A stretch of 64,000 nucleotides of DNA from Methanobrevibacter millerae. GTDB lineage: Archaea; Methanobacteriota; Methanobacteria; Methanobacteriales; Methanobacteriaceae. Shown here piece after piece: positions 1-64,000 of this stretch; positions within the stretch are counted from its first letter, which is position 1, and the number at the start of each line of letters is the position of its first letter. The translations under genes were made by a program, and so were the position numbers. The notes beneath the pieces are model-generated. The model saw only the letters and a list, made by a program, of their open reading frames with translations. It was not told the origin of the DNA and searched no databases. Where the stretch lies: contig NZ_CP011266.1 of NCBI RefSeq assembly GCF_001477655.1, forward strand, positions 2,402,001-2,466,000. The letters run 5' to 3'.

Positions 1-2506
1 ACTTAACTGGGAATGGCTTACAGAGTATTCAAAACCTAAAAAAGAAGAATCTTCTGATTCATCCGAAGAGTCCGAAATTGTCCACGAACCTAAATACATT
101 CAGGATATTATTGGTGGAAGACCTGTTTTAGGACATCCTTCTGAAAAGGGAGGATTTAGATTAAGATATGGAAGATCCAGAAATACAGGTCTTGCTACAA
201 TGGGTGTTCACCCCGCCACAATGGCATTGCTTGAATTTTTGGCTGTTGGAACACAACTTAAAATCGAATATCCCGGTAAAGGAAATTGTGTAGTTCCGGT
301 AGATTCAATTGAGGCTCCTACAGTCAAGCTCAAAAATGGTGATGTTGTCATTATCAACAGCGTTAAGCAAGCACGTGAGCTTAAAAAGGATGTTGTTGAA
401 ATATTGTTCTTAGGAGACATGCTTGTTGCATTTGGTGAGTTTTTAAGAAACAATCAGCCATTATATCCATCAGGATGGTGTGAAGAATGGTGGATTGGAC
501 TTTTAAAGGAAAGTGAAAATTACTCTGAAGATGACAATCTTGATTTAGGTCGTTTAGAATATGATTATTTGCCTGCTAAAGAAGCCTTTGAACTATCTAA
601 AAAGTATGACATTCCACTTCATCCAAAATATACATACTGCTATAATGATGTAACTATCGAAGATTTGAATGCACTATATGATCTGCTGATGGAGTGCAAG
701 GATACCTACAGCATTGATGAAGGAATTAAATTAAAGTTATCCTATCCTAAAAGGACACTTGAAATGATAGGTGTGCCACATATTGTTCGTGACAATCAAA
801 TAATTATAGATGCTGATAACTCATATGCACTTCTTGCAACACTGATAGATAGACTACCTAAAAAGGACACAACTATTGAAGCCTTAAACGAAATATCAAA
901 TATTGAAATAAAAAACAAGGCTCCGGCATATATCGGTACCCGTGTAGGAAGGCCTGAAAAATCAAAAGAAAGACTAATGAAACCTGCACCACATGGACTG
1001 TTCCCAATTGGAAACTATGGTGGATCTCAAAGGCTCGTTGCCAATGCCGCCAAAAAAGGTACAATACAGGTCGAATTATCAAGAAGAAAATGTACAAATC
1101 CCAACTGTAGATTAATGTCATTCAGTTCAATCTGTCCTAAATGTGGTGCCCCAACAGAAATTGGAAAGCCTGAAAATAAAAAAATCAACCTGGCATCAAT
1201 GCTTAAAAAAGCATCAGACAATGTTAACGTGAGAAAAGTTGATAAGTTTAAGGCTGTTGTAGGTATGATTTCCGAATCCAAGCTTCCGGAGCCATTGGAA
1301 AAAGGAATACTTAGGGCTAAAAATGAAGTGTTTACCTTTAAGGATGGTACAATACGTCACGATTCAACAGATTTACCTCTGACCCATTTTATACCAAAAG
1401 AAATTGGAGTCAGCGTTGAAAAGCTTCTTGAAATGGGCTATGAGCATGACTGTTATGGAAAACCTATAGAAAACGAGGACCAAATCATTGAACTCAAGGT
1501 TCAGGACGTTGTTATTTCAAACAATTGTGCTGAATATCTGGTAAATACCGCACATTTCATTGATGATGAATTGACCAAATTTTATGGAATGGAAATCTTC
1601 TACAATGTAAAAACCAAAACTGACTTGATTGGACATTTGATTGCAGGACTTGCTCCACACACATCCGCCGGAGTATTGGGACGTATAGTTGGATTTACAA
1701 AGGCATTAGGCTGTTACGCCCACCCTTATTTCCACTCAGCAAAACGTAGAAACTGCGACAGTGACGAAGATGCTGTGATGCTGCTTTTGGATGCATTGAT
1801 TAACTTTTCAAAAACATACTTGCCTAATACCAGAGGAGGAAGTATGGATGCTCCATTGGTTTTATCTTCAAGAATTGACCCTGAAGAAATTGATGACGAA
1901 TCCCACAACCTAGACATCTATGAACGCTTTCCTGTCGAGTTTTATGACAGAACAAAAGATCCGCTCAAACCTGCAGAAGTTCTGGATTTGATTGATAATG
2001 TTGAAATGCATTTGGGAACTCCCGAGCAATATGAGGGATTGATGTTTTCCCACCATACCTCAAGCATTCATGCAGGTCCGACATTATGTCTTTACAAAAG
2101 ACTGCCTTCCATGAAGGAAAAAGTGGAAGCTCAAATTGAACTTGCTGAAAAAATCAGAGCAGTTGACCAAAGGGATGTTGTGGAAAGAGTATTGTCCTCC
2201 CACTTCCTGCCGGACATTATGGGTAACTCAAGAGCATTTTCCAAACAGAAAGTAAGATGTACAAAATGCAATTCAAAATACAGAAGAATCCCATTGACTG
2301 GAAAATGTACAAAATGTGGCGGAAATCTGATTCTTTCAGTATCAAAAGGATCAGTTCAAAAATATCTCGGAATTTCACAGGATTTAGTAAATAGATACCC
2401 TGTATCACCATACTTAAAACAACGTTTGGAAATCCAGGAATTCGGTATTAATTCACTGTTTGAAAGTGATAAATCAAAGCAAAGTTCTTTAGATGTATTT
2501 TTCTAA
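1..2506 (+). CDS. polC: DNA polymerase D large subunit DP2, 5'-truncated by window edge
   Basis: Catalytic large subunit of the archaeal D-family replicative DNA polymerase, which works with the small proofreading subunit DP1. The frame is open from base 2, so the gene begins outside the window and the ATG at 200 is internal. Visible are a four-cysteine zinc site (1091-1147), the catalytic acidic motif NCDSDED (1751-1771; Pyrococcus DP2 has NCDGDED, whose first two aspartates bind metal) and a second zinc ribbon (2258-2320). The last residues, QSSLDVFF (2480-2503), form a textbook PIP box, so the C terminus should bind the PCNA clamp. No intein interrupts the catalytic motif, a site where DP2 inteins are known. 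Identity is very secure. Confidence 0.97.
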   Translation, partial: LNWEWLTEYSKPKKEESSDSSEESEIVHEPKYIQDIIGGRPVLGHPSEKGGFRLRYGRSRNTGLATMGVHPATMALLEFLAVGTQLKIEYPGKGNCVVPVDSIEAPTVKLKNGDVVIINSVKQARELKKDVVEILFLGDMLVAFGEFLRNNQPLYPSGWCEEWWIGLLKESENYSEDDNLDLGRLEYDYLPAKEAFELSKKYDIPLHPKYTYCYNDVTIEDLNALYDLLMECKDTYSIDEGIKLKLSYPKRTLEMIGVPHIVRDNQIIIDADNSYALLATLIDRLPKKDTTIEALNEISNIEIKNKAPAYIGTRVGRPEKSKERLMKPAPHGLFPIGNYGGSQRLVANAAKKGTIQVELSRRKCTNPNCRLMSFSSICPKCGAPTEIGKPENKKINLASMLKKASDNVNVRKVDKFKAVVGMISESKLPEPLEKGILRAKNEVFTFKDGTIRHDSTDLPLTHFIPKEIGVSVEKLLEMGYEHDCYGKPIENEDQIIELKVQDVVISNNCAEYLVNTAHFIDDELTKFYGMEIFYNVKTKTDLIGHLIAGLAPHTSAGVLGRIVGFTKALGCYAHPYFHSAKRRNCDSDEDAVMLLLDALINFSKTYLPNTRGGSMDAPLVLSSRIDPEEIDDESHNLDIYERFPVEFYDRTKDPLKPAEVLDLIDNVEMHLGTPEQYEGLMFSHHTSSIHAGPTLCLYKRLPSMKEKVEAQIELAEKIRAVDQRDVVERVLSSHFLPDIMGNSRAFSKQKVRCTKCNSKYRRIPLTGKCTKCGGNLILSVSKGSVQKYLGISQDLVNRYPVSPYLKQRLEIQEFGINSLFESDKSKQSSLDVFF

Positions 2507-2517
2507 GGAATGACATT

Positions 2518-2542
2518 ACTTGTCAAATGCTCTAGGACAAGT
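2518..2542 (+). terminator. hairpin downstream of polC
   Basis: ACTTGTC (2518-2524) and GACAAGT (2536-2542) form a 7-bp stem with an 11-nt loop, 12 nt after the polC stop. The following DNA is A-rich, not T-rich, so termination is only a plausible role. Confidence 0.4.
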
Positions 2543-2587
2543 CAAAATTAATATATAAAATAAAATTCATAATATAATCTTGTAAAA

Positions 2588-2615
2588 ATATTGTTCGTAT
2601 AAAGACGAACAATAT
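2588..2615. promoter_or_regulatory. 11-bp perfect inverted repeat upstream of nrdD; candidate MsvR box
   Basis: ATATTGTTCGT (2588-2598) and ACGAACAATAT (2605-2615) are perfect inverted repeats around a 6-nt centre. The core reads TTCG-TATAAAGA-CGAA (2594-2609), which fits the TTCG-N7-9-CGAA pattern that I recall for binding sites of the methanogen redox regulator MsvR. The right arm runs directly into the likely TATA element (about 2612-2621) of nrdD, a position where a bound repressor would block TBP/TFB. MsvR itself is encoded at 35339-36109. That the site is real is inference. Confidence 0.6.
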
Positions 2616-2648
2616 ATATACAACAACTGACCAATATTATAATTAAGT

Positions 2649-2691
2649 GATTAGTATAGACAGAGTGCTCTGTCACTTATTTTTACTAATC
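2649..2691 (+). promoter_or_regulatory. nested inverted repeats in the nrdD leader
   Basis: An outer pair GATTAGTA (2649-2656) / TACTAATC (2684-2691) encloses an inner pair GACAGAG (2659-2665) / CTCTGTC (2668-2674). A third pair, AAGTGA (2645-2650) / TCACTT (2673-2678), overlaps both and would compete with them. With a TATA element near 2612-2621, transcription should start near 2640, placing this structure at the 5' end of the nrdD mRNA, 28 nt before the start codon. It could be an RNA switch or a second operator. Confidence 0.45.
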
Positions 2692-2718
2692 GAAAATAAA
2701 TGGAAAATGGTGTGTTAA

Positions 2719-5037
2719 ATGGAAAAAAGTTCAGAAATAGGAAATAATTTAAATAAATCCGTTAAAATCAATGTAGAAAAAAATAACGGAATTAAAGAAA
2801 GATTCAGCTATGAAAAATTATTAAAATCATTAGTTATGGTCGAAACTCCATTCTTTGAATCTGATAAAATTGTAGCTACTGTCGTATCCCAATTATATGA
2901 TGGAATCACTACAAAAGAAATTAAAAAAATAGTTTATGAATGTTTAGAAGACATTGACGGTGAAATTGCTAACAAATACTTAGCAAGTACCCAATTAAAA
3001 GTACGTACTTCAAGAGATACTATTGAAGCATTCGATTTATCAAAAATCGCTAATACTTTAATTGAAGAAACCGGGGCAAGCCAAGAAACAGCTTTTGAAA
3101 TAGCTACCGAAACTTGGAAAGAACTTAAAAAATTAAATGTCGAATACTTAACTGCTCCAATGATAAGGGAAATCGTCAACACAAAATTAGTTGAATACGG
3201 ACTTGAAGATTTAAGAAGCCGTTACACCCGTTTAGGTATTCCTGTTTACAACATTACCTCTTTAATCGAAAACGGTAACAGAGATAATGCAAACATGATT
3301 CACAACCCTGAAAGTATCCACAAACATGTGGCAGACGAAGCATTGAAACAATATGCATTATTAAAAATGCTTCCAGCAAACTTGGCTGATGCACACATGT
3401 CCGGAGACATTCACATTCACGACTTAGAATTCTTCGCAGGAAGACCATTAAACTGTATGCAACACGATATCAGAACTTTCATCAAATACGGACTTAAAGT
3501 AGACGGTACCGGGGACCACACATCCATTGCAGGTGCACCAAACCACATGGAAACTTTAATGAACCACACTGGTGAAATCATGCTTGCAGCACAACAAAAC
3601 ATGTCCGGTGGACAAGGAATGTCTCTCTGGAATGTATTTGTAGCTCCATTTGCAAGAGGCAGAACCTACGATGAAATCAAACAGTCCGTGCAAATGCTTG
3701 TTTACAACCTGAACATGGCTTACGCAGCTCGTGGATCACAAGTACCATTTACAAGTATGGCATTGGAATTCGGTGTTCCTAATTTCTTAAAAGATGAAAC
3801 CGCTTACGGACCAAAAGGTAAAGTAGTAGGAACATACGGAGACTTTGAAGAAGAAACCAGATTAATCCAAAGAGCATTCACTGAAACATTACTCGCAGGA
3901 GATAATGAAGGAAAACCTCACTTATTCCCAAATACAATTTATACCTTACGTGAAGAAACAATGACCAGTGAATACGAAGAAGACATCCGTTTAGTTCACG
4001 AATTATCTGCGAAATACGGTTCATCATACTTTGTAAACATGTTAGCTGACTACAGAGGAGATATGGCTAACTACATGGGATGCAGAACCTGTTTACAAGA
4101 CAACTGGACTGGTGACTGGGACCAAGACTGTTTAAGAACAGGTAACTTAGCATACGTAACATTAAACCTTCCAAGAATCGGATACCAATCAAGAGATGAA
4201 TCCCAAGTATTTGAATACTTAGATGAATACATGGATTTAGCAACCGAAACATTAATGCTTAGAAGAGAACAAGGTTTAAAATGTTTAAATGACTTCCACA
4301 TTTTACCATTCTTAAAACAAAAAGTAGCTGAAGATTCATACTACAGAATCCAGAACTCAACATTATCATTTGGTTTTGTCGGACTTAACGAAATGTTACT
4401 TTCATTATTCGGCGAAGGTATTGAAAACCCAGATGCAAACAAATTCGGTATCAAATGTCTCGAATACATTAATGAAAGAGCAAACAAATTAAAAGAAGAA
4501 ACTGGACTCAGATGGTCTGTATTACAAACCCCTGCTGAATCTACTGCTTACAGATTTGCAACTCTCGATAAAAAACAATTCGGAGACCAAGTCATTGTAC
4601 AAGGTGACGGTAATGCTAACTACTACACCAACTCATCTCATGTGCCAGTAGATACCTCCGCATCATTAATTGAAAAAATCAAAATAGAAGAGCAATACCA
4701 CCCATTAACTCCAGGTGGACACATCTTCCATGCATTCATGGGTGAATCATACTCAGATCCAGATTCATTAATGAGCTTAACCAATAAGATTGCAAGAAAA
4801 TCAGACATAGGTTTCTGGGCTTACAGTTCCGCATTAAGTTTCTGTTTAAAATGTAAAACATTGATGAAAGGATTAAATAATGTTTGTCCTACCTGTGGTG
4901 AAAGTGAAGATGTAGAATGGTATGACAGAATTACTGGATACGTACAACAAGTAGGTCGTGCAAAATCTGCATCAGGTGGTTGGAACCCAGGTAAACGTCA
5001 AGAATTAATTGACAGAAGAAGATTTGAAGATAACTAA
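2719..5037 (+). CDS. nrdD: anaerobic ribonucleoside-triphosphate reductase (class III)
   Basis: Makes deoxyribonucleotides from NTPs using an oxygen-sensitive glycyl radical. The 772-residue protein starts with an ATP-cone regulatory domain (about residues 15-105). It ends with a four-cysteine zinc site (CLKC ... CPTCG) followed by RITGY, whose glycine (about residue 740) aligns with the radical glycine of E. coli NrdD (RVCGY). The ATG at 2719 is preceded by a GGTG ribosome binding site. No activase gene nrdG lies next to it; the next genes are a toxin-antitoxin pair. The promoter carries a candidate MsvR box and a structured leader, so redox control is plausible. Identity is secure. Confidence 0.96.
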   Translation: MEKSSEIGNNLNKSVKINVEKNNGIKERFSYEKLLKSLVMVETPFFESDKIVATVVSQLYDGITTKEIKKIVYECLEDIDGEIANKYLASTQLKVRTSRDTIEAFDLSKIANTLIEETGASQETAFEIATETWKELKKLNVEYLTAPMIREIVNTKLVEYGLEDLRSRYTRLGIPVYNITSLIENGNRDNANMIHNPESIHKHVADEALKQYALLKMLPANLADAHMSGDIHIHDLEFFAGRPLNCMQHDIRTFIKYGLKVDGTGDHTSIAGAPNHMETLMNHTGEIMLAAQQNMSGGQGMSLWNVFVAPFARGRTYDEIKQSVQMLVYNLNMAYAARGSQVPFTSMALEFGVPNFLKDETAYGPKGKVVGTYGDFEEETRLIQRAFTETLLAGDNEGKPHLFPNTIYTLREETMTSEYEEDIRLVHELSAKYGSSYFVNMLADYRGDMANYMGCRTCLQDNWTGDWDQDCLRTGNLAYVTLNLPRIGYQSRDESQVFEYLDEYMDLATETLMLRREQGLKCLNDFHILPFLKQKVAEDSYYRIQNSTLSFGFVGLNEMLLSLFGEGIENPDANKFGIKCLEYINERANKLKEETGLRWSVLQTPAESTAYRFATLDKKQFGDQVIVQGDGNANYYTNSSHVPVDTSASLIEKIKIEEQYHPLTPGGHIFHAFMGESYSDPDSLMSLTNKIARKSDIGFWAYSSALSFCLKCKTLMKGLNNVCPTCGESEDVEWYDRITGYVQQVGRAKSASGGWNPGKRQELIDRRRFEDN

Positions 5038-5050
5038 ATTTAGTTATCTT
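5027..5050 (+). terminator. 24-nt palindrome over the nrdD stop codon
   Basis: AAGATAACTAAA (5027-5038) is mirrored perfectly by TTTAGTTATCTT (5039-5050). The stem contains the last nrdD codons and the TAA stop, and a run of seven T follows about 10 nt later. It is probably the nrdD terminator. Confidence 0.65.
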
Positions 5051-5128
5051 TCACACCATTTTTTTAACACCTTTACCATCACTAAAGAATTTAAATATAT
5101 AAAATACTACAAGTTTACAAAAATTATT

Positions 5129-5151
5129 TATAGTATACTGAGTATACTATA
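5129..5151. promoter_or_regulatory. operator-like palindrome in front of the antitoxin gene
   Basis: TATAGTATA (5129-5137) and TATACTATA (5143-5151) are perfect 9-bp arms around CTGAG. Within it the self-complementary octamer AGTATACT occurs twice (5132-5139 and 5141-5148). The element ends 4 nt before the antitoxin ATG, as expected for an autoregulatory site bound by the antitoxin. Confidence 0.6.
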
Positions 5152-5155
5152 TTGT

Positions 5156-5425
5156 ATGATGACCAAAACCATAAAAATTTCAGAAGGAACACATCAAAAA
5201 TTATCAGAATTCGCATCAAAAAGAGATACATTTGATGATGTTATAAACTTTTTAATCAATTATTATATTAATAATGAAGAATTTACAAACAAAGAAGCAG
5301 AATTTTATAATAATGAAATAGACAACTTTGAAAAAGGAAACTTAGATAATGTAACTGAATTAACATTAAAAGATTTAGAAAAAAGAATATTAAAATTAGA
5401 AATGAGAATGAATAATGAAATATAA
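5156..5425 (+). CDS. antitoxin of a RelE/ParE-type toxin-antitoxin pair
   Basis: Small acidic protein (89 residues from the ATG at 5156; a second in-frame ATG follows at 5159). The N terminus, TKTIKISEGTHQKLSEFASK with TFDDVINFLI after it, resembles the short DNA-binding antitoxins widespread in methanogens (VapB/RelB-like, DUF7557-like). The C-terminal half is a charged helix that would wrap the toxin. The frame stays open further upstream, but the operator palindrome ends just before 5156, which argues for this start. It overlaps the toxin gene by 11 nt, typical of translational coupling. The family call is by appearance only. Confidence 0.75.
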   Translation: MMTKTIKISEGTHQKLSEFASKRDTFDDVINFLINYYINNEEFTNKEAEFYNNEIDNFEKGNLDNVTELTLKDLEKRILKLEMRMNNEI

Positions 5426-5688
5426 ATTATTTGAACACAAAAAAGCAAAAAGATTTCTTAAAAAACATGCAAAAGATGAAAAATTATTGTTAAGAATTAA
5501 TAAAAAATACCTAGAAATTTTAAAAAATCCTTATGAATCAGAATTTATAGAATTAACAAGTAACAAATATCCAAAATGCCAAAGAGCTAGAGTAGGTAAC
5601 TACAGAATAATATTATGTTAGTGAATCAAAAAAACAGATTGAAATAATAGATATAATACCACGTAAAAATAAATATAGGTTATTTTGA
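5415..5688 (+). pseudogene. RelE/ParE-family toxin, frameshifted near its 3' end
   Basis: The first frame (5415-5621) encodes 68 residues with a RelE-like layout: KAKRFLKK near the start and RARVGNYRII near residue 60, where the stop TAG follows. The downstream frame continues without a gap from about 5614: YVSESKKQIEIIDIIP, then PRKNKYRLF and a stop at 5686-5688. This is exactly the missing last strand of a RelE/ParE toxin (normal pattern YRIIYYV...I.I...R...Y). A 2-nt loss in the AT repeat near 5610-5616, or a 1-nt gain, explains it. The toxin is probably inactive, unless the sequence holds an error or the site is recoded. Confidence 0.75.
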
Positions 5689-5881
5689 AATTTTTCAAAA
5701 TAAATGATATTATAAAGTATATAAAATTTAATATGGGATTATACTTCAAAAAAATTGAATTAAAATAAAAATTAAAACCAACATATTAAATTTGGCTCTT
5801 TCAAAAACTAAAAGTATATTAATATCTTCAAATATAAATTATACTATTATCATATCACTGATGATAATTTATTTTCACACT

Positions 5882-5934
5882 CTATGTTACTAGTATTTAT
5901 GGGCTTTTTTGATACTAGGTAGCTGATAACATAG
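5882..5934 (+). promoter_or_regulatory. long bulged hairpin in the rpl21e leader
   Basis: CTATGTTACTAGTAT (5882-5896) pairs with ATACTAG (5912-5918) and TAACATAG (5927-5934). This gives 15 base pairs interrupted by one 8-nt bulge, GTAGCTGA, on the 3' side. A TATA-like AATATAAATT (5831-5840) would start transcription near 5862, so the hairpin would be inside a leader of about 115 nt before the L21e ATG at 5978. It may be an autoregulatory ribosomal-protein leader. The rest of the 289-base gap (5689-5977) shows only AT-rich DNA. Confidence 0.5.
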
Positions 5935-5977
5935 ACTTAATTAATACCCAGTGCATTAATAAATCGAGGTAATTAAA

Positions 5978-6268
5978 ATGCAAAGATCAAGAGGATTTAA
6001 AAGCAGATCAAGAAAAAAATTAACTAAAGTTGAAAGAAAAGGTAGAACTAACCCAATCACTAACAGATTCCAAAAATTCGAAGAAGGGGATTTAGTTCAC
6101 ATTATTATTAACCCAAGTATTCAAAAAGGTCAACCACATTCCAGATTCCATGGTAAAACTGGACAAATTATTGGTAAAAAAGGTAAAGCTTACTTAGTAG
6201 CTTTAAAAGAAGGAAATAAAGCAAAAGAATTAATTGTTAGACCTGACCACTTAAAATTACAAAACTGA
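5978..6268 (+). CDS. rpl21e: 50S ribosomal protein L21e
   Basis: Archaeal/eukaryotic large-subunit protein L21e, 96 residues, the family's usual length. The basic start [15 protein letters not shown], the SH3-like core ([30 protein letters not shown]) and the C-terminal VRPDHLKLQ are diagnostic. A good GAGGT ribosome binding site precedes the ATG. It is the first gene of an operon with rpoF, DUF655, ksgA and the PrmC-like gene, an arrangement conserved in many euryarchaea, and it has an unusually structured leader. Confidence 0.97.
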
Positions 6269-6273
6269 TTTAA

Positions 6274-6618
6274 ATGATTGGTAAAAACATCATTAAAAAA
6301 GAGGAAATTACAGGAGTTGAAGTTAAAGAAACTCTTGAAGAATTTTCTCAAGATTATGAATTAAATTACGAGCAAAATGTAACTTTAAATCATCTTGCCA
6401 GATTTCCAAGATTTTCTCTTGAAGACTCACAAAAAATCATTGATGAACTTGAAAACAAAATCGGCTTAAGACATAAGGTTGCAGTGCACATCGTTGATTT
6501 AATTCCACAAGATTTATCTGATTTAAGATTAATATTTGCAAAAGAGCCAACTCAAGTAAGCAAAGAAGAAATGGAACAAATACTTGAAATCTTAAATCAA
6601 TATTTCCCAGAAGAATAG
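6274..6618 (+). CDS. rpoF: DNA-directed RNA polymerase subunit F (Rpb4 homologue)
   Basis: A 114-residue helical protein of the archaeal Rpb4/RpoF family. With RpoE (Rpb7) it forms the stalk of RNA polymerase, which helps open-complex formation and binds nascent RNA. Family features are the paired helices with LARFPRFSLEDSQKIIDEL in the middle and the C-terminal HRDC-like segment DLRLIFAKEPTQVSKEE. It follows L21e after 5 nt, consistent with cotranscription, and a strong hairpin sits on its stop codon. Confidence 0.92.
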   Translation: MIGKNIIKKEEITGVEVKETLEEFSQDYELNYEQNVTLNHLARFPRFSLEDSQKIIDELENKIGLRHKVAVHIVDLIPQDLSDLRLIFAKEPTQVSKEEMEQILEILNQYFPEE

Positions 6619-6633
6619 TGTGATACTATTCTT
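6611..6633 (+). terminator. hairpin over the rpoF stop codon
   Basis: AAGAATAGT (6611-6619) and ACTATTCTT (6625-6633) form a 9-bp stem with loop GTGAT. The stem includes the final Glu codon and the TAG stop of rpoF, and seven T follow at about 6641-6648. It may terminate or attenuate between rpoF and DUF655. Confidence 0.55.
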
Positions 6634-6729
6634 TTGATAACTTTTTTTAACTAACTTATTTTAGATATATTTATTACTATTAAACATTAAATTAAATATT
6701 AGATTTTTAAAAAATAGTGAAGTGATATT

Positions 6730-7365
6730 ATGGATAAAAGAAATAATAAAAGAAAAAACCCACCTCAAAAAACTGAGGACAATGCAGTGATACTTGATTA
6801 TCTTAGTTTAGGATATGTTCAGTCTGATATGTCTAAGTTTAAGGGTAAAGCTATTGCTCAAGCTATTGGTACTGATTACTTCACTTTATTAGAATTAGCA
6901 CCTAAAAGAGGTGTTGATTTAGAGATTCAAGATACCGTCTATATTGGAAAAGGAAAAAGAGACAAAATTTATAGAGTCCTTGGAAAATTAGACTTTGAAA
7001 ATTTAACCGCTACAAGTAGAATAGAACTCGAATATGCAATTAAAGATATTGTCATATCCAGAGAAGAAGAATTCGTTGACTTTTTCAACACTGCAGGTCC
7101 TGTTAATACAAGATTACACAAATTAGAGTTAATTCCTGGAATTGGTAAAAAATACATGTGGGACATTATCGAAGAGCGTAAGAAAAAAGAGTTTGAAAGC
7201 TTTGAAGATATAAGTGAAAGAGTTCCTGCATTATCTGATCCTGTTGCTATGATTGTTAACCGCGTAAAACAAGAATTAGATACTACAACAGTTAAGAAAG
7301 GTAAACAAAAATATTATTTATTCACACCTATTCCTAGAAGCCCTCAAAACAGGAATAAACGATAA
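6730..7365 (+). CDS. DUF655 family nucleic-acid-binding protein
   Basis: 211-residue conserved archaeal protein of the DUF655 family, of unknown exact function. The first half holds a small beta domain (ILDYLSLGYVQSD, DTVYIGKGKRDKI). A helix-hairpin-helix motif LELIPGIGKKYMWDI (about residues 132-146) suggests non-specific DNA or RNA binding. Both ends are basic. Its fixed position between rpoF and ksgA suggests a role in ribosome biogenesis or RNA processing, which is inference from context. Confidence 0.85.
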   Translation: MDKRNNKRKNPPQKTEDNAVILDYLSLGYVQSDMSKFKGKAIAQAIGTDYFTLLELAPKRGVDLEIQDTVYIGKGKRDKIYRVLGKLDFENLTATSRIELEYAIKDIVISREEEFVDFFNTAGPVNTRLHKLELIPGIGKKYMWDIIEERKKKEFESFEDISERVPALSDPVAMIVNRVKQELDTTTVKKGKQKYYLFTPIPRSPQNRNKR

Positions 7366-7375
7366 AAGTGATAAC

Positions 7376-8248
7376 TTGAATAGTAAAGGTAACGAATCCT
7401 TATCTAAAGCAACAAAATCTATTCTTAATAAATACAGAATAAGATTAAACAAAAATCTTGGACAAAATTACTTAATTGACAATAATAAACGCAATCAAAT
7501 AATTAATTTTGGAGATATATCTAAAGAGGATATTGTTTTAGAAATTGGTGCAGGAATCGGTACGCTTACAATAGAACTAGCTAAAAAAGCTAAAAAAGTA
7601 ATAGCTATTGAACAAGATTCCAATATTTGTAAAATATTGAATCAACGTTTAAAAGACGAAAAAATTGATAATGTAGAGCTTATAAATGATGATGCATTGA
7701 AAATTGAATTTCCAAAGTTCAATAAGATAGTATCCAATCTACCTTATCAAATATCATCACCCATTACCTTTAAATTTTTAGATTATGATTTTGACTTAGC
7801 CATCCTGATGTATCAAAAGGAATTTGGCGAAAGAATGAACGGTGAAGTTGGAAGCAAAAACTATTCAAGGCTTTCAGCAATGCTTTATTTTAAATGTGAT
7901 GTCAAATTGTTAAGTGATGTCAGTTGCGAGAGCTTTATACCTAAACCGAAGGTAGATTCCGTTGTCATGGGATTGACGCCAAAAGAATCAAAAATAGATT
8001 CAAAAGATTTCAACGTTTATTCTAAATTTACAAAGGCGTTATTCCAGCATAGAAACAAAAAAATTAGAAATGCACTGATTGATTCAAGACATATCGTCAG
8101 CAATCTTGATAAAAAGGAAATTAAAAAAAGACTTAACGACATAGATGATGAAAGAATAAATGACTACTTAACCAAAAGAGTCGTTGTACTTAGTCCTGAA
8201 GAGATTTTATTTATTTCAAAAGAGCTTAACCCTATTTTTAATGATTAA
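7376..8248 (+). CDS. ksgA: 16S rRNA adenine dimethyltransferase KsgA/RsmA (Dim1)
   Basis: Dimethylates two adjacent adenines in helix 45 of 16S rRNA with S-adenosylmethionine, a late step of small-subunit assembly. The 290-residue sequence has NLGQNYLIDNN at the start, the SAM-binding loop EIGAGIGTLT (near residue 57), the acidic EQD at the end of strand 2, and the catalytic NLPYQISSP motif (about residues 121-129). The start is TTG at 7376, with AAGTGATA upstream as ribosome binding site; no in-frame ATG lies close by. It follows DUF655 by 10 nt. Confidence 0.95.
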   Translation: MNSKGNESLSKATKSILNKYRIRLNKNLGQNYLIDNNKRNQIINFGDISKEDIVLEIGAGIGTLTIELAKKAKKVIAIEQDSNICKILNQRLKDEKIDNVELINDDALKIEFPKFNKIVSNLPYQISSPITFKFLDYDFDLAILMYQKEFGERMNGEVGSKNYSRLSAMLYFKCDVKLLSDVSCESFIPKPKVDSVVMGLTPKESKIDSKDFNVYSKFTKALFQHRNKKIRNALIDSRHIVSNLDKKEIKKRLNDIDDERINDYLTKRVVVLSPEEILFISKELNPIFND

Positions 8249-8249
8249 T

Positions 8250-8831
8250 ATGGATTTTATAATTGATACTCACGAAAATGTTTACATACCTGCGGAAGAC
8301 AGTTATCTTCTTGCTGAAAATTTAGAGATAAAAAATGGACAAAGTGTTTTAGAGATTGGTACTGGCACTGGAATTGTAGCAATGTATGCATCCAAACTAA
8401 CTGACAAAGTAACCGCAACAGACATTAATTTTGATGCTATAACCTTAGCAGAATCAAATTTTAAAGCAAATAACATTGATAACATAGAATTGCTTTTTGG
8501 AAATCTTTTTGAACCTGTAAAAAATAGAAAGTTTGATGTAATTTTATTCAATACTCCATATCTACCTACTGATGAAGGTGATGTTATAGATAGCAATTTA
8601 AATTATGCATTCGATGGTGGATTAAATGGAAGAAAAGTTATTGATCTTTTTTTAAATGAAGTGAAAAATCATTTAAATGATGGTGGAATTGTCCAGCTGA
8701 TTCAGTCTTCATTTTCGGATAATGATGAAACACTAAACATGCTTGATGAACTTGGTTTCATAGCAGAAATTGCAAAAAAAGAACATTATTTTTTTGAAGA
8801 TATTGTATTGATAAATGCTTATCTAATTTAA
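8250..8831 (+). CDS. PrmC/HemK-type protein-glutamine methyltransferase (HemK2/Mtq2-like)
   Basis: Class I SAM methyltransferase of the HemK2/Mtq2 group, whose eukaryotic and archaeal members methylate the GGQ glutamine of release factor aRF1. The N terminus VYIPAEDSYLLAENL is typical. Motif I is EIGTGTGIVAM, and the catalytic motif is NTPYLPT where most relatives have NPPYLP. Length is 193 residues from the ATG at 8250, the start chosen because the ATG at 8241 overlaps the ksgA end and the family begins just before the VYIPAEDS segment. It is the last gene of the L21e operon. Confidence 0.85.
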   Translation: MDFIIDTHENVYIPAEDSYLLAENLEIKNGQSVLEIGTGTGIVAMYASKLTDKVTATDINFDAITLAESNFKANNIDNIELLFGNLFEPVKNRKFDVILFNTPYLPTDEGDVIDSNLNYAFDGGLNGRKVIDLFLNEVKNHLNDGGIVQLIQSSFSDNDETLNMLDELGFIAEIAKKEHYFFEDIVLINAYLI

Positions 8832-8842
8832 ATATTAAAAAA

Positions 8843-8863
8843 GGAGAATAATTAGAATTCTCC
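8843..8863 (-). terminator. intrinsic-type terminator at the end of dapF
   Basis: GGAGAAT (8843-8849) and ATTCTCC (8857-8863) form a 7-bp stem that includes the dapF stop codon. On the minus strand six T follow directly, the classic hairpin-plus-T-run pattern. The hairpin may also serve the PrmC-like gene arriving from the other side. Confidence 0.65.
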
Positions 8864-9712
8864 ATCAAAAACAAGTTTTGCAGGACCTTTCATGAAAGCT
8901 CCCAATTCACCATTTTCCTCATAGACATCAAAGTTTAAATCTCCACCAGGTAAATGTAGCAATATATTTTCATCAAATAATCCTAATTTATAACCGGAAA
9001 TTGCTGTTGAGGTTGCGCCAGTACCGCATGCAAGAGTTACTCCTGCACCACGTTCCCAGGTAATCATCCTACCTTCATTTTTGCTTATGACTTCAACAAA
9101 GTGTACATTGATTTTTTCAGGAAAAACTTCATGTGCTTCAATAGCCGGACCATATTTATTAATGTCAATGGAATCAACATCATCGACGAAGATTATTGCA
9201 TGAGGATTTCCTACACTAATGGCTGTAACATTGAATTTAGTGTCAATGACATCCAATTGGCCGTCAATAAATTCATCTTCATCACTAGTCATTGGAATTT
9301 CAGGAGTTTTGAAAGTTGATGTGCCCATATCTACCTTAAACAAAACAGGCTCATCATTTTCTAGAGTTATTTCAATGGTTTTAATCCCGGCTCTTGTTTC
9401 AACAGTCATTTTTTCCTGTTTTAAAATACCTTTTCTATAAACAAAATCACCAAAGCATCTTATACCATTACCACACATTTCAGCTTCGCTTCCATCTGGA
9501 TTGAACATTCTGTATCCAATGTCTGCAACATCAGACGGTTCTACAAACAATACTCCATCTCCACCTACACCGAAGTTTCTGTGGCATAATATTCTGCAAG
9601 CTTCCGGCTTATCGCTTTCGGGAATTACTTCACCTTTTGATTCGTCAATTATAGGGAAGTCATTTCCAATACCATGCATTTTTGAAAATTTTAATCCTTT
9701 TAAATCAAGCAT
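8852..9712 (-). CDS. dapF: diaminopimelate epimerase
   Basis: Converts LL- to meso-diaminopimelate, the penultimate step of lysine synthesis by the DAP route. The 286-residue protein carries both catalytic cysteines in their family contexts: MCGNGIRCFGD in the first half and ACGTGATS near residue 230. KMHGIGNDF near the N terminus is also diagnostic. A GTGAT ribosome binding site precedes the ATG at 9712. It lies 8 nt behind lysA, so the last two lysine-pathway enzymes are cotranscribed. Lysine is both a protein and a pseudomurein constituent in this order. Confidence 0.96.
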   Translation of the reverse strand: MLDLKGLKFSKMHGIGNDFPIIDESKGEVIPESDKPEACRILCHRNFGVGGDGVLFVEPSDVADIGYRMFNPDGSEAEMCGNGIRCFGDFVYRKGILKQEKMTVETRAGIKTIEITLENDEPVLFKVDMGTSTFKTPEIPMTSDEDEFIDGQLDVIDTKFNVTAISVGNPHAIIFVDDVDSIDINKYGPAIEAHEVFPEKINVHFVEVISKNEGRMITWERGAGVTLACGTGATSTAISGYKLGLFDENILLHLPGGDLNFDVYEENGELGAFMKGPAKLVFDGEF

Positions 9713-9720
9713 GATATCAC

Positions 9721-11004
9721 TTATTTTAAATGATCAGGAATTATTTGCTGCGCATATAAATCTTCAAATGATTGTCTTTCACGTACTATTTGGCATTTTC
9801 CATCAGTTACCAATATTTCTGATGCCAATGGTCTTGAGTTGTAGTTTGAAGACATTGTAAAACCATATGCTCCTGCATTCATTATTCCTAAGACATCTCC
9901 TTCTTCAACATCAGGCATTGGCCTGTCACGTGCAAACAAGTCTCCGGATTCACAGACATTACCTGCAATGTCGACTTCCTGAGTATTAGGAGCATCCATT
10001 TTGCTTGCATCTACAATGTGGTGGTATGAATCATACATTGCAGGTCTGAGGAGTGTGTGGAAACCTGCATCTACACCGATGAATTTTCTGTAACTTTGTT
10101 TGACGCTGTTTACGGTTACTAAAAGCACACTTGCATCACCAACAAGGAATCTTCCAGGTTCGAGATACATTGTAGGTGAACCCATATCGAACTCTTCCAG
10201 TTTTTCCTTGAATAATCCTATATTGACTTCTGCGAATTTGTCCAAGTCCACGATTTTTTCTTCAGGAGTGTATGGAATACCTACTCCACCACCGAAATCA
10301 ACAAATTCAAAGTCAATTCCAACATCCTGATGGACTTTTCCTGCAATATCCATAGTAGATTCAATAGCTAATTTGAATGGTTCAGGGTCTAAAATACCTG
10401 AACCTATATGAGAATGCATACCAACTGGATTGAATCCTAAATCTTTTGCCTGTTGATAAACTTCACTAGCTTCAGAATCCATAATACCAAATTTACTCAT
10501 GACTCCTCCGGTGATACAGTGATCATGGTGTCCTGCACCGACCATCGGGTTGACCCTAAATGAAATTTTAACTCCTTCAGGATCGATGATTTTAGCTAAC
10601 CTGTTGAGTGCTGAAACAGAGTCAATATTTAAAACAGCACCTTCTTCATGAACGAATTTCAATTCTTCATTGGTAATGTTGTTACCTGTAAAAAGAATTC
10701 TTTGACCGTCGAAACCTAATTTTTTAGCAGTGTAAACTTCACCAGGAGAAACTGCATCAATGCAGCATCCTTCGCTTTCCAAAATTTTCATTACAGCTAG
10801 GTTTGTATTAGCTTTACATGCATAAAATACTTTGAAATCAGGATAATATTTAGAAAATGCACTATAAAATCTGTTATAGTTATCTCTAATCCTATTTTCA
10901 TCAATAACATATGTTGGAGTTCCAAATTCTTCTGCAATATCTACTGCATCAGCTCCACCTATATCCAAATGGTTTTTTTCATTGACTTTAATATTTAAAT
11001 CCAT
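9721..11004 (-). CDS. lysA: diaminopimelate decarboxylase
   Basis: PLP enzyme that decarboxylates meso-diaminopimelate to L-lysine. The 427-residue protein has the alanine-racemase-like TIM barrel with the PLP lysine in FYACKANTN (about residues 60-68), the glycine-rich phosphate loop [11 protein letters not shown], the EPGRF motif and the C-terminal [11 protein letters not shown] and [15 protein letters not shown] motifs. A GGAG ribosome binding site lies 7 nt before the ATG at 11004. It is the first gene of the lysA-dapF unit and diverges from the Nudix gene across 132 bases that must hold both promoters. Confidence 0.97.
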
Positions 11005-11136
11005 AATATAAACTCCTAAAAAAGTTTTATTATAGTTATAGGTTTATATTAGATATTATTTAAAACTAGTGAAGGAAAGGATTTTGCCAACCATTTAATT
11101 AATTAAAAAAAATAAATTAAATTTAAAGGTGATAAA

Positions 11137-11541
11137 ATGGAAAAACCTTACGGATTGACAATGAGAGGCATAGTAAAAAACGATGATGGAAAAATTTTAG
11201 TCCTGAGAAGACATCCGAAATCAAAAACAAATCCTCACAAATGGGAACTGCCCGGTGGAAAAATAGAAAAATGCGAATTTTTTGATGAAGCATTGATTCG
11301 TGAAATCCGGGAAGAAACCGGTCTTGACATTAAAGTTGGAGACTTTGGAGAAGCAGTTCAGGATGATTATCCTCACAAAAGAACAGTGCAGTTAATAATG
11401 TATGCAAAAGACATTTCAGGTGAAGTCAAAATAAGCGATGAGCATGATGATTGGATGTGGGCTGGTGTTGAAGAGATTAAATCTCTGGATATTACATCAT
11501 CTCTTGAAAAAATAATAGAAAAAAAGAATAGTGAACTTTAG
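11137..11541 (+). CDS. Nudix hydrolase (MutT-like)
   Basis: 134-residue Nudix protein. The complete Nudix box GX5EX7REUXEEXGU is visible as GGKIEKCEFFDEALIREIRE followed by ETGL (about residues 46-69), so the metal-binding glutamates are intact. The closest textbook relatives hydrolyse oxidised or non-canonical nucleoside triphosphates, but substrate cannot be read from sequence. A GGTGATAAA element precedes the ATG. The 3' end overlaps the convergent argD gene by 4 nt, so the two stop codons share bases. Confidence 0.88.
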   Translation: MEKPYGLTMRGIVKNDDGKILVLRRHPKSKTNPHKWELPGGKIEKCEFFDEALIREIREETGLDIKVGDFGEAVQDDYPHKRTVQLIMYAKDISGEVKISDEHDDWMWAGVEEIKSLDITSSLEKIIEKKNSEL

Positions 11542-12704
11542 AGTGTTTCATCTAAAGCTTTTACAAATTCATCAATTTCTTCTTTTTTGATTATTAATGG
11601 TGGAACTAGTCTTAAGACATTTCCAGCAGTACAGTTGATTAAAAATCCTTTTTCACGGAGTTTATCAACATATTCTGCACCAGGTTGTGTCAATTCAATA
11701 CCGACCATCAATCCGCAGCCTCTTACTTCTTTAATGATATCATGATTTTCCTGAAGTTTTTCTAATTCTTCTTTTAGGTATTGGCCCATTTCTTTTGAAT
11801 TAGTTAACAAATCATCATCATAGATAACATCCAAAACTGCATTAGCTGCAGCACATACCAATGGTCCCCCACCGAATGTGGTTCCGTGATCTCCAGGTAC
11901 AAATGCGCTGGCCACTTCATCAGTTGCAAGAATACCACCCATTGGAACTCCTCCTCCAATAGCTTTTGCCATAGTCATTATATCAGGTTTTACATCAAAC
12001 AATTCATGGGCAAATAATGTTCCACATCTTCCAAATCCTGTTTGCACTTCATCGACTATGAAAACAATATTATTTTCCTTACATATTTTGGAGATTTCCT
12101 TAAGGTAGTCCATATCAGGAATATTGACTCCACCTTCACCTTGAACAGGCTCCACAATAATTGCAGCAGTATTATCTGTAATAGCTTCTTTTATTGCATC
12201 TATATTATTGTATGGCACATTAATAAATCCTTTTGGCAATATTGCTTTGAATGGTTCGTGATAATGTTCATGCCCAGTTGCTGCAAGTGTTGTAACCGTT
12301 CTTCCGTGAAATGATTCTATAGTTGATATTACTTCACTTTTTCCAGTGTATTTTACAGCTAACTTTATAGCTCCTTCATTTGCTTCAGCACCACTGTTTG
12401 CATAAAATATTCTATCAAAACTTGTTAATTCGATTAATTTTTTAGCATAGATTAATGCAGGTTCATTATAGTAAATACTTGACACATGAATAAGCTTTTC
12501 TGCCTGATCTTGAATAGCTTTAACGAGTTTTGGATGATTGTGACCTAAGGCATTAACGGCAATTCCAGCAAACATATCTATATATTCATTTCCATCAATA
12601 TCTGTTACTTTTACACCATCCCCATGATCCAATACGATTGGTTGTCTTGTGAATGTGTTAATAAAATAATTATCTTCAATTTCAATAAGTTCTTTAGTAT
12701 TCAT
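11538..12704 (-). CDS. argD: acetylornithine aminotransferase (class III)
   Basis: PLP-dependent aminotransferase that makes N-acetylornithine in arginine synthesis; in archaea the same enzyme type may also serve lysine synthesis. The 388-residue protein has the class III pattern: NSGAEANEGAIKLA near residue 100, SFHGRT, VEPVQGEGG, VDEVQTGFGRCG and the PLP lysine in MAKAIGGGVPMGG. The frame extends to a GTG at 12713, but that GTG belongs to a GTGAT ribosome binding site, so the ATG at 12704 is preferred. GabT-like paralogues look similar; ArgD fits best by length and motifs. Confidence 0.9.
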   Translation of the reverse strand: MNTKELIEIEDNYFINTFTRQPIVLDHGDGVKVTDIDGNEYIDMFAGIAVNALGHNHPKLVKAIQDQAEKLIHVSSIYYNEPALIYAKKLIELTSFDRIFYANSGAEANEGAIKLAVKYTGKSEVISTIESFHGRTVTTLAATGHEHYHEPFKAILPKGFINVPYNNIDAIKEAITDNTAAIIVEPVQGEGGVNIPDMDYLKEISKICKENNIVFIVDEVQTGFGRCGTLFAHELFDVKPDIMTMAKAIGGGVPMGGILATDEVASAFVPGDHGTTFGGGPLVCAAANAVLDVIYDDDLLTNSKEMGQYLKEELEKLQENHDIIKEVRGCGLMVGIELTQPGAEYVDKLREKGFLINCTAGNVLRLVPPLIIKKEEIDEFVKALDETL

Positions 12705-12768
12705 AATAATCACTAATAATTATATAAATAATGATATTTATATTATAATTATAAAAAAAGGTGATTAA

Positions 12769-13200
12769 ATGAAAGTCGCAATAATTGAAACTGATAAAGG
12801 AGTAATTGAATTAGAATTATTCCCAAATGAAGCTCCAGGAACTGTAGCTAACTTCGAAAAATTGATTAACGAAGGATTTTATGATGGATTAACTTTCCAT
12901 AGAGTAATTCCCAACTTTGTAATACAAGGCGGATGCCCTAATGGAAATGGAACAGGCGGACCAGGTTATACCATCAAATGTGAAACTGAAGGAAATCCTC
13001 ACAAACATGGAACTGGTGCTTTATCAATGGCACATGCAGGTAAAGACACTGGTGGAAGCCAATTCTTTATTACTCACTCACCACAACCTCACTTAGACGG
13101 AGTTCATACTGTATTCGGTCAAGTAATTAAAGGCCAAGATGTGGTTAATGCAATTGAACAAGGCGACCACATGAACAAATTATATGTCGAAGAAAGATAG
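12769..13200 (+). CDS. peptidyl-prolyl cis-trans isomerase, cyclophilin type
   Basis: 143-residue single-domain cyclophilin that speeds proline isomerisation during protein folding. Family motifs are [21 protein letters not shown], containing the catalytic arginine and the conserved FxxQGG, then [26 protein letters not shown] and VFGQVIKG. No signal peptide is present, so it acts in the cytoplasm. A GGTGAT ribosome binding site precedes the ATG, and a perfect stop-codon hairpin ends the gene. It diverges from argD. Confidence 0.95.
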
Positions 13201-13216
13201 TTACCAAACTATCTTT
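13193..13216 (+). terminator. hairpin over the cyclophilin stop codon
   Basis: AAAGATAGTT (13193-13202) and AACTATCTTT (13207-13216) form a perfect 10-bp stem with loop ACCA. The stem holds the last Arg codon and the TAG stop, and T-rich DNA follows. Confidence 0.7.
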
Positions 13217-13246
13217 TAACTATTTTTACACCAAAATAAAAAAAAG

Positions 13247-13270
13247 AATAGAGAAAATAAGTTCTCTATT
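13247..13270 (-). terminator. intrinsic-type terminator of the large adhesin gene
   Basis: AATAGAGAA (13247-13255) and TTCTCTATT (13262-13270) form a 9-bp stem. On the minus strand it is followed by C and eight T. It lies 20 nt beyond the adhesin stop codon. Confidence 0.7.
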
Positions 13271-13289
13271 TTGTTCAACAGCCATTTCC

Positions 13290-16200
13290 TCATGCAATAA
13301 TAACATCTTTAACAAGCCTAATTGAAGCTTTAACAAAACTATCAAAAATCTTATTAATACCTATTTCCTGCATTTTTTCAGGAGCCATATGCTGATTTGC
13401 TAAAGGATTAACAGAATTTTTAATTATAAGATTTAATCCCTCACCATACGCTACAGCACTTACACCATCATTGATACCGCTTAAAAGTCTTGAAGCAAAC
13501 TGACTATAGTCATGATTATCAACAGAATATGATATTGCATTGGCTAAACCTCCTATAGTACCTGCAACAGTACCTACAAGCATATTAATGTAATGGGCTG
13601 CCGCAATTTCAGCATATGAAACTCCACAACTAACACCAGCAGTAACTAATGTAATAGCCAATGTAATACTAGTTTCAATTAAATCCTGTTGCCATGCAGG
13701 TCTTGGGAAATGATCAGTTACACTAGGATATGACTTAACTGAAACTATTGAAACTGCAGCCTCCTGATTATAGACATCAACATTGCTTTTGCTACTATAT
13801 CCCTTATTATTTGAAAAATCACTAGCAACAATACTTAAAGTACCTTTATTATAAATTGCTCCTGCATATTTAGCATAGTTATTAGCGAATGTGGAATTAT
13901 AAATAAGGACTGAACCTTCATTAACAATAGCTCCACCATAATCACTTTTCACATTATAATCAACCTTATTATTATTCATATGAGAATTGAAAATACTGAC
14001 AGTACCCTTATTATAAATTGCAATGTTAAATCCCTGAATCGTTAGATTATTGATAAATACAGAAGACCTTTTTTTCGTTACTAAAAATTGAGTCTCATCT
14101 TTATCATCAGGATTTTGAACAAATATTGTAGCGCCATTACCATTTAAAATCAGATTACCGTAATTGAAATCAAACAATATTTTTGAATTAGGTATTGCAC
14201 CGTATTGCTTGTTTACAAAGGATACATTAATAACATCATAATTATCATTGCTATTAACTACAACAGATAATTTATATAAATCGGAAACATCATTTACAAC
14301 TAAATTATAAATAGTTTCGTTGAGACTGTCCCTGTATAAAACTAATCCATCATTTTTTGTAATGATATTAGATTTAGAGAGTCCATTACAGCCAATAACT
14401 TTGACAACAGCATTTTCATCCAAGTATATTGGATTATCATCACCATTATACCATGCTAAATTGGACAATCGGGTATTTCCACTGAATGAACAGTTATAGA
14501 ATTGAGCAAATGAAGAAACCCCTTTACCAAAGTATGCTCCACCATAAGAAGCACGATTATTGGTGAACGTTGTATTGTAAACATATGATGAGTCATAATT
14601 TCTTATCGCCCCACCAAATTCGGATTCAGCATTTTGATAGAAATAATGTATCCGATTATCCTTAAATGTACAGTTAATAATAATTAACTTACCATAATTG
14701 ACAATAGCATCATTAAAACCGGATATAGTTAAGTTAATCAAAGTTAATGAACCATATTTTGGAACAAAAGCAAAATGATTGTCACTTTTATCTGAACTAC
14801 CAGACAATTTGATTTCAGCACCATTACCATTTATAACTACAGACCTACTTCCAATATCAAATAAGAAACCATGACGGATATGGTAATTGTCCTTTTTACC
14901 GCCCTTTGTAGCAAATGTCGCTTTAGAATTATAAGAACGGAAGTCATTTTTGAACGCTACATTATTATAATCAGATGAAGAAATAGTATATGTTTTTTTA
15001 TCTAAATTAAAAACAAATGAAGAACTATTGGAATTAAAAATACTTTCCCTATTATCTTTTGCTAACTTAAGAACATTATTATAAGTATAGGTAGCAGTCC
15101 TATTGACATTGAAAGATGAATATGGTCTATAATCAAGACAGGATCCTGCTTCAAAGTTATTATTTAGGTCTTTTGTGAGTTTATTGAAGTTATCCCTATT
15201 CTTATCATAAAGAACAACCATACTTCCATCAACAGCATGAATAGTATCATAATCAGTTTTGAAATCGCATAAGACAAAATTCGTTAATGAACCTGGTTCC
15301 GCATATAAAACCGCTGCCGGCATATCATCCTGATACGTGTAAACAGATGCGCCATGCCTATTATCATTTTTGTCAAAAACACAATTTATGAAGGTAGCTG
15401 TATTTTTATTATAGATAACACTTCCCTGAGTTGTGGTTGCCCAGAAAGATGCATCATTTTTAACAAAACTAACTCCATTACAGTATACTTCACCATTATT
15501 TACAAATACACGTTTAAAACGTGTAAAAGTAAGATTATTTACTGAAATTTTAGTTCCTTTTTCTAAAGTAATAAATCCATTTTTATAGTTATCATCAATT
15601 GTAGCACCATTACCGTTAATATATAGAGCACCATGAGTTAAGTGAATATAATAACTCCATTCCTTGTCTTTATAAAAACCACTGGCAAGTTTATACGTAT
15701 CCTTCTTAAGGTTGATTATTATAATGTCTGCCCTGAAATCATTACCGGATATTTTTTTAAGAACATTTTCAAATTCGCCATTATTTGAGACCGTCACATT
15801 ATAAATAATACTTGATTCTCCATTCGGGAAAATATAACGACGAAGATTATCTCCAATATTACTATAAATAACATTACTTGCTTTATTGAAAGTTTCATTA
15901 GTATGTAATGGTATTAAAGAACCATAACTCGTTTTATTTAAAATTGCAGGTGTTTGAGAATATTTATTAAGCACCTTGATGTTAATGGTGTAAACTTCCT
16001 TATTGTTATGTAACACCTTAACGGCATAATCACCTGCTTTAACATTTAATTGACAATATGCAATATCATCAGTAATATTGGCATTGAAAGTATAGCTTCC
16101 AACCTTAAATATCACACTGCCATTTTTTAATTTTTCTGAAGCGAATTTAACTGAAAAAATATCGTTTATATTATATGTAGCATTTCTTGACACTATTTTA

Positions 16201-18566
16201 AGCTGATTAGTGAAAGATTCACCAGTAACCTTATTGATTGATTTAACAGTGTAAACACCTGGCTGTAAATTACTTATGGAAGTTAACTGAGCAACACCAT
16301 TACTAGAAACCTTAGCTTTATATTCAACCTTATTAATTTCAAAAGCAACTTCGCTACCCTTATTTAGATAATTGCCATTTGAATCTTTAAATACTGCAGT
16401 GAAAGTCTTATTATCACCCTGAACTTTAGTCATGTCTTTTCCATAAACACTGATTTTACCAACAGCCAAATTATATGTTAAAGTTTCAGAATCAACAGTA
16501 GCAGTAATCTTATGAGTTCCCTCCTCATTAGGAACAAATATGACTTCTAAAGAATTGCCAGCAATATTTTTAGTTGTGAAAGTGCCTTTTTTATCTGAAG
16601 ATAACTTGATTGTGGAAAATTCATAGTTAGATACACCTGATGTGAAAGTAACTTTTATAGTGCTATCAACACCAACATATCCTTTTGAATCACCAGAAAT
16701 ACTAACTTTATTTGGATTGCCATCAGAATGTTTTTCATTACGACCAATTGTGTGATATTCCATCAATTTCTCATTATTAAATGAAGGAGAATTAGTTCCC
16801 CACCAATTTTGTTGAATAGATGAATATTTTCCACTGTTGAAAACATCTTTTCCTTGACCTGATGCATCATTGCCTAAAAATACATTATTATTTATAGTTA
16901 AAGAAGCAGATTTTGAATCTGTATAGATTGCTCCTCCACGCCCATCAGTAGCTTTATTGGAACTGAAATAGGTATTGATAATAGACATTGTGCATTTATT
17001 GTTGACATAAATTGCTCCACCTTCTTTAGCATGATTGGATATGAATACTGAATTTTTAATGCTATCCAATAAATCTGTATAAATAGCACCACCTAAATTT
17101 TCAGCCCAATTATCTATAAAAGTACAATTATCAACAGTAAGTTTATTTTTACACCTTACTGCTCCACCATAACGTTTTTCTTTACCACCGGTTGCATAAT
17201 TATTTTTAAATGTTGAATTAATTAATATGATATTTGTTGATCCGCTATCACTGAATATAGCTCCACCATCACCAGCCGTAGCGGAGTTAGCTATAAATGT
17301 GGAATTGATGAAAGACACATCACCAGATTTTTTATTAATATAAATAGCCCCACCAAAATCGCGGGTAACCTTATTTCCATTAAAATTAATATTACATACA
17401 TTAGATGAAATGTAATCGGTGTATACTGCACCACCATGATCCTTAGCAGTGTTATTTATGAAAAATACATTTGGACCAAATTGAATATAATTGGTATATA
17501 CTGCTCCGCCTTTAGCATCGGCAGTATTTCTTGTGAATGTTGAATTTTCAATATGTGTCCATTTAGAGGAATAAATAGCTCCACCTTCACCGGATTTAGC
17601 AGCATTATCAGTAAAGGTTGAAGTTGAAATAACTACATTTGAACTATCTGAATAAATGGCACCACCCTTAAGAGCAGAGTTTTTAGTGAAGGATGAATTT
17701 TTAACTACAATATTTGCATATGAAAAAATTGCCCCACCTAAATCATCAGCAGCATTATTTGTAAACTGACATCTTTCAACATATACCGCATCACCAGAAT
17801 AAATTGCACCACCATATGTTGGATGCTTAACATCCATTTTAGATAATTTATTGGAGATAAATTTTGTGTTAATTACTTTAACTATTTTATCAGAATAAAC
17901 AGCAGCCCCATCAATTAAAGCCGTGTTACCTTCAAAATAACAATTTTCAATAATTAAATTTCCCCTAGAATAAATCGCTCCACCACTACCACCTGAAACT
18001 CCGCAATTAATGAATTTGGAATTTTTAACAGTAAGTGTGTTTTCTCTCACACCATTATAAATCGCTCCACCATCAGATGCAGTATTGGCCATAAAAGTAC
18101 AGTTATTGATTGTGTATTCCGCAGTTCCTCTAATATATATGGCTCCAAAACCTAATCGCATATTTTTATTATTTTTTATTACCAGATTTTCTAAAGTAAT
18201 CTTTCCACTTGATGAATCAAATAGATAAGTATATTTTAAATTAGAACAGTCAATTGTATGGCCTTGTCCATTGATTGTCAAGCTTTTACCAATTGATATT
18301 CCGGAATCCCCGCTTACAGAATAATCCTGACTTAACTTTATAACTGCCCCATTTGAGGCTTTATTTATTTGATTTTGAAGTTCATTAAATGAACCTGAAC
18401 TTAAGTTATCATCTTGTTGAATAGATAATTGAACATCATCATTTGAAATAGCTACAAAATCAGCATCTACTGATTGCGTATCATTTAAATCAATAGCGCT
18501 GACGCTAGAAATTGAACATAAAACAAATAATATCATTAATCCAATCATTATGTTTTTTATCTTCAT
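13290..18566 (-). CDS. adhesin-like protein, secreted, two beta-helix regions and a helical glycine-rich C terminus
   Basis: 1758-residue surface protein of the Methanobrevibacter adhesin-like type. Residues 1-24 are a signal peptide (hydrophobic IMIGLMILFVLCSI, cut after VSA). Residues about 65-600 form a parallel beta helix, with more than fifteen GGAI(Y/F)-type turns alternating with N-rich strands. About 625-870 look like Ig-type domains, and a second beta helix follows to about 1600. The last 135 residues differ: alpha-helical, hydrophobic, with glycine-zipper spacing (GTVAGTIGG). I see no pseudomurein-binding repeat and no ordinary C-terminal anchor. An AAGGAGAGG ribosome binding site precedes the ATG. 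Function as an adhesin is inferred from fold and family only. Confidence 0.85.
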   Translation of the reverse strand: MKIKNIMIGLMILFVLCSISSVSAIDLNDTQSVDADFVAISNDDVQLSIQQDDNLSSGSFNELQNQINKASNGAVIKLSQDYSVSGDSGISIGKSLTINGQGHTIDCSNLKYTYLFDSSSGKITLENLVIKNNKNMRLGFGAIYIRGTAEYTINNCTFMANTASDGGAIYNGVRENTLTVKNSKFINCGVSGGSGGAIYSRGNLIIENCYFEGNTALIDGAAVYSDKIVKVINTKFISNKLSKMDVKHPTYGGAIYSGDAVYVERCQFTNNAADDLGGAIFSYANIVVKNSSFTKNSALKGGAIYSDSSNVVISTSTFTDNAAKSGEGGAIYSSKWTHIENSTFTRNTADAKGGAVYTNYIQFGPNVFFINNTAKDHGGAVYTDYISSNVCNINFNGNKVTRDFGGAIYINKKSGDVSFINSTFIANSATAGDGGAIFSDSGSTNIILINSTFKNNYATGGKEKRYGGAVRCKNKLTVDNCTFIDNWAENLGGAIYTDLLDSIKNSVFISNHAKEGGAIYVNNKCTMSIINTYFSSNKATDGRGGAIYTDSKSASLTINNNVFLGNDASGQGKDVFNSGKYSSIQQNWWGTNSPSFNNEKLMEYHTIGRNEKHSDGNPNKVSISGDSKGYVGVDSTIKVTFTSGVSNYEFSTIKLSSDKKGTFTTKNIAGNSLEVIFVPNEEGTHKITATVDSETLTYNLAVGKISVYGKDMTKVQGDNKTFTAVFKDSNGNYLNKGSEVAFEINKVEYKAKVSSNGVAQLTSISNLQPGVYTVKSINKVTGESFTNQLKIVSRNATYNINDIFSVKFASEKLKNGSVIFKVGSYTFNANITDDIAYCQLNVKAGDYAVKVLHNNKEVYTINIKVLNKYSQTPAILNKTSYGSLIPLHTNETFNKASNVIYSNIGDNLRRYIFPNGESSIIYNVTVSNNGEFENVLKKISGNDFRADIIIINLKKDTYKLASGFYKDKEWSYYIHLTHGALYINGNGATIDDNYKNGFITLEKGTKISVNNLTFTRFKRVFVNNGEVYCNGVSFVKNDASFWATTTQGSVIYNKNTATFINCVFDKNDNRHGASVYTYQDDMPAAVLYAEPGSLTNFVLCDFKTDYDTIHAVDGSMVVLYDKNRDNFNKLTKDLNNNFEAGSCLDYRPYSSFNVNRTATYTYNNVLKLAKDNRESIFNSNSSSFVFNLDKKTYTISSSDYNNVAFKNDFRSYNSKATFATKGGKKDNYHIRHGFLFDIGSRSVVINGNGAEIKLSGSSDKSDNHFAFVPKYGSLTLINLTISGFNDAIVNYGKLIIINCTFKDNRIHYFYQNAESEFGGAIRNYDSSYVYNTTFTNNRASYGGAYFGKGVSSFAQFYNCSFSGNTRLSNLAWYNGDDNPIYLDENAVVKVIGCNGLSKSNIITKNDGLVLYRDSLNETIYNLVVNDVSDLYKLSVVVNSNDNYDVINVSFVNKQYGAIPNSKILFDFNYGNLILNGNGATIFVQNPDDKDETQFLVTKKRSSVFINNLTIQGFNIAIYNKGTVSIFNSHMNNNKVDYNVKSDYGGAIVNEGSVLIYNSTFANNYAKYAGAIYNKGTLSIVASDFSNNKGYSSKSNVDVYNQEAAVSIVSVKSYPSVTDHFPRPAWQQDLIETSITLAITLVTAGVSCGVSYAEIAAAHYINMLVGTVAGTIGGLANAISYSVDNHDYSQFASRLLSGINDGVSAVAYGEGLNLIIKNSVNPLANQHMAPEKMQEIGINKIFDSFVKASIRLVKDVIIA

Positions 18567-18611
18567 GTTTCCTCTCCTTAAAGTATAATCATTTATCTTT
18601 TAACGACTCCA

Positions 18612-21566
18612 TTAACTTGAAATAGTAATTTTATTTGAAATATTTAAAGTATTATAACTTGAAGTAATGATATATTGACCAGGCATTAAATTAATGTTTA
18701 AACGGGCAATACCTTCATCGTCACTGATACGTGTGTAAAGTACACCATTAATATTTAAATTAACGTTAGCATTAGCTAATGCATCACCAGTGCCATCCAA
18801 TACCTTAACTTCGAATTTAGATCCGTCACGATACTTCATAGATAAGTCTTTAGCTTCCAGGGTAGGCAATACATTAATGTAATTAGAAGCCTTTACCCCA
18901 TTATACTCTGCAGTTATAACATAATTTCCAGGAGCAAGGTTAATATTTAACTTAACATGACCTGAAGCATTGGAATAACGTGTATAAAATACTCCATTAA
19001 TATTGAATGTTGCACTTACATTAGCACCTACAGGATTACCTTCATTATCCAAAAGCCTGATGGAATACTGTGAATCATTTTTATAGTATTTAACCAAATC
19101 ATCATTTTCAGAGATTGGAGATAAAACTGTGATAACATTGGAATACATTTCATTAGTTTTAGGATTGGTTGCTGTGATTATGTAATCACCCGGATTTAAA
19201 TTAATATTCAAACGAGCAACACCTGAAGCATTTGTATTACGAGTATACATTACCCCGTTAATGTTGAAAGTCACTGCAGTATTATTAGGCAAAGTCTTAC
19301 CATTAGAATCCATGAATTTAGCATAGTACTGAGTTCCATTGCGGAACATCTTTTCAATATCAGATCCTTCGACAGTACTTTTAATTTTAACCGTAGAATA
19401 GGCTTTGGAAGAATTGAATTCTGTAGTTACATCATAATCTCCACCAGACAATCCCAATGCTATTGAAGTAACTCCTTTACTATCAGTGACTCTTGTATAC
19501 TCAACGTCATTAATATTTATTTTAACGGTAGCATTAGCTATCGGTGAAGCAGTATTATCTGTTAATGTAATAATGAAACGTTCAGAACCTTTATAATATT
19601 TTTCCACATCCGGTGCAGTGATTACAGGATAATGTTCATCAACCTGAAGTAAAATAACAGATTCGGAATAACTATAAATAGAATCTCCCGAATATTTTAA
19701 ATTAATCAAATAATAATCCGGAATTAATTTATCAACTATGACACTTGCAACACCATTTTTAACATCTGCAACATACTCTGTACCATTTAAATCAAAATAT
19801 ATTTTACCCTTTGCATCAGAAGGATAAATAGTTGCAGATAAATTAAAAGCATTGATTCCTATGATTGGTACGTTATGTGGAAACATCATAGTATCAATTT
19901 TATTAACATTAAAACTATATGAATCTCCTCCACCACAATCAGGATAATCGTTGAAAATCACATAACCTGAATAAACACCAACATTTAAATTAGGAATGGT
20001 TAAATTTGCACTATTATTAACAATCTTTGCGGAATATTTCTTATTATTCAATGTAATATTGAGAATTTTGCCATCAAATGTTTGATTAAGACCATATATG
20101 TCAAAAAACATGTTTAAAGTATCACCATAAACAATATCAGAAACATCTATATATACATCAACCAATTCCTGAATACAGAAATCATCACAAGTAGTTTGAT
20201 TGTCTATAGTAACTGAATCCTCCCCATAAACTGCAATAGTGTTACTTCCATCAACCGCATTATTATTTTTAAAAGTAGAATTCACAATATTTAATTTTTC
20301 ATCAACATACAATGCTCCACCACTAATTTTTGCGTTGTTATTTAATAATGTGGAATTAATAATCTCTCCATCTTCAATAAATATAGCACCACCTTTTTCA
20401 GCAATATTTTGAGTAAATGTAGAGTTTGCAATAAATGCATAAAATTCACTGTAAATAGCACCACCAATTTTATTTGCAGAATTATTTGAACAAATAGAAT
20501 TATAAAAATTTAATTCCCCTTCAACTAAAATTGCACCACCAGCATTAGCGGTATTATTTGAAAAAGAGGAATCGAATACATCCAAAACGATATAATCATC
20601 GATAAATATAGCACCACCAGCATCAGCATTATTACTTATGAATTCAGAATCATGTATTTCAGCATCTCCGCCTGCAAAATAAATGGAACCACCACTTTCA
20701 TTAGCAAAATTAGTATCGAATGAACATTCGGATACATTTAAACCACTGGCATCACTAAATATAGCACCACCATCAGTAGCTTGATTGTTAGTGAAATGAA
20801 TATTTTTTAATGTACCGAAAAGTCCATCCCAATAAATTGCACCTCCTTCATCAGCAGCATTGTTATTGAAAGTAGTATTTTCAATCAAACCTTCTTTTCC
20901 TACCCATATTATTGAACCACCAGTTTCAGCGGAATTATCTGCAAAATAACAGCCAGAGATATATCCATAATTAGCCTTCCAATATATCGTACTTCCAGAA
21001 TCCGCACTATTATTTAAAAAAGTGGAATCGTACAAATGACCTTCATTACCTAACCAGTCAATAACCTCACCGTCAAAAACATTATTGTTTTCAAAAATAC
21101 AGTTTTGAATTGTACCATTGTTTCCGCCCCATAGAATTACACTATGATAATTGTCCAAAGTCCAATTAACAAATTTAATATTTTTCAAAACAACATTATT
21201 TCCATAAGCAACAAATGCATTAGACATGTTAGATCCATTTCCATCAAAGAAATGTCCATGCCCATCTATAGTCACATTATCAAAAACATATATTCCATAA
21301 GTTTCATTAGTCTGTGAACAATAATAATCCTTGTTTAAATTAATTACATCTCCCGGTTTTGCATTTTCAATTATTTTTTCAAGTTCATCCAATGTATTTC
21401 CACCATTAAGAGAACTTTCTAATTTATCAGATTCATCAGCGACATTAACACTAATTTCATCATGATTTAAAGTGTTATTTTTATCATTATCCAAAGCTGA
21501 CACACATGTCATAGAGCATAATAATGATAGCGCTAAAAACACGATTAAAACATGTTTTATTTTCAT
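18612..21566 (-). CDS. adhesin-like protein with beta helix and four C-terminal Ig-like repeats
   Basis: 984-residue secreted protein. Signal peptide at residues 1-25 (VLIVFLALSLLCSM, cut after VSA). A beta helix runs from about residue 60 to 440, with turns such as GGAIYWDG, GGAIFSDA and GGAIFIDD. Two less regular Ig-like domains follow, then four repeats of about 80 residues (about 655-984), each with a core like NINGVxYTR ... GxxxLNINLxPGxYxIT. It ends directly after the last repeat, with no membrane anchor or wall-binding motif. It lies 45 bp upstream of the larger adhesin on the same strand and has its own promoter region. Role in host or microbe contact is inference. Confidence 0.85.
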   Translation of the reverse strand: MKIKHVLIVFLALSLLCSMTCVSALDNDKNNTLNHDEISVNVADESDKLESSLNGGNTLDELEKIIENAKPGDVINLNKDYYCSQTNETYGIYVFDNVTIDGHGHFFDGNGSNMSNAFVAYGNNVVLKNIKFVNWTLDNYHSVILWGGNNGTIQNCIFENNNVFDGEVIDWLGNEGHLYDSTFLNNSADSGSTIYWKANYGYISGCYFADNSAETGGSIIWVGKEGLIENTTFNNNAADEGGAIYWDGLFGTLKNIHFTNNQATDGGAIFSDASGLNVSECSFDTNFANESGGSIYFAGGDAEIHDSEFISNNADAGGAIFIDDYIVLDVFDSSFSNNTANAGGAILVEGELNFYNSICSNNSANKIGGAIYSEFYAFIANSTFTQNIAEKGGAIFIEDGEIINSTLLNNNAKISGGALYVDEKLNIVNSTFKNNNAVDGSNTIAVYGEDSVTIDNQTTCDDFCIQELVDVYIDVSDIVYGDTLNMFFDIYGLNQTFDGKILNITLNNKKYSAKIVNNSANLTIPNLNVGVYSGYVIFNDYPDCGGGDSYSFNVNKIDTMMFPHNVPIIGINAFNLSATIYPSDAKGKIYFDLNGTEYVADVKNGVASVIVDKLIPDYYLINLKYSGDSIYSYSESVILLQVDEHYPVITAPDVEKYYKGSERFIITLTDNTASPIANATVKININDVEYTRVTDSKGVTSIALGLSGGDYDVTTEFNSSKAYSTVKIKSTVEGSDIEKMFRNGTQYYAKFMDSNGKTLPNNTAVTFNINGVMYTRNTNASGVARLNINLNPGDYIITATNPKTNEMYSNVITVLSPISENDDLVKYYKNDSQYSIRLLDNEGNPVGANVSATFNINGVFYTRYSNASGHVKLNINLAPGNYVITAEYNGVKASNYINVLPTLEAKDLSMKYRDGSKFEVKVLDGTGDALANANVNLNINGVLYTRISDDEGIARLNINLMPGQYIITSSYNTLNISNKITISS

Positions 21567-21724
21567 TAATTGACCTCCAATATTTTAAAATTTTATACAT
21601 ATAAAAATATATAACAATAATTATAAATGTTTTACCAAAACTCAGTTTATTTATTATAATTGTTCAAAAAGATACATATGACATTTTAATATATAACAAA
21701 TATCTAATTTTAAAAAAAATGAGA

Positions 21725-23086
21725 TTAATTAGTTGATTTTATACCAACTAATGAAGCAAAAACTGATGCAATGCATAGAACCACACAAATCAGGCATGTT
21801 ATTTGACAACTGCTTATCAGTAATGGATAATACTGTTCAATAATAGGAACATTTCCCATTACAAAAGCAAATACCAATGTCAATATTCCCATACTCATTG
21901 CCTGGCCAACAGTACGCATCGTTGCAACAGCAGCTGAAGCAACGGATGTATCTTTAGGAGGAACCGAACCCATTATCACATTCGTATTTGGTGGTGAAAA
22001 AAGTCCAAATCCAATACCATAAATTATCATAGATAATATTAAAAACTCAAGAGGAGATTGACCGTTTAAAGATGAGAATAAAAATAATGAAATCGTTCCC
22101 AATGCCATTCCAATAGCTGCCAGAATTTGTGGAACATACTTATCAGATAATCTTCCGGCTATTGGCGCAAGCACCACCTGACATAGCGGTGCAACAAGCA
22201 GTATTAAACCTGCAGTCTGTGAATCAAATCCCTTAATATACTGCAAATGATAATTTAGTATTGTCGTTACTGCATATGTTGCCAAGTAGGCACACAGTGA
22301 TGCGAAATTGGCGGATAAAAACTTGTGATTTTTGAAAAAATTAATGTTAAATACCGGATATGACTGTCTTAGCTCAATTAATCCAAATATTATTAAGATC
22401 AGGATTCCTAAAATAGTCAATACAATTCCCAATTGAGTATTCAGTATAGTGAACCCATACATGAAAAGAACCATACCTATTCCATATGTTAATGAACCTT
22501 TAATATCCAGTGGAATGCCTTTAAATGAAATCCATTCCTCATCAATTTTGGTTAAAAGTAAAGCCAATATTACAAATAAGAATGGTACTCCAAACAATAC
22601 TACAGATCTCCATCCAAGATTGTAATTTAATATTCCACCAAGAACAGGAGATAATGACAGCCCAACATAAACACCAGTGATGTTAATGCCTAATGCCTTA
22701 CCTCTTTCTTCAGGAGGAAATGCAGATACAATCATTGCCATTGAAGTAACATTAATAAAAGCAAGTGAAATTCCTAAAATAAACCTACAAGCAAGGAATT
22801 GTTCCTGTGTTGTTACAAGCACATTAACAATTGAAATTATAATAAATAAAATAATACTCATATTTGTGACTTTTTTAAGGCCAAATTTAGCAGAAATTTG
22901 GCCTGCTGGAACCGACAGAACTGCCACAACCAATAAAAATATAATAGTAACCCAATTTTGAATAATATTGCTCATTCCATACTCACTGGCAATACTTGGA
23001 ATTACAATAGTCACTGCATTGACTGCAAAAACTGTGAAAAATGACAATACTGTACAAATCAATAAAAGAAGATTTTTTGACTCCAT
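21725..23086 (-). CDS. MFS multidrug-type exporter (DHA2-like)
   Basis: 453-residue membrane protein of the major facilitator superfamily, drug:H+ antiporter type. It starts with a hydrophobic helix (LLLLICTVLSFFTVFAVNAV) and VTIVIPSIASEYGMS, followed by the motif-A-like SAKFGLKKVTNMS and the GRLSDKY loop in the second half. The motif-C-like segment GVYVGLSLSPVLGG in helix 5 marks exporters. Length and hydrophobic segments suggest 12-14 helices. Substrate is unknown. It lies between the adhesins and the ogg gene and appears to be transcribed alone. Confidence 0.85.
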   Translation of the reverse strand: MESKNLLLLICTVLSFFTVFAVNAVTIVIPSIASEYGMSNIIQNWVTIIFLLVVAVLSVPAGQISAKFGLKKVTNMSIILFIIISIVNVLVTTQEQFLACRFILGISLAFINVTSMAMIVSAFPPEERGKALGINITGVYVGLSLSPVLGGILNYNLGWRSVVLFGVPFLFVILALLLTKIDEEWISFKGIPLDIKGSLTYGIGMVLFMYGFTILNTQLGIVLTILGILILIIFGLIELRQSYPVFNINFFKNHKFLSANFASLCAYLATYAVTTILNYHLQYIKGFDSQTAGLILLVAPLCQVVLAPIAGRLSDKYVPQILAAIGMALGTISLFLFSSLNGQSPLEFLILSMIIYGIGFGLFSPPNTNVIMGSVPPKDTSVASAAVATMRTVGQAMSMGILTLVFAFVMGNVPIIEQYYPLLISSCQITCLICVVLCIASVFASLVGIKSTN

Positions 23087-23158
23087 TATTATATAAAAAA
23101 GAAATGATTATATATAAATATTTCTATATCTATTTAAAGATTAAATGATTATTATGCT

Positions 23159-24064
23159 TTATTTTTTAAGTTTATCCATTAATCCACTCATTCTGGCATA
23201 ATGGAACATGTACAATTGGACATATCCAGCATAGTCTCCGAATTCATCCATTCCAAATTCACGTACTTTTTCTACTTTAATGTCCTTTCCATCAAAATAC
23301 AAATAAGATACAATTCTTTTAATCCATACATCACTTGGAAAAGCCTGCCTAAATCCAAATCCATAAAGTAAAATACAATCTGCAACTTTTGGACCTACAC
23401 CAGGAACTTCCAAAATTGTTTCAAATGCTTCATCATAGGACATCTTATAAATATCTGAAAGGTCTATTTCAAGTGTAAAAATATCACTAGCCTTTCTCAT
23501 ATATGGTGCCCTATAACCGACACCACAAGATTTTAAATTATTATTTTTAATATTTCCTTCATTTAAAAGCTCTTCATCATCATCCAAATATAATTCCTTA
23601 AAATTACTTGGATTTGGAAAAGAATAATAATCATTGAAATTTCGACCCCATTTTAATTTCATATCGTCAATAGACTTTGTCCAACGTTTGATTGAATTGT
23701 TGGCCGAACAGATTGATGAAATTATACATTCAAAAGGATCTTTAGCCTGAAACAATCTTAATCCATTGCAGAATTTAGACATGTCTTTAAGCTCATCATA
23801 GCTATCGAGATATTTATAAAACTTATCCAAATCAAAGTCCAAATCATAAATTTTTTTAACATTTTCAATAGCTGTCTTTTCAGATACATTTCCAGTGTAA
23901 GTAAAATCCACGTATTCATCAGTTTGTTTTACATTAAAAATAGAAGGCTCACCATCAATACAGACTAAATCACTATAAGAATCATCAATGTATTTCCATG
24001 GAGGCTGTGAAGTCTGACCGGAAACCTGAGTCAGTTCCAAATCAATAGGGGCTTTTATAATCAT
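23159..24064 (-). CDS. ogg: 8-oxoguanine DNA glycosylase, Ogg1 type
   Basis: DNA repair glycosylase/AP lyase that removes 8-oxoguanine. The 301-residue protein has the Ogg1 N-terminal domain and the helix-hairpin-helix plus catalytic region [16 protein letters not shown], whose lysine (about residue 226) corresponds to the Schiff-base lysine of human OGG1 (PGVGTKVADC). The aspartate in FPSDVWIKR (about 245) matches the second catalytic residue. The ATG overlaps the hisF stop by 4 nt (ATGA), so it is translationally coupled to hisF, with no evident metabolic link. Confidence 0.9.
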
Positions 24065-24885
24065 AATCTAACAGCCACATTATTTTCTTTCAAGTATTCT
24101 TTTACCTCACCAATTGAATATTGATTGAAGTGAAAAATACTTGCTGCAAGAGCTGCACTTACATCTGTCTTTTCGAAAACATCTAAAATATCTTTAGGCT
24201 CACCAACACCACCACTGGCAATGACAGGAATATCAACTGCATCATTGATTGCCTTATTTAATTCAATGTCATATCCGGCCTGAGTTCCATCCCCATCCAT
24301 ACTGGTTAAAAGGATTTCACCTGCACCGCGATCCTGACACTCACATGCCCAAGCTATTGCATCCATTCCAGTGAATTCACGTCCGCCATAGATGCTGCAG
24401 TCAAACCAGCAATATCCTTTATCGGTTTCAATAACTATTTTATCCTTTGCGTCATCAGGATGTGAAACATATCTTCTTTTTGCATCGATTCCAATGACAA
24501 CAGCCTGGGAACCGACAACCTTAGAAGCTTCAGTCAGTAAACTAGGATTTTTAATAGCTGCCGTATTAGTTGAGCATTTATCAGCTCCAGCCTTTAACAT
24601 CTTAATATAATCGTCAACTTTTCTTATTCCCCCACCTACACAGATTGGCATGAACACATTTTCAGTTAATCTGTCAATTACATCTGCCATGGTAGCACGT
24701 CTTTCATGTGAAGCTGTAATATCCAAAACAACAACTTCATCAGCACCTTCCTCATAATAACGAGTTGCAAGTTCAACAGGATTACCTGCATATTTTATTT
24801 CTTTAAATTCAACACCTTTTACAACACGTCCTTCAGGAACCTGTAAATCACAATCTAAACAAGGAATAATTCTTTTAGTTAACAT
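24061..24885 (-). CDS. hisF: imidazole glycerol phosphate synthase subunit HisF
   Basis: Cyclase subunit that turns PRFAR plus HisH-derived ammonia into imidazole glycerol phosphate and AICAR, linking histidine and purine synthesis. The 274-residue TIM barrel shows the catalytic aspartates in [10 protein letters not shown] (near residue 11) and [13 protein letters not shown] (second half), plus the phosphate loops VGGGIRK and [10 protein letters not shown]. Compared with bacterial HisF it has a short insertion in the middle ([14 protein letters not shown]). No other his genes are in the window. Confidence 0.96.
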
Positions 24886-24910
24886 AATATCAAATATAAA
24901 AAAAGTAGTA

Positions 24911-24929
24911 ATTGTTTTAAAAAAACAAT
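24911..24929 (-). terminator. hairpin after the Sec61-beta gene
   Basis: ATTGTTTT (24911-24918) and AAAACAAT (24922-24929) form an 8-bp A/T stem just beyond the stop codon. A run of seven T follows on the minus strand about 9 nt later. Confidence 0.4.
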
Positions 24930-24933
24930 AATA

Positions 24934-25095
24934 TTAAGCTGAATATCTTAAAACAAAACAAAATATAGCTAAAATAACAGTTAAAACTACAACATGTTCA
25001 GGAGAAAGTTTTGGACCAACACTTTCTTCATCAAAGTACCTTACCAAACCTGCACCGGTTTGAGGCATGCTAATCTTATTATCTTTTTTTGCCAT
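24934..25095 (-). CDS. secG: preprotein translocase subunit Sec61-beta (archaeal SecG)
   Basis: A short gene of 53 codons plus stop. The product begins MAKKDNKISMPQTGAGLVRY and continues with FDEESVGPKLSPEHVVVLTV, then a single hydrophobic helix (ILAIFCFVL) at the C terminus. The pattern MPxTGAGLVRYFDEE...GPKLxPxxVV is diagnostic of archaeal Sec61-beta, the small tail-anchored part of the SecYE-beta protein-conducting channel. An AAGGAG ribosome binding site lies 7 nt before the ATG. Neighbours moaC and hisF are on the same strand, with gaps of 94 and 48 nt. Confidence 0.93.
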   Translation of the reverse strand: MAKKDNKISMPQTGAGLVRYFDEESVGPKLSPEHVVVLTVILAIFCFVLRYSA

Positions 25096-25189
25096 AATAT
25101 CTCCTTTTTAATTAATTTATAAAAATAACTGATATTAACTATTTTTTTCATAGTATATAATATTTGTCAATTATAAAAATTTGAAAAAA

Positions 25190-25657
25190 TTAGATTTTTT
25201 CTTTTTTAAGAACCTTGATTTCACTTATTTTTGTATCAGGATACTGGCCATCCTCATCCTTTTCAACAGCCTTAACCATGTCCCATATTGTTAATAAAGA
25301 TACACTAACACCAGTGATAGCTTCCATTTCCACACCGGTTTTTCCTAAAGTATTAACAGCACAGGTACATGTAATAAATGTAGGATTAACATCAAAATCA
25401 ATTTCAATTCCAGTTAGGCTTAACGGATGGCATAACGGGATTATTGATGAAGTGTTTTTAACTGCCTGTATTCCTGCAATCTGAGCAGTTGTCAAAACAT
25501 TACCTTTCTTTATTTCTTCAGCCTGAATCATTTTGATTGTACTTTCATCAAGAAATATTTTTCCAGAAGCAATAGCCCTTCTTTTTTGATCTGGCTTTGC
25601 ACCTACTTCAACCATGTGTACTCCACTGTCTGTTAAATGTGTAAATTCCTCACCCAT
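25190..25657 (-). CDS. moaC: cyclic pyranopterin monophosphate synthase MoaC
   Basis: Second step of molybdenum/tungsten cofactor synthesis, after MoaA; the product feeds enzymes such as formylmethanofuran dehydrogenase. The 155-residue protein has [15 protein letters not shown] at the start, the histidine motif [14 protein letters not shown], and the conserved [28 protein letters not shown] near the end with the catalytic lysine. The start at 25657 lies 9 nt after the pus10 stop, suggesting one transcript with srp54-pus10-moaC. moeA of the same pathway lies at 41.1 kb. Confidence 0.95.
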
Positions 25658-25666
25658 ATTATCGCC

Positions 25667-26860
25667 TTATTTTTCACTTACTTCAATTACATCCAATTGC
25701 TTGCAAAATGCCTTAATGCCTAACTTGTCTGCTACATTAGGCTGTGATCTTCCTTCATCACCTGAAATTAATTCTTTAATGTACAATCCACCCTCAGTCT
25801 TAATTGTCATTTCAAAATGAGTATCATCAATTACTTCACATGACAAATCCAAAACATGCTTGATACGTACCTTATCTGCACGTCTGTGGGAAACCCTTAT
25901 TGGAGTTTGCTGATGAATTTCATCCAATTGGGACAAAATAGCCAAATCTCCTTTATTATACGGAGATTCACACTCAACCAATGCCTTATAAACTTTATAT
26001 GCATCAGGAGATGATACCTTAATTTCAGCTTTTCTATTCCTATGAGTAAATTTTAGATTATGATATTGAGTTTTACCCTCGTTAATTTCATTAATTTCAG
26101 CTTCGAGTTTAGGCAAATCTATTTTTCTTATTTTAGGCTCTTTTATTTCAAGAACAAAGGGTCTTCCCGAACCCAGCATCAACACATCAATATCTTCTCT
26201 TCCTGCACCATGGAATTTGGCTTCATATCCATTAGTAGCCTTTAAAATATGCTCGGAAATTAACTCTTCTACTGAACATGGATATTGCTTACCTGTAAAA
26301 TTACATTCCTCACAGCCCCTACCTTTGCATTTTCCGCAAGGCCATTTTGTTTGAGGAATTCCACGAATCAACTTATTGTATTTGCCTTCGATGAAAAGAG
26401 GGTTTATTTGAATACGAACCTTAGGTTCCTTGATTAAGTTAACATTTACAATAATGTCCTGCTTTTCAAAATTAACTTCTTTTTTAAGTTCCTGTTCTAG
26501 CCTTTTACCAATTATTCTGTTGATTTCCTTTTTGATTGGCTCAACATCCAAATTCATCTCTTCTATGAACTTTTCATCACGTTTTTTAAGTTCCTTATCT
26601 ATGCGTGATCCGACAATGAATGAATCAAATTGAACTTTTAGGAAATCCATCTTATCATAAATCTTATCAAACAATTCATCATCGATTTTATTGAAAATAT
26701 TAGCACAGATAATGCATTCATCCTCATTTAATTCCAAATCCAATGATTCTGCTCTTGAAACATTATCTTCACCATCAATTGTCTTTGAAAGCATACGTCC
26801 AAGGCAATGCTTACATATCTTGGCATCTGTTTTTTCTAAAATTTCTTCAACTAGCTGCAT
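25667..26860 (-). CDS. pus10: tRNA pseudouridine synthase Pus10
   Basis: Makes pseudouridine 54 (and in archaea 55) in the T-loop of tRNA. The 397-residue protein begins with a cysteine-rich segment (CKHCLGRM ... CIICANI), followed by a THUMP-type domain with CGKCKGRGCEECNFTGKQYPC (about residues 175-195). The catalytic domain has FHGAGREDIDVLMLGSGRPF, whose second aspartate is the expected catalytic residue. The C terminus GGLYIKELISGDEGRSQP is also typical. It starts 7 nt after the srp54 stop, so coupling is likely. Confidence 0.95.
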   Translation of the reverse strand: MQLVEEILEKTDAKICKHCLGRMLSKTIDGEDNVSRAESLDLELNEDECIICANIFNKIDDELFDKIYDKMDFLKVQFDSFIVGSRIDKELKKRDEKFIEEMNLDVEPIKKEINRIIGKRLEQELKKEVNFEKQDIIVNVNLIKEPKVRIQINPLFIEGKYNKLIRGIPQTKWPCGKCKGRGCEECNFTGKQYPCSVEELISEHILKATNGYEAKFHGAGREDIDVLMLGSGRPFVLEIKEPKIRKIDLPKLEAEINEINEGKTQYHNLKFTHRNRKAEIKVSSPDAYKVYKALVECESPYNKGDLAILSQLDEIHQQTPIRVSHRRADKVRIKHVLDLSCEVIDDTHFEMTIKTEGGLYIKELISGDEGRSQPNVADKLGIKAFCKQLDVIEVSEK

Positions 26861-26867
26861 ATTAATC

Positions 26868-28208
26868 TTATTTCATGAATTGACCCATCATACGGTTCAT
26901 TGCACCGCCACCTAAACGACCACCACGTTTTCCAATTCCTTTCATGGTCTTTTTAGTGTTATTGTAATATTTCAATAGGTCTTTAACTTCAGATTCTTCA
27001 ACACCTGCTCCACGAGCAATTCTTTGAACTCTGGACTGTTTGATGATTTTAGGATTTTCCATTTCTTCCTGGGTCATTGATGACATCATGATTTTGTATA
27101 ATTCTATTTTATCTTCAGTCATCTTTGATGCTTCCTTAGAAATCTTATTGCCCATACCCGGAATCATGTTCAATACCTGTTGCATGGGACCCATCTTATT
27201 CATCATTTCAAACTGGTTTTTCATATCAACAAGAGTGAATTTACCTTTCAGCATGTTGTTCATGGTTTTTTCTGCAATGTCCTCATCGATATTTTCTTCA
27301 GCCTTTTCAATTAGACTTTTGATATCTCCCATTCCAAGCAGTCTGGAGATAAACCTTTCTGGGTCAAATAATTCAAAGTCATCAATTCTCTCACCGGTAC
27401 CTATGAATTTAATTGGAGCTCCGGTTTCAGCGACAGCAGACATTGCACCCCCACCTTTTGCCGAACCGTCCAATTTTGTAATGATTATTGATCCTATGTC
27501 AGTTGCTTGTGAAAATGCTCTTGCTTGTTCACCAGCTTGCTGACCAATAGTACCATCAATAACAAGGATAGCTTCAGTAGGGTTGATTATATCATCCAAT
27601 TGATCCATTTCTGCAATCAAATCAGATTCCTCTTTGTGTCTACCTGCAGTATCGAAAATAATGACTTTACGATTTTTAAATTCTTTTAAACCTTTTTCAG
27701 CCAAATCAAGAGCATCCTTATTATTAGGATCACCGTAAAGCGGTACATCCATCTCTTCTGTTAACTGCCTTAATTGTTCATAAGCAGCAGGTCTCCATGT
27801 GTCCGTACATACGACAGCAGGATTGAAACCCTTTTTCTGCAAATATCTACATAATTTACCGATAGTGGTTGTTTTACCACTACCCTGAAGTCCCAAGAAT
27901 AATATTTTATAAGGTCTTTCGTTAATATCCAAACCGGCAGCTTCACTGCCCAAAAGATTTACCATTTCTTCATAGATGATTGTTATAACATGTTCTCTTG
28001 GAGTGATTCCTTTTGGAGGTTCTTCCTCAAGAGCCCTTTCTTCAATTTTTTTAGATAAATCTAATACTAAAGCGATATTAACATCAGATTGAATTAATGC
28101 ACGTTGAATATCTTTAACAACTTCTTTTATTGTTTTTTTATCAATAACGGACATTCCCACTAATTTTTTCATTGTATTAGTGAGATTTTCACCTAAATTT
28201 CCAAGCAT
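26868..28208 (-). CDS. srp54: signal recognition particle 54 kDa GTPase
   Basis: SRP54 (Ffh) binds signal peptides on ribosomes and, with SRP RNA and FtsY, directs them to the membrane. The 446-residue protein has an N-terminal helical bundle, a G domain with [14 protein letters not shown] (about residue 105), DTAGRH and [11 protein letters not shown], and a methionine-rich M domain (about 300-446) with PGMG and [16 protein letters not shown] lies before the ATG at 28208. It diverges from hpt. Its downstream partners pus10, moaC and secG follow closely on the same strand. Confidence 0.97.
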
Positions 28209-28290
28209 ATTATCACTTTTAAATAAATTTATTAATTATATTAAGATATATTTATATTTATATTAAGTTTTAAAATTTTTGTGTGAGACT

Positions 28291-28860
28291 ATGTTAGAAG
28301 AAGTAAAAAAATCATTGGAGTCTTCCCCTATTGTAAAAAAAGGAGATTATAACTATTTTGTTAATCCCATAAGTGACGGTGTTCCAGCAATGGACCCGAA
28401 AATGTTAAGAGAATTATCTTTAGTAGTTCACAAACATGCGGACTTGGATATTGATAAAATTGTTGCTGTTGAAGCAATGGGAATACATTTGGCAACTGCA
28501 CTGTCCCTTGCAACAGATATTCCATTTGTTGTAATCCGTAAAAGGCAATACGGTCTTGAAGGAGAAAAGCAGGTATATCAAAAAACAGGATACGGTTCAT
28601 CAAACCTTTATATCAATGACTTGCATCCTGGCGAAAAAATTCTGCTTATCGATGATGTAGTAAGTACCGGCGGAACATTGATTGCCCTTATCAAAACTTT
28701 AGAGGACTTAGGTTTGGAAATTAAATCAACAGTAGCCGTTATCGAAAAAGGAGAAGGAAAGGAAATTGTTGAAAAGGAAACCGGTGTGGAAGTGCTTTCC
28801 ATAATAAAACTTGATGTCATTGATGGAAAAGTAGTTATCGAAAAAACAATTGAAGATTAA
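28291..28860 (+). CDS. hpt: hypoxanthine/guanine phosphoribosyltransferase, archaeal Hpt type
   Basis: Purine salvage enzyme that attaches hypoxanthine or guanine to PRPP. The 189-residue protein has the 13-residue PRPP signature [13 protein letters not shown] (about residues 114-126) and matches the archaeal Hpt family in length and in the N-terminal LEESLxxSPxxxKGxYxYFVxPxxDGVP pattern. The frame allows a TTG at 28279, but the ATG at 28291 has a GTGAG ribosome binding site just ahead. It is followed within 1 nt by dph2. Confidence 0.92.
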
Positions 28861-28861
28861 A

Positions 28862-29860
28862 ATGTCACTATACAATATGGATTTAGATAAGGTAATCCGT
28901 AAAATCAATTCCAAAAATGTTAGAAATGTAGGCCTTCAGTTTCCGGAAGGCCTTAAAATGCAGGCTGTCAGTATTGCACGTGAAATCGAAGAGGAATGTG
29001 ATGTTAATGTAATCATATCCGGTGATCCCTGCTTTGGAGCATGTGATGTAAGCGACTATAAGATGAAGGATTCAGTTGATTTGATAGTTCATTTTGGCCA
29101 TACCCCACTGCCCATCAGATATGAAGTGCCGACAGTGTTTATAGAGGCATTTTCCAATATTGATGTTAAAAAAGATTTAAAGAAATGCCTTGAAAGCCTA
29201 AAGGACTATTCAAGAATAGCTTTGGTTACAACAACACAACACCTGCATTTATTAAATGAAATGAAAGACTTTCTAGAGGACAACGGCAAGGAAGTTGTTC
29301 TTGGATCTTCTAAAAGCACAAGAAAAGGGCAGGTACTGGGATGCAATTTTTCATCAATAAAAAATTTGGATGCTGATGTTTTCTTATTCATCGGAAGCGG
29401 AAACTTCCACCCTCTTGGAATATATTTATTTACAAAATCTCCCGTCTATGCCCTTGACCCGTACAACAATGAATTAAGGGAAATGACTGATTATGCCGAT
29501 AGAATTTTAAGAATACGCTTTGCAAGAATTACAAAGGCACGTGAAGCCAAAAAATGGGGAATAATTGTATCCTCAAAAGAAGGCCAATACAGGCTTGAAC
29601 TTGCAAAGCAAATCAAGAAGCTCCTGAAAGATAGTGGAATGGAGGGATTTGTAATAATGGTAGATAATGTAAATCCTGATGTGCTATTACCATATTTCGA
29701 TTTGGATGCATTTGTAGTTACTGCATGTCCAAGAATAGCTATTGACGATTCTCAAATGTATAAAAAACCATTAATTACTCCACAGGAACTTGAAATAGTG
29801 CTGAACAAAAGAGAATGGGAAAACTATCAATTGGATGAAATACTTTTTAGAAGACGATGA
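28862..29860 (+). CDS. dph2: diphthamide synthase, 3-amino-3-carboxypropyl transferase Dph2
   Basis: A [4Fe-4S] radical enzyme that transfers the aminocarboxypropyl group of SAM to a histidine of elongation factor 2, the first step of diphthamide synthesis. The 332-residue protein shows three separated cysteines, one per domain: [19 protein letters not shown] and [10 protein letters not shown]. These match the ligands of the Pyrococcus enzyme. The frame extends to a TTG at 28850, inside hpt; the ATG at 28862, directly after the hpt stop, is preferred. Confidence 0.95.
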
Positions 29861-29936
29861 TGCACTAAAAATTTAAATATAAACAATTAATAAAGATATT
29901 ATATTAATGAAATTTTTCTTACTTTGGTGATTTAAT

Positions 29937-30506
29937 ATGGGCGAAAACGAAGAGAAAATTGTAATGCCAGGAGATAAATTAGGAATAATTGAACAGTATG
30001 TACCTGGAGAAGGTACTTATGATGACGATGGAGAAATTAAATCATCAGTACTAGGAAATGTTAAAATTAACCAAAAAAAGAGAATTATCTCAGTTGACTC
30101 AAAATTTGGAAAACCTGCTCTTTTGAAAAAAGGTGATATTGTATATGGCCAAATTACTGACATTAAACCGCAAAGGGCAAATATCAATATTGAATGTATC
30201 AAAGACAATCCTAGACCTTTAGCATTGCCATATATGGGAGCAATCCATATTTCCCAAGCTAAAAAGGATTATTTAGAAAAATTAGGGGATGCATTTAGAA
30301 TAGGCGATATAGTCCAAGCTAAAGTAGTTAAAATAACTGGAGATAATGTTGATTTAAGTACTGTAGATAAAGATTGTGGTGTCCTAAAAGCGATGTGTAC
30401 TCGATGCAGAGATTATATGCACACCACCAATAAAAAAGACGAAGTTCAATGTAACTCATGTAATAGAAAAGAAAAACGTAAAGTTTCAACAAACTATGTA
30501 AATTAA
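29937..30506 (+). CDS. csl4: exosome subunit Csl4
   Basis: RNA-binding cap subunit of the archaeal exosome, which degrades and tails RNA. The 189-residue protein has the N-terminal Csl4 domain beginning near VMPGDKLGIIEQYVPGEGTY, an S1 RNA-binding domain (about residues 65-145, GDIVYGQITDIKPQRANI) and a C-terminal zinc ribbon with CTRC and CNSC. GGTGATTTAAT precedes the ATG. It is followed closely by rpoL, a grouping common in archaea. Confidence 0.95.
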   Translation: MGENEEKIVMPGDKLGIIEQYVPGEGTYDDDGEIKSSVLGNVKINQKKRIISVDSKFGKPALLKKGDIVYGQITDIKPQRANINIECIKDNPRPLALPYMGAIHISQAKKDYLEKLGDAFRIGDIVQAKVVKITGDNVDLSTVDKDCGVLKAMCTRCRDYMHTTNKKDEVQCNSCNRKEKRKVSTNYVN

Positions 30507-30521
30507 AATTAGGTAGATAAT

Positions 30522-30797
30522 ATGGATAATATTAAAATTCTTAATAAAACTGCTAATGAAATAGAATTTGAAATTGAAGACGAAAGTCATGGTGTATGCA
30601 ATGCACTCAGACATATTTTAATGCAAGATGAAGATGTTGAATATGCAGTTTACAACATTGACCACCCACTTACTGGAAAACCAATAATGACCATTAAAAC
30701 AAAAGAAGGAAATCCAAAAGATGCATTAAAAAGAGCTGCTGAACAACTTAAGGCAGATAGTGAATCATTCAAACAACTTATTGAAGAAAACTTATAA
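30522..30797 (+). CDS. rpoL: DNA-directed RNA polymerase subunit L (Rpb11 homologue)
   Basis: 91-residue assembly subunit of RNA polymerase; with RpoD it forms the platform equivalent to the bacterial alpha dimer. Family motifs are ESHGVCNALRHILMQDEDVEYAVY and the HPLTGKPIMTIKTKEG stretch, with a closing helix. It lies 15 nt downstream of csl4 and is probably cotranscribed with it. Confidence 0.95.
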   Translation: MDNIKILNKTANEIEFEIEDESHGVCNALRHILMQDEDVEYAVYNIDHPLTGKPIMTIKTKEGNPKDALKRAAEQLKADSESFKQLIEENL

Positions 30798-30830
30798 CTT
30801 CAATATCTTTTACTTTTTTATGTGATTAAT

Positions 30831-31247
30831 ATGGGAAAATACCGAAATCCCAGCTTAACGACAGACATTTTTATTTTTGATGATGATTTAAATTTTATAC
30901 TAATTAAACGTAAAAATGAACCATATAAAGACTACTGGGCACTGCCAGGTGGTTTTGTAGATTATGGGGAATGCGTTGAAGATGCGGCAATAAGAGAAGC
31001 TTTAGAAGAAACCAGCATTAATGTTGAACTAAAAGAACTTGTTGGAGTATATTCTGACCCTTCAAGAGATCCTCGAGGACATACTGTAAGCATAACCTAC
31101 ACTGCAAGAGGAAATATGAAAAAAATGAATGCTGCAGATGATGCATGTGACATAGGCCTTTTTAAACAGGAGGATTTGGAAAAAATAAACCTTGCTTTTG
31201 ACCATGCAAAAATTATTAAGGATTGCCTAAAATCTATTATAATGTAA
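30831..31247 (+). CDS. Nudix hydrolase, ADP-ribose pyrophosphatase-like
   Basis: 138-residue Nudix enzyme with an intact Nudix box, GGFVDYGECVEDAAIREALE followed by ETSI (about residues 40-63). SDPSRDPRGHTVSITY after the box is typical of ADP-ribose or NAD-derived pyrophosphatases, so it may recycle ADP-ribose, but the substrate is unproven. The GTG at 30822 is part of a GTGATTAAT ribosome binding site, so the ATG at 30831 is the start. It shares only about 30 residues of motif with the Nudix protein at 11.1 kb. Confidence 0.87.
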   Translation: MGKYRNPSLTTDIFIFDDDLNFILIKRKNEPYKDYWALPGGFVDYGECVEDAAIREALEETSINVELKELVGVYSDPSRDPRGHTVSITYTARGNMKKMNAADDACDIGLFKQEDLEKINLAFDHAKIIKDCLKSIIM

Positions 31248-31332
31248 ATATTAATATTAAAAAAAAGTATATATTTAAATAATTTAAAATAAAAATCTTA
31301 ATTTGATATAAATAAAATAAGAGGTTGATAAA

Positions 31333-31644
31333 ATGGAATTTTGCCCAGAATGTGGAGCAATGTTACTTCCTAACGATAATAAACTTAAATGCAGTTGCGG
31401 ATATACAAAAGATTTATCTTCAGACAACAACGAATACTCCGTTTCACAAAAAGTGAAAGGTAAACAAGGTGTTGTTAATATGGGTGAAGTTGAAGATATG
31501 AGATCCCAAATAACAGAAGTATGTCCCGAATGTGGTCATGATAAAGCTTATTATGAATTAAAACAAACCAGAAGTGCTGATGAAGCACCTACAAGATTCT
31601 TTGAATGTGCTAAATGTGGACACAAATGGAGAGATTATGATTAA
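31333..31644 (+). CDS. tfs: transcription elongation factor TFS (TFIIS-like)
   Basis: Stimulates RNA cleavage by backtracked RNA polymerase. The 103-residue protein has an N-terminal zinc ribbon (CPECGAM ... CSCG) like Rpb9 and a C-terminal TFIIS ribbon (CPECGHD ... CAKCGHKWRDYD). The acidic pair in RSADEAPTRFF is the catalytic hairpin of TFIIS, which separates active TFS from a plain Rpb9-like protein. GAGGTTGAT precedes the ATG. Its position behind csl4 and rpoL fits the transcription and RNA-decay cluster. Confidence 0.95.
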   Translation: MEFCPECGAMLLPNDNKLKCSCGYTKDLSSDNNEYSVSQKVKGKQGVVNMGEVEDMRSQITEVCPECGHDKAYYELKQTRSADEAPTRFFECAKCGHKWRDYD

Positions 31645-31655
31645 GAGGAAGCATT

Positions 31656-32633
31656 ATGAAAGATTCTAAAGATAAAGAAAATAGAATTTCCAATCTGAAA
31701 AACATGTTTGATCATATGAACGATGATGAAACTGAAGAAAAAGCAGAGGAAAAAAAGGACGAATTAGATGACATTGAAGAAGATGAAGAGTTAATTAACT
31801 TCCTCAATGAAGGAATGGAAGAGTATGAACTTGATGATGAATATATCTACCGTCCAGGAAAAGATTCTATTGAAGCAGTTAATTTAGAAAATGATGCTGA
31901 AATCGATGAAAACTTCATTATTGAAACTGATATTAACGAAAAAATTGACAAGGAATCACAAGTAGTAAATAAAGCATCAGGATATGAAGATGCAATTAAT
32001 GAAAATTTTGATAATATGGTTAACTTTAAAATAGGCGAAAAGCCAATTTTAGCCATAGTAAGTTTAATTTTAGGAATTATATTTATAATAGCTTCAGTTA
32101 TAGTATTTAACTCCGGAACTGACAGAATTGTAGATAATGTAGTTTCCGGTGAAAATAACTTTTTAGTAGTTCTTTTAATAATTATTGGAGCATTGTTAAT
32201 TATCTATGGATTATTTAAAATATTAAATGTTAAAAATCCATTTGATAGTATGTTTGATTCAATGAATGAGGATGAAGAACCAGATGAAAAATTGCAAAAA
32301 GCTGAAGAAAAACCAGAAGAGCCAACTATTCCTAAAAGTAATATTCCATTAGACAAAGAATCCTATAAAATTGGTGAATTTGATATGGATGAGCTTAAAA
32401 GTAGTCTCAAAAAATCTTTTTCTAAAACTGTCAACAAACCTGAAAAAACACACGAAGAAGTAGAAGAAGAAATTGATGTTGAAAATCTTCCTCCTGCACG
32501 TGAAAAAGACCCTGATGATAAAGGATTAATAAAAGAAGAAATTGAAGAAAGAGACTATGAGCAAGCACAGCTTGACGGCGAGTCCATTGATGAGATTTTT
32601 GCTGATGTTGAAGATTTGAAAGATGAAAAATAA
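31656..32633 (+). CDS. acidic membrane protein of unknown function
   Basis: 325-residue protein that I do not recognise as a named family. Residues 1-125 are very acidic and probably disordered (runs such as DDIEEDEELINFLNEGMEE). Two membrane helices follow (about 132-152, ILAIVSLILGIIFIIASVIV; and about 171-190, LVVLLIIIGALLIIYGLF), separated by a short loop. The rest is again charged, rich in Glu and Lys with proline segments. Both tails would face the cytoplasm if the helices form a hairpin. It starts 11 nt after tfs with a GAGGAA ribosome binding site and ends just before a tRNA gene. Confidence 0.75.
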   Translation: MKDSKDKENRISNLKNMFDHMNDDETEEKAEEKKDELDDIEEDEELINFLNEGMEEYELDDEYIYRPGKDSIEAVNLENDAEIDENFIIETDINEKIDKESQVVNKASGYEDAINENFDNMVNFKIGEKPILAIVSLILGIIFIIASVIVFNSGTDRIVDNVVSGENNFLVVLLIIIGALLIIYGLFKILNVKNPFDSMFDSMNEDEEPDEKLQKAEEKPEEPTIPKSNIPLDKESYKIGEFDMDELKSSLKKSFSKTVNKPEKTHEEVEEEIDVENLPPAREKDPDDKGLIKEEIEERDYEQAQLDGESIDEIFADVEDLKDEK

Positions 32634-32643
32634 TTTTTTTATT

Positions 32644-32717
32644 GGGCCTGTGGTCTAGTCAGGAATGACACAGGACTTCGGATCCTGAAATCGGGGGTTC
32701 AAATCCCTCCAGGTCCG
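32644..32717 (+). tRNA. tRNA-Arg (anticodon TCG)
   Basis: Full cloverleaf by hand: acceptor GGGCCTG (32644-32650) with CAGGTCC (32710-32716) including one G-U pair, discriminator G at 32717, D stem GTC/GAC, anticodon stem CAGGA/TCCTG with loop CTTCGGA giving anticodon TCG (32778 is not involved; the anticodon is at 32678-32680), T stem GGGGG/CCCTC with loop TTCAAAT. No intron and no encoded CCA. The anticodon reads CGA arginine codons. Confidence 0.95.
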
Positions 32718-32734
32718 CTATTATTTTATTTAAA

Positions 32735-34564
32735 CTATTTTTTAACCCTAACTAAAGCTTCCTTAAAAAAGTCTGGTACTAACGACCTGTAAATTGGGCT
32801 TTTAAGAACCATATTAATATCTGAATCTAAAATATAAGTGTAGCAATAGTCATCTTCTGCACGCATGCCCCTACCATAAGCCTGCATCAATGTCATGACA
32901 GTCTTATATGCATACCATTTCTGGTCTGTTTTTCTTCTCATGTTAATCTGTTTGTCTCCAAGATAAGGGAAAGGAATCTTATAGATTACCTGAAATCTGC
33001 ACTTATCATAAGGCAAATCAACACCTTCACTCATTGACGGGGAAACAAGAACCAACGGATTTTCATCCTTTTCAAAATAATTCAATATTCTCTCACGATT
33101 ATCAGAATTATGGGAAATCAATCTTGAGTTAATCAGATTATTATTGATGTAATGTTGGCACTTATAGCTGTTGGTATGAATCAGTCCCTTTTCGTCCTTA
33201 TGCTTTTCAAGTATTTCCTTTAAGATAGGGATAGTTTTAGGAGCAGTCTTTTTAATCCTATTTTTGGACATTTTACCTGCAGGATTTAAAATTATAGGTC
33301 TTTTTTCTTTAGTGAATGGACTGTCAACCTTGATATGATATACTTCATCAGGGGATAGACCCAACCATTTAGCAAATAGATTACTGGACAGGATAGTTGC
33401 ACTCATGAAAATTACAACATCCCCATATTTTAAAAGACTATCCTTTGCGTAATGATGAACCCTTAACGGCTTGAAAGAAACACCATTTTCATCACTGTCT
33501 ATAACCCAATTTTTAGGTTCATTTTCAAGGTTTTTCTTAAGTGTCTTGAGTCTGGAAATTGTAGATCGAATCCTATCAGCCTTATTTTTAGATAAATCCT
33601 TAATTTCAATGTCTTCATATGATTCACTGATAGCTGAAATTTCTAAAAGCCAATCTTCAAGTTCACCGTCCTGAAGAGTCTCTTTGGATATGACTTTGCT
33701 TATATCTTTTTCCAAACGGTGATTATACAGGTTGACTTCCATTGTATTCATCAGTTTAGACTCGATATTGTGAGCTTCGTCTAAAATGAGAAGTGAACGG
33801 GTTCCAAAATGTTTTACATAGTTTAACTCTGCAATGGCATAGTCATAATTCATTAAAGTGATTGGTGAGTTGACAGCATTAGCCTTCTGCTGCCAGTAAT
33901 GACAATGACCAGCTGACTGGTAAAATACAGCGCCACCAAATGAATCCTCAAATGCAAGTTCCGCATCCAAAGTCGGGTTTTTGGCAACACCGAATGCACA
34001 AAAGAAATTGCTTGAAGTAGGAGAGGTTTTACAGGCCCCCATATCACATGTAACATCAAGGCCATCATGCAAGCACGAAAAGTTAGACCTTCCCTTAACA
34101 AGAGGAAACTCAAATTCATTGCTGTACTGGGATTGAAGCTGTTTTGTCATGGTCAGAATATAAGCAGAACCATACATTTTTGCAAGCGTAGTTGCAATTG
34201 CAGATTTACCTGTACCTGTTCCAGCTTCCAAAATAATATACTTATAGCCTTGCTTAATTGCATCATCAATATCTTGAATAATCTCAAATTGACCAACCCT
34301 TGGCTCGTCAAACGGAAAGTTCTCAATTATCTCCTCATCAATATTGGGATATTGCTCCTTAAGTTCAAAAAATCTATTGACCTGCATCTTATGGTCTTCT
34401 ATAGAATAGACTTCAGGAATCTCATCATCTAAAATAGAAGACGTTCTAGGTTGAGCGAAACTAAATAAATCTCTAGAAGGCTTTTTTTCACTAGATTTCT
34501 TATTACTACAAATACAATTGCTTTTAAGCATACCACAATTTGGACAAAACATAGAATTTGACAT
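32735..34564 (-). CDS. ATP-dependent DNA helicase, XPD/Rad3/DinG-like, with Fe-S domain
   Basis: 609-residue superfamily 2 helicase. The N terminus holds a small zinc motif (MFCPNCGMLKSNCIC). Helicase motifs are LEAGTGTGKSAIAT (Walker A), LLILDEAHNIE (DEAH) and QAYGRGMRAEDD (motif VI). Between I and II lie cysteines (SCLHDG, TCDMGAC, FFCAFG, HCHYW) placed like the XPD [4Fe-4S] domain, so a 5'-3' DNA helicase in repair is likely. The open frame runs to 34795, but that part overlaps the start of cbiL on the other strand. The ATG at 34564 is chosen (or 34552), with a TATA-like element about 30 nt upstream suggesting a nearly leaderless mRNA. Confidence 0.88.
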   Translation of the reverse strand: MSNSMFCPNCGMLKSNCICSNKKSSEKKPSRDLFSFAQPRTSSILDDEIPEVYSIEDHKMQVNRFFELKEQYPNIDEEIIENFPFDEPRVGQFEIIQDIDDAIKQGYKYIILEAGTGTGKSAIATTLAKMYGSAYILTMTKQLQSQYSNEFEFPLVKGRSNFSCLHDGLDVTCDMGACKTSPTSSNFFCAFGVAKNPTLDAELAFEDSFGGAVFYQSAGHCHYWQQKANAVNSPITLMNYDYAIAELNYVKHFGTRSLLILDEAHNIESKLMNTMEVNLYNHRLEKDISKVISKETLQDGELEDWLLEISAISESYEDIEIKDLSKNKADRIRSTISRLKTLKKNLENEPKNWVIDSDENGVSFKPLRVHHYAKDSLLKYGDVVIFMSATILSSNLFAKWLGLSPDEVYHIKVDSPFTKEKRPIILNPAGKMSKNRIKKTAPKTIPILKEILEKHKDEKGLIHTNSYKCQHYINNNLINSRLISHNSDNRERILNYFEKDENPLVLVSPSMSEGVDLPYDKCRFQVIYKIPFPYLGDKQINMRRKTDQKWYAYKTVMTLMQAYGRGMRAEDDYCYTYILDSDINMVLKSPIYRSLVPDFFKEALVRVKK

Positions 34565-34640
34565 TAAAAATATATTAGTATAGCATGCTATAAATAAATT
34601 ATATAAGAGCATTTGATAAGAAATATTTATAAGTGATAAT

Positions 34641-35342
34641 ATGGCTGAAAGAGGAAAATTATATGGAATTGGTGTTGGACCTGGAGATACTGAATTATTA
34701 ACTTTAAAAGCTGTTAGAATATTGGAATCCGTACCGGTAGTTTTTTCACCAAAATCCTCAAAAGAAAAGGAAAGTATAGCACTTTCAATCGTCAAACCAG
34801 TGATTGAAGGTAGGGATGACTATAAAAAATTAATGCTAGTAGAACCAATATTTCCTATGATTGAAGACAAAGAAGAACTTGAAAAGGTCTGGACATCAGC
34901 TTCCGAGATGATTGCACAATATCTAGATACAGGACGCGATGTTGCATTCATAACCCTTGGTGACCCTTCAATTTTTAGTACTTACTCATATGTTCAAAAG
35001 AAACTGAAAGGAGCCTATGATATTGAAACCGTTCCTGGAATCACTTCATTTACAGCCTGTGCTGCTGCTCGTAATGAAGCATTGGTTGAACAAAATGATA
35101 TTTTATCTGTTGTTCCTAAAATTGATGACAGATTAAATGATGTAATGGAATACAGCAATGCGATAGCTTTAATGAAAGCATCAAGAAACATGCGCAAACT
35201 GGAATTGAAAATTGAAAACAACAAACGCACTACAGACATATATTCCGTTCAAAACTGTACCCGAGAAAATGAAAAAATAATTGATGGCTTTTCAAAGGAT
35301 AAACCTTATCTTACTACAACCATCATAAAACTGGATGATTAA
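34641..35342 (+). CDS. cbiL: cobalt-factor II / precorrin-2 C20-methyltransferase
   Basis: SAM-dependent methyltransferase that methylates C20 during cobalamin-type corrinoid synthesis; methanogens need corrinoids for methyl transfer (Mtr). The 233-residue protein has the tetrapyrrole methylase pattern: LYGIGVGPGDTELLTLKAVR at the start, the ITLGDPSIFSTYSY loop and the VPGITSFTACAA motif. GTGATA precedes the ATG. The 3' end overlaps the convergent msvR by 4 nt. No other cbi genes are in the window. Confidence 0.94.
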   Translation: MAERGKLYGIGVGPGDTELLTLKAVRILESVPVVFSPKSSKEKESIALSIVKPVIEGRDDYKKLMLVEPIFPMIEDKEELEKVWTSASEMIAQYLDTGRDVAFITLGDPSIFSTYSYVQKKLKGAYDIETVPGITSFTACAAARNEALVEQNDILSVVPKIDDRLNDVMEYSNAIALMKASRNMRKLELKIENNKRTTDIYSVQNCTRENEKIIDGFSKDKPYLTTTIIKLDD

Positions 35343-36109
35343 TTCGTATTGAGAGTTAATGGTTCAACTTCAAAAACACATTTGCCATCACCCATAGTAT
35401 AACATTGAATTTCAATTACGCTTACAGGTGAATTGAAGTATTCAGAAAACAATGCTTCAAAGATACCAGTATCTAAAAAGCATGCAGGTTTTCCTGTTTT
35501 TGGCAACAGTTCACATTCAAAACAGTCTTTAGAAGTGATTTTTATTATATCACCTATTTCAAATGAGACCCTTCCCAAACCCTTGTTTTTCCAAAATTTA
35601 GCAATATTGTCCAAGAATATTTCCAGATTATCATCATATAATAAATCGAATAATGATTTGCCGATTTGATTACCCGTTGCCTGCAGGACAGGATCTATAT
35701 TTATTCCCTCCTGGATAAGCATTGACCTTAAAGTATGGAATAATAAGACAGTGAAATCACCATCATCATTAATGATATTATTAATTAAGTAATCTTTTTG
35801 GGTTTCTTCAAGCTCTTTTTGTTCAGATAAGTTAACGGAACCCAAATATTTTGAATTAATGTAAAAAATCTTTTTTCTATTATCCTCAGGATGAATTTTA
35901 TATGACACTATTCCCAATTCTCTTAAGCTTTTCAAGTGTACAGAAACAGTAGATTTGGATTTACCAGTATTTGAGACAATTTCATCAAATTCCATTTCAC
36001 TATCCCTTAACATTTCCAAAATAGTGAGTTTTACTGGACTTTTAACTACATTAACACCTATATTGTTTTCAGAATTGGAGAATATTTGAATTGGTTTTTC
36101 ATCACCCAT
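35339..36109 (-). CDS. msvR: redox-sensing transcription regulator MsvR (HTH plus V4R domain)
   Basis: 256-residue regulator. Residues about 25-90 form an ArsR-like winged helix (VKLTILEMLRDSEMEFDEIV, then STVSVHLKSLRELGIVSY). The C-terminal half is a V4R domain with five cysteines (CFEC, KPAC, IQCY, GKCV). This is the layout of MsvR, the methanogen-specific V4R regulator. In Methanothermobacter MsvR lies next to and controls the F420H2 oxidase operon fpaA-rlp-rub, with redox-active cysteines switching DNA binding. Here it is divergent from fpaA, which supports the call strongly. It overlaps the cbiL 3' end by 4 nt. Confidence 0.9.
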   Translation of the reverse strand: MGDEKPIQIFSNSENNIGVNVVKSPVKLTILEMLRDSEMEFDEIVSNTGKSKSTVSVHLKSLRELGIVSYKIHPEDNRKKIFYINSKYLGSVNLSEQKELEETQKDYLINNIINDDGDFTVLLFHTLRSMLIQEGINIDPVLQATGNQIGKSLFDLLYDDNLEIFLDNIAKFWKNKGLGRVSFEIGDIIKITSKDCFECELLPKTGKPACFLDTGIFEALFSEYFNSPVSVIEIQCYTMGDGKCVFEVEPLTLNTN

Positions 36110-36344
36110 TAATTTACACCTCTTAACTTTATTTTAAATTTTTAACTTAATATAATTAACTAAAATTATATTAAAAATTGAATAAATGCTATGATAAAAA
36201 ATCAATAAATTTCTCAACTGTTCAATTAATCAAACGAACTATTCATTAAAACAAAATCTATATATAGTTAACATTTACATAGATATATTTAATCTATATG
36301 TTTATTCGTATGGATTGAAACAAAATTAATATGAGGAATATAAT
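36110..36344. promoter_or_regulatory. divergent msvR / fpaA control region
   Basis: 235-bp AT-rich intergenic region with promoters in both directions. TATA-like runs for fpaA lie around 36260-36268 and 36283-36291. A TTCGTA half-site (36305-36310) lies 35 nt before the fpaA start, and GTTC (36220-36223) / GAAC (36236-36239) form a weak inverted pair containing CGAA. No exact TTCG-N7-9-CGAA site was found here, so autoregulation must use degenerate sites or differ from the Methanothermobacter model. Confidence 0.55.
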
Positions 36345-37571
36345 ATGAAAGCTAACGCTCAAAAAATAGCCGAAGGAGTATACTGGATTGGTGTTCTTGA
36401 CTGGGATTTAAGAAGCTACCACGGATACACCTTAGATGGAACCACTTACAATGCATACATTGTATTTGGAGAAGACAAAGCAGCAATCATTGATAATGCT
36501 TACCCTGGAAAAACCGCTGAAATGATGGCACGTATCGATGATGCATTCGCACAAGAAGGAAGAGATGTAAAAGTTGACTACATCATCCAAAACCACGTTG
36601 AAAAAGACCACTCCGGTGTTTTATATGACTTACACAAAAGATTCCCTGAAGCACCAATCTACTGTACAGAAATTGCAGTAAAAGGACTTTTAAAACACTA
36701 CCCTAAATTAGAAGGTGCAGAATTCATTACTGTTGGAACCGGCGACACATTAGATGTTGGTGGAAGAACCTTAGCATTTTTAGATGCTTTCTTGCTCCAC
36801 TGGCCGGACAGCATGTTTACCTTACTTGCTGATGACACTGGAATTTTATTCCCTAACGACGCATTCGGTCAACACTTATGTTACACCAAAAGATTCAGTG
36901 ACGAAATCCCTGAATACGTATTAATGGATGCTGCTCAAAAATTCTACGCAAACTTAATTACCCCACTTTCAAAATTAGTACTTAAAAAATTAAATGAAGT
37001 TGTAGAATTAGGATTACTCGATCAAATCAAAGTAATTGCACCATCCCACGGTCAAATCTGGACTGACCCAATGCAAATTATCGGAGCATACCAAAACTGG
37101 GCAACTGGTGTATGTGAAGACAAAATCACAATCATCTACGATACAATGCACTACTCAACCCAAACCATGGCTCACGAAATCGCTGAAGGTGCAATTTCCG
37201 AAGGATACGATGTTGAAATCTTCTTCTTACACGAAGATGAAAGATCAGAAATCGTTAAAAGTATCTTAACCAGTAAAGGAGTTGCAATCGGTGACCCTAC
37301 AATCAACGATGTACCATACCCAAGTATCGGAGACATCATGTACTACTTAAAAGGTCTCTTATTCAACAGAACCGGTATTGAAAGAAAAGCTGTTACCTTT
37401 GGTTCCATGGGTGGAAGAGGAGGAGCTCCTGCTAAACTCGCTGAAGAATTAGGTAACTGTGGATTTGATATTGTAGACACTCAAGAAATTTACTTCATCC
37501 CAACCGAAGATGAAAACGAAGCAAGCTACGAATTAGGTAAAAAATTAGCACAAGCTTGTAAAGAATTATAA
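36345..37571 (+). CDS. fpaA: coenzyme F420H2 oxidase (flavodiiron protein)
   Basis: Reduces O2 to water with F420H2, protecting the methanogen from oxygen. The 408-residue protein has a metallo-beta-lactamase domain with the diiron motif HVEKDH (residues 84-89) and a C-terminal flavodoxin domain (from about 255, [15 protein letters not shown]) that binds FMN. GAGGA precedes the ATG. Its codon use looks strongly biased toward highly expressed codons. It heads an operon with rubrerythrin and is divergent from msvR; together they form an oxygen-response module. Confidence 0.95.
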
Positions 37572-37595
37572 TTTAATTAATGGAGATGTATTATT

Positions 37596-38009
37596 ATGGT
37601 AAAATACGAACATGAAATTGGTATTACAAAAGGAACTCCTGTAGAAAAATTTGTTGCAGGAAACTTTGAAGGAGAAACTAACGAAGTAGGTATCTACTTA
37701 GCAATGTCCAGACAAGCTTCCAGAGCAGGTTACGGAGAATTAGCTGAAGTATTCAAAAGATTAGCATGGGAAGAAGCTGAACATGCTGCAAGATTCTGTG
37801 AAATGAACGGAATTATTAAAGATGACCTCAAAGCAAACATTGAATGGATGATGGGCGGAGAAAAAATGGCTAACGCTGAAAAAAGAGAAGCTTCTGAAAA
37901 AGCTCAAGAAGCTGGAATCGAAACCGCTGCTGATTTCTTCAGAGAAAGTTCCAAAGACGAAGGTCGTCACTACAAAATCTTAGAAGGTATTTTAGAAAGA
38001 TACTTCTAA
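37596..38009 (+). CDS. rub: rubrerythrin-like diiron protein, no rubredoxin domain
   Basis: 137-residue ferritin-like protein. Diiron ligand motifs are [24 protein letters not shown] and [12 protein letters not shown] (ExxH pairs). The C-terminal rubredoxin domain of classical rubrerythrin is absent, so an external electron donor is needed to reduce peroxide. It lies 24 nt behind fpaA and was probably recruited with it for peroxide and O2 defence. A strong hairpin terminator follows. The Methanothermobacter operon also has a rubredoxin-like gene (rlp), which is missing here. Confidence 0.92.
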
Positions 38010-38037
38010 ATTGGAAGAATTTATTTTCTTTCAATTT
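38008..38037 (+). terminator. terminator of the fpaA-rub operon
   Basis: AAATTGGAAGAA (38008-38019) pairs with TTCTTTCAATTT (38026-38037), 12 bp with one G-U pair and a 6-nt loop. It starts inside the rubrerythrin stop codon and is followed by a T-rich tract. Confidence 0.7.
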
Positions 38038-38079
38038 TTCTTATTTTTTACACCAACAACCAAAGCCTTTAAAAAAATA

Positions 38080-38984
38080 TTATTTCATCCCATTCAAACC
38101 TTTTAATTTCTTATTCTCTTCCAAAAGATGTTCAATCTGCAAATCCTTCTCATCCAACTGCTGACTCGTTTCATCCAACAGCTGATTTAGTTCTTTTATT
38201 TGTAATTCTGACCTTTCCTTATAGATCAATCCTTCATAATCATTACTGTATAACGATTTAGATATCATAATTAACATCTCCTTACAAAAATCCTCATCAT
38301 CCCTAAAATGAAATTTAATCATACTTTTAAGAATCTGATGCAAATCCAACTCAACAGTAAAATCAATTTGCCCAATCTCAGCAAACAACAGTGACAATTT
38401 TTCCATGGTATCTTTTGCATGATTTTCATCTACAAATATTGCAATGTAAGCAAAATACATCAATTCATTTAAGGATAGTTTTTGGTTATTTTCTATTTTA
38501 TCATTCAATATTTTTATTCTTTTTGAAATTTTTCAAAAGTTACTCTATTCACCCTCAATTTGAATGTCTGGTCATGGGACTCACAAAGAATGCTTTCTCC
38601 TCCCAAGTCCATATTCGTCATGACAACTGAATTGGATGGAATATTGTTTTGATGTATCAAACCGATTTTATAATCATATATTGCATCAATCTTATTTTCT
38701 ATAGGATATGTTTGATGCTCAACATTAATCGTTGATGTACAAGTTATATTATCTTTTGGATCAATTAATTGAGCACAATCCATTTCCAAAGGCCTGTTAG
38801 TTGCAGTCAACATATTCAAATCCAATTTTCGTTTGTATTTACCTGGAAAATCAAATGCTTCATGGACAGCTTCAGGATATTCATTTACAAAAAACCTAAA
38901 ACTATGATCACGAGGATTATGGTTAGGTTCCACCATCATCTTATCCACAAGTGTTTCCAGCTTAATCTTTCCATCATTTTTCAT
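38080..38984 (-). pseudogene. Rpn/PD-(D/E)XK-like nuclease-family protein, split by a frameshift
   Basis: Two adjacent frames together make one protein of about 300 residues. The first (38984-38514) has DHSFRFFVNEYPEAVHEAFD and NVEHQTYPIENKID, similar to recombination-promoting nuclease / transposase_31 proteins in which the E-x-Q pair belongs to a PD-(D/E)XK nuclease core. It ends after FEKFQKE. The second frame continues the family sequence without a gap: KRIKILNDKIENNQKLSLNE and onward to 38080, ending in a coiled coil. Adding one base to a five-A run (T5 on the plus strand, 38520-38524) restores one frame. The family name is by similarity of pattern, so treat it as tentative. Confidence 0.65.
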
Positions 38985-39480
38985 AATTTCATATCACCAG
39001 TCTGTTTTTTTAAACCTCGAGGAAAAAAATTAAATCATACATATGCAGTATTCTATTTATTAAATAAAATATATAAATTAAATATGTCAACAAAGAACAA
39101 TTTAACCTTATTTTTAAATATAACCTATTAAAATCAATATTATAATAAAACAGTGAATTATAACCAACATAAAGTTAACTCAAAAAAAGAAACAAACTCC
39201 ATAACGAACATACAGAACTACTAAAAGAAAAAATAAAATTAAAAAACATTAAAAATAAAAGACTACTACTTCAATGAAAGTCAAACCTCAAAGAAATTCT
39301 ATCCTCACTCAAAAATATGAAAAAAAATAATAACAACATACAAAGAATTAAACCTAACTCGTAACCGTACAAAACTAAACACTTTCAACCATCAACATTT
39401 TTTAAATACATGCTAAAAAATTGTTAAATAAAAACCCAAAAAATAGTAAACACATACTCAAAAATTAAAAATAATCTTTA
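38985..39480. other. AT-rich non-coding stretch between two Rpn-like relics
   Basis: About 500 bases with no credible gene. The segment from about 39170 to 39460 is unusually A-rich on the plus strand, with only short broken reading frames. It may be the eroded body of a further gene, but no recognisable protein motif survives. The right end runs into the hairpin at 39481. Confidence 0.5.
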
Positions 39481-39508
39481 AGGATGAAAAAATAATTATT
39501 TTCATCCT
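39481..39508 (-). terminator. hairpin at the end of the decayed paralogue
   Basis: AGGATGAAAA (39481-39490) and TTTTCATCCT (39499-39508) form a perfect 10-bp stem with an 8-nt loop, directly beyond the stop of the remnant gene on the minus strand. Confidence 0.5.
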
Positions 39509-39509
39509 T

Positions 39510-39860
39510 TTATTTGCTATTTAATCTTTTTAAGTTGTCAATTTCTTTCAAAAGATGCTCAATTTCTAAATCTTTATCACCCATTTGTTTTTCAGCAAAT
39601 TCCCTATACTGTTCTAATTGCTTATCCTTATCACCCATTTGTTTTTCAGCAAATTCCATATATTTTTGCATTTGCTGGTCTTTTTGTTCCATTTTTAACT
39701 CTAATTCTTTCATTCTCAATTCTGCACTTTCTTTATAGGTTAATGCTTCATAATCTTTCTCATACAAAGGTCTGGTTAGCATGGTTAACATCTCCTTACA
39801 TTAATCATCATTATCATTGGAATGGAATCTTATTTGATGTGATGAAGAATTATTTCAACA
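39510..39860 (-). pseudogene. decayed C-terminal remnant of a second Rpn-like protein
   Basis: The open part (39791-39510, 93 residues) aligns with the C terminus of the neighbour: CKEMLTMLTRPLYEKDYEAL here versus CKEMLIMISKSLYSNDYEGL there. Homology continues upstream past an in-frame TAA: ...HQIRFHSNDNDD, stop, CKEM, against HQILKSMIKFHFRDDEDFCKEM in the neighbour. A stop has replaced a Phe codon, and some residues between HQI and RFH are deleted. No N-terminal half is left. The tail has an 18-residue duplicated coiled-coil unit (EFAEKQMGDKD). It is clearly a degraded copy of the same family. Confidence 0.7.
39574..39657. repeat. two identical 30-nt direct repeats, period 54
   Basis: The 30 bases at 39574-39603 recur exactly at 39628-39657. 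They encode (minus strand) EFAEKQMGDK twice, so the 54-nt period is an 18-residue coiled-coil duplication within the decayed gene. A recent slippage or recombination event is likely, because the copies are identical at DNA level. Confidence 0.85.
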
Positions 39861-39951
39861 CGAGACTTATATAGTTAATTTTTGTAAATAGTGTTGTTAA
39901 TTCCTTCATGCTTTCTATTTTAATTGGTTATTTTCTATTTTATAATAAAGC

Positions 39952-41085
39952 TTAAAGGAAACTTGCCACTAAACTGAATACAATAATCATTGCCATAATC
40001 ACAGAAATTGAATTTACCAATGGCTTGTACTGATTTTCCGGAAGTTTATAGCTGAGTAAAATCTCAAGCATCTTTCCTCCGTCCAAAGGTTTCATTGGAA
40101 GCAAATTGAATGTACCTATTCCTAAGTTTAAAACAAACATCCATTGGAATAATTCTGCTAATCCAAAGTATATCCAAGGTAATGAGCCAAATGCATTGTT
40201 ATTTAGTTCATAATGCTTAGCTGCCTGAATACCAAAGTAACCTACGGATTCATTGTTTGGATTTTTATCAAGCGTTATCGTATACGAGCCCTGATTCGTG
40301 CCGACAGTAACATTATCCCCTGGCTTGAATGATCCGACAACATTCAAATAGCTATCTGAATTGTCAACAGTATGGTTGTCTATTGACTCGATTACCATTC
40401 CTTCTTTTAAATATTGACTAGCTGGAGAATCGCTTACTACACGATTGATTTCTATACCGTTTTCAGAAAAATTGGCAGGAATTGCATATGATGAAATCAC
40501 CAAAAACAAAACCAAAGCAATTGCGGCAAGGGACATGTTTGCAATTGAACCTGCAGCATAAACCCTAAGCTGAGATAATTTTGAAGATGCTTTCAATTCC
40601 TCTTCATCAGGCTCTACAAATGCACCGGGAATTATGGCAAACAACAATAAACCAATTGATTTGATGTTTATTTTCTCACTGACTGCAAGAATTCCATGGG
40701 AAAACTCATGAACAATCAAAACAGTAGCAAGTCCTATCAGACCATATCCTAAAGGAACATAGATTGACGAACCGGGCATTTCAACTCCAGGAATCACAAG
40801 AGACACGGAAGGTGTTGTTGAAATAGTTTCCAGTGACGATACTAAAAGCCATGCCATTGCAATCATTGCACCGAAAGCTACAAAAATACCGACCGTCATG
40901 AAATACTTCCAGAAGCGTGGAGAAATATTGGCAATACGACTGATAAGACCTCTTAACTTATCAGTTCTCCACATTATCACTGGAAATTCAATTGAAAATC
41001 CATGAGTGGATAATCTATTATTAAATATTAAAGCCACCGTCCAGATGACAAAGAAAGCTATCACATAATAATAAATCCCATTCAT
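39952..41085 (-). CDS. site-2-type intramembrane metalloprotease (peptidase M50) with PDZ domain
   Basis: 377-residue multi-pass membrane protease. The zinc motif HEFSH (residues 126-130) is in a hydrophobic helix, and the third ligand motif LLPMKPLDGGKML lies near residue 330. A PDZ-like domain (about 205-275, SPASQYLKEGMVIESIDNH) lies between them. Such enzymes cut membrane-bound substrates, for example anti-sigma-like or signal peptide remnants; the archaeal target is unknown. It follows moeA by 16 nt as last gene of the ileS-purL-moeA-M50 run. Confidence 0.92.
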   Translation of the reverse strand: MNGIYYYVIAFFVIWTVALIFNNRLSTHGFSIEFPVIMWRTDKLRGLISRIANISPRFWKYFMTVGIFVAFGAMIAMAWLLVSSLETISTTPSVSLVIPGVEMPGSSIYVPLGYGLIGLATVLIVHEFSHGILAVSEKINIKSIGLLLFAIIPGAFVEPDEEELKASSKLSQLRVYAAGSIANMSLAAIALVLFLVISSYAIPANFSENGIEINRVVSDSPASQYLKEGMVIESIDNHTVDNSDSYLNVVGSFKPGDNVTVGTNQGSYTITLDKNPNNESVGYFGIQAAKHYELNNNAFGSLPWIYFGLAELFQWMFVLNLGIGTFNLLPMKPLDGGKMLEILLSYKLPENQYKPLVNSISVIMAMIIVFSLVASFL

Positions 41086-41101
41086 TAAAACACCACATTA
41101 A

Positions 41102-42319
41102 CTACCAAAGTAGTGAATCGAAAAAGACAACGTCAACTATATCGCCTTTCTGATATCCTTCATCATTTTCATCAATGATGATATAGCTGTTCGCCTCTAC
41201 CATTGAGCGAATAATTCCTGAACCTCTGTTCAGGATATGCCTTGCATGAGTATCATCTGAAAATGCACGGATAAAATCAGTTCTTCCAAGCTGAGAAGGT
41301 ATTTTTAACTGGGCTTCCCTTTTTACAATATGGAAATCAAATTCCCTTGCCTGCATCTTGAATAAATATTTACGTGCAAACATATCAAACTGAGACATTG
41401 CAGCTACAGGCTGACCTGAAAATGTAAATATCATCTTATCATTGATTACACCGGCACCAAATGGCTTGCCCGGTCTTATTGCAACACCATGGAATAGAAC
41501 TTCTCCCAAATCATCAACAACGTCAAGTACAACATCACCTTTACTGATAGCTGTTCCACCAGTAGTCATTATGACATCATAGTCTTTAGTTGCCTTTAAG
41601 ACTTCTTCTCGAACCTCATCAAAAGTATCGCCAGCATGTGAAATGCTTACCAAAGCACCGGCATCCTCAATCATTGCCTTTATGGCGTATTTATTGGAAT
41701 TGATGATTTTAGCCTTGTCAATTTCTTCCTTTGTAGGTTCAACAAGCTCATTACCTGTAATAATCAGCTTGATTTTCGGCTTTCTGTAAACTTCAACGCT
41801 GTCATAACCTGCTGAAGCAATCAGTCCCATCTCCTGATATCTGATAAAAGTATCTTTGGATAGGATTTTCTCCCCTTTCCTGATGTCTTCAGCTTTTGGA
41901 GAAACGTTTTCACCAGGAGTAACCTGAGAATAGATAGTTAACTCATCCCCATCTGTTGTAGTGTATTCCTTCATCAATACTGCATCCGCCCCTTCAGGAA
42001 TGGGTGCGCCTGTAGCTATGACAATAGCTTCCCCCTCATTAATAGTTTTGTCACAGAAATCTCCTGCACCTATAGCATCAACTATCCTTAAAGTTTTAGG
42101 ATTGGATTGTGATGCACCAAAAGTGTTTTCTCCCTTAAGTGCAAATCCATCCATTGCAGACTTATCGAATGGAGGTGAGTTATGATATGCCATGATATCC
42201 TCAGCCAAAACCCTTTTGTGAGCTTCAAATAATGGAACTTCTTCAGTGCCCATGACTTTTTGATGATTATCAATAAGCTTTAAAGCATTTCCTAAAGATT
42301 CCAATTTAGATAAAAACAT
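41102..42319 (-). CDS. moeA: molybdopterin molybdenumtransferase MoeA
   Basis: Inserts molybdate or tungstate into adenylated molybdopterin. The 405-residue protein has PPFDKSAMDGFALKG (about residues 48-62), IATGAPIPEGADAV, the MogA-like core TTGGTAISKGDVVLD with DVVDDLGEVLFHGVAIRPGK after it, and FSGQPVAA. The frame reaches a TTG at 42334, but GGTTGGTG before the ATG at 42319 is the better ribosome binding site. Together with moaC at 25.2 kb it supports a tungsten/molybdenum enzyme such as formylmethanofuran dehydrogenase. Confidence 0.95.
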   Translation of the reverse strand: MFLSKLESLGNALKLIDNHQKVMGTEEVPLFEAHKRVLAEDIMAYHNSPPFDKSAMDGFALKGENTFGASQSNPKTLRIVDAIGAGDFCDKTINEGEAIVIATGAPIPEGADAVLMKEYTTTDGDELTIYSQVTPGENVSPKAEDIRKGEKILSKDTFIRYQEMGLIASAGYDSVEVYRKPKIKLIITGNELVEPTKEEIDKAKIINSNKYAIKAMIEDAGALVSISHAGDTFDEVREEVLKATKDYDVIMTTGGTAISKGDVVLDVVDDLGEVLFHGVAIRPGKPFGAGVINDKMIFTFSGQPVAAMSQFDMFARKYLFKMQAREFDFHIVKREAQLKIPSQLGRTDFIRAFSDDTHARHILNRGSGIIRSMVEANSYIIIDENDEGYQKGDIVDVVFFDSLLW

Positions 42320-42340
42320 ATAAACACCAACCAACCAAAT

Positions 42341-44479
42341 TTATGCCATATATTTTTCAATTACGCCATAATATGAATCTTTAAGTTCATCAATTGTAAA
42401 TTCATTGTCATTGATTTTCAAGACATTTCCTTTAACTTCACCGATGACTTCTACAGGAACATCCATTTTAGACAATATTTCCTCACATGCATCAGCTTTA
42501 ACTGTCAGCAAATATCTTCCATGACTTTCTGAGTAAAGCAATTGATTTTCATCCAATTCATCACTGGTCAATTCTACTTCACAACCTTTATCTGAAGATA
42601 TTACCATTTCTGAAAGTGCAATAGCTAAACCACCTGCTGATACATCATGTATTGCAGTTATGTCATTATCTTCATCTTCATCCAAGAGGTTTAAAATTGT
42701 TTTAGCATTGGCAACTTCATCATCAATTCTGATTCTTGGAGCAACACCTTTTTCCAGATTGTGAATTGTACGGTGATATTCAGAACCTGTTAACTCATCA
42801 TAGGTCTTACCAATCAATAGGATTTTGTCTCCTTCGTTTTTAAAGTCCATAGTTCTGATGTTTTCAATGTTTTCAACACCGATAACACCAACTGCAGGAG
42901 TCGGATTGATTTTGATTCCTTCAGTTTCATTGTAGAAACTTACATTACCGCTGATGACAGGTGCATCGAATTTTTCAGCCACTAAACTCATGCCTTCAAT
43001 AGCTCTTTTGAACTGCCATAAAATATCAGGCTTTTCAGGATTTCCGAAGTTAAGACAGTCCACTACAGCATAAGGAGTAGCCCCCATTGAAACTACATTA
43101 CGGATAGCTTCTGCAACACATCCTGCTGCTCCGTTAAATGGAGAGAGTTTGGTGTGAATTGTATTTGAGTCTGTGGTAAGTGCAATAGCTGTTTCATCAT
43201 CAATTCTTAATACTGCTGCATCATCACCCGGCTTTACAACAGTCCTTACCTGAACCTCATGATCATATTGTTTGTAAACCCAGCTTTTGGAAGCAATATT
43301 TGGTGAAGACAGCAATTTAAGTAAAGATTCCTTAACTGGAGGATGTACAACTTCAACAGGTTCCAAGTCTTCTGGGATTTCTTCCAAAGGCCTGTTTAGT
43401 GAAGGCGGATCTGCCAATAGGATTGTTGGCAAGTCTGCAATTTCATCACCATCATCTGAAATGACCATATTGTTACCTTCTCTTACCTCACCGATTACAG
43501 CGGACACTATTTCATGCTTATCACAGATTTCTTTAGCTTTTTCAACATCATTAGGGTTTAAAACGAATACCATTCTTTCCTGGGATTCTGACAACATTAT
43601 TTCATATGGAGTCATACCGGTTTCCCTTAATGGAATTGAACGTAAGTCTACAAATGCCGCATTGTCTGATTCATCTACAAGCTCTGAAATACAGCATGTG
43701 AGACCTCCACCACCTAAATCCTTAACACCACTTACATCGATTTCCTCTAATATTTCAAGTGATGCTTCAAGCACTCTTTTTTTAGTGAACGGATCTGCAA
43801 CCTGTACAGCAGGCCTGTCTTCAGTTTCAGAGTCAGACGTTAACTCTTCTGAAGCGAATGTTACACCGTGAATTCCGTCACGTCCTGTGGTTCCGCCCAT
43901 AAGGAAGAATACATCCCCAACATAAGGTGCCTGACCGCGTACAATCTTATCCTTTTCAACAAGACCTACACACATTACGTTTACTAAAGGATTTGTTCTA
44001 AATGATTCATCAAATTCTATTTCACCGGCAACGGTTGGAACACCGACACGGTTACCGTAATCTGAAATTCCCTTTACGACATGTTCGAATAAATATCTTG
44101 ATTTTTCATCTTCTAATGGTCCGAATCTTAAGGAATCTAGAAGAGCAATAGGCATTGCACCCATTGAAATGATATCTCTTAAAATACCACCAATACCTGT
44201 TCCAGCCCCACCATAAGGTTCAATAGCTGATGGATGGTTGTGTGATTCCATTCCTACTGCAAGAGCATATTTATCAGTTACTGACACTAATCCTGCATCG
44301 TCACCCGGACCTAAAATGATATTTTCTCCTTCAGTCGGGAAAGTACCTAAAATTGGCCTACTGCTTTTGTATGAACAGTGCTCGGAAAACATTACATCCA
44401 ACATGCCTTCCTCTAGCTCATTCATTTTCCTACCAAGAATACCTTCAATATATTCTACTTCAGAATCTGTTAAAGTCAT
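42341..44479 (-). CDS. purL: phosphoribosylformylglycinamidine synthase subunit PurL
   Basis: ATP-dependent amide transfer in step 4 of purine synthesis; works with PurQ (glutaminase) and PurS. The 712-residue length is that of the small-type PurL. The sequence has two AIR-synthase-like halves, with [13 protein letters not shown] at the start, [10 protein letters not shown], the [22 protein letters not shown] catalytic region (about residue 75) and [14 protein letters not shown] in the second half. It lies 10 nt after ileS. No purQ or purS is in the window. Confidence 0.96.
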
Positions 44480-44489
44480 TTAAAACACC

Positions 44490-47400
44490 TTAGATATTTT
44501 TTATGGATATGACTACTTTTTCGCCTTCTATATCCCATTCTTTTTCATAATCACTATCTTTATCGCAAATTTCACTATCCACAATCGTTAAGCTTTTTGC
44601 TCTAACTTCATGTGAGATAAACTCAGATTGTGGAGTGATTAAATCTTTAAAATCAGAAGTTGTCTCAACACAAACATCGATGTTTGCTTCCACATCCAAA
44701 TCCATGTCTTTTCTCATGTCCTGAACTCTTCTTATGAGTTCACGAGCCATAGCTTCCTGTTTGATTTCAGGAGTTATATTTGTATTTACAAATACATTTC
44801 CACCTTCAAATTCTGATGAAACAAAGTCATCTGGAAGTTCTGAATCAAATAATACATCATCAGCAGATAATTCATGTCCTTCAATGCTAATGCTTCCGTT
44901 GGCTTCAAGGTCTGCTTTGATTTGGTTACCGTCACCCTGTTTTAACGCAGCCATTACCTTACCCATATCTCCTTTAAGTCTTGGACCTAAGGTCTTGAGG
45001 TTAGGTTTTGCATTGAATGATAACTTTTCAAATTCACTGGCACATAAAACATCTTTTGTATTGGACTGATCTTTAATGATATCAGTTAACTCTTCAATAG
45101 CTTTTAAAACATCTTCATCCTGAGATACAACAGTAATATCTGAAACAGGCCATCTGAGTTTGTATTGTGCAATGTCACGTGCCCTTATGGATGCATCTAT
45201 TACCTCACGCACAACATCCATTTTGCTTTCAAGCTCTTCATCAATTGCATCCTCATCGTAACCCCAATCATTCATGTGAATACTTTCAGGCGCATCAGAA
45301 TTTACTCCTTTTACAAGATTGTCATAGATTTCTTCAGACACATGAGGAGCAATAGGACATAATACAAAGATTAGTTTGGTAAGTGCAGTGTATAAACTGT
45401 AATATGCACCTAATTTATCAGGATCATCACTTTCAACCCATGTTCTTCCACGAATAAGCCTTACATACCAGCGGCTTAAGTCTTCAAGTATAAAGTTATT
45501 TATCTTTCTTGTAGCCTTATGGAAGAATAGTTTATCAAAATCATCGGCTACATCTTTTACCAGAGTATTTGCTTTTGATATAATCCATCTGTCTTCAGGC
45601 CTTAAGATAATGTCATCTTCAGTTACATCCATTGGGTTAAAGTTATCTAAAGACATGTAGGTTGTTGAGAATACATAAACATTCCATAAGATGTTGAACA
45701 TCTTGTTAATGTTCAATAATTCATCCCATACGAACTTCAAGTCGTCCCATGGTTTTGAAGCCCATAACAGGTAGAACCTTAAAACATCTGCACCGTATTT
45801 TTCAATTACCTCTTCAGGAGATACTACATTACCTAATGATTTGGACATTTTGTTTCCTTTTTCATCTAAAACAAATCCGTGCATCAATACTTTTTTATAT
45901 GGACTCCTACCCATTGAAATTACTCCTGTTCCGAGTTGAGAATAGAACCATCCTCTGGTTTGGTCATGCCCTTCTGTGATAAAGTCATATGGATACCAGT
46001 CTTCGAATTTTTCCTTTTCTTCAGGATAGTATAGTGAAGCCCATCCTGCCACACCGGAGTCAATCCATACATCCAATACGTCAGGAATTCTTTTGATAGC
46101 TTTTCCGCAGCCGTCACATTTCACTTCAACTTCATCAACATATGGCCTGTGGATGAGTTCAGCGTCACTGACATTGATTTCATTTAGCGCTTCGGATTTA
46201 AGTTCGTCAAGTGAACCGATTACCTTTAGCTCGCCGCAGTCAGGACATTCCCATATAGGAATTGGAATACCCCAATATCTTTGTCTTGAAATTGTCCAGT
46301 CACGTGCATTATCTACCCAATCATGGAATCTGCCTTCTCCAGCCCATTTAGGTACCCATTCGACTTTTGCAATTTCATCCAACATTTGCTGTTTGATTTC
46401 AGTGACTTTCAAGAACCATTGTTTGGTTGCACGATATATGATTGGAGTTTTACATCTCCAGCAAACACCGTATCTGTGCTCGATGGTTTCCACTCTGTAC
46501 ATCAAGTTTTTAGCCTGTAAGTCTTCAATGATTTGCTGGTTTTCTTCTTTAGTGAATTTACCATTGTATTTACCCGCATCTTCAGTGAAACATCCGTCTT
46601 CACCCACAGGACAGAATATTGGAAGTCCGTTAGCCTGACCTACTTCAAAGTCGTCCGGACCGTGTCCCGGTGCGGTGTGAACTAAACCTGTACCTTCGCC
46701 TAACTCTACATGGTCTCCAGGCAATATTGTATGAACCTTTTCAATTTCTGAGTCAAATTCCATCTGTTTTGGAATTTCATCAGCCAAAATATAATCATAA
46801 GCCATACCTATTAACTCTTGACCTTTAACTGTTTTGATTATTTCATACATTACTTCTTTTTCTTCGATGACTTGGTCTTCTTCGTCTTCTTTTTCAGCAG
46901 GGATTTTAGTCTTATGGATTTTGACCTGTTTTCCTAAAACATCTTCCATCAGATTTTCAGCCAAAATATAGGTTTCTCCATCTTTTGAAACATAAACATA
47001 ATCAAATTCAGGATTTGCACAGATTGCAAGGTTTGCAGGCAATGTCCATGGAGTTGTTGTCCAAACAAGGAAATAGGTATTTTCTTCACCAGTCACCGGA
47101 AACTTAATGAATATGGAAGGGTCAACCTTTTCTTCATATTCAATTTCTGCAGCTGCAAGAGCGGTTCCACAGTGAGGACACCAGCTAATTACCCTCTGGT
47201 CGTTTACAAGCAAATCCTGTTCGTTTGCTCTTTTAAGTGTCCACCATGATGATTCCATATACTTTGGATCCAAGGTCATGTATGGATCATCCCAATCCAT
47301 CCAAACACCCAATTGGTCGAATTGCTCTTCCATTGCCACTTTGTTTTCCATTGCAAATTCTCTACATTTATCTACAAAAGCGGCTATTCCAATTTTTTCT

Positions 47401-47729
47401 TCGATATCCTGTTTGGACTGGATATCCATTAAATGTTCCACTTTGTTTTCAATTGGAAGACCGTGCATATCCCATCCGGCCTGGCGTCTTAGGCTGAATC
47501 CGTTCATGGATTTGAAACGTAAGTACGTATCTTTAATTGTCTTGTTCCAGGCTGTACCTAAGTGTATTCTTCCGCTACAGTAAGGTGGACCATCTAAAAA
47601 TGAGTATCTAGGACCATTTTCTCTAAGTTTGTTTACTTTTGAAAATGTATCCTCATCTTTCCAGAATTTTTGAATCTTTTTTTCTAATTTTTTATGTTCA
47701 TATGACTTGTCTGCCTCTTTTATTGGCAT
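44490..47729 (-). CDS. ileS: isoleucyl-tRNA synthetase
   Basis: Class I synthetase of about 1080 residues, the archaeal/eukaryotic type. The nucleotide-binding signature reads [10 protein letters not shown] (HLGT where the class consensus is HIGH), followed by the KMSKS loop [10 protein letters not shown]. The [11 protein letters not shown] segment, the CP1 editing domain ([14 protein letters not shown]) and zinc-type cysteines (CWRCKT, CPDCGE, CDGCGK) are clear. The frame has an ATG at 47744, but GGAG lies 9 nt before the ATG at 47729, which I prefer. The first gene of a four-gene run, with a long leader containing inverted repeats. Confidence 0.95.
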
Positions 47730-47777
47730 GATAAAATTCTCCATAAAATCAATTTATGTCGTCTATTAAAATGAAAA

Positions 47778-47819
47778 AGTGACTGTATCACTAATGCTAT
47801 AAGGGTAACGATTTCCCTT
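47778..47819 (-). promoter_or_regulatory. two small inverted repeats in the ileS leader
   Basis: AGTGA (47778-47782) / TCACT (47788-47792) and AAGGG (47801-47805) / CCCTT (47815-47819) lie 34-90 nt ahead of the ileS start on the minus strand. A TATA-like run lies further out near 47870-47885, so both would be in the mRNA leader. Stems are short; regulatory meaning is unproven. Confidence 0.3.
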
Positions 47820-47952
47820 TAAACAATTTTGATTTCCATATTTTCAACATGCAAATCAATTAGTTTATAATATATATCTTTATATAAGAATTAATAAATA
47901 AATGTTATGAAATATTAGTTTTTTAGAAAAAATTTTTGAAAAAGGGATTAAA

Positions 47953-48621
47953 ATGAAAATTATATACTGGAGTGACTTTAACTGTCCGTATTCATACATC
48001 GGTTATACAAGGCTTAGAAAGGCTATTGATGAATTGGGATTAAAGATTGAAATGGAAATGAAAGCATTCGAACTTGAAGAGGAACTTGAAGAAAATGTTG
48101 TTGTGCCAATGCGCAATCATTATGCAAGAAAATACGGAATACCTGAGTTTGAAGCGACAAAACAGCTTAATGAAATTGATGAAATAGGCCATGAGGAAGG
48201 CCTGGATTTGGACTATTCCAATGCAGAGATTTCACCATCAAAAGACGCTCACAGATTATTGAAACTTACAATGAGCAAAAACGATCCCCAATTAGTTGAA
48301 AATATTATAGAAAAACTATATAGGGCTTTTTTATGTGAAAACAAAACATTAAACGATAAGAATCTGTTAATTGAAATCGCATCATCTGAAGGAATTGATA
48401 CAAAAGAAGTCCGCGATATGCTTGAAAGCGATGCATATAAAGTGGAAGTTGAAATTGACAAGGAAGATGCCAAACTGAATAGGGTATATGCCGTGCCATG
48501 CTATTTTATTGAAAACGGAGATGAAATTCTAGCAATTCCCGGAGCACTTACATGCGAAGAATTCAAAAATGCACTCCAGGATTTGAAAAGCGGTGAAATC
48601 GAATCAAAAACTTTTGAATGA
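47953..48621 (+). CDS. DsbA/FrnE-family thioredoxin-fold protein
   Basis: 222-residue cytoplasmic protein of the DsbA/FrnE family (related to 2-hydroxychromene-2-carboxylate isomerase). It begins with the strand IIYWSDFNCPYSYIGYTRL; the active site reads CPYS, so the second redox cysteine of a CxxC is missing. The helical insertion and the cis-proline strand VYAVPCYFIENGDEILAIPGA near residue 180 are typical. The single-cysteine site suggests a glutathione-transferase-like or reductase/isomerase role and not disulfide formation. AAGGG precedes the ATG. It is divergent from ileS. The substrate is unknown. Confidence 0.8.
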   Translation: MKIIYWSDFNCPYSYIGYTRLRKAIDELGLKIEMEMKAFELEEELEENVVVPMRNHYARKYGIPEFEATKQLNEIDEIGHEEGLDLDYSNAEISPSKDAHRLLKLTMSKNDPQLVENIIEKLYRAFLCENKTLNDKNLLIEIASSEGIDTKEVRDMLESDAYKVEVEIDKEDAKLNRVYAVPCYFIENGDEILAIPGALTCEEFKNALQDLKSGEIESKTFE

Positions 48622-48851
48622 TGTAGATAGCACCAGATGATTTTTATGAATTGAAAATTAAAAGCAATTAAATTAAAAACTTGATATATAATTTCATGAT
48701 AAATCCCTGAAACCTACTTTAAAATTAATGAAAAATTAATTATTTGACCACTTAAATTTTTCCAAGATATTGAAAAATTACATCATGAAAACAAAATTGC
48801 TTTTAAAAATAAGTTAAATTTAATATAAAGAAATATTATAAGCTATATCCT

Positions 48852-49151
48852 ATGATAGAAATAAAATATGCTGATAATTATATAAAAAGACTATTAGGAT
48901 TAATGTTTAAAAAAGATATTGATTATGGATTATTATTTATTTTAAAATATGGGTCCAGTATCCATACATGTTTCATGAACTTTACGATAGATGTGTATTT
49001 TTTAGATGAAAACAAAATAATTTTTGAGAAAGTCACACTTAAACCATGGAAATTCTACAAGCCATCAAAAAAAGCAAAATATATCTTAGAAACAAAAAAG
49101 AATCATATTAATTTAAAAAAAGGTGAAAAACTAGAGTTAAACAAACTCTAA
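48852..49151 (+). CDS. DUF192 family protein
   Basis: 99-residue small beta protein of the DUF192 family, of unknown function. Recognisable are the RLLGLMFKKDIDYGLLF segment and the core HTCFMNFTIDVYFLDENKII, then VTLKPWKFYKPSKKAKYILE. Most bacterial members carry a signal peptide; this one does not, so it should be cytoplasmic. The last 15 nt overlap the convergent DmrX-like gene. The 230 bases before it hold no gene. Confidence 0.85.
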   Translation: MIEIKYADNYIKRLLGLMFKKDIDYGLLFILKYGSSIHTCFMNFTIDVYFLDENKIIFEKVTLKPWKFYKPSKKAKYILETKKNHINLKKGEKLELNKL

Positions 49152-49829
49152 AAGATCTTTTGGATGTTCAAATATCTGAATATCATCAATTTCAGCGAGC
49201 TTACGGGTATTTTCAATGTCAATATCGCGCATATACATGGTTATGATTTTTCCTTCAGAAATCGCATCATAAGGACAGGTATTCCTGCACTGTCCGCATC
49301 CGACACATTTTGTCAAATCAATTTCATCATGAGGAATGATTGCACCTTCAGGACATACCAATGCTGCAACACACTCATCACAGTTTTGACATTTGGTGGT
49401 TTCCATTTTTGAAGGTAAAACTGTGTCAATTGGTCCCGGATGAATATCAACTGGAACCATAAAAGTCTTAACAGCACCTTTACCTGCCTGTGCAACGGCA
49501 TTAGTCACCAAAGTATCAGCTATACCGTGAACAATCTTAGAAACTGTATTTGCTGTTGCCGGAGATACAATCAACAAATCATATTTACCAAGTGAGAGTC
49601 TGCCTGTTATAGGATATGAAAATTTTTGGTTGGAATCTGTTGCAAGTTCCCTGTATTTGCCACCAGTCAATCTGGTAACCCTTTCGTATAGACCATACAT
49701 CTTCAATACGTCTTCAGCAGCACCTGAAAGAAATATTGTGACTTCATGGTCTTTAGCTAATTTTTCAGCTACCCGAACAGATTCATTTAGTAAATGACCT
49801 GCACCTGTAAAAGCAAACCCTATTCTCAT
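49137..49829 (-). CDS. dmrX: dihydromethanopterin reductase (acceptor)-like flavoprotein with ferredoxin domain
   Basis: 230-residue protein. The first about 150 residues form an FMN-binding flavoprotein domain (FAFTGAGHLLNES, IVSPATANTVSKIVHGIADT, AKGAVKTFMVP-like core). Then come two ferredoxin-type cysteine clusters (CQNCDECVAALVCPEG and CVGCGQCRNTCPYDA), so two [4Fe-4S] centres are likely. This layout matches archaeal DmrX, which reduces dihydromethanopterin to tetrahydromethanopterin, the C1 carrier of methanogenesis. It sits 6 nt after glyA, whose enzyme uses the same carrier in methanogens, which supports the call. A related archaeoflavoprotein is the alternative. Confidence 0.8.
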   Translation of the reverse strand: MRIGFAFTGAGHLLNESVRVAEKLAKDHEVTIFLSGAAEDVLKMYGLYERVTRLTGGKYRELATDSNQKFSYPITGRLSLGKYDLLIVSPATANTVSKIVHGIADTLVTNAVAQAGKGAVKTFMVPVDIHPGPIDTVLPSKMETTKCQNCDECVAALVCPEGAIIPHDEIDLTKCVGCGQCRNTCPYDAISEGKIITMYMRDIDIENTRKLAEIDDIQIFEHPKDLLEFV

Positions 49830-49835
49830 AGTAAT

Positions 49836-51104
49836 CTATAATGCATGATATTGGTAAGCATCCCTGTCAGAGAATGCATAATCCAAGGTTACGTATTGGT
49901 TCATGAATTCAGCAACTTCATCAGCGATGTTTTCCTTATCGACTGCAACACGTTTAATGAATTCAGCGACTTCAGACATTTCTTTTTCTTTCAATCCTCT
50001 TCTGGTAATTTCCTGAGTTCCTATTCTGATACCGGACGGATTATCGGAATTATCTCTGTCATCACCAGGTAAAAGGTTTTTGTTTAAGACAACATTATTG
50101 TCAGCAAGCTCTTTTGCAATGTCTGATGCTGATCTGATTGAACTTAAATCAACAGCGATTTGGTGGGATTGAGTGAATCCTTGATCTTCACATAATACGT
50201 CAAATCCTAATTCATACATTGCCTGACCTAATGCCTGAGCGTTTTTAATGGTCTGTTTTGCATAAGCTTCTCCGAATTCCAACATTTCAGCAGTTGCAAT
50301 ACCTAAACCAAGCAAATGGTGTAAATGGTGGTTACTTACAACACCCGGAAATACTGCATTGTCAATTAACTCTTCGTTTTCTTTGTTTGAAAGGATAATT
50401 CCACCTTGTGGACCAGGGAATGTTTTGTGGGTACTTCCCATCATTACGTCTGCTCCTTCCTTAAGAGGTTGTTGGAATTGGCCTCCCGCAATAAGACCTA
50501 ATACGTGAGCTCCATCATACATAATAGTTGCTCCAACTTCATCAGCTGCTTCACGAGCTTCTTTGATAGGATGTGGGAATAGGAATAAGCTTCCTCCGAA
50601 CAATACTATTTTTGGTTTTTCTTCGAGGATTTTTTTGTTCATTGCATCAATGTCAATGTTCATGATATCTTTGTTTAAAGGATGGAAAACAGTTTTAAGT
50701 CCGCGAATACCTGCAGCACTTACATCAGCATGAGAAATGTGTCCTCCTGATGGAACTTCCAAAGCCATTACTTTTTCACCAGGTTTTGCAAATCCAAAGA
50801 ATGCTGCCAAGTTTGCTGTTACACCTGAAACAGGCTGAACATTTGCATATTCACAGTCATATACTTTGCATGAAAGTTTTTTGGTCATGTCTTCCACTTG
50901 GTCGACATACTGACATCCTTCATAGAATCTTTGAAAAGCTTGTCCTTCTGCATATCTGTGAGCAAAATCTGTTGCCAATGCTTCAGTAACTTCTACACTG
51001 GTTACATTTTCAGAAGCAATCAAATTAATACTGTTTCTCATATATTGAGTATGTTCTTTTGCAATTTCTTCAAATTTTAAAATTTCATCATGATAATTAG
51101 TCAT
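49836..51104 (-). CDS. glyA: serine hydroxymethyltransferase
   Basis: PLP enzyme interconverting serine and glycine with a folate-type carrier, in methanogens tetrahydromethanopterin. The 422-residue protein has [10 protein letters not shown] near residue 28, [15 protein letters not shown], the PLP lysine in [15 protein letters not shown] (about residue 230) and [13 protein letters not shown] near the C terminus. The gene leads a two-gene unit with the DmrX-like reductase, tying C1 carrier reduction to serine/glycine metabolism. Confidence 0.96.
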
Positions 51105-51188
51105 TTACTACACCTAATCTAAATTAAAAAAATATGATTTAAGATATGTTTATAATACAATATAAGTATTTATGAAAAAATTAAATTT

Positions 51189-52347
51189 TCAGCTATATTT
51201 CAAATTGATTTTTAAAAAAAATATAACATAAAAAAGAATAACGAATGCAACAATTAGAAATATTGTGCCTGCAGGAAATATAGACATTACACCAAATCCG
51301 TCAACCAAAAATCCTCCAATAGCAATTCCCATAGCGATTCCACCATTCAATATGCTTAAAAATATTCCGTTTGCAAGCTCCAAATCATCTTCAAGCACTG
51401 AAGTTTCAATGTATTGTATCAGGTTGTATCCCATGCCATCAAGTATGCCAAATATTAAAATCAGTATTAACACTAAAATCAGATAATCTGATGAAAAATA
51501 CATTAGAACAAAAATCAAAGCACAAACTACTTGAAATATAATTAATGTTAACTTATCCCTTATTACAATCAATTTGCCTCCAAGCCATGTTCCGAAGATT
51601 GAAAACAATCCATAAGTGAATAGGAAAACACTTAACTTATAGGTATAAATATGTGTAACATTCTGCAGGAAGTACGGAAGGTAATTGTAGACTATGCTTG
51701 CACCAATTGGCATCATAATAATTCCTACGGAAGCTAATATGAATTGCCTGGACTTCAATAATGAAAAAGGTATTTCATGACTTTCATATCTGCCGGGAAT
51801 TCTTGGGAAAAATATGATAATCAAAAGCAATGTTAAAAAGTTAAATGCAAAAATCCATGACATCGCCGTCTGATATCCAAATACTGTACCCAAAGCTGTC
51901 GTAATAGGCAATCCTACAATACTTCCAACTGATATTCCAAGTAATATTTTTGTAATGTAATCCTGCTTTTCGCCTTCAGGAGCTATCTCTTCACATACGG
52001 TTAATGCAATGGATATAAAAGCAGGATAGAAAGCTGCAGACAATATTCTAAAAAATGATGCAATTAGAATGTTATTTATAAAAATAATAACGATATTAGA
52101 AACTGCAAAAATTGACAAAATGCTAACAAATGTCGATTTTCTTTCAAATCTGGAAAACAGCATCGGTGTGAACAATCCAAAAATCGCGATAGCAAATGTG
52201 AAAGAACTAACATACAATCCTGAAATTGAAATGGATGTGTTGAAAAATTGTGAAATTTCAGAAATAATACCTATAATGCTTAAAGGAGTGTTAATACCTA
52301 AAGAAGAAAGCATTAATATATAAAAGTAGTTTTGGATTATTTTTCAT
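51189..52347 (-). pseudogene. MFS transporter with an apparent frameshift in its first membrane helix
   Basis: The main frame (52313-51189) encodes 374 residues of a 12-helix MFS protein, including the loop RFERKSTFVSILS and GYNLIQYIETSV. Its N terminus MLSSLGINTPLS begins in the middle of helix 1. The other frame supplies the missing start: from the ATG at 52347 it reads MKNNPKLLLYINAFFF before hitting a stop at 52293. KLLLYINAF joined to SLGINTPLSII is what an MFS helix 1 looks like. So one or two bases near 52300-52312 appear lost or gained. It is either a pseudogene or a sequence error; the truncated protein might still be made. Confidence 0.65.
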
Positions 52348-52403
52348 TAAAAATAGATATTAGATGAAACAATATAAAAAAGTTTGTAAAAAAAGTAAAA
52401 AAA

Positions 52404-52427
52404 GAAATAGAGATTAAAAAATCTCTA
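52404..52427 (-). terminator. intrinsic-type terminator of hdrA
   Basis: TAGAGATT (52408-52415) and AATCTCTA (52420-52427) form an 8-bp stem with a 4-nt loop just after the hdrA stop. Two long T runs follow on the minus strand. Confidence 0.7.
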
Positions 52428-52430
52428 AAT

Positions 52431-54419
52431 CTATTTACCTATGTCTTCAAGAGCAGCACTGATTTGTGCCATAATTTGATCAGTTTTGAAGTGTTGTTGA
52501 TCCATTGCACCGGAAGGACATGCACCTACACAGGTACCGCATCCTTTACATAATGCAGTGTTGATTTCTGCGTGGTTGGAACCAGCGTCACCAACAATGG
52601 TAATAGCACCGAATGGACATAATTCGACACAAACTTCACAAGCACCACAAATAACTTCATCAGTACGTGCGACAATAGGTTCGATTTCTACTTCACCTTT
52701 AGCCATAGGGATAGCTGCTCTGGATGCTGCAGCTGAACCTTGTGCTACAGAGTCAGGAATATCTTTAGGACCTTGAGCTACACCAGCAATGTAAACACCG
52801 TCAGTTAAGGTGTCAACAGGTCTGAGTTTAGGGTGAGCTTCCATGTAGAATCCGTCTGCAGATCTGGAAAGACCTAAGGTTTGTCTGAGTTCGTCGGATC
52901 CTGCGGAGTGTTCGAGACCAACGCTTAATACAACTAAATCATAAGTGTATTCAGTTACTTTACCGAGTAAAGTGTCTTCTGCTCTGATAGTTAAGGTTAA
53001 GTCATCGTTTTCTAAGATTTGAGCAGGCCTGCCTCTAATGAATTCAATTCCGTATTTTTCTTGAGAGGTTTTGTAGAACTCTTCGTATCCTTTACCGAAT
53101 GAACGGATATCCATGTAGTAACAGGTTACTTCAGTGTCAGGTTCGTGGTCAATACATAATTGAGCGTTTTTCATGGAGTACATACAACATACTCTGGAAC
53201 AGTAAGGTTTACCGATTTGCTCATCTCTGGAACCGACACAGTGGATGAATGCAACACGTTTAGGTTCAATACCATCTGAAGGTTTGATAACGTGTCCACC
53301 AGTAGGACCTGATGCGTTAATCATTCTTTCAATTTCCATTGCAGTAATTACGTTAGTGTAACGGCCGTATCCGTATTGGTAGATTCCGGATGGGTCGAAT
53401 GGGTCGTAACCGATTGCTGCGATAATAGTACCAACTTCTAATTCAATTTTAGAAGGTTTTTGGTTGTGATCGATTGCATCTGGACCACATGCTTGTACAC
53501 ATAAGTTACATTCGATACAGTAGTCTTTATCAATAGTTGCACATAATGGTACAGCTTGAGGGAATGGAATGTAAGCAGCTTTTACCATACCTACACCTTC
53601 GTCGTAGTAGTTAGGTATTTCGATAGGACAAGCTTCTTGACATGCTCCACATCCAGTACATAAATCTTCATCTACATATCTTGCTTTTTTCTCTACAGTT
53701 ACTTTGAAGTTTCCAATATATCCGTCTACTTCAGTTACTTCTGCATAAGAAATTAATTCGATGTTTTCATGTTTGGAACAGTCTACCATTTTAGGTGCTA
53801 AAATACACATTGAACAGTCGAGAGTAGGGAATGTTTTATCTAATTGTCCCATTCTTCCACCGATGGTTGGGTTTCTTTCTACCATGTAGGTTTTGAATCC
53901 CATATCACCTAAATCTAAAGCGGTTTGGATACCAGCTACTCCACCACCAATAACTAATGCTTTGTTATCTACAGGCACTTTGGTAGCTTCTAATGGTTCA
54001 AGTAATCTTGCTTTTGCAACAGCCATACGAGTTAAGTCTTTAGCTTTTTCAGTTGCTTCTTCAGGTTGGTTCATGTGTACCCAGGAGTCTTGTTCTCTTA
54101 AGTTAGCAAATTCAAATAAGAATTTGTTTAATCCTGCTTCTTCTACACATCTACGGAAAGTAGGTTCGTGAAGACGAGGGGAACAAGCTGCTACAACAAC
54201 TCTGTTTAAGTTTTTCTCTTTGATGTCCTCTTGGATCATAGCTTGACCAGGGTCGGAACACATGTATTTGTAATCGGTTGCGTGAACTACGCCAGGTAAA
54301 GTCTTAGCGTATTCAGCTACGGAAGGACAGTCTACTACTCCACCGACGTTAACACCACAGTGACAGACGTAAACACCTATCCTTAATTCTTCATTATTAT
54401 CTCTTATTTCTTCTGCCAT
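52431..54419 (-). CDS. hdrA: CoB-CoM heterodisulfide reductase subunit A
   Basis: FAD iron-sulfur subunit of the HdrABC-MvhADG electron-bifurcating complex, which reduces the CoM-S-S-CoB heterodisulfide and ferredoxin in the last step of methanogenesis. The 662-residue protein has CHCGVNVGG at the N terminus, the FAD fold [20 protein letters not shown] (about residue 150), and iron-sulfur motifs [36 protein letters not shown] and [12 protein letters not shown]. No selenocysteine codon is evident. The frame extends to 54563, but AAGGTGA directly precedes the ATG at 54419. hdrBC is not nearby, as usual in this order. Confidence 0.97.
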
Positions 54420-54428
54420 AATTTTCAC

Positions 54429-54469
54429 CTTGTACAAGTGTGCGAAATTATCTAACATAGAGTTAGATA
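54429..54469 (-). promoter_or_regulatory. hdrA leader: hairpin plus 10-bp palindrome next to the ribosome binding site
   Basis: TATCTAAC (54449-54456) and GTTAGATA (54462-54469) form an 8-bp stem around a 5-nt loop. The TATA element TTTATAAA at 54492-54499 puts the transcript start near 54470, so this hairpin would be the very 5' end of the hdrA mRNA. Between it and the AAGGTGA ribosome binding site lies the perfect palindrome CTTGTACAAG (54429-54438), which overlaps that site. Both could protect the mRNA or bind a regulator. Confidence 0.5.
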
Positions 54470-54578
54470 TTAAATATGTAGTATGAACACATTTATAAAG
54501 CTTTCTGAAAACATATTGGAGTAAAGTATATATATGATGAGATAAAATATTTCTAAAAATCAAATGATTTAAAAAATA

Positions 54579-54595
54579 AAGCTTTTTAAAAGCTT
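54579..54595 (-). terminator. hairpin downstream of the AEC transporter gene
   Basis: AAGCTTTT (54579-54586) and AAAAGCTT (54588-54595) are mirror arms; on the minus strand the sequence continues TATTTTTT. It lies 80 nt beyond the transporter stop and upstream of the hdrA promoter. Confidence 0.5.
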
Positions 54596-54674
54596 ATTTA
54601 TTCTAATAAAAAATTTCATCAATAATTTTTAGGAATACAAAAATTTAAAATCATAAAAATATGGCAAAAATGAG

Positions 54675-55580
54675 CTATAATAACATCAAAATTACAGGTA
54701 AGGTAACTAGTGAAATTACAGTATTAATCAGTATGCAATCTGAAGTTAATTCATAGTCCAATTTATAAGTAATAGCCAACACTAAAGATAACATTCCTGA
54801 AGGCATTGCAGCTTCAATGATAGGAATCTTGAATTGCAAGTCCAAAAGACCCAAGTGAGAAACAATAAAAGATGCAATCAACGGAAAGATTAAAAGTTTC
54901 ATGATTGAAGTAAAGATAATCATGTTTTTAGAACGTTTGATTCCACCAAAATCAATAGAAATACCTAATGATAACATAATTAACGGTATTGTACCATTAC
55001 CAAGATAATTAACAGTATTTTCCAATACAGGGCCGATAGAAATATGGGTTATATTTAATAAAATTCCAAGGATAATGGCCCATAAAGGCGGGAAAAATGC
55101 AATTTTTTTAACAGCAGTCTTTGGAGATCCTCCAAATTTTAAAACCAATGCAAAAGATAAAATTAAAAATATGACACTTGTTGCCATATCACAAAATATA
55201 GCCCTTAAAAATCCTTCGCTTCCATAAACTCCAATACTAATAGGATATCCCATAAATCCAGTATTAGCAATCATAATTGTTACCAAAACACTCCAAAGCA
55301 TTTTATCTGAAAGATTGAATCTCTTTAAAATGAAATATGAAATGATTCCAGTTACAAAAGATGATGCCAAAATAACAAAAGGAAGAATTCCTAAAGAGGA
55401 TATCATTGATAAATCTGCAGTATAAAGTGCAGAAAAAATCATGCTTGGAAGCATAATGTAAATCACTATATTATTTAAAGTATCAACATTATCAACAGAT
55501 AAAAAATCAATGCGCTTGAGGATATAACCTAAAGCAATCATTATAATGATAGATAAAATAGTAATTTGTATAGCGTCCAT
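54675..55580 (-). CDS. AEC family (auxin efflux carrier-like) transporter
   Basis: 301-residue, very hydrophobic protein with about ten membrane helices in two five-helix halves. Typical AEC features are YIMLPSMIFSAL in helix 2, TGFMGYPISIGVYG in helix 4, and the second-half GNGTIPLIMLSLGISI and EAAMPSGMLSLVLA segments. Prokaryotic members export or import malate, malonate or other organic acids; the substrate here cannot be deduced. It lies alone between hdrA and radA. Confidence 0.87.
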   Translation of the reverse strand: MDAIQITILSIIIMIALGYILKRIDFLSVDNVDTLNNIVIYIMLPSMIFSALYTADLSMISSLGILPFVILASSFVTGIISYFILKRFNLSDKMLWSVLVTIMIANTGFMGYPISIGVYGSEGFLRAIFCDMATSVIFLILSFALVLKFGGSPKTAVKKIAFFPPLWAIILGILLNITHISIGPVLENTVNYLGNGTIPLIMLSLGISIDFGGIKRSKNMIIFTSIMKLLIFPLIASFIVSHLGLLDLQFKIPIIEAAMPSGMLSLVLAITYKLDYELTSDCILINTVISLVTLPVILMLL

Positions 55581-55642
55581 TATTAAAAGTAGATATTTAT
55601 ATTATTTAAAATTAAAGGAAAAAGAAAAATAGAAGAAGATAT

Positions 55643-56578
55643 TTAATCAACAATACCTTCATTAGTAATTTTGAATACACATTCACCTTCAGGTAAATGA
55701 GGGCTGTCGACTAAACGAGCAATTCTTTTACCTGCAAGTCCTTTTTTAAGCCAAATCCTATAAGTAGAAGCATGTCCTAAAACATGTCCACCAATAGCTT
55801 TAGTAGGACTTCCAAAGAATGAATCCGGTTTAGCCTGAACCTGATTTGTAATAAATACTGCAACATTATATGTGTTAGCAATTTGTTGAAGTGAATGTAA
55901 ATGTTGATTTAATTTTTGTTGTCTTACAGCTAAAGATTCCCTACCAACATATTCCGCTCTGAAGTGAGCCATTAATGAATCCACAATAACCAATTTAACA
56001 TTGGTACCATTTTGAATTAATTCATTAATCTTATCTACCATCAATATTTGGTGTGAAGAATTGAAAGCCCGTGCAACATGAATCCTTTGTAAAACATCTT
56101 CTAAATCCAATTCAAAACCATTAGCAATTTGTTTAATCCTTTCTGGACGGAATGTATTTTCAGTATCAACAAAAACACAATCTCCATCAAGACCACCCAA
56201 TTCTTCAGGCAATTGAACAGTTACAGCTAATTCATGAGAGATTTGACTTTTACCTGATCCGAATTCACCAAATACTTCGGTGATAGCTTGAGTTTCTATA
56301 CCACCAGCAATTAAATCATTGAACCCTTTACTTCCTACAGAAATGTGGCCCACATCTTTTCTTCTTTCATCAACTTCCAATGCAGTTTCAAAACCTATGT
56401 CTTCAGCTTTACGTGCAGCTTCAATAACTTTTTCTGCAACACCTTCACCAATTTCTGCTTTAACTGATAATTCTTTAGGAGTAGCGGTTGCTAATCTCAT
56501 CATATCTGCGAAACCTGCATCTCTTAATTTTTCTGCTGTCTTTTCACCGACACTTGGTAAATCTTCTAATTCCACCAT
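55643..56578 (-). CDS. radA: DNA repair and recombination protein RadA
   Basis: Archaeal RecA/Rad51 recombinase that forms filaments on single-stranded DNA and exchanges strands. The 311-residue protein has an N-terminal helix-hairpin-helix domain ([20 protein letters not shown]), Walker [14 protein letters not shown] (about residue 103), [12 protein letters not shown], Walker [18 protein letters not shown] and L2-region [12 protein letters not shown]. It lies 21 nt downstream of the RPA gene, so the recombinase and the single-strand binding protein it competes with are cotranscribed. Confidence 0.97.
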
Positions 56579-56599
56579 AATAATCCATCCTTATTTTAT

Positions 56600-59209
56600 T
56601 TAGTAATATTTTTGTAAAATTTTTCTTGGGTTGAGTTTTCTAACTTCATTATATTCATCATAGCTAACATTTGCAATAATTTCTACAGTGAGACCTTCTA
56701 AGTCTTCAATTCTTCCATCTAAAGCTCCAGGATCATCAGTAACTATATTGATAATTTCTTCCCTAGGCATTTCTAATAAATCTTCAACTAAATTATCAAA
56801 GAATGTAACACCTATATCACCAGTATCATCAACTAAAGTTGTTGGAATCATAAGAGTGGTTCTTGGTTCATCAAATGTTTCACCACAGAAATCACACATT
56901 GTTTCTCCATCAAGTTCAACATCACCAATAGTATTAGAACAATGCGGACATTTTCTGAGAAGTAATCTTTCAGAGACAATATCCTGAAGAGTTCCGGTAA
57001 CACGAACGTTAACATCATTATCTTCTATTGCTTCAATTTCTTTTGGAACATAAATTGCTTCTTTGAGTTCATCAAATGAAGGTAAGTTCATTAACTCTTC
57101 ATCGCTTGGTTTAACAATAGCAGTAGATTCAGCAATATTTAAAGTCAATTGGTCATTATATAAATCTATCCTAGGATTTTGAATTTTAATAGCTTCTCCT
57201 TCATCAAATTCTCTTTTAGCATTTTCTCCCCACAATGATACTCTGATAGCTTGAGAATTATCAGCAATTTCTATATTTCTTAGTAAGTATTTACTACCGT
57301 CATCTCTTTCTAATTCACGAACATCAAATACCTCAAAGATTCTTCCAACAACATAAATATTTTCATCATATTCGTCTAAATCTGAAATTTCACGATATTC
57401 ATAAATCATTTTTTCTAATGTCTCGAATGATGGTAAAAATTTAGCTTGATCTTCTGATAAACTAATAACTCTTGAAGATGAGCCAATGTTTAAACTAATT
57501 GAATCCATGCTAAATCTTACTCTTGCATTTTCAAGCAGATATGCATTTCCAACATCCAAATCAACATTGGTTTTGTCATCCCATAATGATAATTGAATTA
57601 CTTCAGTACCATCAGAAAATGATGCTGAACGAACTTTACCTTGAGAACCATCGGATGGTCTTTCAAAAGTCCTTATATCGCCGACAGACATTATCCTACC
57701 CATTACATCAACATCAATATTCTCTTCATCACCCAATACAACTTGTTCGATTTGCATTGGCTGTAATTTCTCTTTGATATTGTTGAAAATTAATTCATCA
57801 TCTTCTGATAAGTTTTTAGGATTGACAGATATTTGAGTTGAGAAATTTGTATTAATAGAATGACCCTCTTCAGTATATTCATCATAGACAACAGTTCCAC
57901 CAATTAATTTTACAATATCTCCTTTTTTAATTTCAATATCTGCACTTTCTCCCCATAAAGTGACCCTAATGGACCCAGTATCATCTGTAATATTGAAATT
58001 TCTTAATTGGCCTTCACTTTTATCAGATTTTCTAATGAATTTTCTGATATCCTGCAACTTAGTTACAACACCAATTATTGAAATATCACTGTCTCCGTCA
58101 TCCAAATCACCGATTTTTGAAACCTCATGCTCAAATTCTGGAACATCAAAGTCCCCTTTAATTATTCTTCCATCCCAATGACTTAAAGATTTTTCATCGT
58201 TTCTTTCTCTTACTTGAGCTTGAAGAATTTTTACGGTATCGCCATCGTTTAATTCAAGAGATTGAATTAAATCAACATTATTATTCCATAAAGTATATGA
58301 GATTGTTCCAGATGCATCCTGAAGTTCCAATGATGCAACTTTTCCATCCTTACCATTCTTATTATATGTTCTAACAGGAGGAATTCTAGTAATTCTTGCA
58401 ATAACATTTACTGTTGTATTGGCCTGAACATCTTTGATTGGAGTAATTTCTTCAGTATATGTTGGATAATCTGAAGGATCAGCATCAACTGCTTTTTCAA
58501 AAACAGATCTAGGTCTCATTGAAGCTTCAAGACCAGAATAACCATCTTTAATATCAACTCCACCAACATGGACAATATCTCCTTCAGAAATATTTTTTAA
58601 ATGTTTGATGTTTTCTGTCCATAGGACAACACGAATTTTTCCTGTTTTATCTTCAACATCAACATTACACACTTTTCCAGAGTTTCCTTTACGTGTTTTA
58701 AATGATCTTGGATTGCTGATTGTTTTAACAACACCAGTGAAAGATTTGTCTTTATCACCATCTTCCAGTAATCCAATATTGTCGCTGGAATATTCTTCCC
58801 TTTCGGTTAAAATTTCGTTTTCGCTTTCAACATATCTGCCAACAATTTGATCAGCGAAAGTTTCTTCATTCATAAAAGATACATCTGAATTTTCTTTTTT
58901 GAGTTTATTCATTTCATCCAAAAATTCATCTTCACTCATATAATCTTTAATCTGATTATATTTTTCTAAAAGTTCGTTAGTCATTACAACTTTTTCAAAT
59001 GAAGAATCTGCATCATCAATAGAATCTTCAGATTTTGAAATATCAGCTGCACCAATATGATTCTTAACAACTTCTTTTGCAATGTCTACCTCATCCATAA
59101 AAGGCAAATCTTCAAAATTTGGACGAATTTGCTCTATTTCATTTAAAAATTCTTCTTCAGAGAGTATATCTTTGACTTTATTGTATTGTTCTAAAATTTC
59201 TTTTTCCAT
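56600..59209 (-). CDS. rpa: replication protein A, multi-OB-fold single-stranded DNA-binding protein
   Basis: 869-residue single-polypeptide RPA. Two related helical units open the protein (about residues 1-53 and 75-131; both contain a KDxxSEEEFLxE-like helix). Five OB folds follow (about 150-240, 255-365, 370-465, 485-590, 615-710), each with a pattern like ...xGKxRxxxxxDxTGxIRVxLW. A C-terminal zinc OB domain has CPHC ... CDFCG (about 750-775) and DDTGDIGVTFFDN. It coats single-stranded DNA in replication and repair. Cotranscription with radA supports the role. Confidence 0.95.
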   Translation of the reverse strand: MEKEILEQYNKVKDILSEEEFLNEIEQIRPNFEDLPFMDEVDIAKEVVKNHIGAADISKSEDSIDDADSSFEKVVMTNELLEKYNQIKDYMSEDEFLDEMNKLKKENSDVSFMNEETFADQIVGRYVESENEILTEREEYSSDNIGLLEDGDKDKSFTGVVKTISNPRSFKTRKGNSGKVCNVDVEDKTGKIRVVLWTENIKHLKNISEGDIVHVGGVDIKDGYSGLEASMRPRSVFEKAVDADPSDYPTYTEEITPIKDVQANTTVNVIARITRIPPVRTYNKNGKDGKVASLELQDASGTISYTLWNNNVDLIQSLELNDGDTVKILQAQVRERNDEKSLSHWDGRIIKGDFDVPEFEHEVSKIGDLDDGDSDISIIGVVTKLQDIRKFIRKSDKSEGQLRNFNITDDTGSIRVTLWGESADIEIKKGDIVKLIGGTVVYDEYTEEGHSINTNFSTQISVNPKNLSEDDELIFNNIKEKLQPMQIEQVVLGDEENIDVDVMGRIMSVGDIRTFERPSDGSQGKVRSASFSDGTEVIQLSLWDDKTNVDLDVGNAYLLENARVRFSMDSISLNIGSSSRVISLSEDQAKFLPSFETLEKMIYEYREISDLDEYDENIYVVGRIFEVFDVRELERDDGSKYLLRNIEIADNSQAIRVSLWGENAKREFDEGEAIKIQNPRIDLYNDQLTLNIAESTAIVKPSDEELMNLPSFDELKEAIYVPKEIEAIEDNDVNVRVTGTLQDIVSERLLLRKCPHCSNTIGDVELDGETMCDFCGETFDEPRTTLMIPTTLVDDTGDIGVTFFDNLVEDLLEMPREEIINIVTDDPGALDGRIEDLEGLTVEIIANVSYDEYNEVRKLNPRKILQKYY

Positions 59210-59357
59210 ACCAAACCCCTCATAAGAAAGTTAATTATTATTTTGTATTTTACTATAATATAAGTAATGTGGGAGAGCATTTGACAAGTAATATTTTATA
59301 GAAAAATTACTTAAAATGCATTAAATTTTAAATAAATAAATATAAAAGTGATGATTC

Positions 59358-60761
59358 TTAATATGCATTAGGATTTTTCTTTACAACGGTTTTAATCATT
59401 ATACCTAAATCCAAACCCATGTGCCAGTTTTCTACATATTCTATATCAAATTCTATACGTTTTTTGATTGAAGTATCTCCCCTACAACCATGGATTTGAG
59501 CCCAACCAGTAATACCTGGCCTAACCTGATGCTTAACCATATATTTAGGAATTTCTTTTCTGAATTCATCAACAAAATATGGCCTTTCAGGTCTTGGACC
59601 TACAACACTCATTTCACCTTTCAATACATTGAAAAATTGAGGCAACTCATCGATACTTGTCTTTCTTATAATGTCCCCAACCTTAGTTTTTCTAGGATCA
59701 TCTTTTGTAGTCCATTCTGATTTCTCATCGCTAGGGCTTTGAACCCTCATGCTTCTAAATTTATACATATTAAAAGGTTCACCATGATAGCCTATTCTTT
59801 CCTGCTTGAAAATAATGGGCCCCGGAGAAGTCAGCTTAATTGCAATAGCTGTGATAATCATTATTGGAGAGGTTATAATTATAGCTATAATAGCAATAAT
59901 ATAATCAGAAAGATATTTTATAGTTTTATTAAATGCATCATCCAAAGGAACATACCTTATATTAATAATCGGAATATCTTCAATCATGTCAACTGATGGC
60001 TGAGCAGGAAAATACCTTATATAATCAGGAATGATTTCAGCTTTTATTCCCACGCGTTCACAGCTTTCCACCAACTCATTGATTTTATAATAGTATTTTA
60101 ATGGAATAGCTAAAACGACACGGTCAAAATTATTGTTTTCCAAAATTTCATCCAAGTCTTTAAATGATCCAATAATTTTGCTTCCTTCAATTTCCATTCC
60201 GACATGATTACTTCTTCCCAAAAATCCACTAATGTCAAAACCCAAATAAGGATTATTTCTAATTTTACGTGCAAAAGTAAAAGCCAAATCATTATCCCCA
60301 ACAATAAGAATATGTTTAAGGTTTTTATTGTCCGTGCGTATTTTTTTAAGAAAGCTTCTGATTATGAATCTTTCTATTATACCAAATACAGTACCGATGA
60401 CCCCCAAAAGGAACAACATGATTCTTGAGAAATTAGGTTGATTTAAAACAAATAATATAGCAACCAAAACTACAAAAGCTACAATATTCACTTTAATTAT
60501 CTGGTTAGCTTCAGAAAAAATCGTTCTATAAGTTCTACGCGGTTTATATAATCCAAATGAGAAATAAAGGATAATATAAACAGGAATGACAACAAATATC
60601 AGAAAGAACAAATAACTTTGGATAGGCAAATGCCCTCCAATAGGTCCAAAAATTGTTGTTTTAAAACGCATCCACCATGAAATAGCTAAAGATAATGATA
60701 TAACAAGCATATCTATTAAAACCATTGCATAATTTAGCCACTTTTGATTTTCTCTTATCAT
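59358..60761 (-). CDS. polyprenyl-phosphate sugar-1-phosphate transferase (exopolysaccharide initiating enzyme)
   Basis: 467-residue membrane enzyme of the WbaP/CpsE type, which loads the first sugar phosphate onto a polyprenyl phosphate. Four N-terminal helices are followed by a Rossmann-like domain (about 145-265) and, from about residue 275, the catalytic domain: a membrane helix, then FKQERIGYHGEPFNMYKFRS, SIDELPQFFNVLKGEMSVVG, PRPERPYFVDEF and RPGITGWAQIHGCRGDTS. It opens a cluster of glycosyltransferases to its right, all on the minus strand, so it probably starts a surface polymer. Confidence 0.9.
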   Translation of the reverse strand: MIRENQKWLNYAMVLIDMLVISLSLAISWWMRFKTTIFGPIGGHLPIQSYLFFLIFVVIPVYIILYFSFGLYKPRRTYRTIFSEANQIIKVNIVAFVVLVAILFVLNQPNFSRIMLFLLGVIGTVFGIIERFIIRSFLKKIRTDNKNLKHILIVGDNDLAFTFARKIRNNPYLGFDISGFLGRSNHVGMEIEGSKIIGSFKDLDEILENNNFDRVVLAIPLKYYYKINELVESCERVGIKAEIIPDYIRYFPAQPSVDMIEDIPIINIRYVPLDDAFNKTIKYLSDYIIAIIAIIITSPIMIITAIAIKLTSPGPIIFKQERIGYHGEPFNMYKFRSMRVQSPSDEKSEWTTKDDPRKTKVGDIIRKTSIDELPQFFNVLKGEMSVVGPRPERPYFVDEFRKEIPKYMVKHQVRPGITGWAQIHGCRGDTSIKKRIEFDIEYVENWHMGLDLGIMIKTVVKKNPNAY

Positions 60762-60811
60762 ACATTAACCACGAAAATTAGTTAATATATTATATGAATT
60801 TTATTTAATAT

Positions 60812-61669
60812 TTAATTTTTCTTTTTAAATATATTTAAAAAAAGTTTTAAAATGCACAATATAAAAATTCCAAAATAAACAAATAAATTAGTAAAAATAT
60901 TCGATTCGCAAGATAGATGCTTTTTATAATAGACATACATTGCACGATAGAATTCATAAATTAGCTTTGGTCTTTGTTTTTTGCTACTGGCCCCTTTTAA
61001 ATGAGTAATCTTATCTTTTCCATAATAAATTATTTTCCATCCTGCCTGTTTAATCCTATAACAGAAGTCTATATCTTCACCATACATAAAAAAGGTCTCA
61101 TCTAAAAGGCCTATATCGTCCAATACTTTCTTACGGGTAAATATAAATGCCCCAGTCAAGCAATCGATTTCATAAACACCATCATCATCCAAATCATCCA
61201 AATTATAATCATCAGCAACACTATTGGTTGGAATATGAAACAATCTGAAAAATGAATTTTTTACATTTGGAAAACTTCTTTTACATGCCTTATCTAAAGT
61301 ATTATCCTCCAAAAGAACCTGACATCCACAGGCTCCCACATCAGAGTTATTCTCCATATAATGATAAATATTTTCTAATGTATTTTTCCAGACAATAGTG
61401 TCTGAATTTAAAAGCAGTACGTATTTAGAATCAACAATCCTTAATGCCTGGTTGTTGCCTGCTGCAAAACCATTGTTGTGTTCTGACGCAATAAATTTAA
61501 CCCTCCCATCAAAATATTTCCTCAGTTTTGATAAACTGTCGTCCTTGGATGCATTATCCACAATAATGATTTCCACATCAAAGGGATAGGAATAATCTAA
61601 AATTGAATTAACAGTATTTTTAGTTAATTCAAAGGTTCCGTAATTTACTATAACAACAGACAAATCCAT
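60812..61669 (-). CDS. glycosyltransferase family 2
   Basis: 285-residue GT-A fold transferase. It shows LSVVIVNYGTFELTKNTVNS, VEIIIVDNASKDDS (nucleotide-sugar binding), LLNSDTIVW (DXD-like) and ETFFMYGEDIDFCYRIKQAGW (the ED acceptor motif), a pattern seen in rhamnosyl- and related transferases. A hydrophobic C-terminal segment (about 255-280) may tether it to the membrane. It starts 6 nt after the preceding GT gene ends; the sugar is unknown. Confidence 0.88.
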   Translation of the reverse strand: MDLSVVIVNYGTFELTKNTVNSILDYSYPFDVEIIIVDNASKDDSLSKLRKYFDGRVKFIASEHNNGFAAGNNQALRIVDSKYVLLLNSDTIVWKNTLENIYHYMENNSDVGACGCQVLLEDNTLDKACKRSFPNVKNSFFRLFHIPTNSVADDYNLDDLDDDGVYEIDCLTGAFIFTRKKVLDDIGLLDETFFMYGEDIDFCYRIKQAGWKIIYYGKDKITHLKGASSKKQRPKLIYEFYRAMYVYYKKHLSCESNIFTNLFVYFGIFILCILKLFLNIFKKKN

Positions 61670-61675
61670 ATTAAT

Positions 61676-62632
61676 TCACTTTTTTAAAAATTTTAATGTG
61701 TTTATGATTAGTTTGTATTCCAACCTGAAATAATTTTTTAAATTTGATTTTTTAAAATTAACCTTATTTACTTTGGATTTAGTGTTTAATCCTTCTTTAA
61801 GACCTTTTAAATAAGTTGGACCGAATCCTTTCCTTAAAAAGAATAGATATTTTATTAAAAATCCAAAAAATAGAAATATAAAATTTATTATCTTTAATGG
61901 GATAGGAAGATTCTTATAAACTGTCCATACATTATTTCTAGCGGCTATTTTTACCTTAAACTCATTATATCTGCTGCCACTTGTTGCACTTCCAATATGA
62001 TAAACGATAGCATCAGGATCCAATAGATTCCTATAGCCATAAATTTGTGAACGGATAGCCAAATCAACATCTTCCATATATGCAAAATAATTATCGTCAA
62101 ATAATCCAATTTCATCAAAAACACATTTTTTATATAATGCCGCTCCTGCACAGCTAGAAAATATTTCATTTACCTGAGAATAATTATCCGAATCCTGATT
62201 TTCACCAATCTTTTTAGTCCACCCAAGAAGGTTGTATTCATCTCCTGCATCATCAATAAGCTTTTTATTATCAGCCTGAAGCATTTTCGCCTGTACCGAA
62301 AAAACGTTTTCATCCCGAATTAGGTCCACCATCGATTTGATTGAATCCTTTTGAATTTCAGTATCATTGTTTAAAGAAAAAACATAATCATATTTGGCTT
62401 TTGAGATTCCCTGATTGACTGCAGGGGCAAATCCTAAATTTTCATCATTTTTTATAACAACAACAGGAAAATTAAAAGAGTTATTTTGAATATAATCCAA
62501 ACTGGAATCAGTGGATCCATTATCAATAATGATTACTTCTCCAATGAATTCACTATCATGATTAAGTGACTTGAAATAATTTTCTAAGAATTTAACACCA
62601 TTATAATTAGGCGTGACAACTGAAACTTTCAT
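61676..62632 (-). CDS. glycosyltransferase family 2
   Basis: 318-residue GT2 enzyme: VSVVTPNYNGVKFLENYF, EVIIIDNGSTDSS, FSLNNDTEI (DXD-like) and DDNYFAYMEDVDLAIRSQIYG. A C-terminal hydrophobic stretch (about 240-262) suggests membrane association. The frame extends to a GTG at 62665 inside the upstream gene; the ATG at 62632, 5 nt after that gene's stop and directly before the conserved first strand, is preferred. It resembles the next GT in layout, so the two may be old duplicates. Confidence 0.87.
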   Translation of the reverse strand: MKVSVVTPNYNGVKFLENYFKSLNHDSEFIGEVIIIDNGSTDSSLDYIQNNSFNFPVVVIKNDENLGFAPAVNQGISKAKYDYVFSLNNDTEIQKDSIKSMVDLIRDENVFSVQAKMLQADNKKLIDDAGDEYNLLGWTKKIGENQDSDNYSQVNEIFSSCAGAALYKKCVFDEIGLFDDNYFAYMEDVDLAIRSQIYGYRNLLDPDAIVYHIGSATSGSRYNEFKVKIAARNNVWTVYKNLPIPLKIINFIFLFFGFLIKYLFFLRKGFGPTYLKGLKEGLNTKSKVNKVNFKKSNLKNYFRLEYKLIINTLKFLKK

Positions 62633-62637
62633 ATTAT

Positions 62638-63594
62638 CTAAATTGAATTTTTGAATTTTTTCCACAATATATAATATAGTTTAGGATTTAATAAAAATAA
62701 CTTAATTTTAATGGTGAATTTTTTATCGCCTTTAAACTTGGAGAGCTTTTTAAACAAATCCAACTCGTTCATTTTTTTTATTACTTCACCATAATCATAA
62801 TCATTGTAAAAAAAGTAGTTCATATTGCCAAAAATAGCTCTTGGAATTCTTGATGTATAAATTAATTCCGCCAAATCGCTACGATTTTGATTTTTAAAAA
62901 ATAAAGCCAAATCCTCCAAGACCAGAATGTAATCGAAACGTTTAAGTTTTGAAGTACTTATTAATGAATCATGATGCTGAATATAATAATATGTTATTTC
63001 ATTGGAAATTTTTATTGAATTGCCGTAGCTTAAAGCCTTTATTGCAAAATCTGTGTCTTCACCATAAGTGACATCCTCACGGAATTTAAGATTATGTTTT
63101 TTAATTATATCCGTTTTATAAGACAACTGTACGAAATTGAAAGGAACTTTCATCTCCAGCTCCAGTCTGATGAAATCATTAGCATCGATTTCTTCAAATT
63201 TATAATAATGGATGTTAGATAAATTATCGTTTTCTTTTTTTACCATCTGAGTTAAACTAAAGTCATAGCCTTCATTATATAATTGGGATAAATGATTTGT
63301 TAAAATATAGTCATCACCATCAACAAACACAATATATTCACCGCGAGCAAGCGAAATTCCCTTATTTCTTGCCGAACTTACGCCCGCATTTTCCTGATGA
63401 ATTATCTGATGGGGCAGACTCAATCCCTCAAAGGTTTTTTCAACAATGTTTAAAGTATCATCTGTTGAGCCGTCATCAATTACTATTACCTCATAACCAT
63501 TGAAATTTTGATTGATAATTGAATCCAATGTCGCTTTGATATAATTAGCTTCATTAAAGACTGGCAAAATCACACTAACTTTAATATTCTCCAT
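62638..63594 (-). CDS. glycosyltransferase family 2
   Basis: 318-residue GT2 enzyme with VSVILPVFNEANYIKATLDS, YEVIVIDDGSTDDTLNIVE, SSARNKGISLARGEYIVFVD and GDDY (the DXD metal site). The C-terminal half is less typical. The frame reaches a GTG at 63603, but that GTG is part of the AAGGAAGGTG ribosome binding site, so the ATG at 63594 is chosen. It starts inside the end of the TagF-like gene (14-nt overlap), indicating one operon. Confidence 0.88.
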   Translation of the reverse strand: MENIKVSVILPVFNEANYIKATLDSIINQNFNGYEVIVIDDGSTDDTLNIVEKTFEGLSLPHQIIHQENAGVSSARNKGISLARGEYIVFVDGDDYILTNHLSQLYNEGYDFSLTQMVKKENDNLSNIHYYKFEEIDANDFIRLELEMKVPFNFVQLSYKTDIIKKHNLKFREDVTYGEDTDFAIKALSYGNSIKISNEITYYYIQHHDSLISTSKLKRFDYILVLEDLALFFKNQNRSDLAELIYTSRIPRAIFGNMNYFFYNDYDYGEVIKKMNELDLFKKLSKFKGDKKFTIKIKLFLLNPKLYYILWKKFKNSI

Positions 63595-64000
63595 TCTTTT
63601 CACCTTCCTTTAATGCAAAATCCACAACACGTTTGGATGAATTGCCGTCGATTTCATCGAATTGTGTTTTTAAAAAGGAATCCAAATTTGAATTATCAAC
63701 ACCTTTTTCAATGCATTCAATTAACTCTTCTGTTGTATGAACAATTGGACCTGGGAGATCATTTTTATAATTCAGATAAAAACCACGTTCGTTAGACAGA
63801 TAATTATCCAAATCATAAGCAAAAAATACAATTGGTTTGTTTAATAGGCCAAACTCTATCATTATTGATGAATAATCAGTGATTAAAATATCAGCTAATA
63901 ACATCAATTCCTGCTCATTTTTATAATCGCTGCAGTCAATATAATCCCCTTCAATTTTTATATCTGATGAATAAAACTTATTTATCTTAGGATGGAGTCT
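63581..64000 (-). CDS. CDP-glycerol glycerophosphotransferase-like protein (TagF/TagB family), 5' part outside window
   Basis: C-terminal 139 residues of a larger protein; the frame is open to the window edge at 64000. It begins RLHPKINKFYSSD and contains the family's ADILITDYSSIMIEFGLLNK followed by PIVFFAYDLDNY and GPIVHTTEELIECI. These are hallmarks of bacterial teichoic-acid polymerases and of related poly(ribitol/glycerol phosphate) enzymes. In this archaeon it would make or modify a phosphate-linked surface polymer with the neighbouring glycosyltransferases. The substrate cannot be inferred from this part. Confidence 0.87.
   Translation of the reverse strand, partial: RLHPKINKFYSSDIKIEGDYIDCSDYKNEQELMLLADILITDYSSIMIEFGLLNKPIVFFAYDLDNYLSNERGFYLNYKNDLPGPIVHTTEELIECIEKGVDNSNLDSFLKTQFDEIDGNSSKRVVDFALKEGEKNGEY

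What the first reader, a model, noticed from the sequence alone, without database searches (positions are those of the whole stretch)
2588..2615. Candidate MsvR operator in front of nrdD, far from msvR
A perfect 11-bp inverted repeat with core TTCG-N8-CGAA abuts the nrdD TATA element. The recalled MsvR-box pattern is TTCG-N7-9-CGAA, and msvR is encoded 33 kb away in the same window. NrdD is destroyed by oxygen, so MsvR control would extend the known O2-defence regulon (F420H2 oxidase operon) to DNA-precursor synthesis. I am not aware of a description of this target.
Basis: partly seen in the sequence, partly recalled or inferred. Interest (0 to 1): 0.72.

Follow-up and report, generated by a model that had tools for sequence, protein, structure and literature searches.

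The report
Conserved MsvR-type operator before nrdD
A palindromic DNA switch site, matching the known binding site of the oxygen-stress regulator MsvR, sits against the start signal of the oxygen-sensitive DNA-building-block gene nrdD in every related gut methanogen checked, so these archaea probably tie DNA precursor supply to their redox defence; binding is not yet shown.

Summary
Window 2588-2615 is ATATTGTTCGT-N6-ACGAACAATAT, overlapping the nrdD TATA element. The loose pattern TTCG-N7-9-CGAA is at chance level in window and genome. Conservation makes the case: 42 of 42 nrdD promoters of the same genus carry GTTCGT-N6-ACGAAC (38 perfect, 4 with one mismatch; shuffles never below two), and 31 carry two or more copies, each beside its own TATA. 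The same palindrome precedes deoC and a DUF2097 gene in nearly all of these genomes. Half-site, 6-bp spacing and position at BRE/TATA match the MsvR-bound msvR/fpaA region of Methanothermobacter, whose decamer CTATACGAAC recurs in that species' nrdD promoter. NrdR is absent. Published M. ruminantium RNA-seq shows F420H2 oxidases, deoC and nrdD induced together by lauric acid (PMC5816558). Against MsvR: one near-complete genome without any V4R protein keeps the nrdD site, and msvR and nrdD half-sites do not associate significantly across lineages. Operator function: very likely; MsvR as binder: about 0.7; redox derepression of nrdD: inferred.

The parts
2588..2598 (.). Left arm of the operator palindrome (half-site GTTCGT 2593-2598)
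   Evidence: the first five letters GTTCG are kept in all but one of 75 sites
2605..2615 (.). Right arm of the operator palindrome (half-site ACGAAC 2605-2610); overlaps the BRE position and the TATA element
   Evidence: arms conserved while the middle of the spacer varies
2580..2623 (.). Extended imperfect inverted repeat, 19-nt arms
2612..2621 (+). TATA-like element of nrdD, ATATATATAC, directly behind the operator
   Evidence: TATA-like element mostly 2 to 6 bp from the right half-site
2649..2691 (+). nrdD leader hairpin (outer arms GATTAGTA/TACTAATC, inner stem 2659-2674 GACAGAG/CTCTGTC)
   Evidence: no Rfam match
2719..5037 (+). nrdD, anaerobic (class III) ribonucleoside-triphosphate reductase, 772 aa
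   Evidence: Pfam NRDD 9e-169 plus ATP-cone
35339..36109 (-). msvR, candidate regulator (HTH_5 + V4R), with the KSKST.S.HL recognition helix and the three conserved V4R cysteines
36345..37571 (+). fpaA, F420H2 oxidase (flavodiiron), the known MsvR target, divergent from msvR
   Evidence: known target per PMC3729527 (citing Karr 2010)
36304..36321 (+). Degenerate copy of the same operator in the fpaA promoter, near the expected start site (ATTCGTATGGATTGAAAC; G003 has ATTCGTATGGATTCGAAC at this place)
   Evidence: p=0.001 by shuffling
36234..36239 (+). Second half-site ACGAAC in the msvR-fpaA intergenic region
   Evidence: conserved in fpaA promoters of relatives

Best explanation
The palindrome is an operator for the thiol-redox regulator MsvR. 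A homodimer binds the two GTTCGT/ACGAAC half-sites. Because the right half-site lies on the BRE directly upstream of TATA, bound (reduced) MsvR would block TFB/TBP and hold nrdD down. When V4R cysteines are oxidised MsvR would let go, nrdD would be induced together with fpaA and deoC, and oxygen-damaged NrdD would be replaced while F420H2 oxidase removes O2. Shown: the site, its conservation, its place at TATA, its match to the msvR/fpaA region, shared operators at deoC and DUF2097. Supported by published data: co-induction of F420H2 oxidase, deoC and nrdD under one stress. Inferred: binding by MsvR, repression rather than activation, the redox trigger.
For: 42/42 genus nrdD promoters with at most 1 mismatch; also present in g3, g6, g9 promoters. 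Same palindrome at deoC, 24 of 25 with at most 2 mismatches, and DUF2097, 26 of 27. M. thermautotrophicus msvR/fpaA intergenic region has GTTCGTATATCATCGAAT and CTATACGAAC-TTC-TATATAAT, and its nrdD promoter has CTATACGAAC. Genus g2 has GTTCGTGTTCTAACGAAT between fpaA and msvR. fpaA and msvR promoters score above shuffles with the nrdD matrix in most genus members. Recognition helix and three V4R cysteines conserved in nearly all lineages compared. No NrdR. Apart from msvR, no transcription-factor gene was recognised among the inspected one-mismatch sites. M. ruminantium with lauric acid: fprA2 +3.58, fprA1 +1.37, deoC +5.12, nrdD +1.47 log2 (PMC5816558); its fprA (next to msvR) and nrdD promoters carry the half-sites, deoC a 3-mismatch version.
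Against: Genome G100 (99% complete, about 300 contigs) has no V4R protein by two searches yet keeps GTTTGTCTTAGTACGAAC at nrdD; the gene may sit in an assembly gap. Across 31 genomes, nearly all outside the genus, half-sites at msvR and at nrdD do not associate significantly (p=0.14); some lineages keep MsvR but lack the nrdD site. In many genus members the msvR promoter carries the half-sites everted (ACGAAC-N-GTTCGT) rather than as the nrdD palindrome. In M. acetivorans a TTCGN8CGAA inside rpoK was not bound (PMC3729527), so sequence alone is not sufficient. Lauric acid is not an O2 treatment.
Confidence: 0.68

Rival explanations
1. The palindrome is the operator of another, unidentified HTH regulator of deoxynucleotide metabolism (nrdD, deoC, DUF2097), a functional counterpart of bacterial NrdR, whose half-site resembles that of MsvR or that shares sites with it.
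For: Best shared targets are dNTP-related (nrdD, deoC) and their sites are cleaner than those at fpaA/msvR; a V4R-free genome keeps the nrdD site; weak cross-lineage association.
Against: Requires two regulators with the same half-site, spacing and TATA-adjacent placement; no other autoregulated transcription-factor gene was recognised among the sites inspected; fprA2 is co-induced with nrdD and deoC in M. ruminantium; the Methanothermobacter msvR-promoter decamer recurs at nrdD.
Confidence: 0.25
2. Same site, but MsvR (or another protein) acts as an activator recruiting TBP/TFB, so nrdD is switched on under reducing conditions.
For: Some archaeal activators bind directly upstream of the BRE (general knowledge, for example Ptr2 of Methanocaldococcus); NrdD is needed in normal anaerobic growth.
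Against: The right arm covers the BRE and in the window part of the TATA element; MthMsvR at the equivalent place blocks TBP/TFB (PMC3729527 citing Karr 2010); at deoC the site lies downstream of TATA near the expected start, which fits repression.
Confidence: 0.2
3. NrdR box.
For: nrd genes are NrdR targets in bacteria (general knowledge).
Against: NrdR is absent from the host genome; only 2 of 151 genomes of the order pass the cut-off. The motif also differs from the recalled NrdR box.
Confidence: 0.01
4. Chance palindrome, or an RNA hairpin/terminator of the upstream polC gene.
For: AT-rich intergenic DNA; the loose MsvR pattern is at chance frequency.
Against: 42/42 conservation with fixed half-site letters (GTTCG, CGAAC) and a variable spacer, not covarying arms; the same motif precedes unrelated genes; it lies upstream of the TATA element.
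Confidence: 0.02

Closest known systems
MsvR boxes of the msvR/fpaA intergenic region, Methanothermobacter thermautotrophicus (Karr 2010, summarised in PMC3729527)
   Same: Half-site GTTCGTA/TACGAAC, 6-bp gap between the six-letter half-sites (TTCGTA-N4-TACGAA), AT-rich flanks, half-site 2-3 bp upstream of TATA
   Different: The nrdD site is more perfect, often duplicated as operator-TATA units 54-60 bp apart, and lies 33 kb from msvR
M. acetivorans MsvR boxes A/B at its own promoter (PMC3729527)
   Same: TTCGN7-9CGAA inverted repeat directly upstream of TATA/BRE, bound only by reduced protein
   Different: The only target shown there is msvR itself; FpaA-homologue promoters were not bound; nrdD was not named in the text searched
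Bacterial NrdR regulon
   Same: Transcriptional control of ribonucleotide reductase genes
   Different: Different protein family and motif; NrdR is absent here

Membership tests
MsvR operator | Inverted repeat TTCG-N7-9-CGAA, ideally TTCGTA-N4-TACGAA | tested here: met
   TTCGTATAAAGACGAA: one letter off TTCGTAN4TACGAA; many relatives match it exactly
MsvR operator | Placed at BRE/TATA or the start site of the target promoter | tested here: met
   TATA-like element mostly 2 or 5 bp from the right half-site across 75 sites; start site not mapped
MsvR operator | AT-rich flanks (17 bp each side under 20% GC in M. acetivorans) | tested here: inconclusive
   Read: 17 bp left of TTCG holds 3 G+C (18%), 17 bp right of CGAA 4 G+C (24%): AT-rich, one side slightly above the tested value
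MsvR operator | A redox-competent MsvR (HTH + V4R with three conserved cysteines) in the same genome | tested here: met
MsvR operator | The same motif at the msvR/fpaA promoters of the same organism | tested here: inconclusive
   Present only as a degenerate copy in the window (score 4.0 against 31.0 for nrdD, p=0.001), clear in G003 (19.2) and several relatives
MsvR operator | Binding by reduced MsvR, lost on oxidation | not testable with these tools
   needs gel shift or footprinting
NrdR regulon | NrdR protein encoded in the genome | tested here: not met
   TIGR00244 absent from G000

The most novel reading that the evidence does not exclude
The palindrome defines a lineage-wide operator family (nrdD, deoC, DUF2097, in part fpaA/msvR) read by a so far unidentified archaeal dNTP regulator that replaces NrdR, or by MsvR acting as a global regulator of DNA-precursor supply rather than only of O2 removal.
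Probability: 0.3. Interest if true: 0.68.

Novelty: new member of a known kind. Interest (0 to 1): 0.55.

Why it matters
How archaea without NrdR control ribonucleotide reductase is, to my knowledge, little studied. A conserved operator shared by nrdD, deoC and an uncharacterised gene in rumen and human gut methanogens gives a directly testable redox (or dNTP) regulon, names DUF2097 as a candidate for function, and would extend MsvR from autoregulation and one O2-defence operon to DNA-precursor metabolism.

Tried and rejected
The generic pattern TTCG-N7-9-CGAA as evidence: rejected, chance frequency. NrdR box: rejected, gene absent. RNA element at the palindrome: no Rfam match and it lies upstream of TATA. 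Other one-mismatch sites: near CDC48 (228-283 bp away) and in copies flanked by tatctactac repeats; treated as unrelated to the regulon because distant or repeat-borne. Lineage association of msvR boxes with nrdD boxes: not significant. Reading Karr 2010 in full: not held. A paper search for MsvR with ribonucleotide reductase found only a review that does not link them.

Full report
Observation. The window lies in a 2.54-Mb single-contig genome (G000); the closest loci found are Methanobrevibacter, including M. millerae. Positions 2588-2598 and 2605-2615 form a perfect 11-bp inverted repeat, 6 bp apart, extending imperfectly to 19-bp arms. The right arm runs into the TATA-like ATATATATAC. nrdD starts at 2719. 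msvR and fpaA are divergent at 35339-37571.

Chance. The loose pattern TTCG-N7-9-CGAA carries no weight: two hits in the window against one expected, and fewer in the genome than the reversed control. The extended form GTTCGT-N6-ACGAAC has one perfect copy in the genome, this one.

Conservation. In 42 nrdD promoters of the same genus (the window plus 41 loci) the best site has 0 mismatches in 38 and 1 in 4; shuffled promoters never got below 2. Thirty-one promoters have two or more copies (29 two, 2 three), the copies spaced 54-60 bp where two adjoin. Nearly every site has a TATA-like element 1-6 bp from its right end, most often 2 or 5. Outer half-site letters GTTCG and CGAAC are near-invariant and the middle of the spacer varies, the mark of a protein-binding site, not of an RNA stem. 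Sister genera g3, g6 and g9 keep it, g9 with several copies; two termite-gut loci keep GTTAGTATAAAAACGAAC at TATA; Methanosphaera and Methanothermobacter keep half-sites such as TATACGAAC. Many termite-gut lineages lack it.

Regulon. The same palindrome lies about 20 bp before the start codon of deoC (24 of 25 promoters with at most 2 mismatches; the host copy is ATTCGTATATTAACAAAC) and directly upstream of TATA at a DUF2097 gene (26 of 27). The host DUF2097 copy is weaker, 3 mismatches. LigB dioxygenase genes and an operon holding an unidentified small protein carry it in a few species.

Which protein. In M. thermautotrophicus delta-H (recognised by exact genome length, 1,751,377; my knowledge) the msvR/fpaA intergenic region reads GTTCGTATATCATCGAAT, then CTATACGAAC-TTC-TATATAAT before msvR. 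PMC3729527 describes the MsvR boxes there as a partial inverted repeat TTCGTAN4TACGAA overlapping BRE/TATA of msvR; which letters are boxes 1, 2 and 3 is my mapping, since the original paper is not held. The decamer CTATACGAAC recurs in the nrdD promoter of the same genome. In genus members fpaA carries ATTCGTATGGATTCGAAC near its expected start or GTTCGTATAAAACAAAAC beside its TATA, and many msvR promoters carry ACGAACAGTTCGTA. Scored with a matrix from nrdD sites, most of these exceed shuffles, some lineages do not. Genus g2 has GTTCGTGTTCTAACGAAT between fpaA and msvR. The MsvR recognition helix and the three V4R cysteines are conserved. NrdR is absent.

Independent expression data. In M. 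ruminantium M1 treated with lauric acid, 147 of 2280 genes changed. The up-regulated ones include fprA2 (+3.58), fprA1 (+1.37), deoC (+5.12) and nrdD (+1.47 log2) (PMC5816558). In that genome (G113, recognised by length) nrdD has two-mismatch sites, an fprA gene directly upstream of msvR, presumably fprA2, has half-sites on both sides of its TATA, and the deoC homologue found (36% identical) has GTTCTAAATATAACTAAC after its TATA. In the text read the authors did not link these genes to one regulator; the link is mine.

Counter-evidence. G100, 99% complete, lacks any V4R protein yet keeps the nrdD site. Association of msvR and nrdD half-sites across lineages is not significant. The rpoK result in PMC3729527 shows that the pattern alone does not suffice for binding.

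Mechanism. By position, binding would cover the BRE and prevent TFB/TBP loading, as reported for the msvR promoter. Reduced MsvR binds in M. acetivorans and oxidation releases it (PMC3729527, PMC7278568). The most likely logic is derepression of nrdD on oxidation. Shown: site, conservation, geometry, shared targets. Inferred: MsvR, repression, redox trigger.

Noticed in passing
window 2649-2691: Hairpin in the nrdD leader, present in most species with long leaders and absent in those with short ones; 2 of 5 consensus pairs show compensatory changes; no Rfam match.
   Followed up: partly
L138, L170 and other deoC loci (host genome C1:1948106): deoC carries the same palindrome just downstream of TATA, with the right half-site consistently ACTAAC or ACAAAC.
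   Followed up: yes
L344-L373; host genome C1:2368928-2369218: A DUF2097 protein of unknown function shares the operator with nrdD and deoC (right half-site usually ACAAAC); a second DUF2097-like gene lies close by in tandem.
   Followed up: partly
L147, L148: A LigB-type (DODA-like) dioxygenase gene carries the palindrome in two species.
   Followed up: no
L152, L153, L135: A similar palindrome occurs in copies flanked by tatctactac sequences near integrase-like or phage-type genes, possibly a mobile element.
   Followed up: no
G009, G042, G062 and others: Several genus members carry a second, 41-50% identical MsvR paralogue.
   Followed up: no
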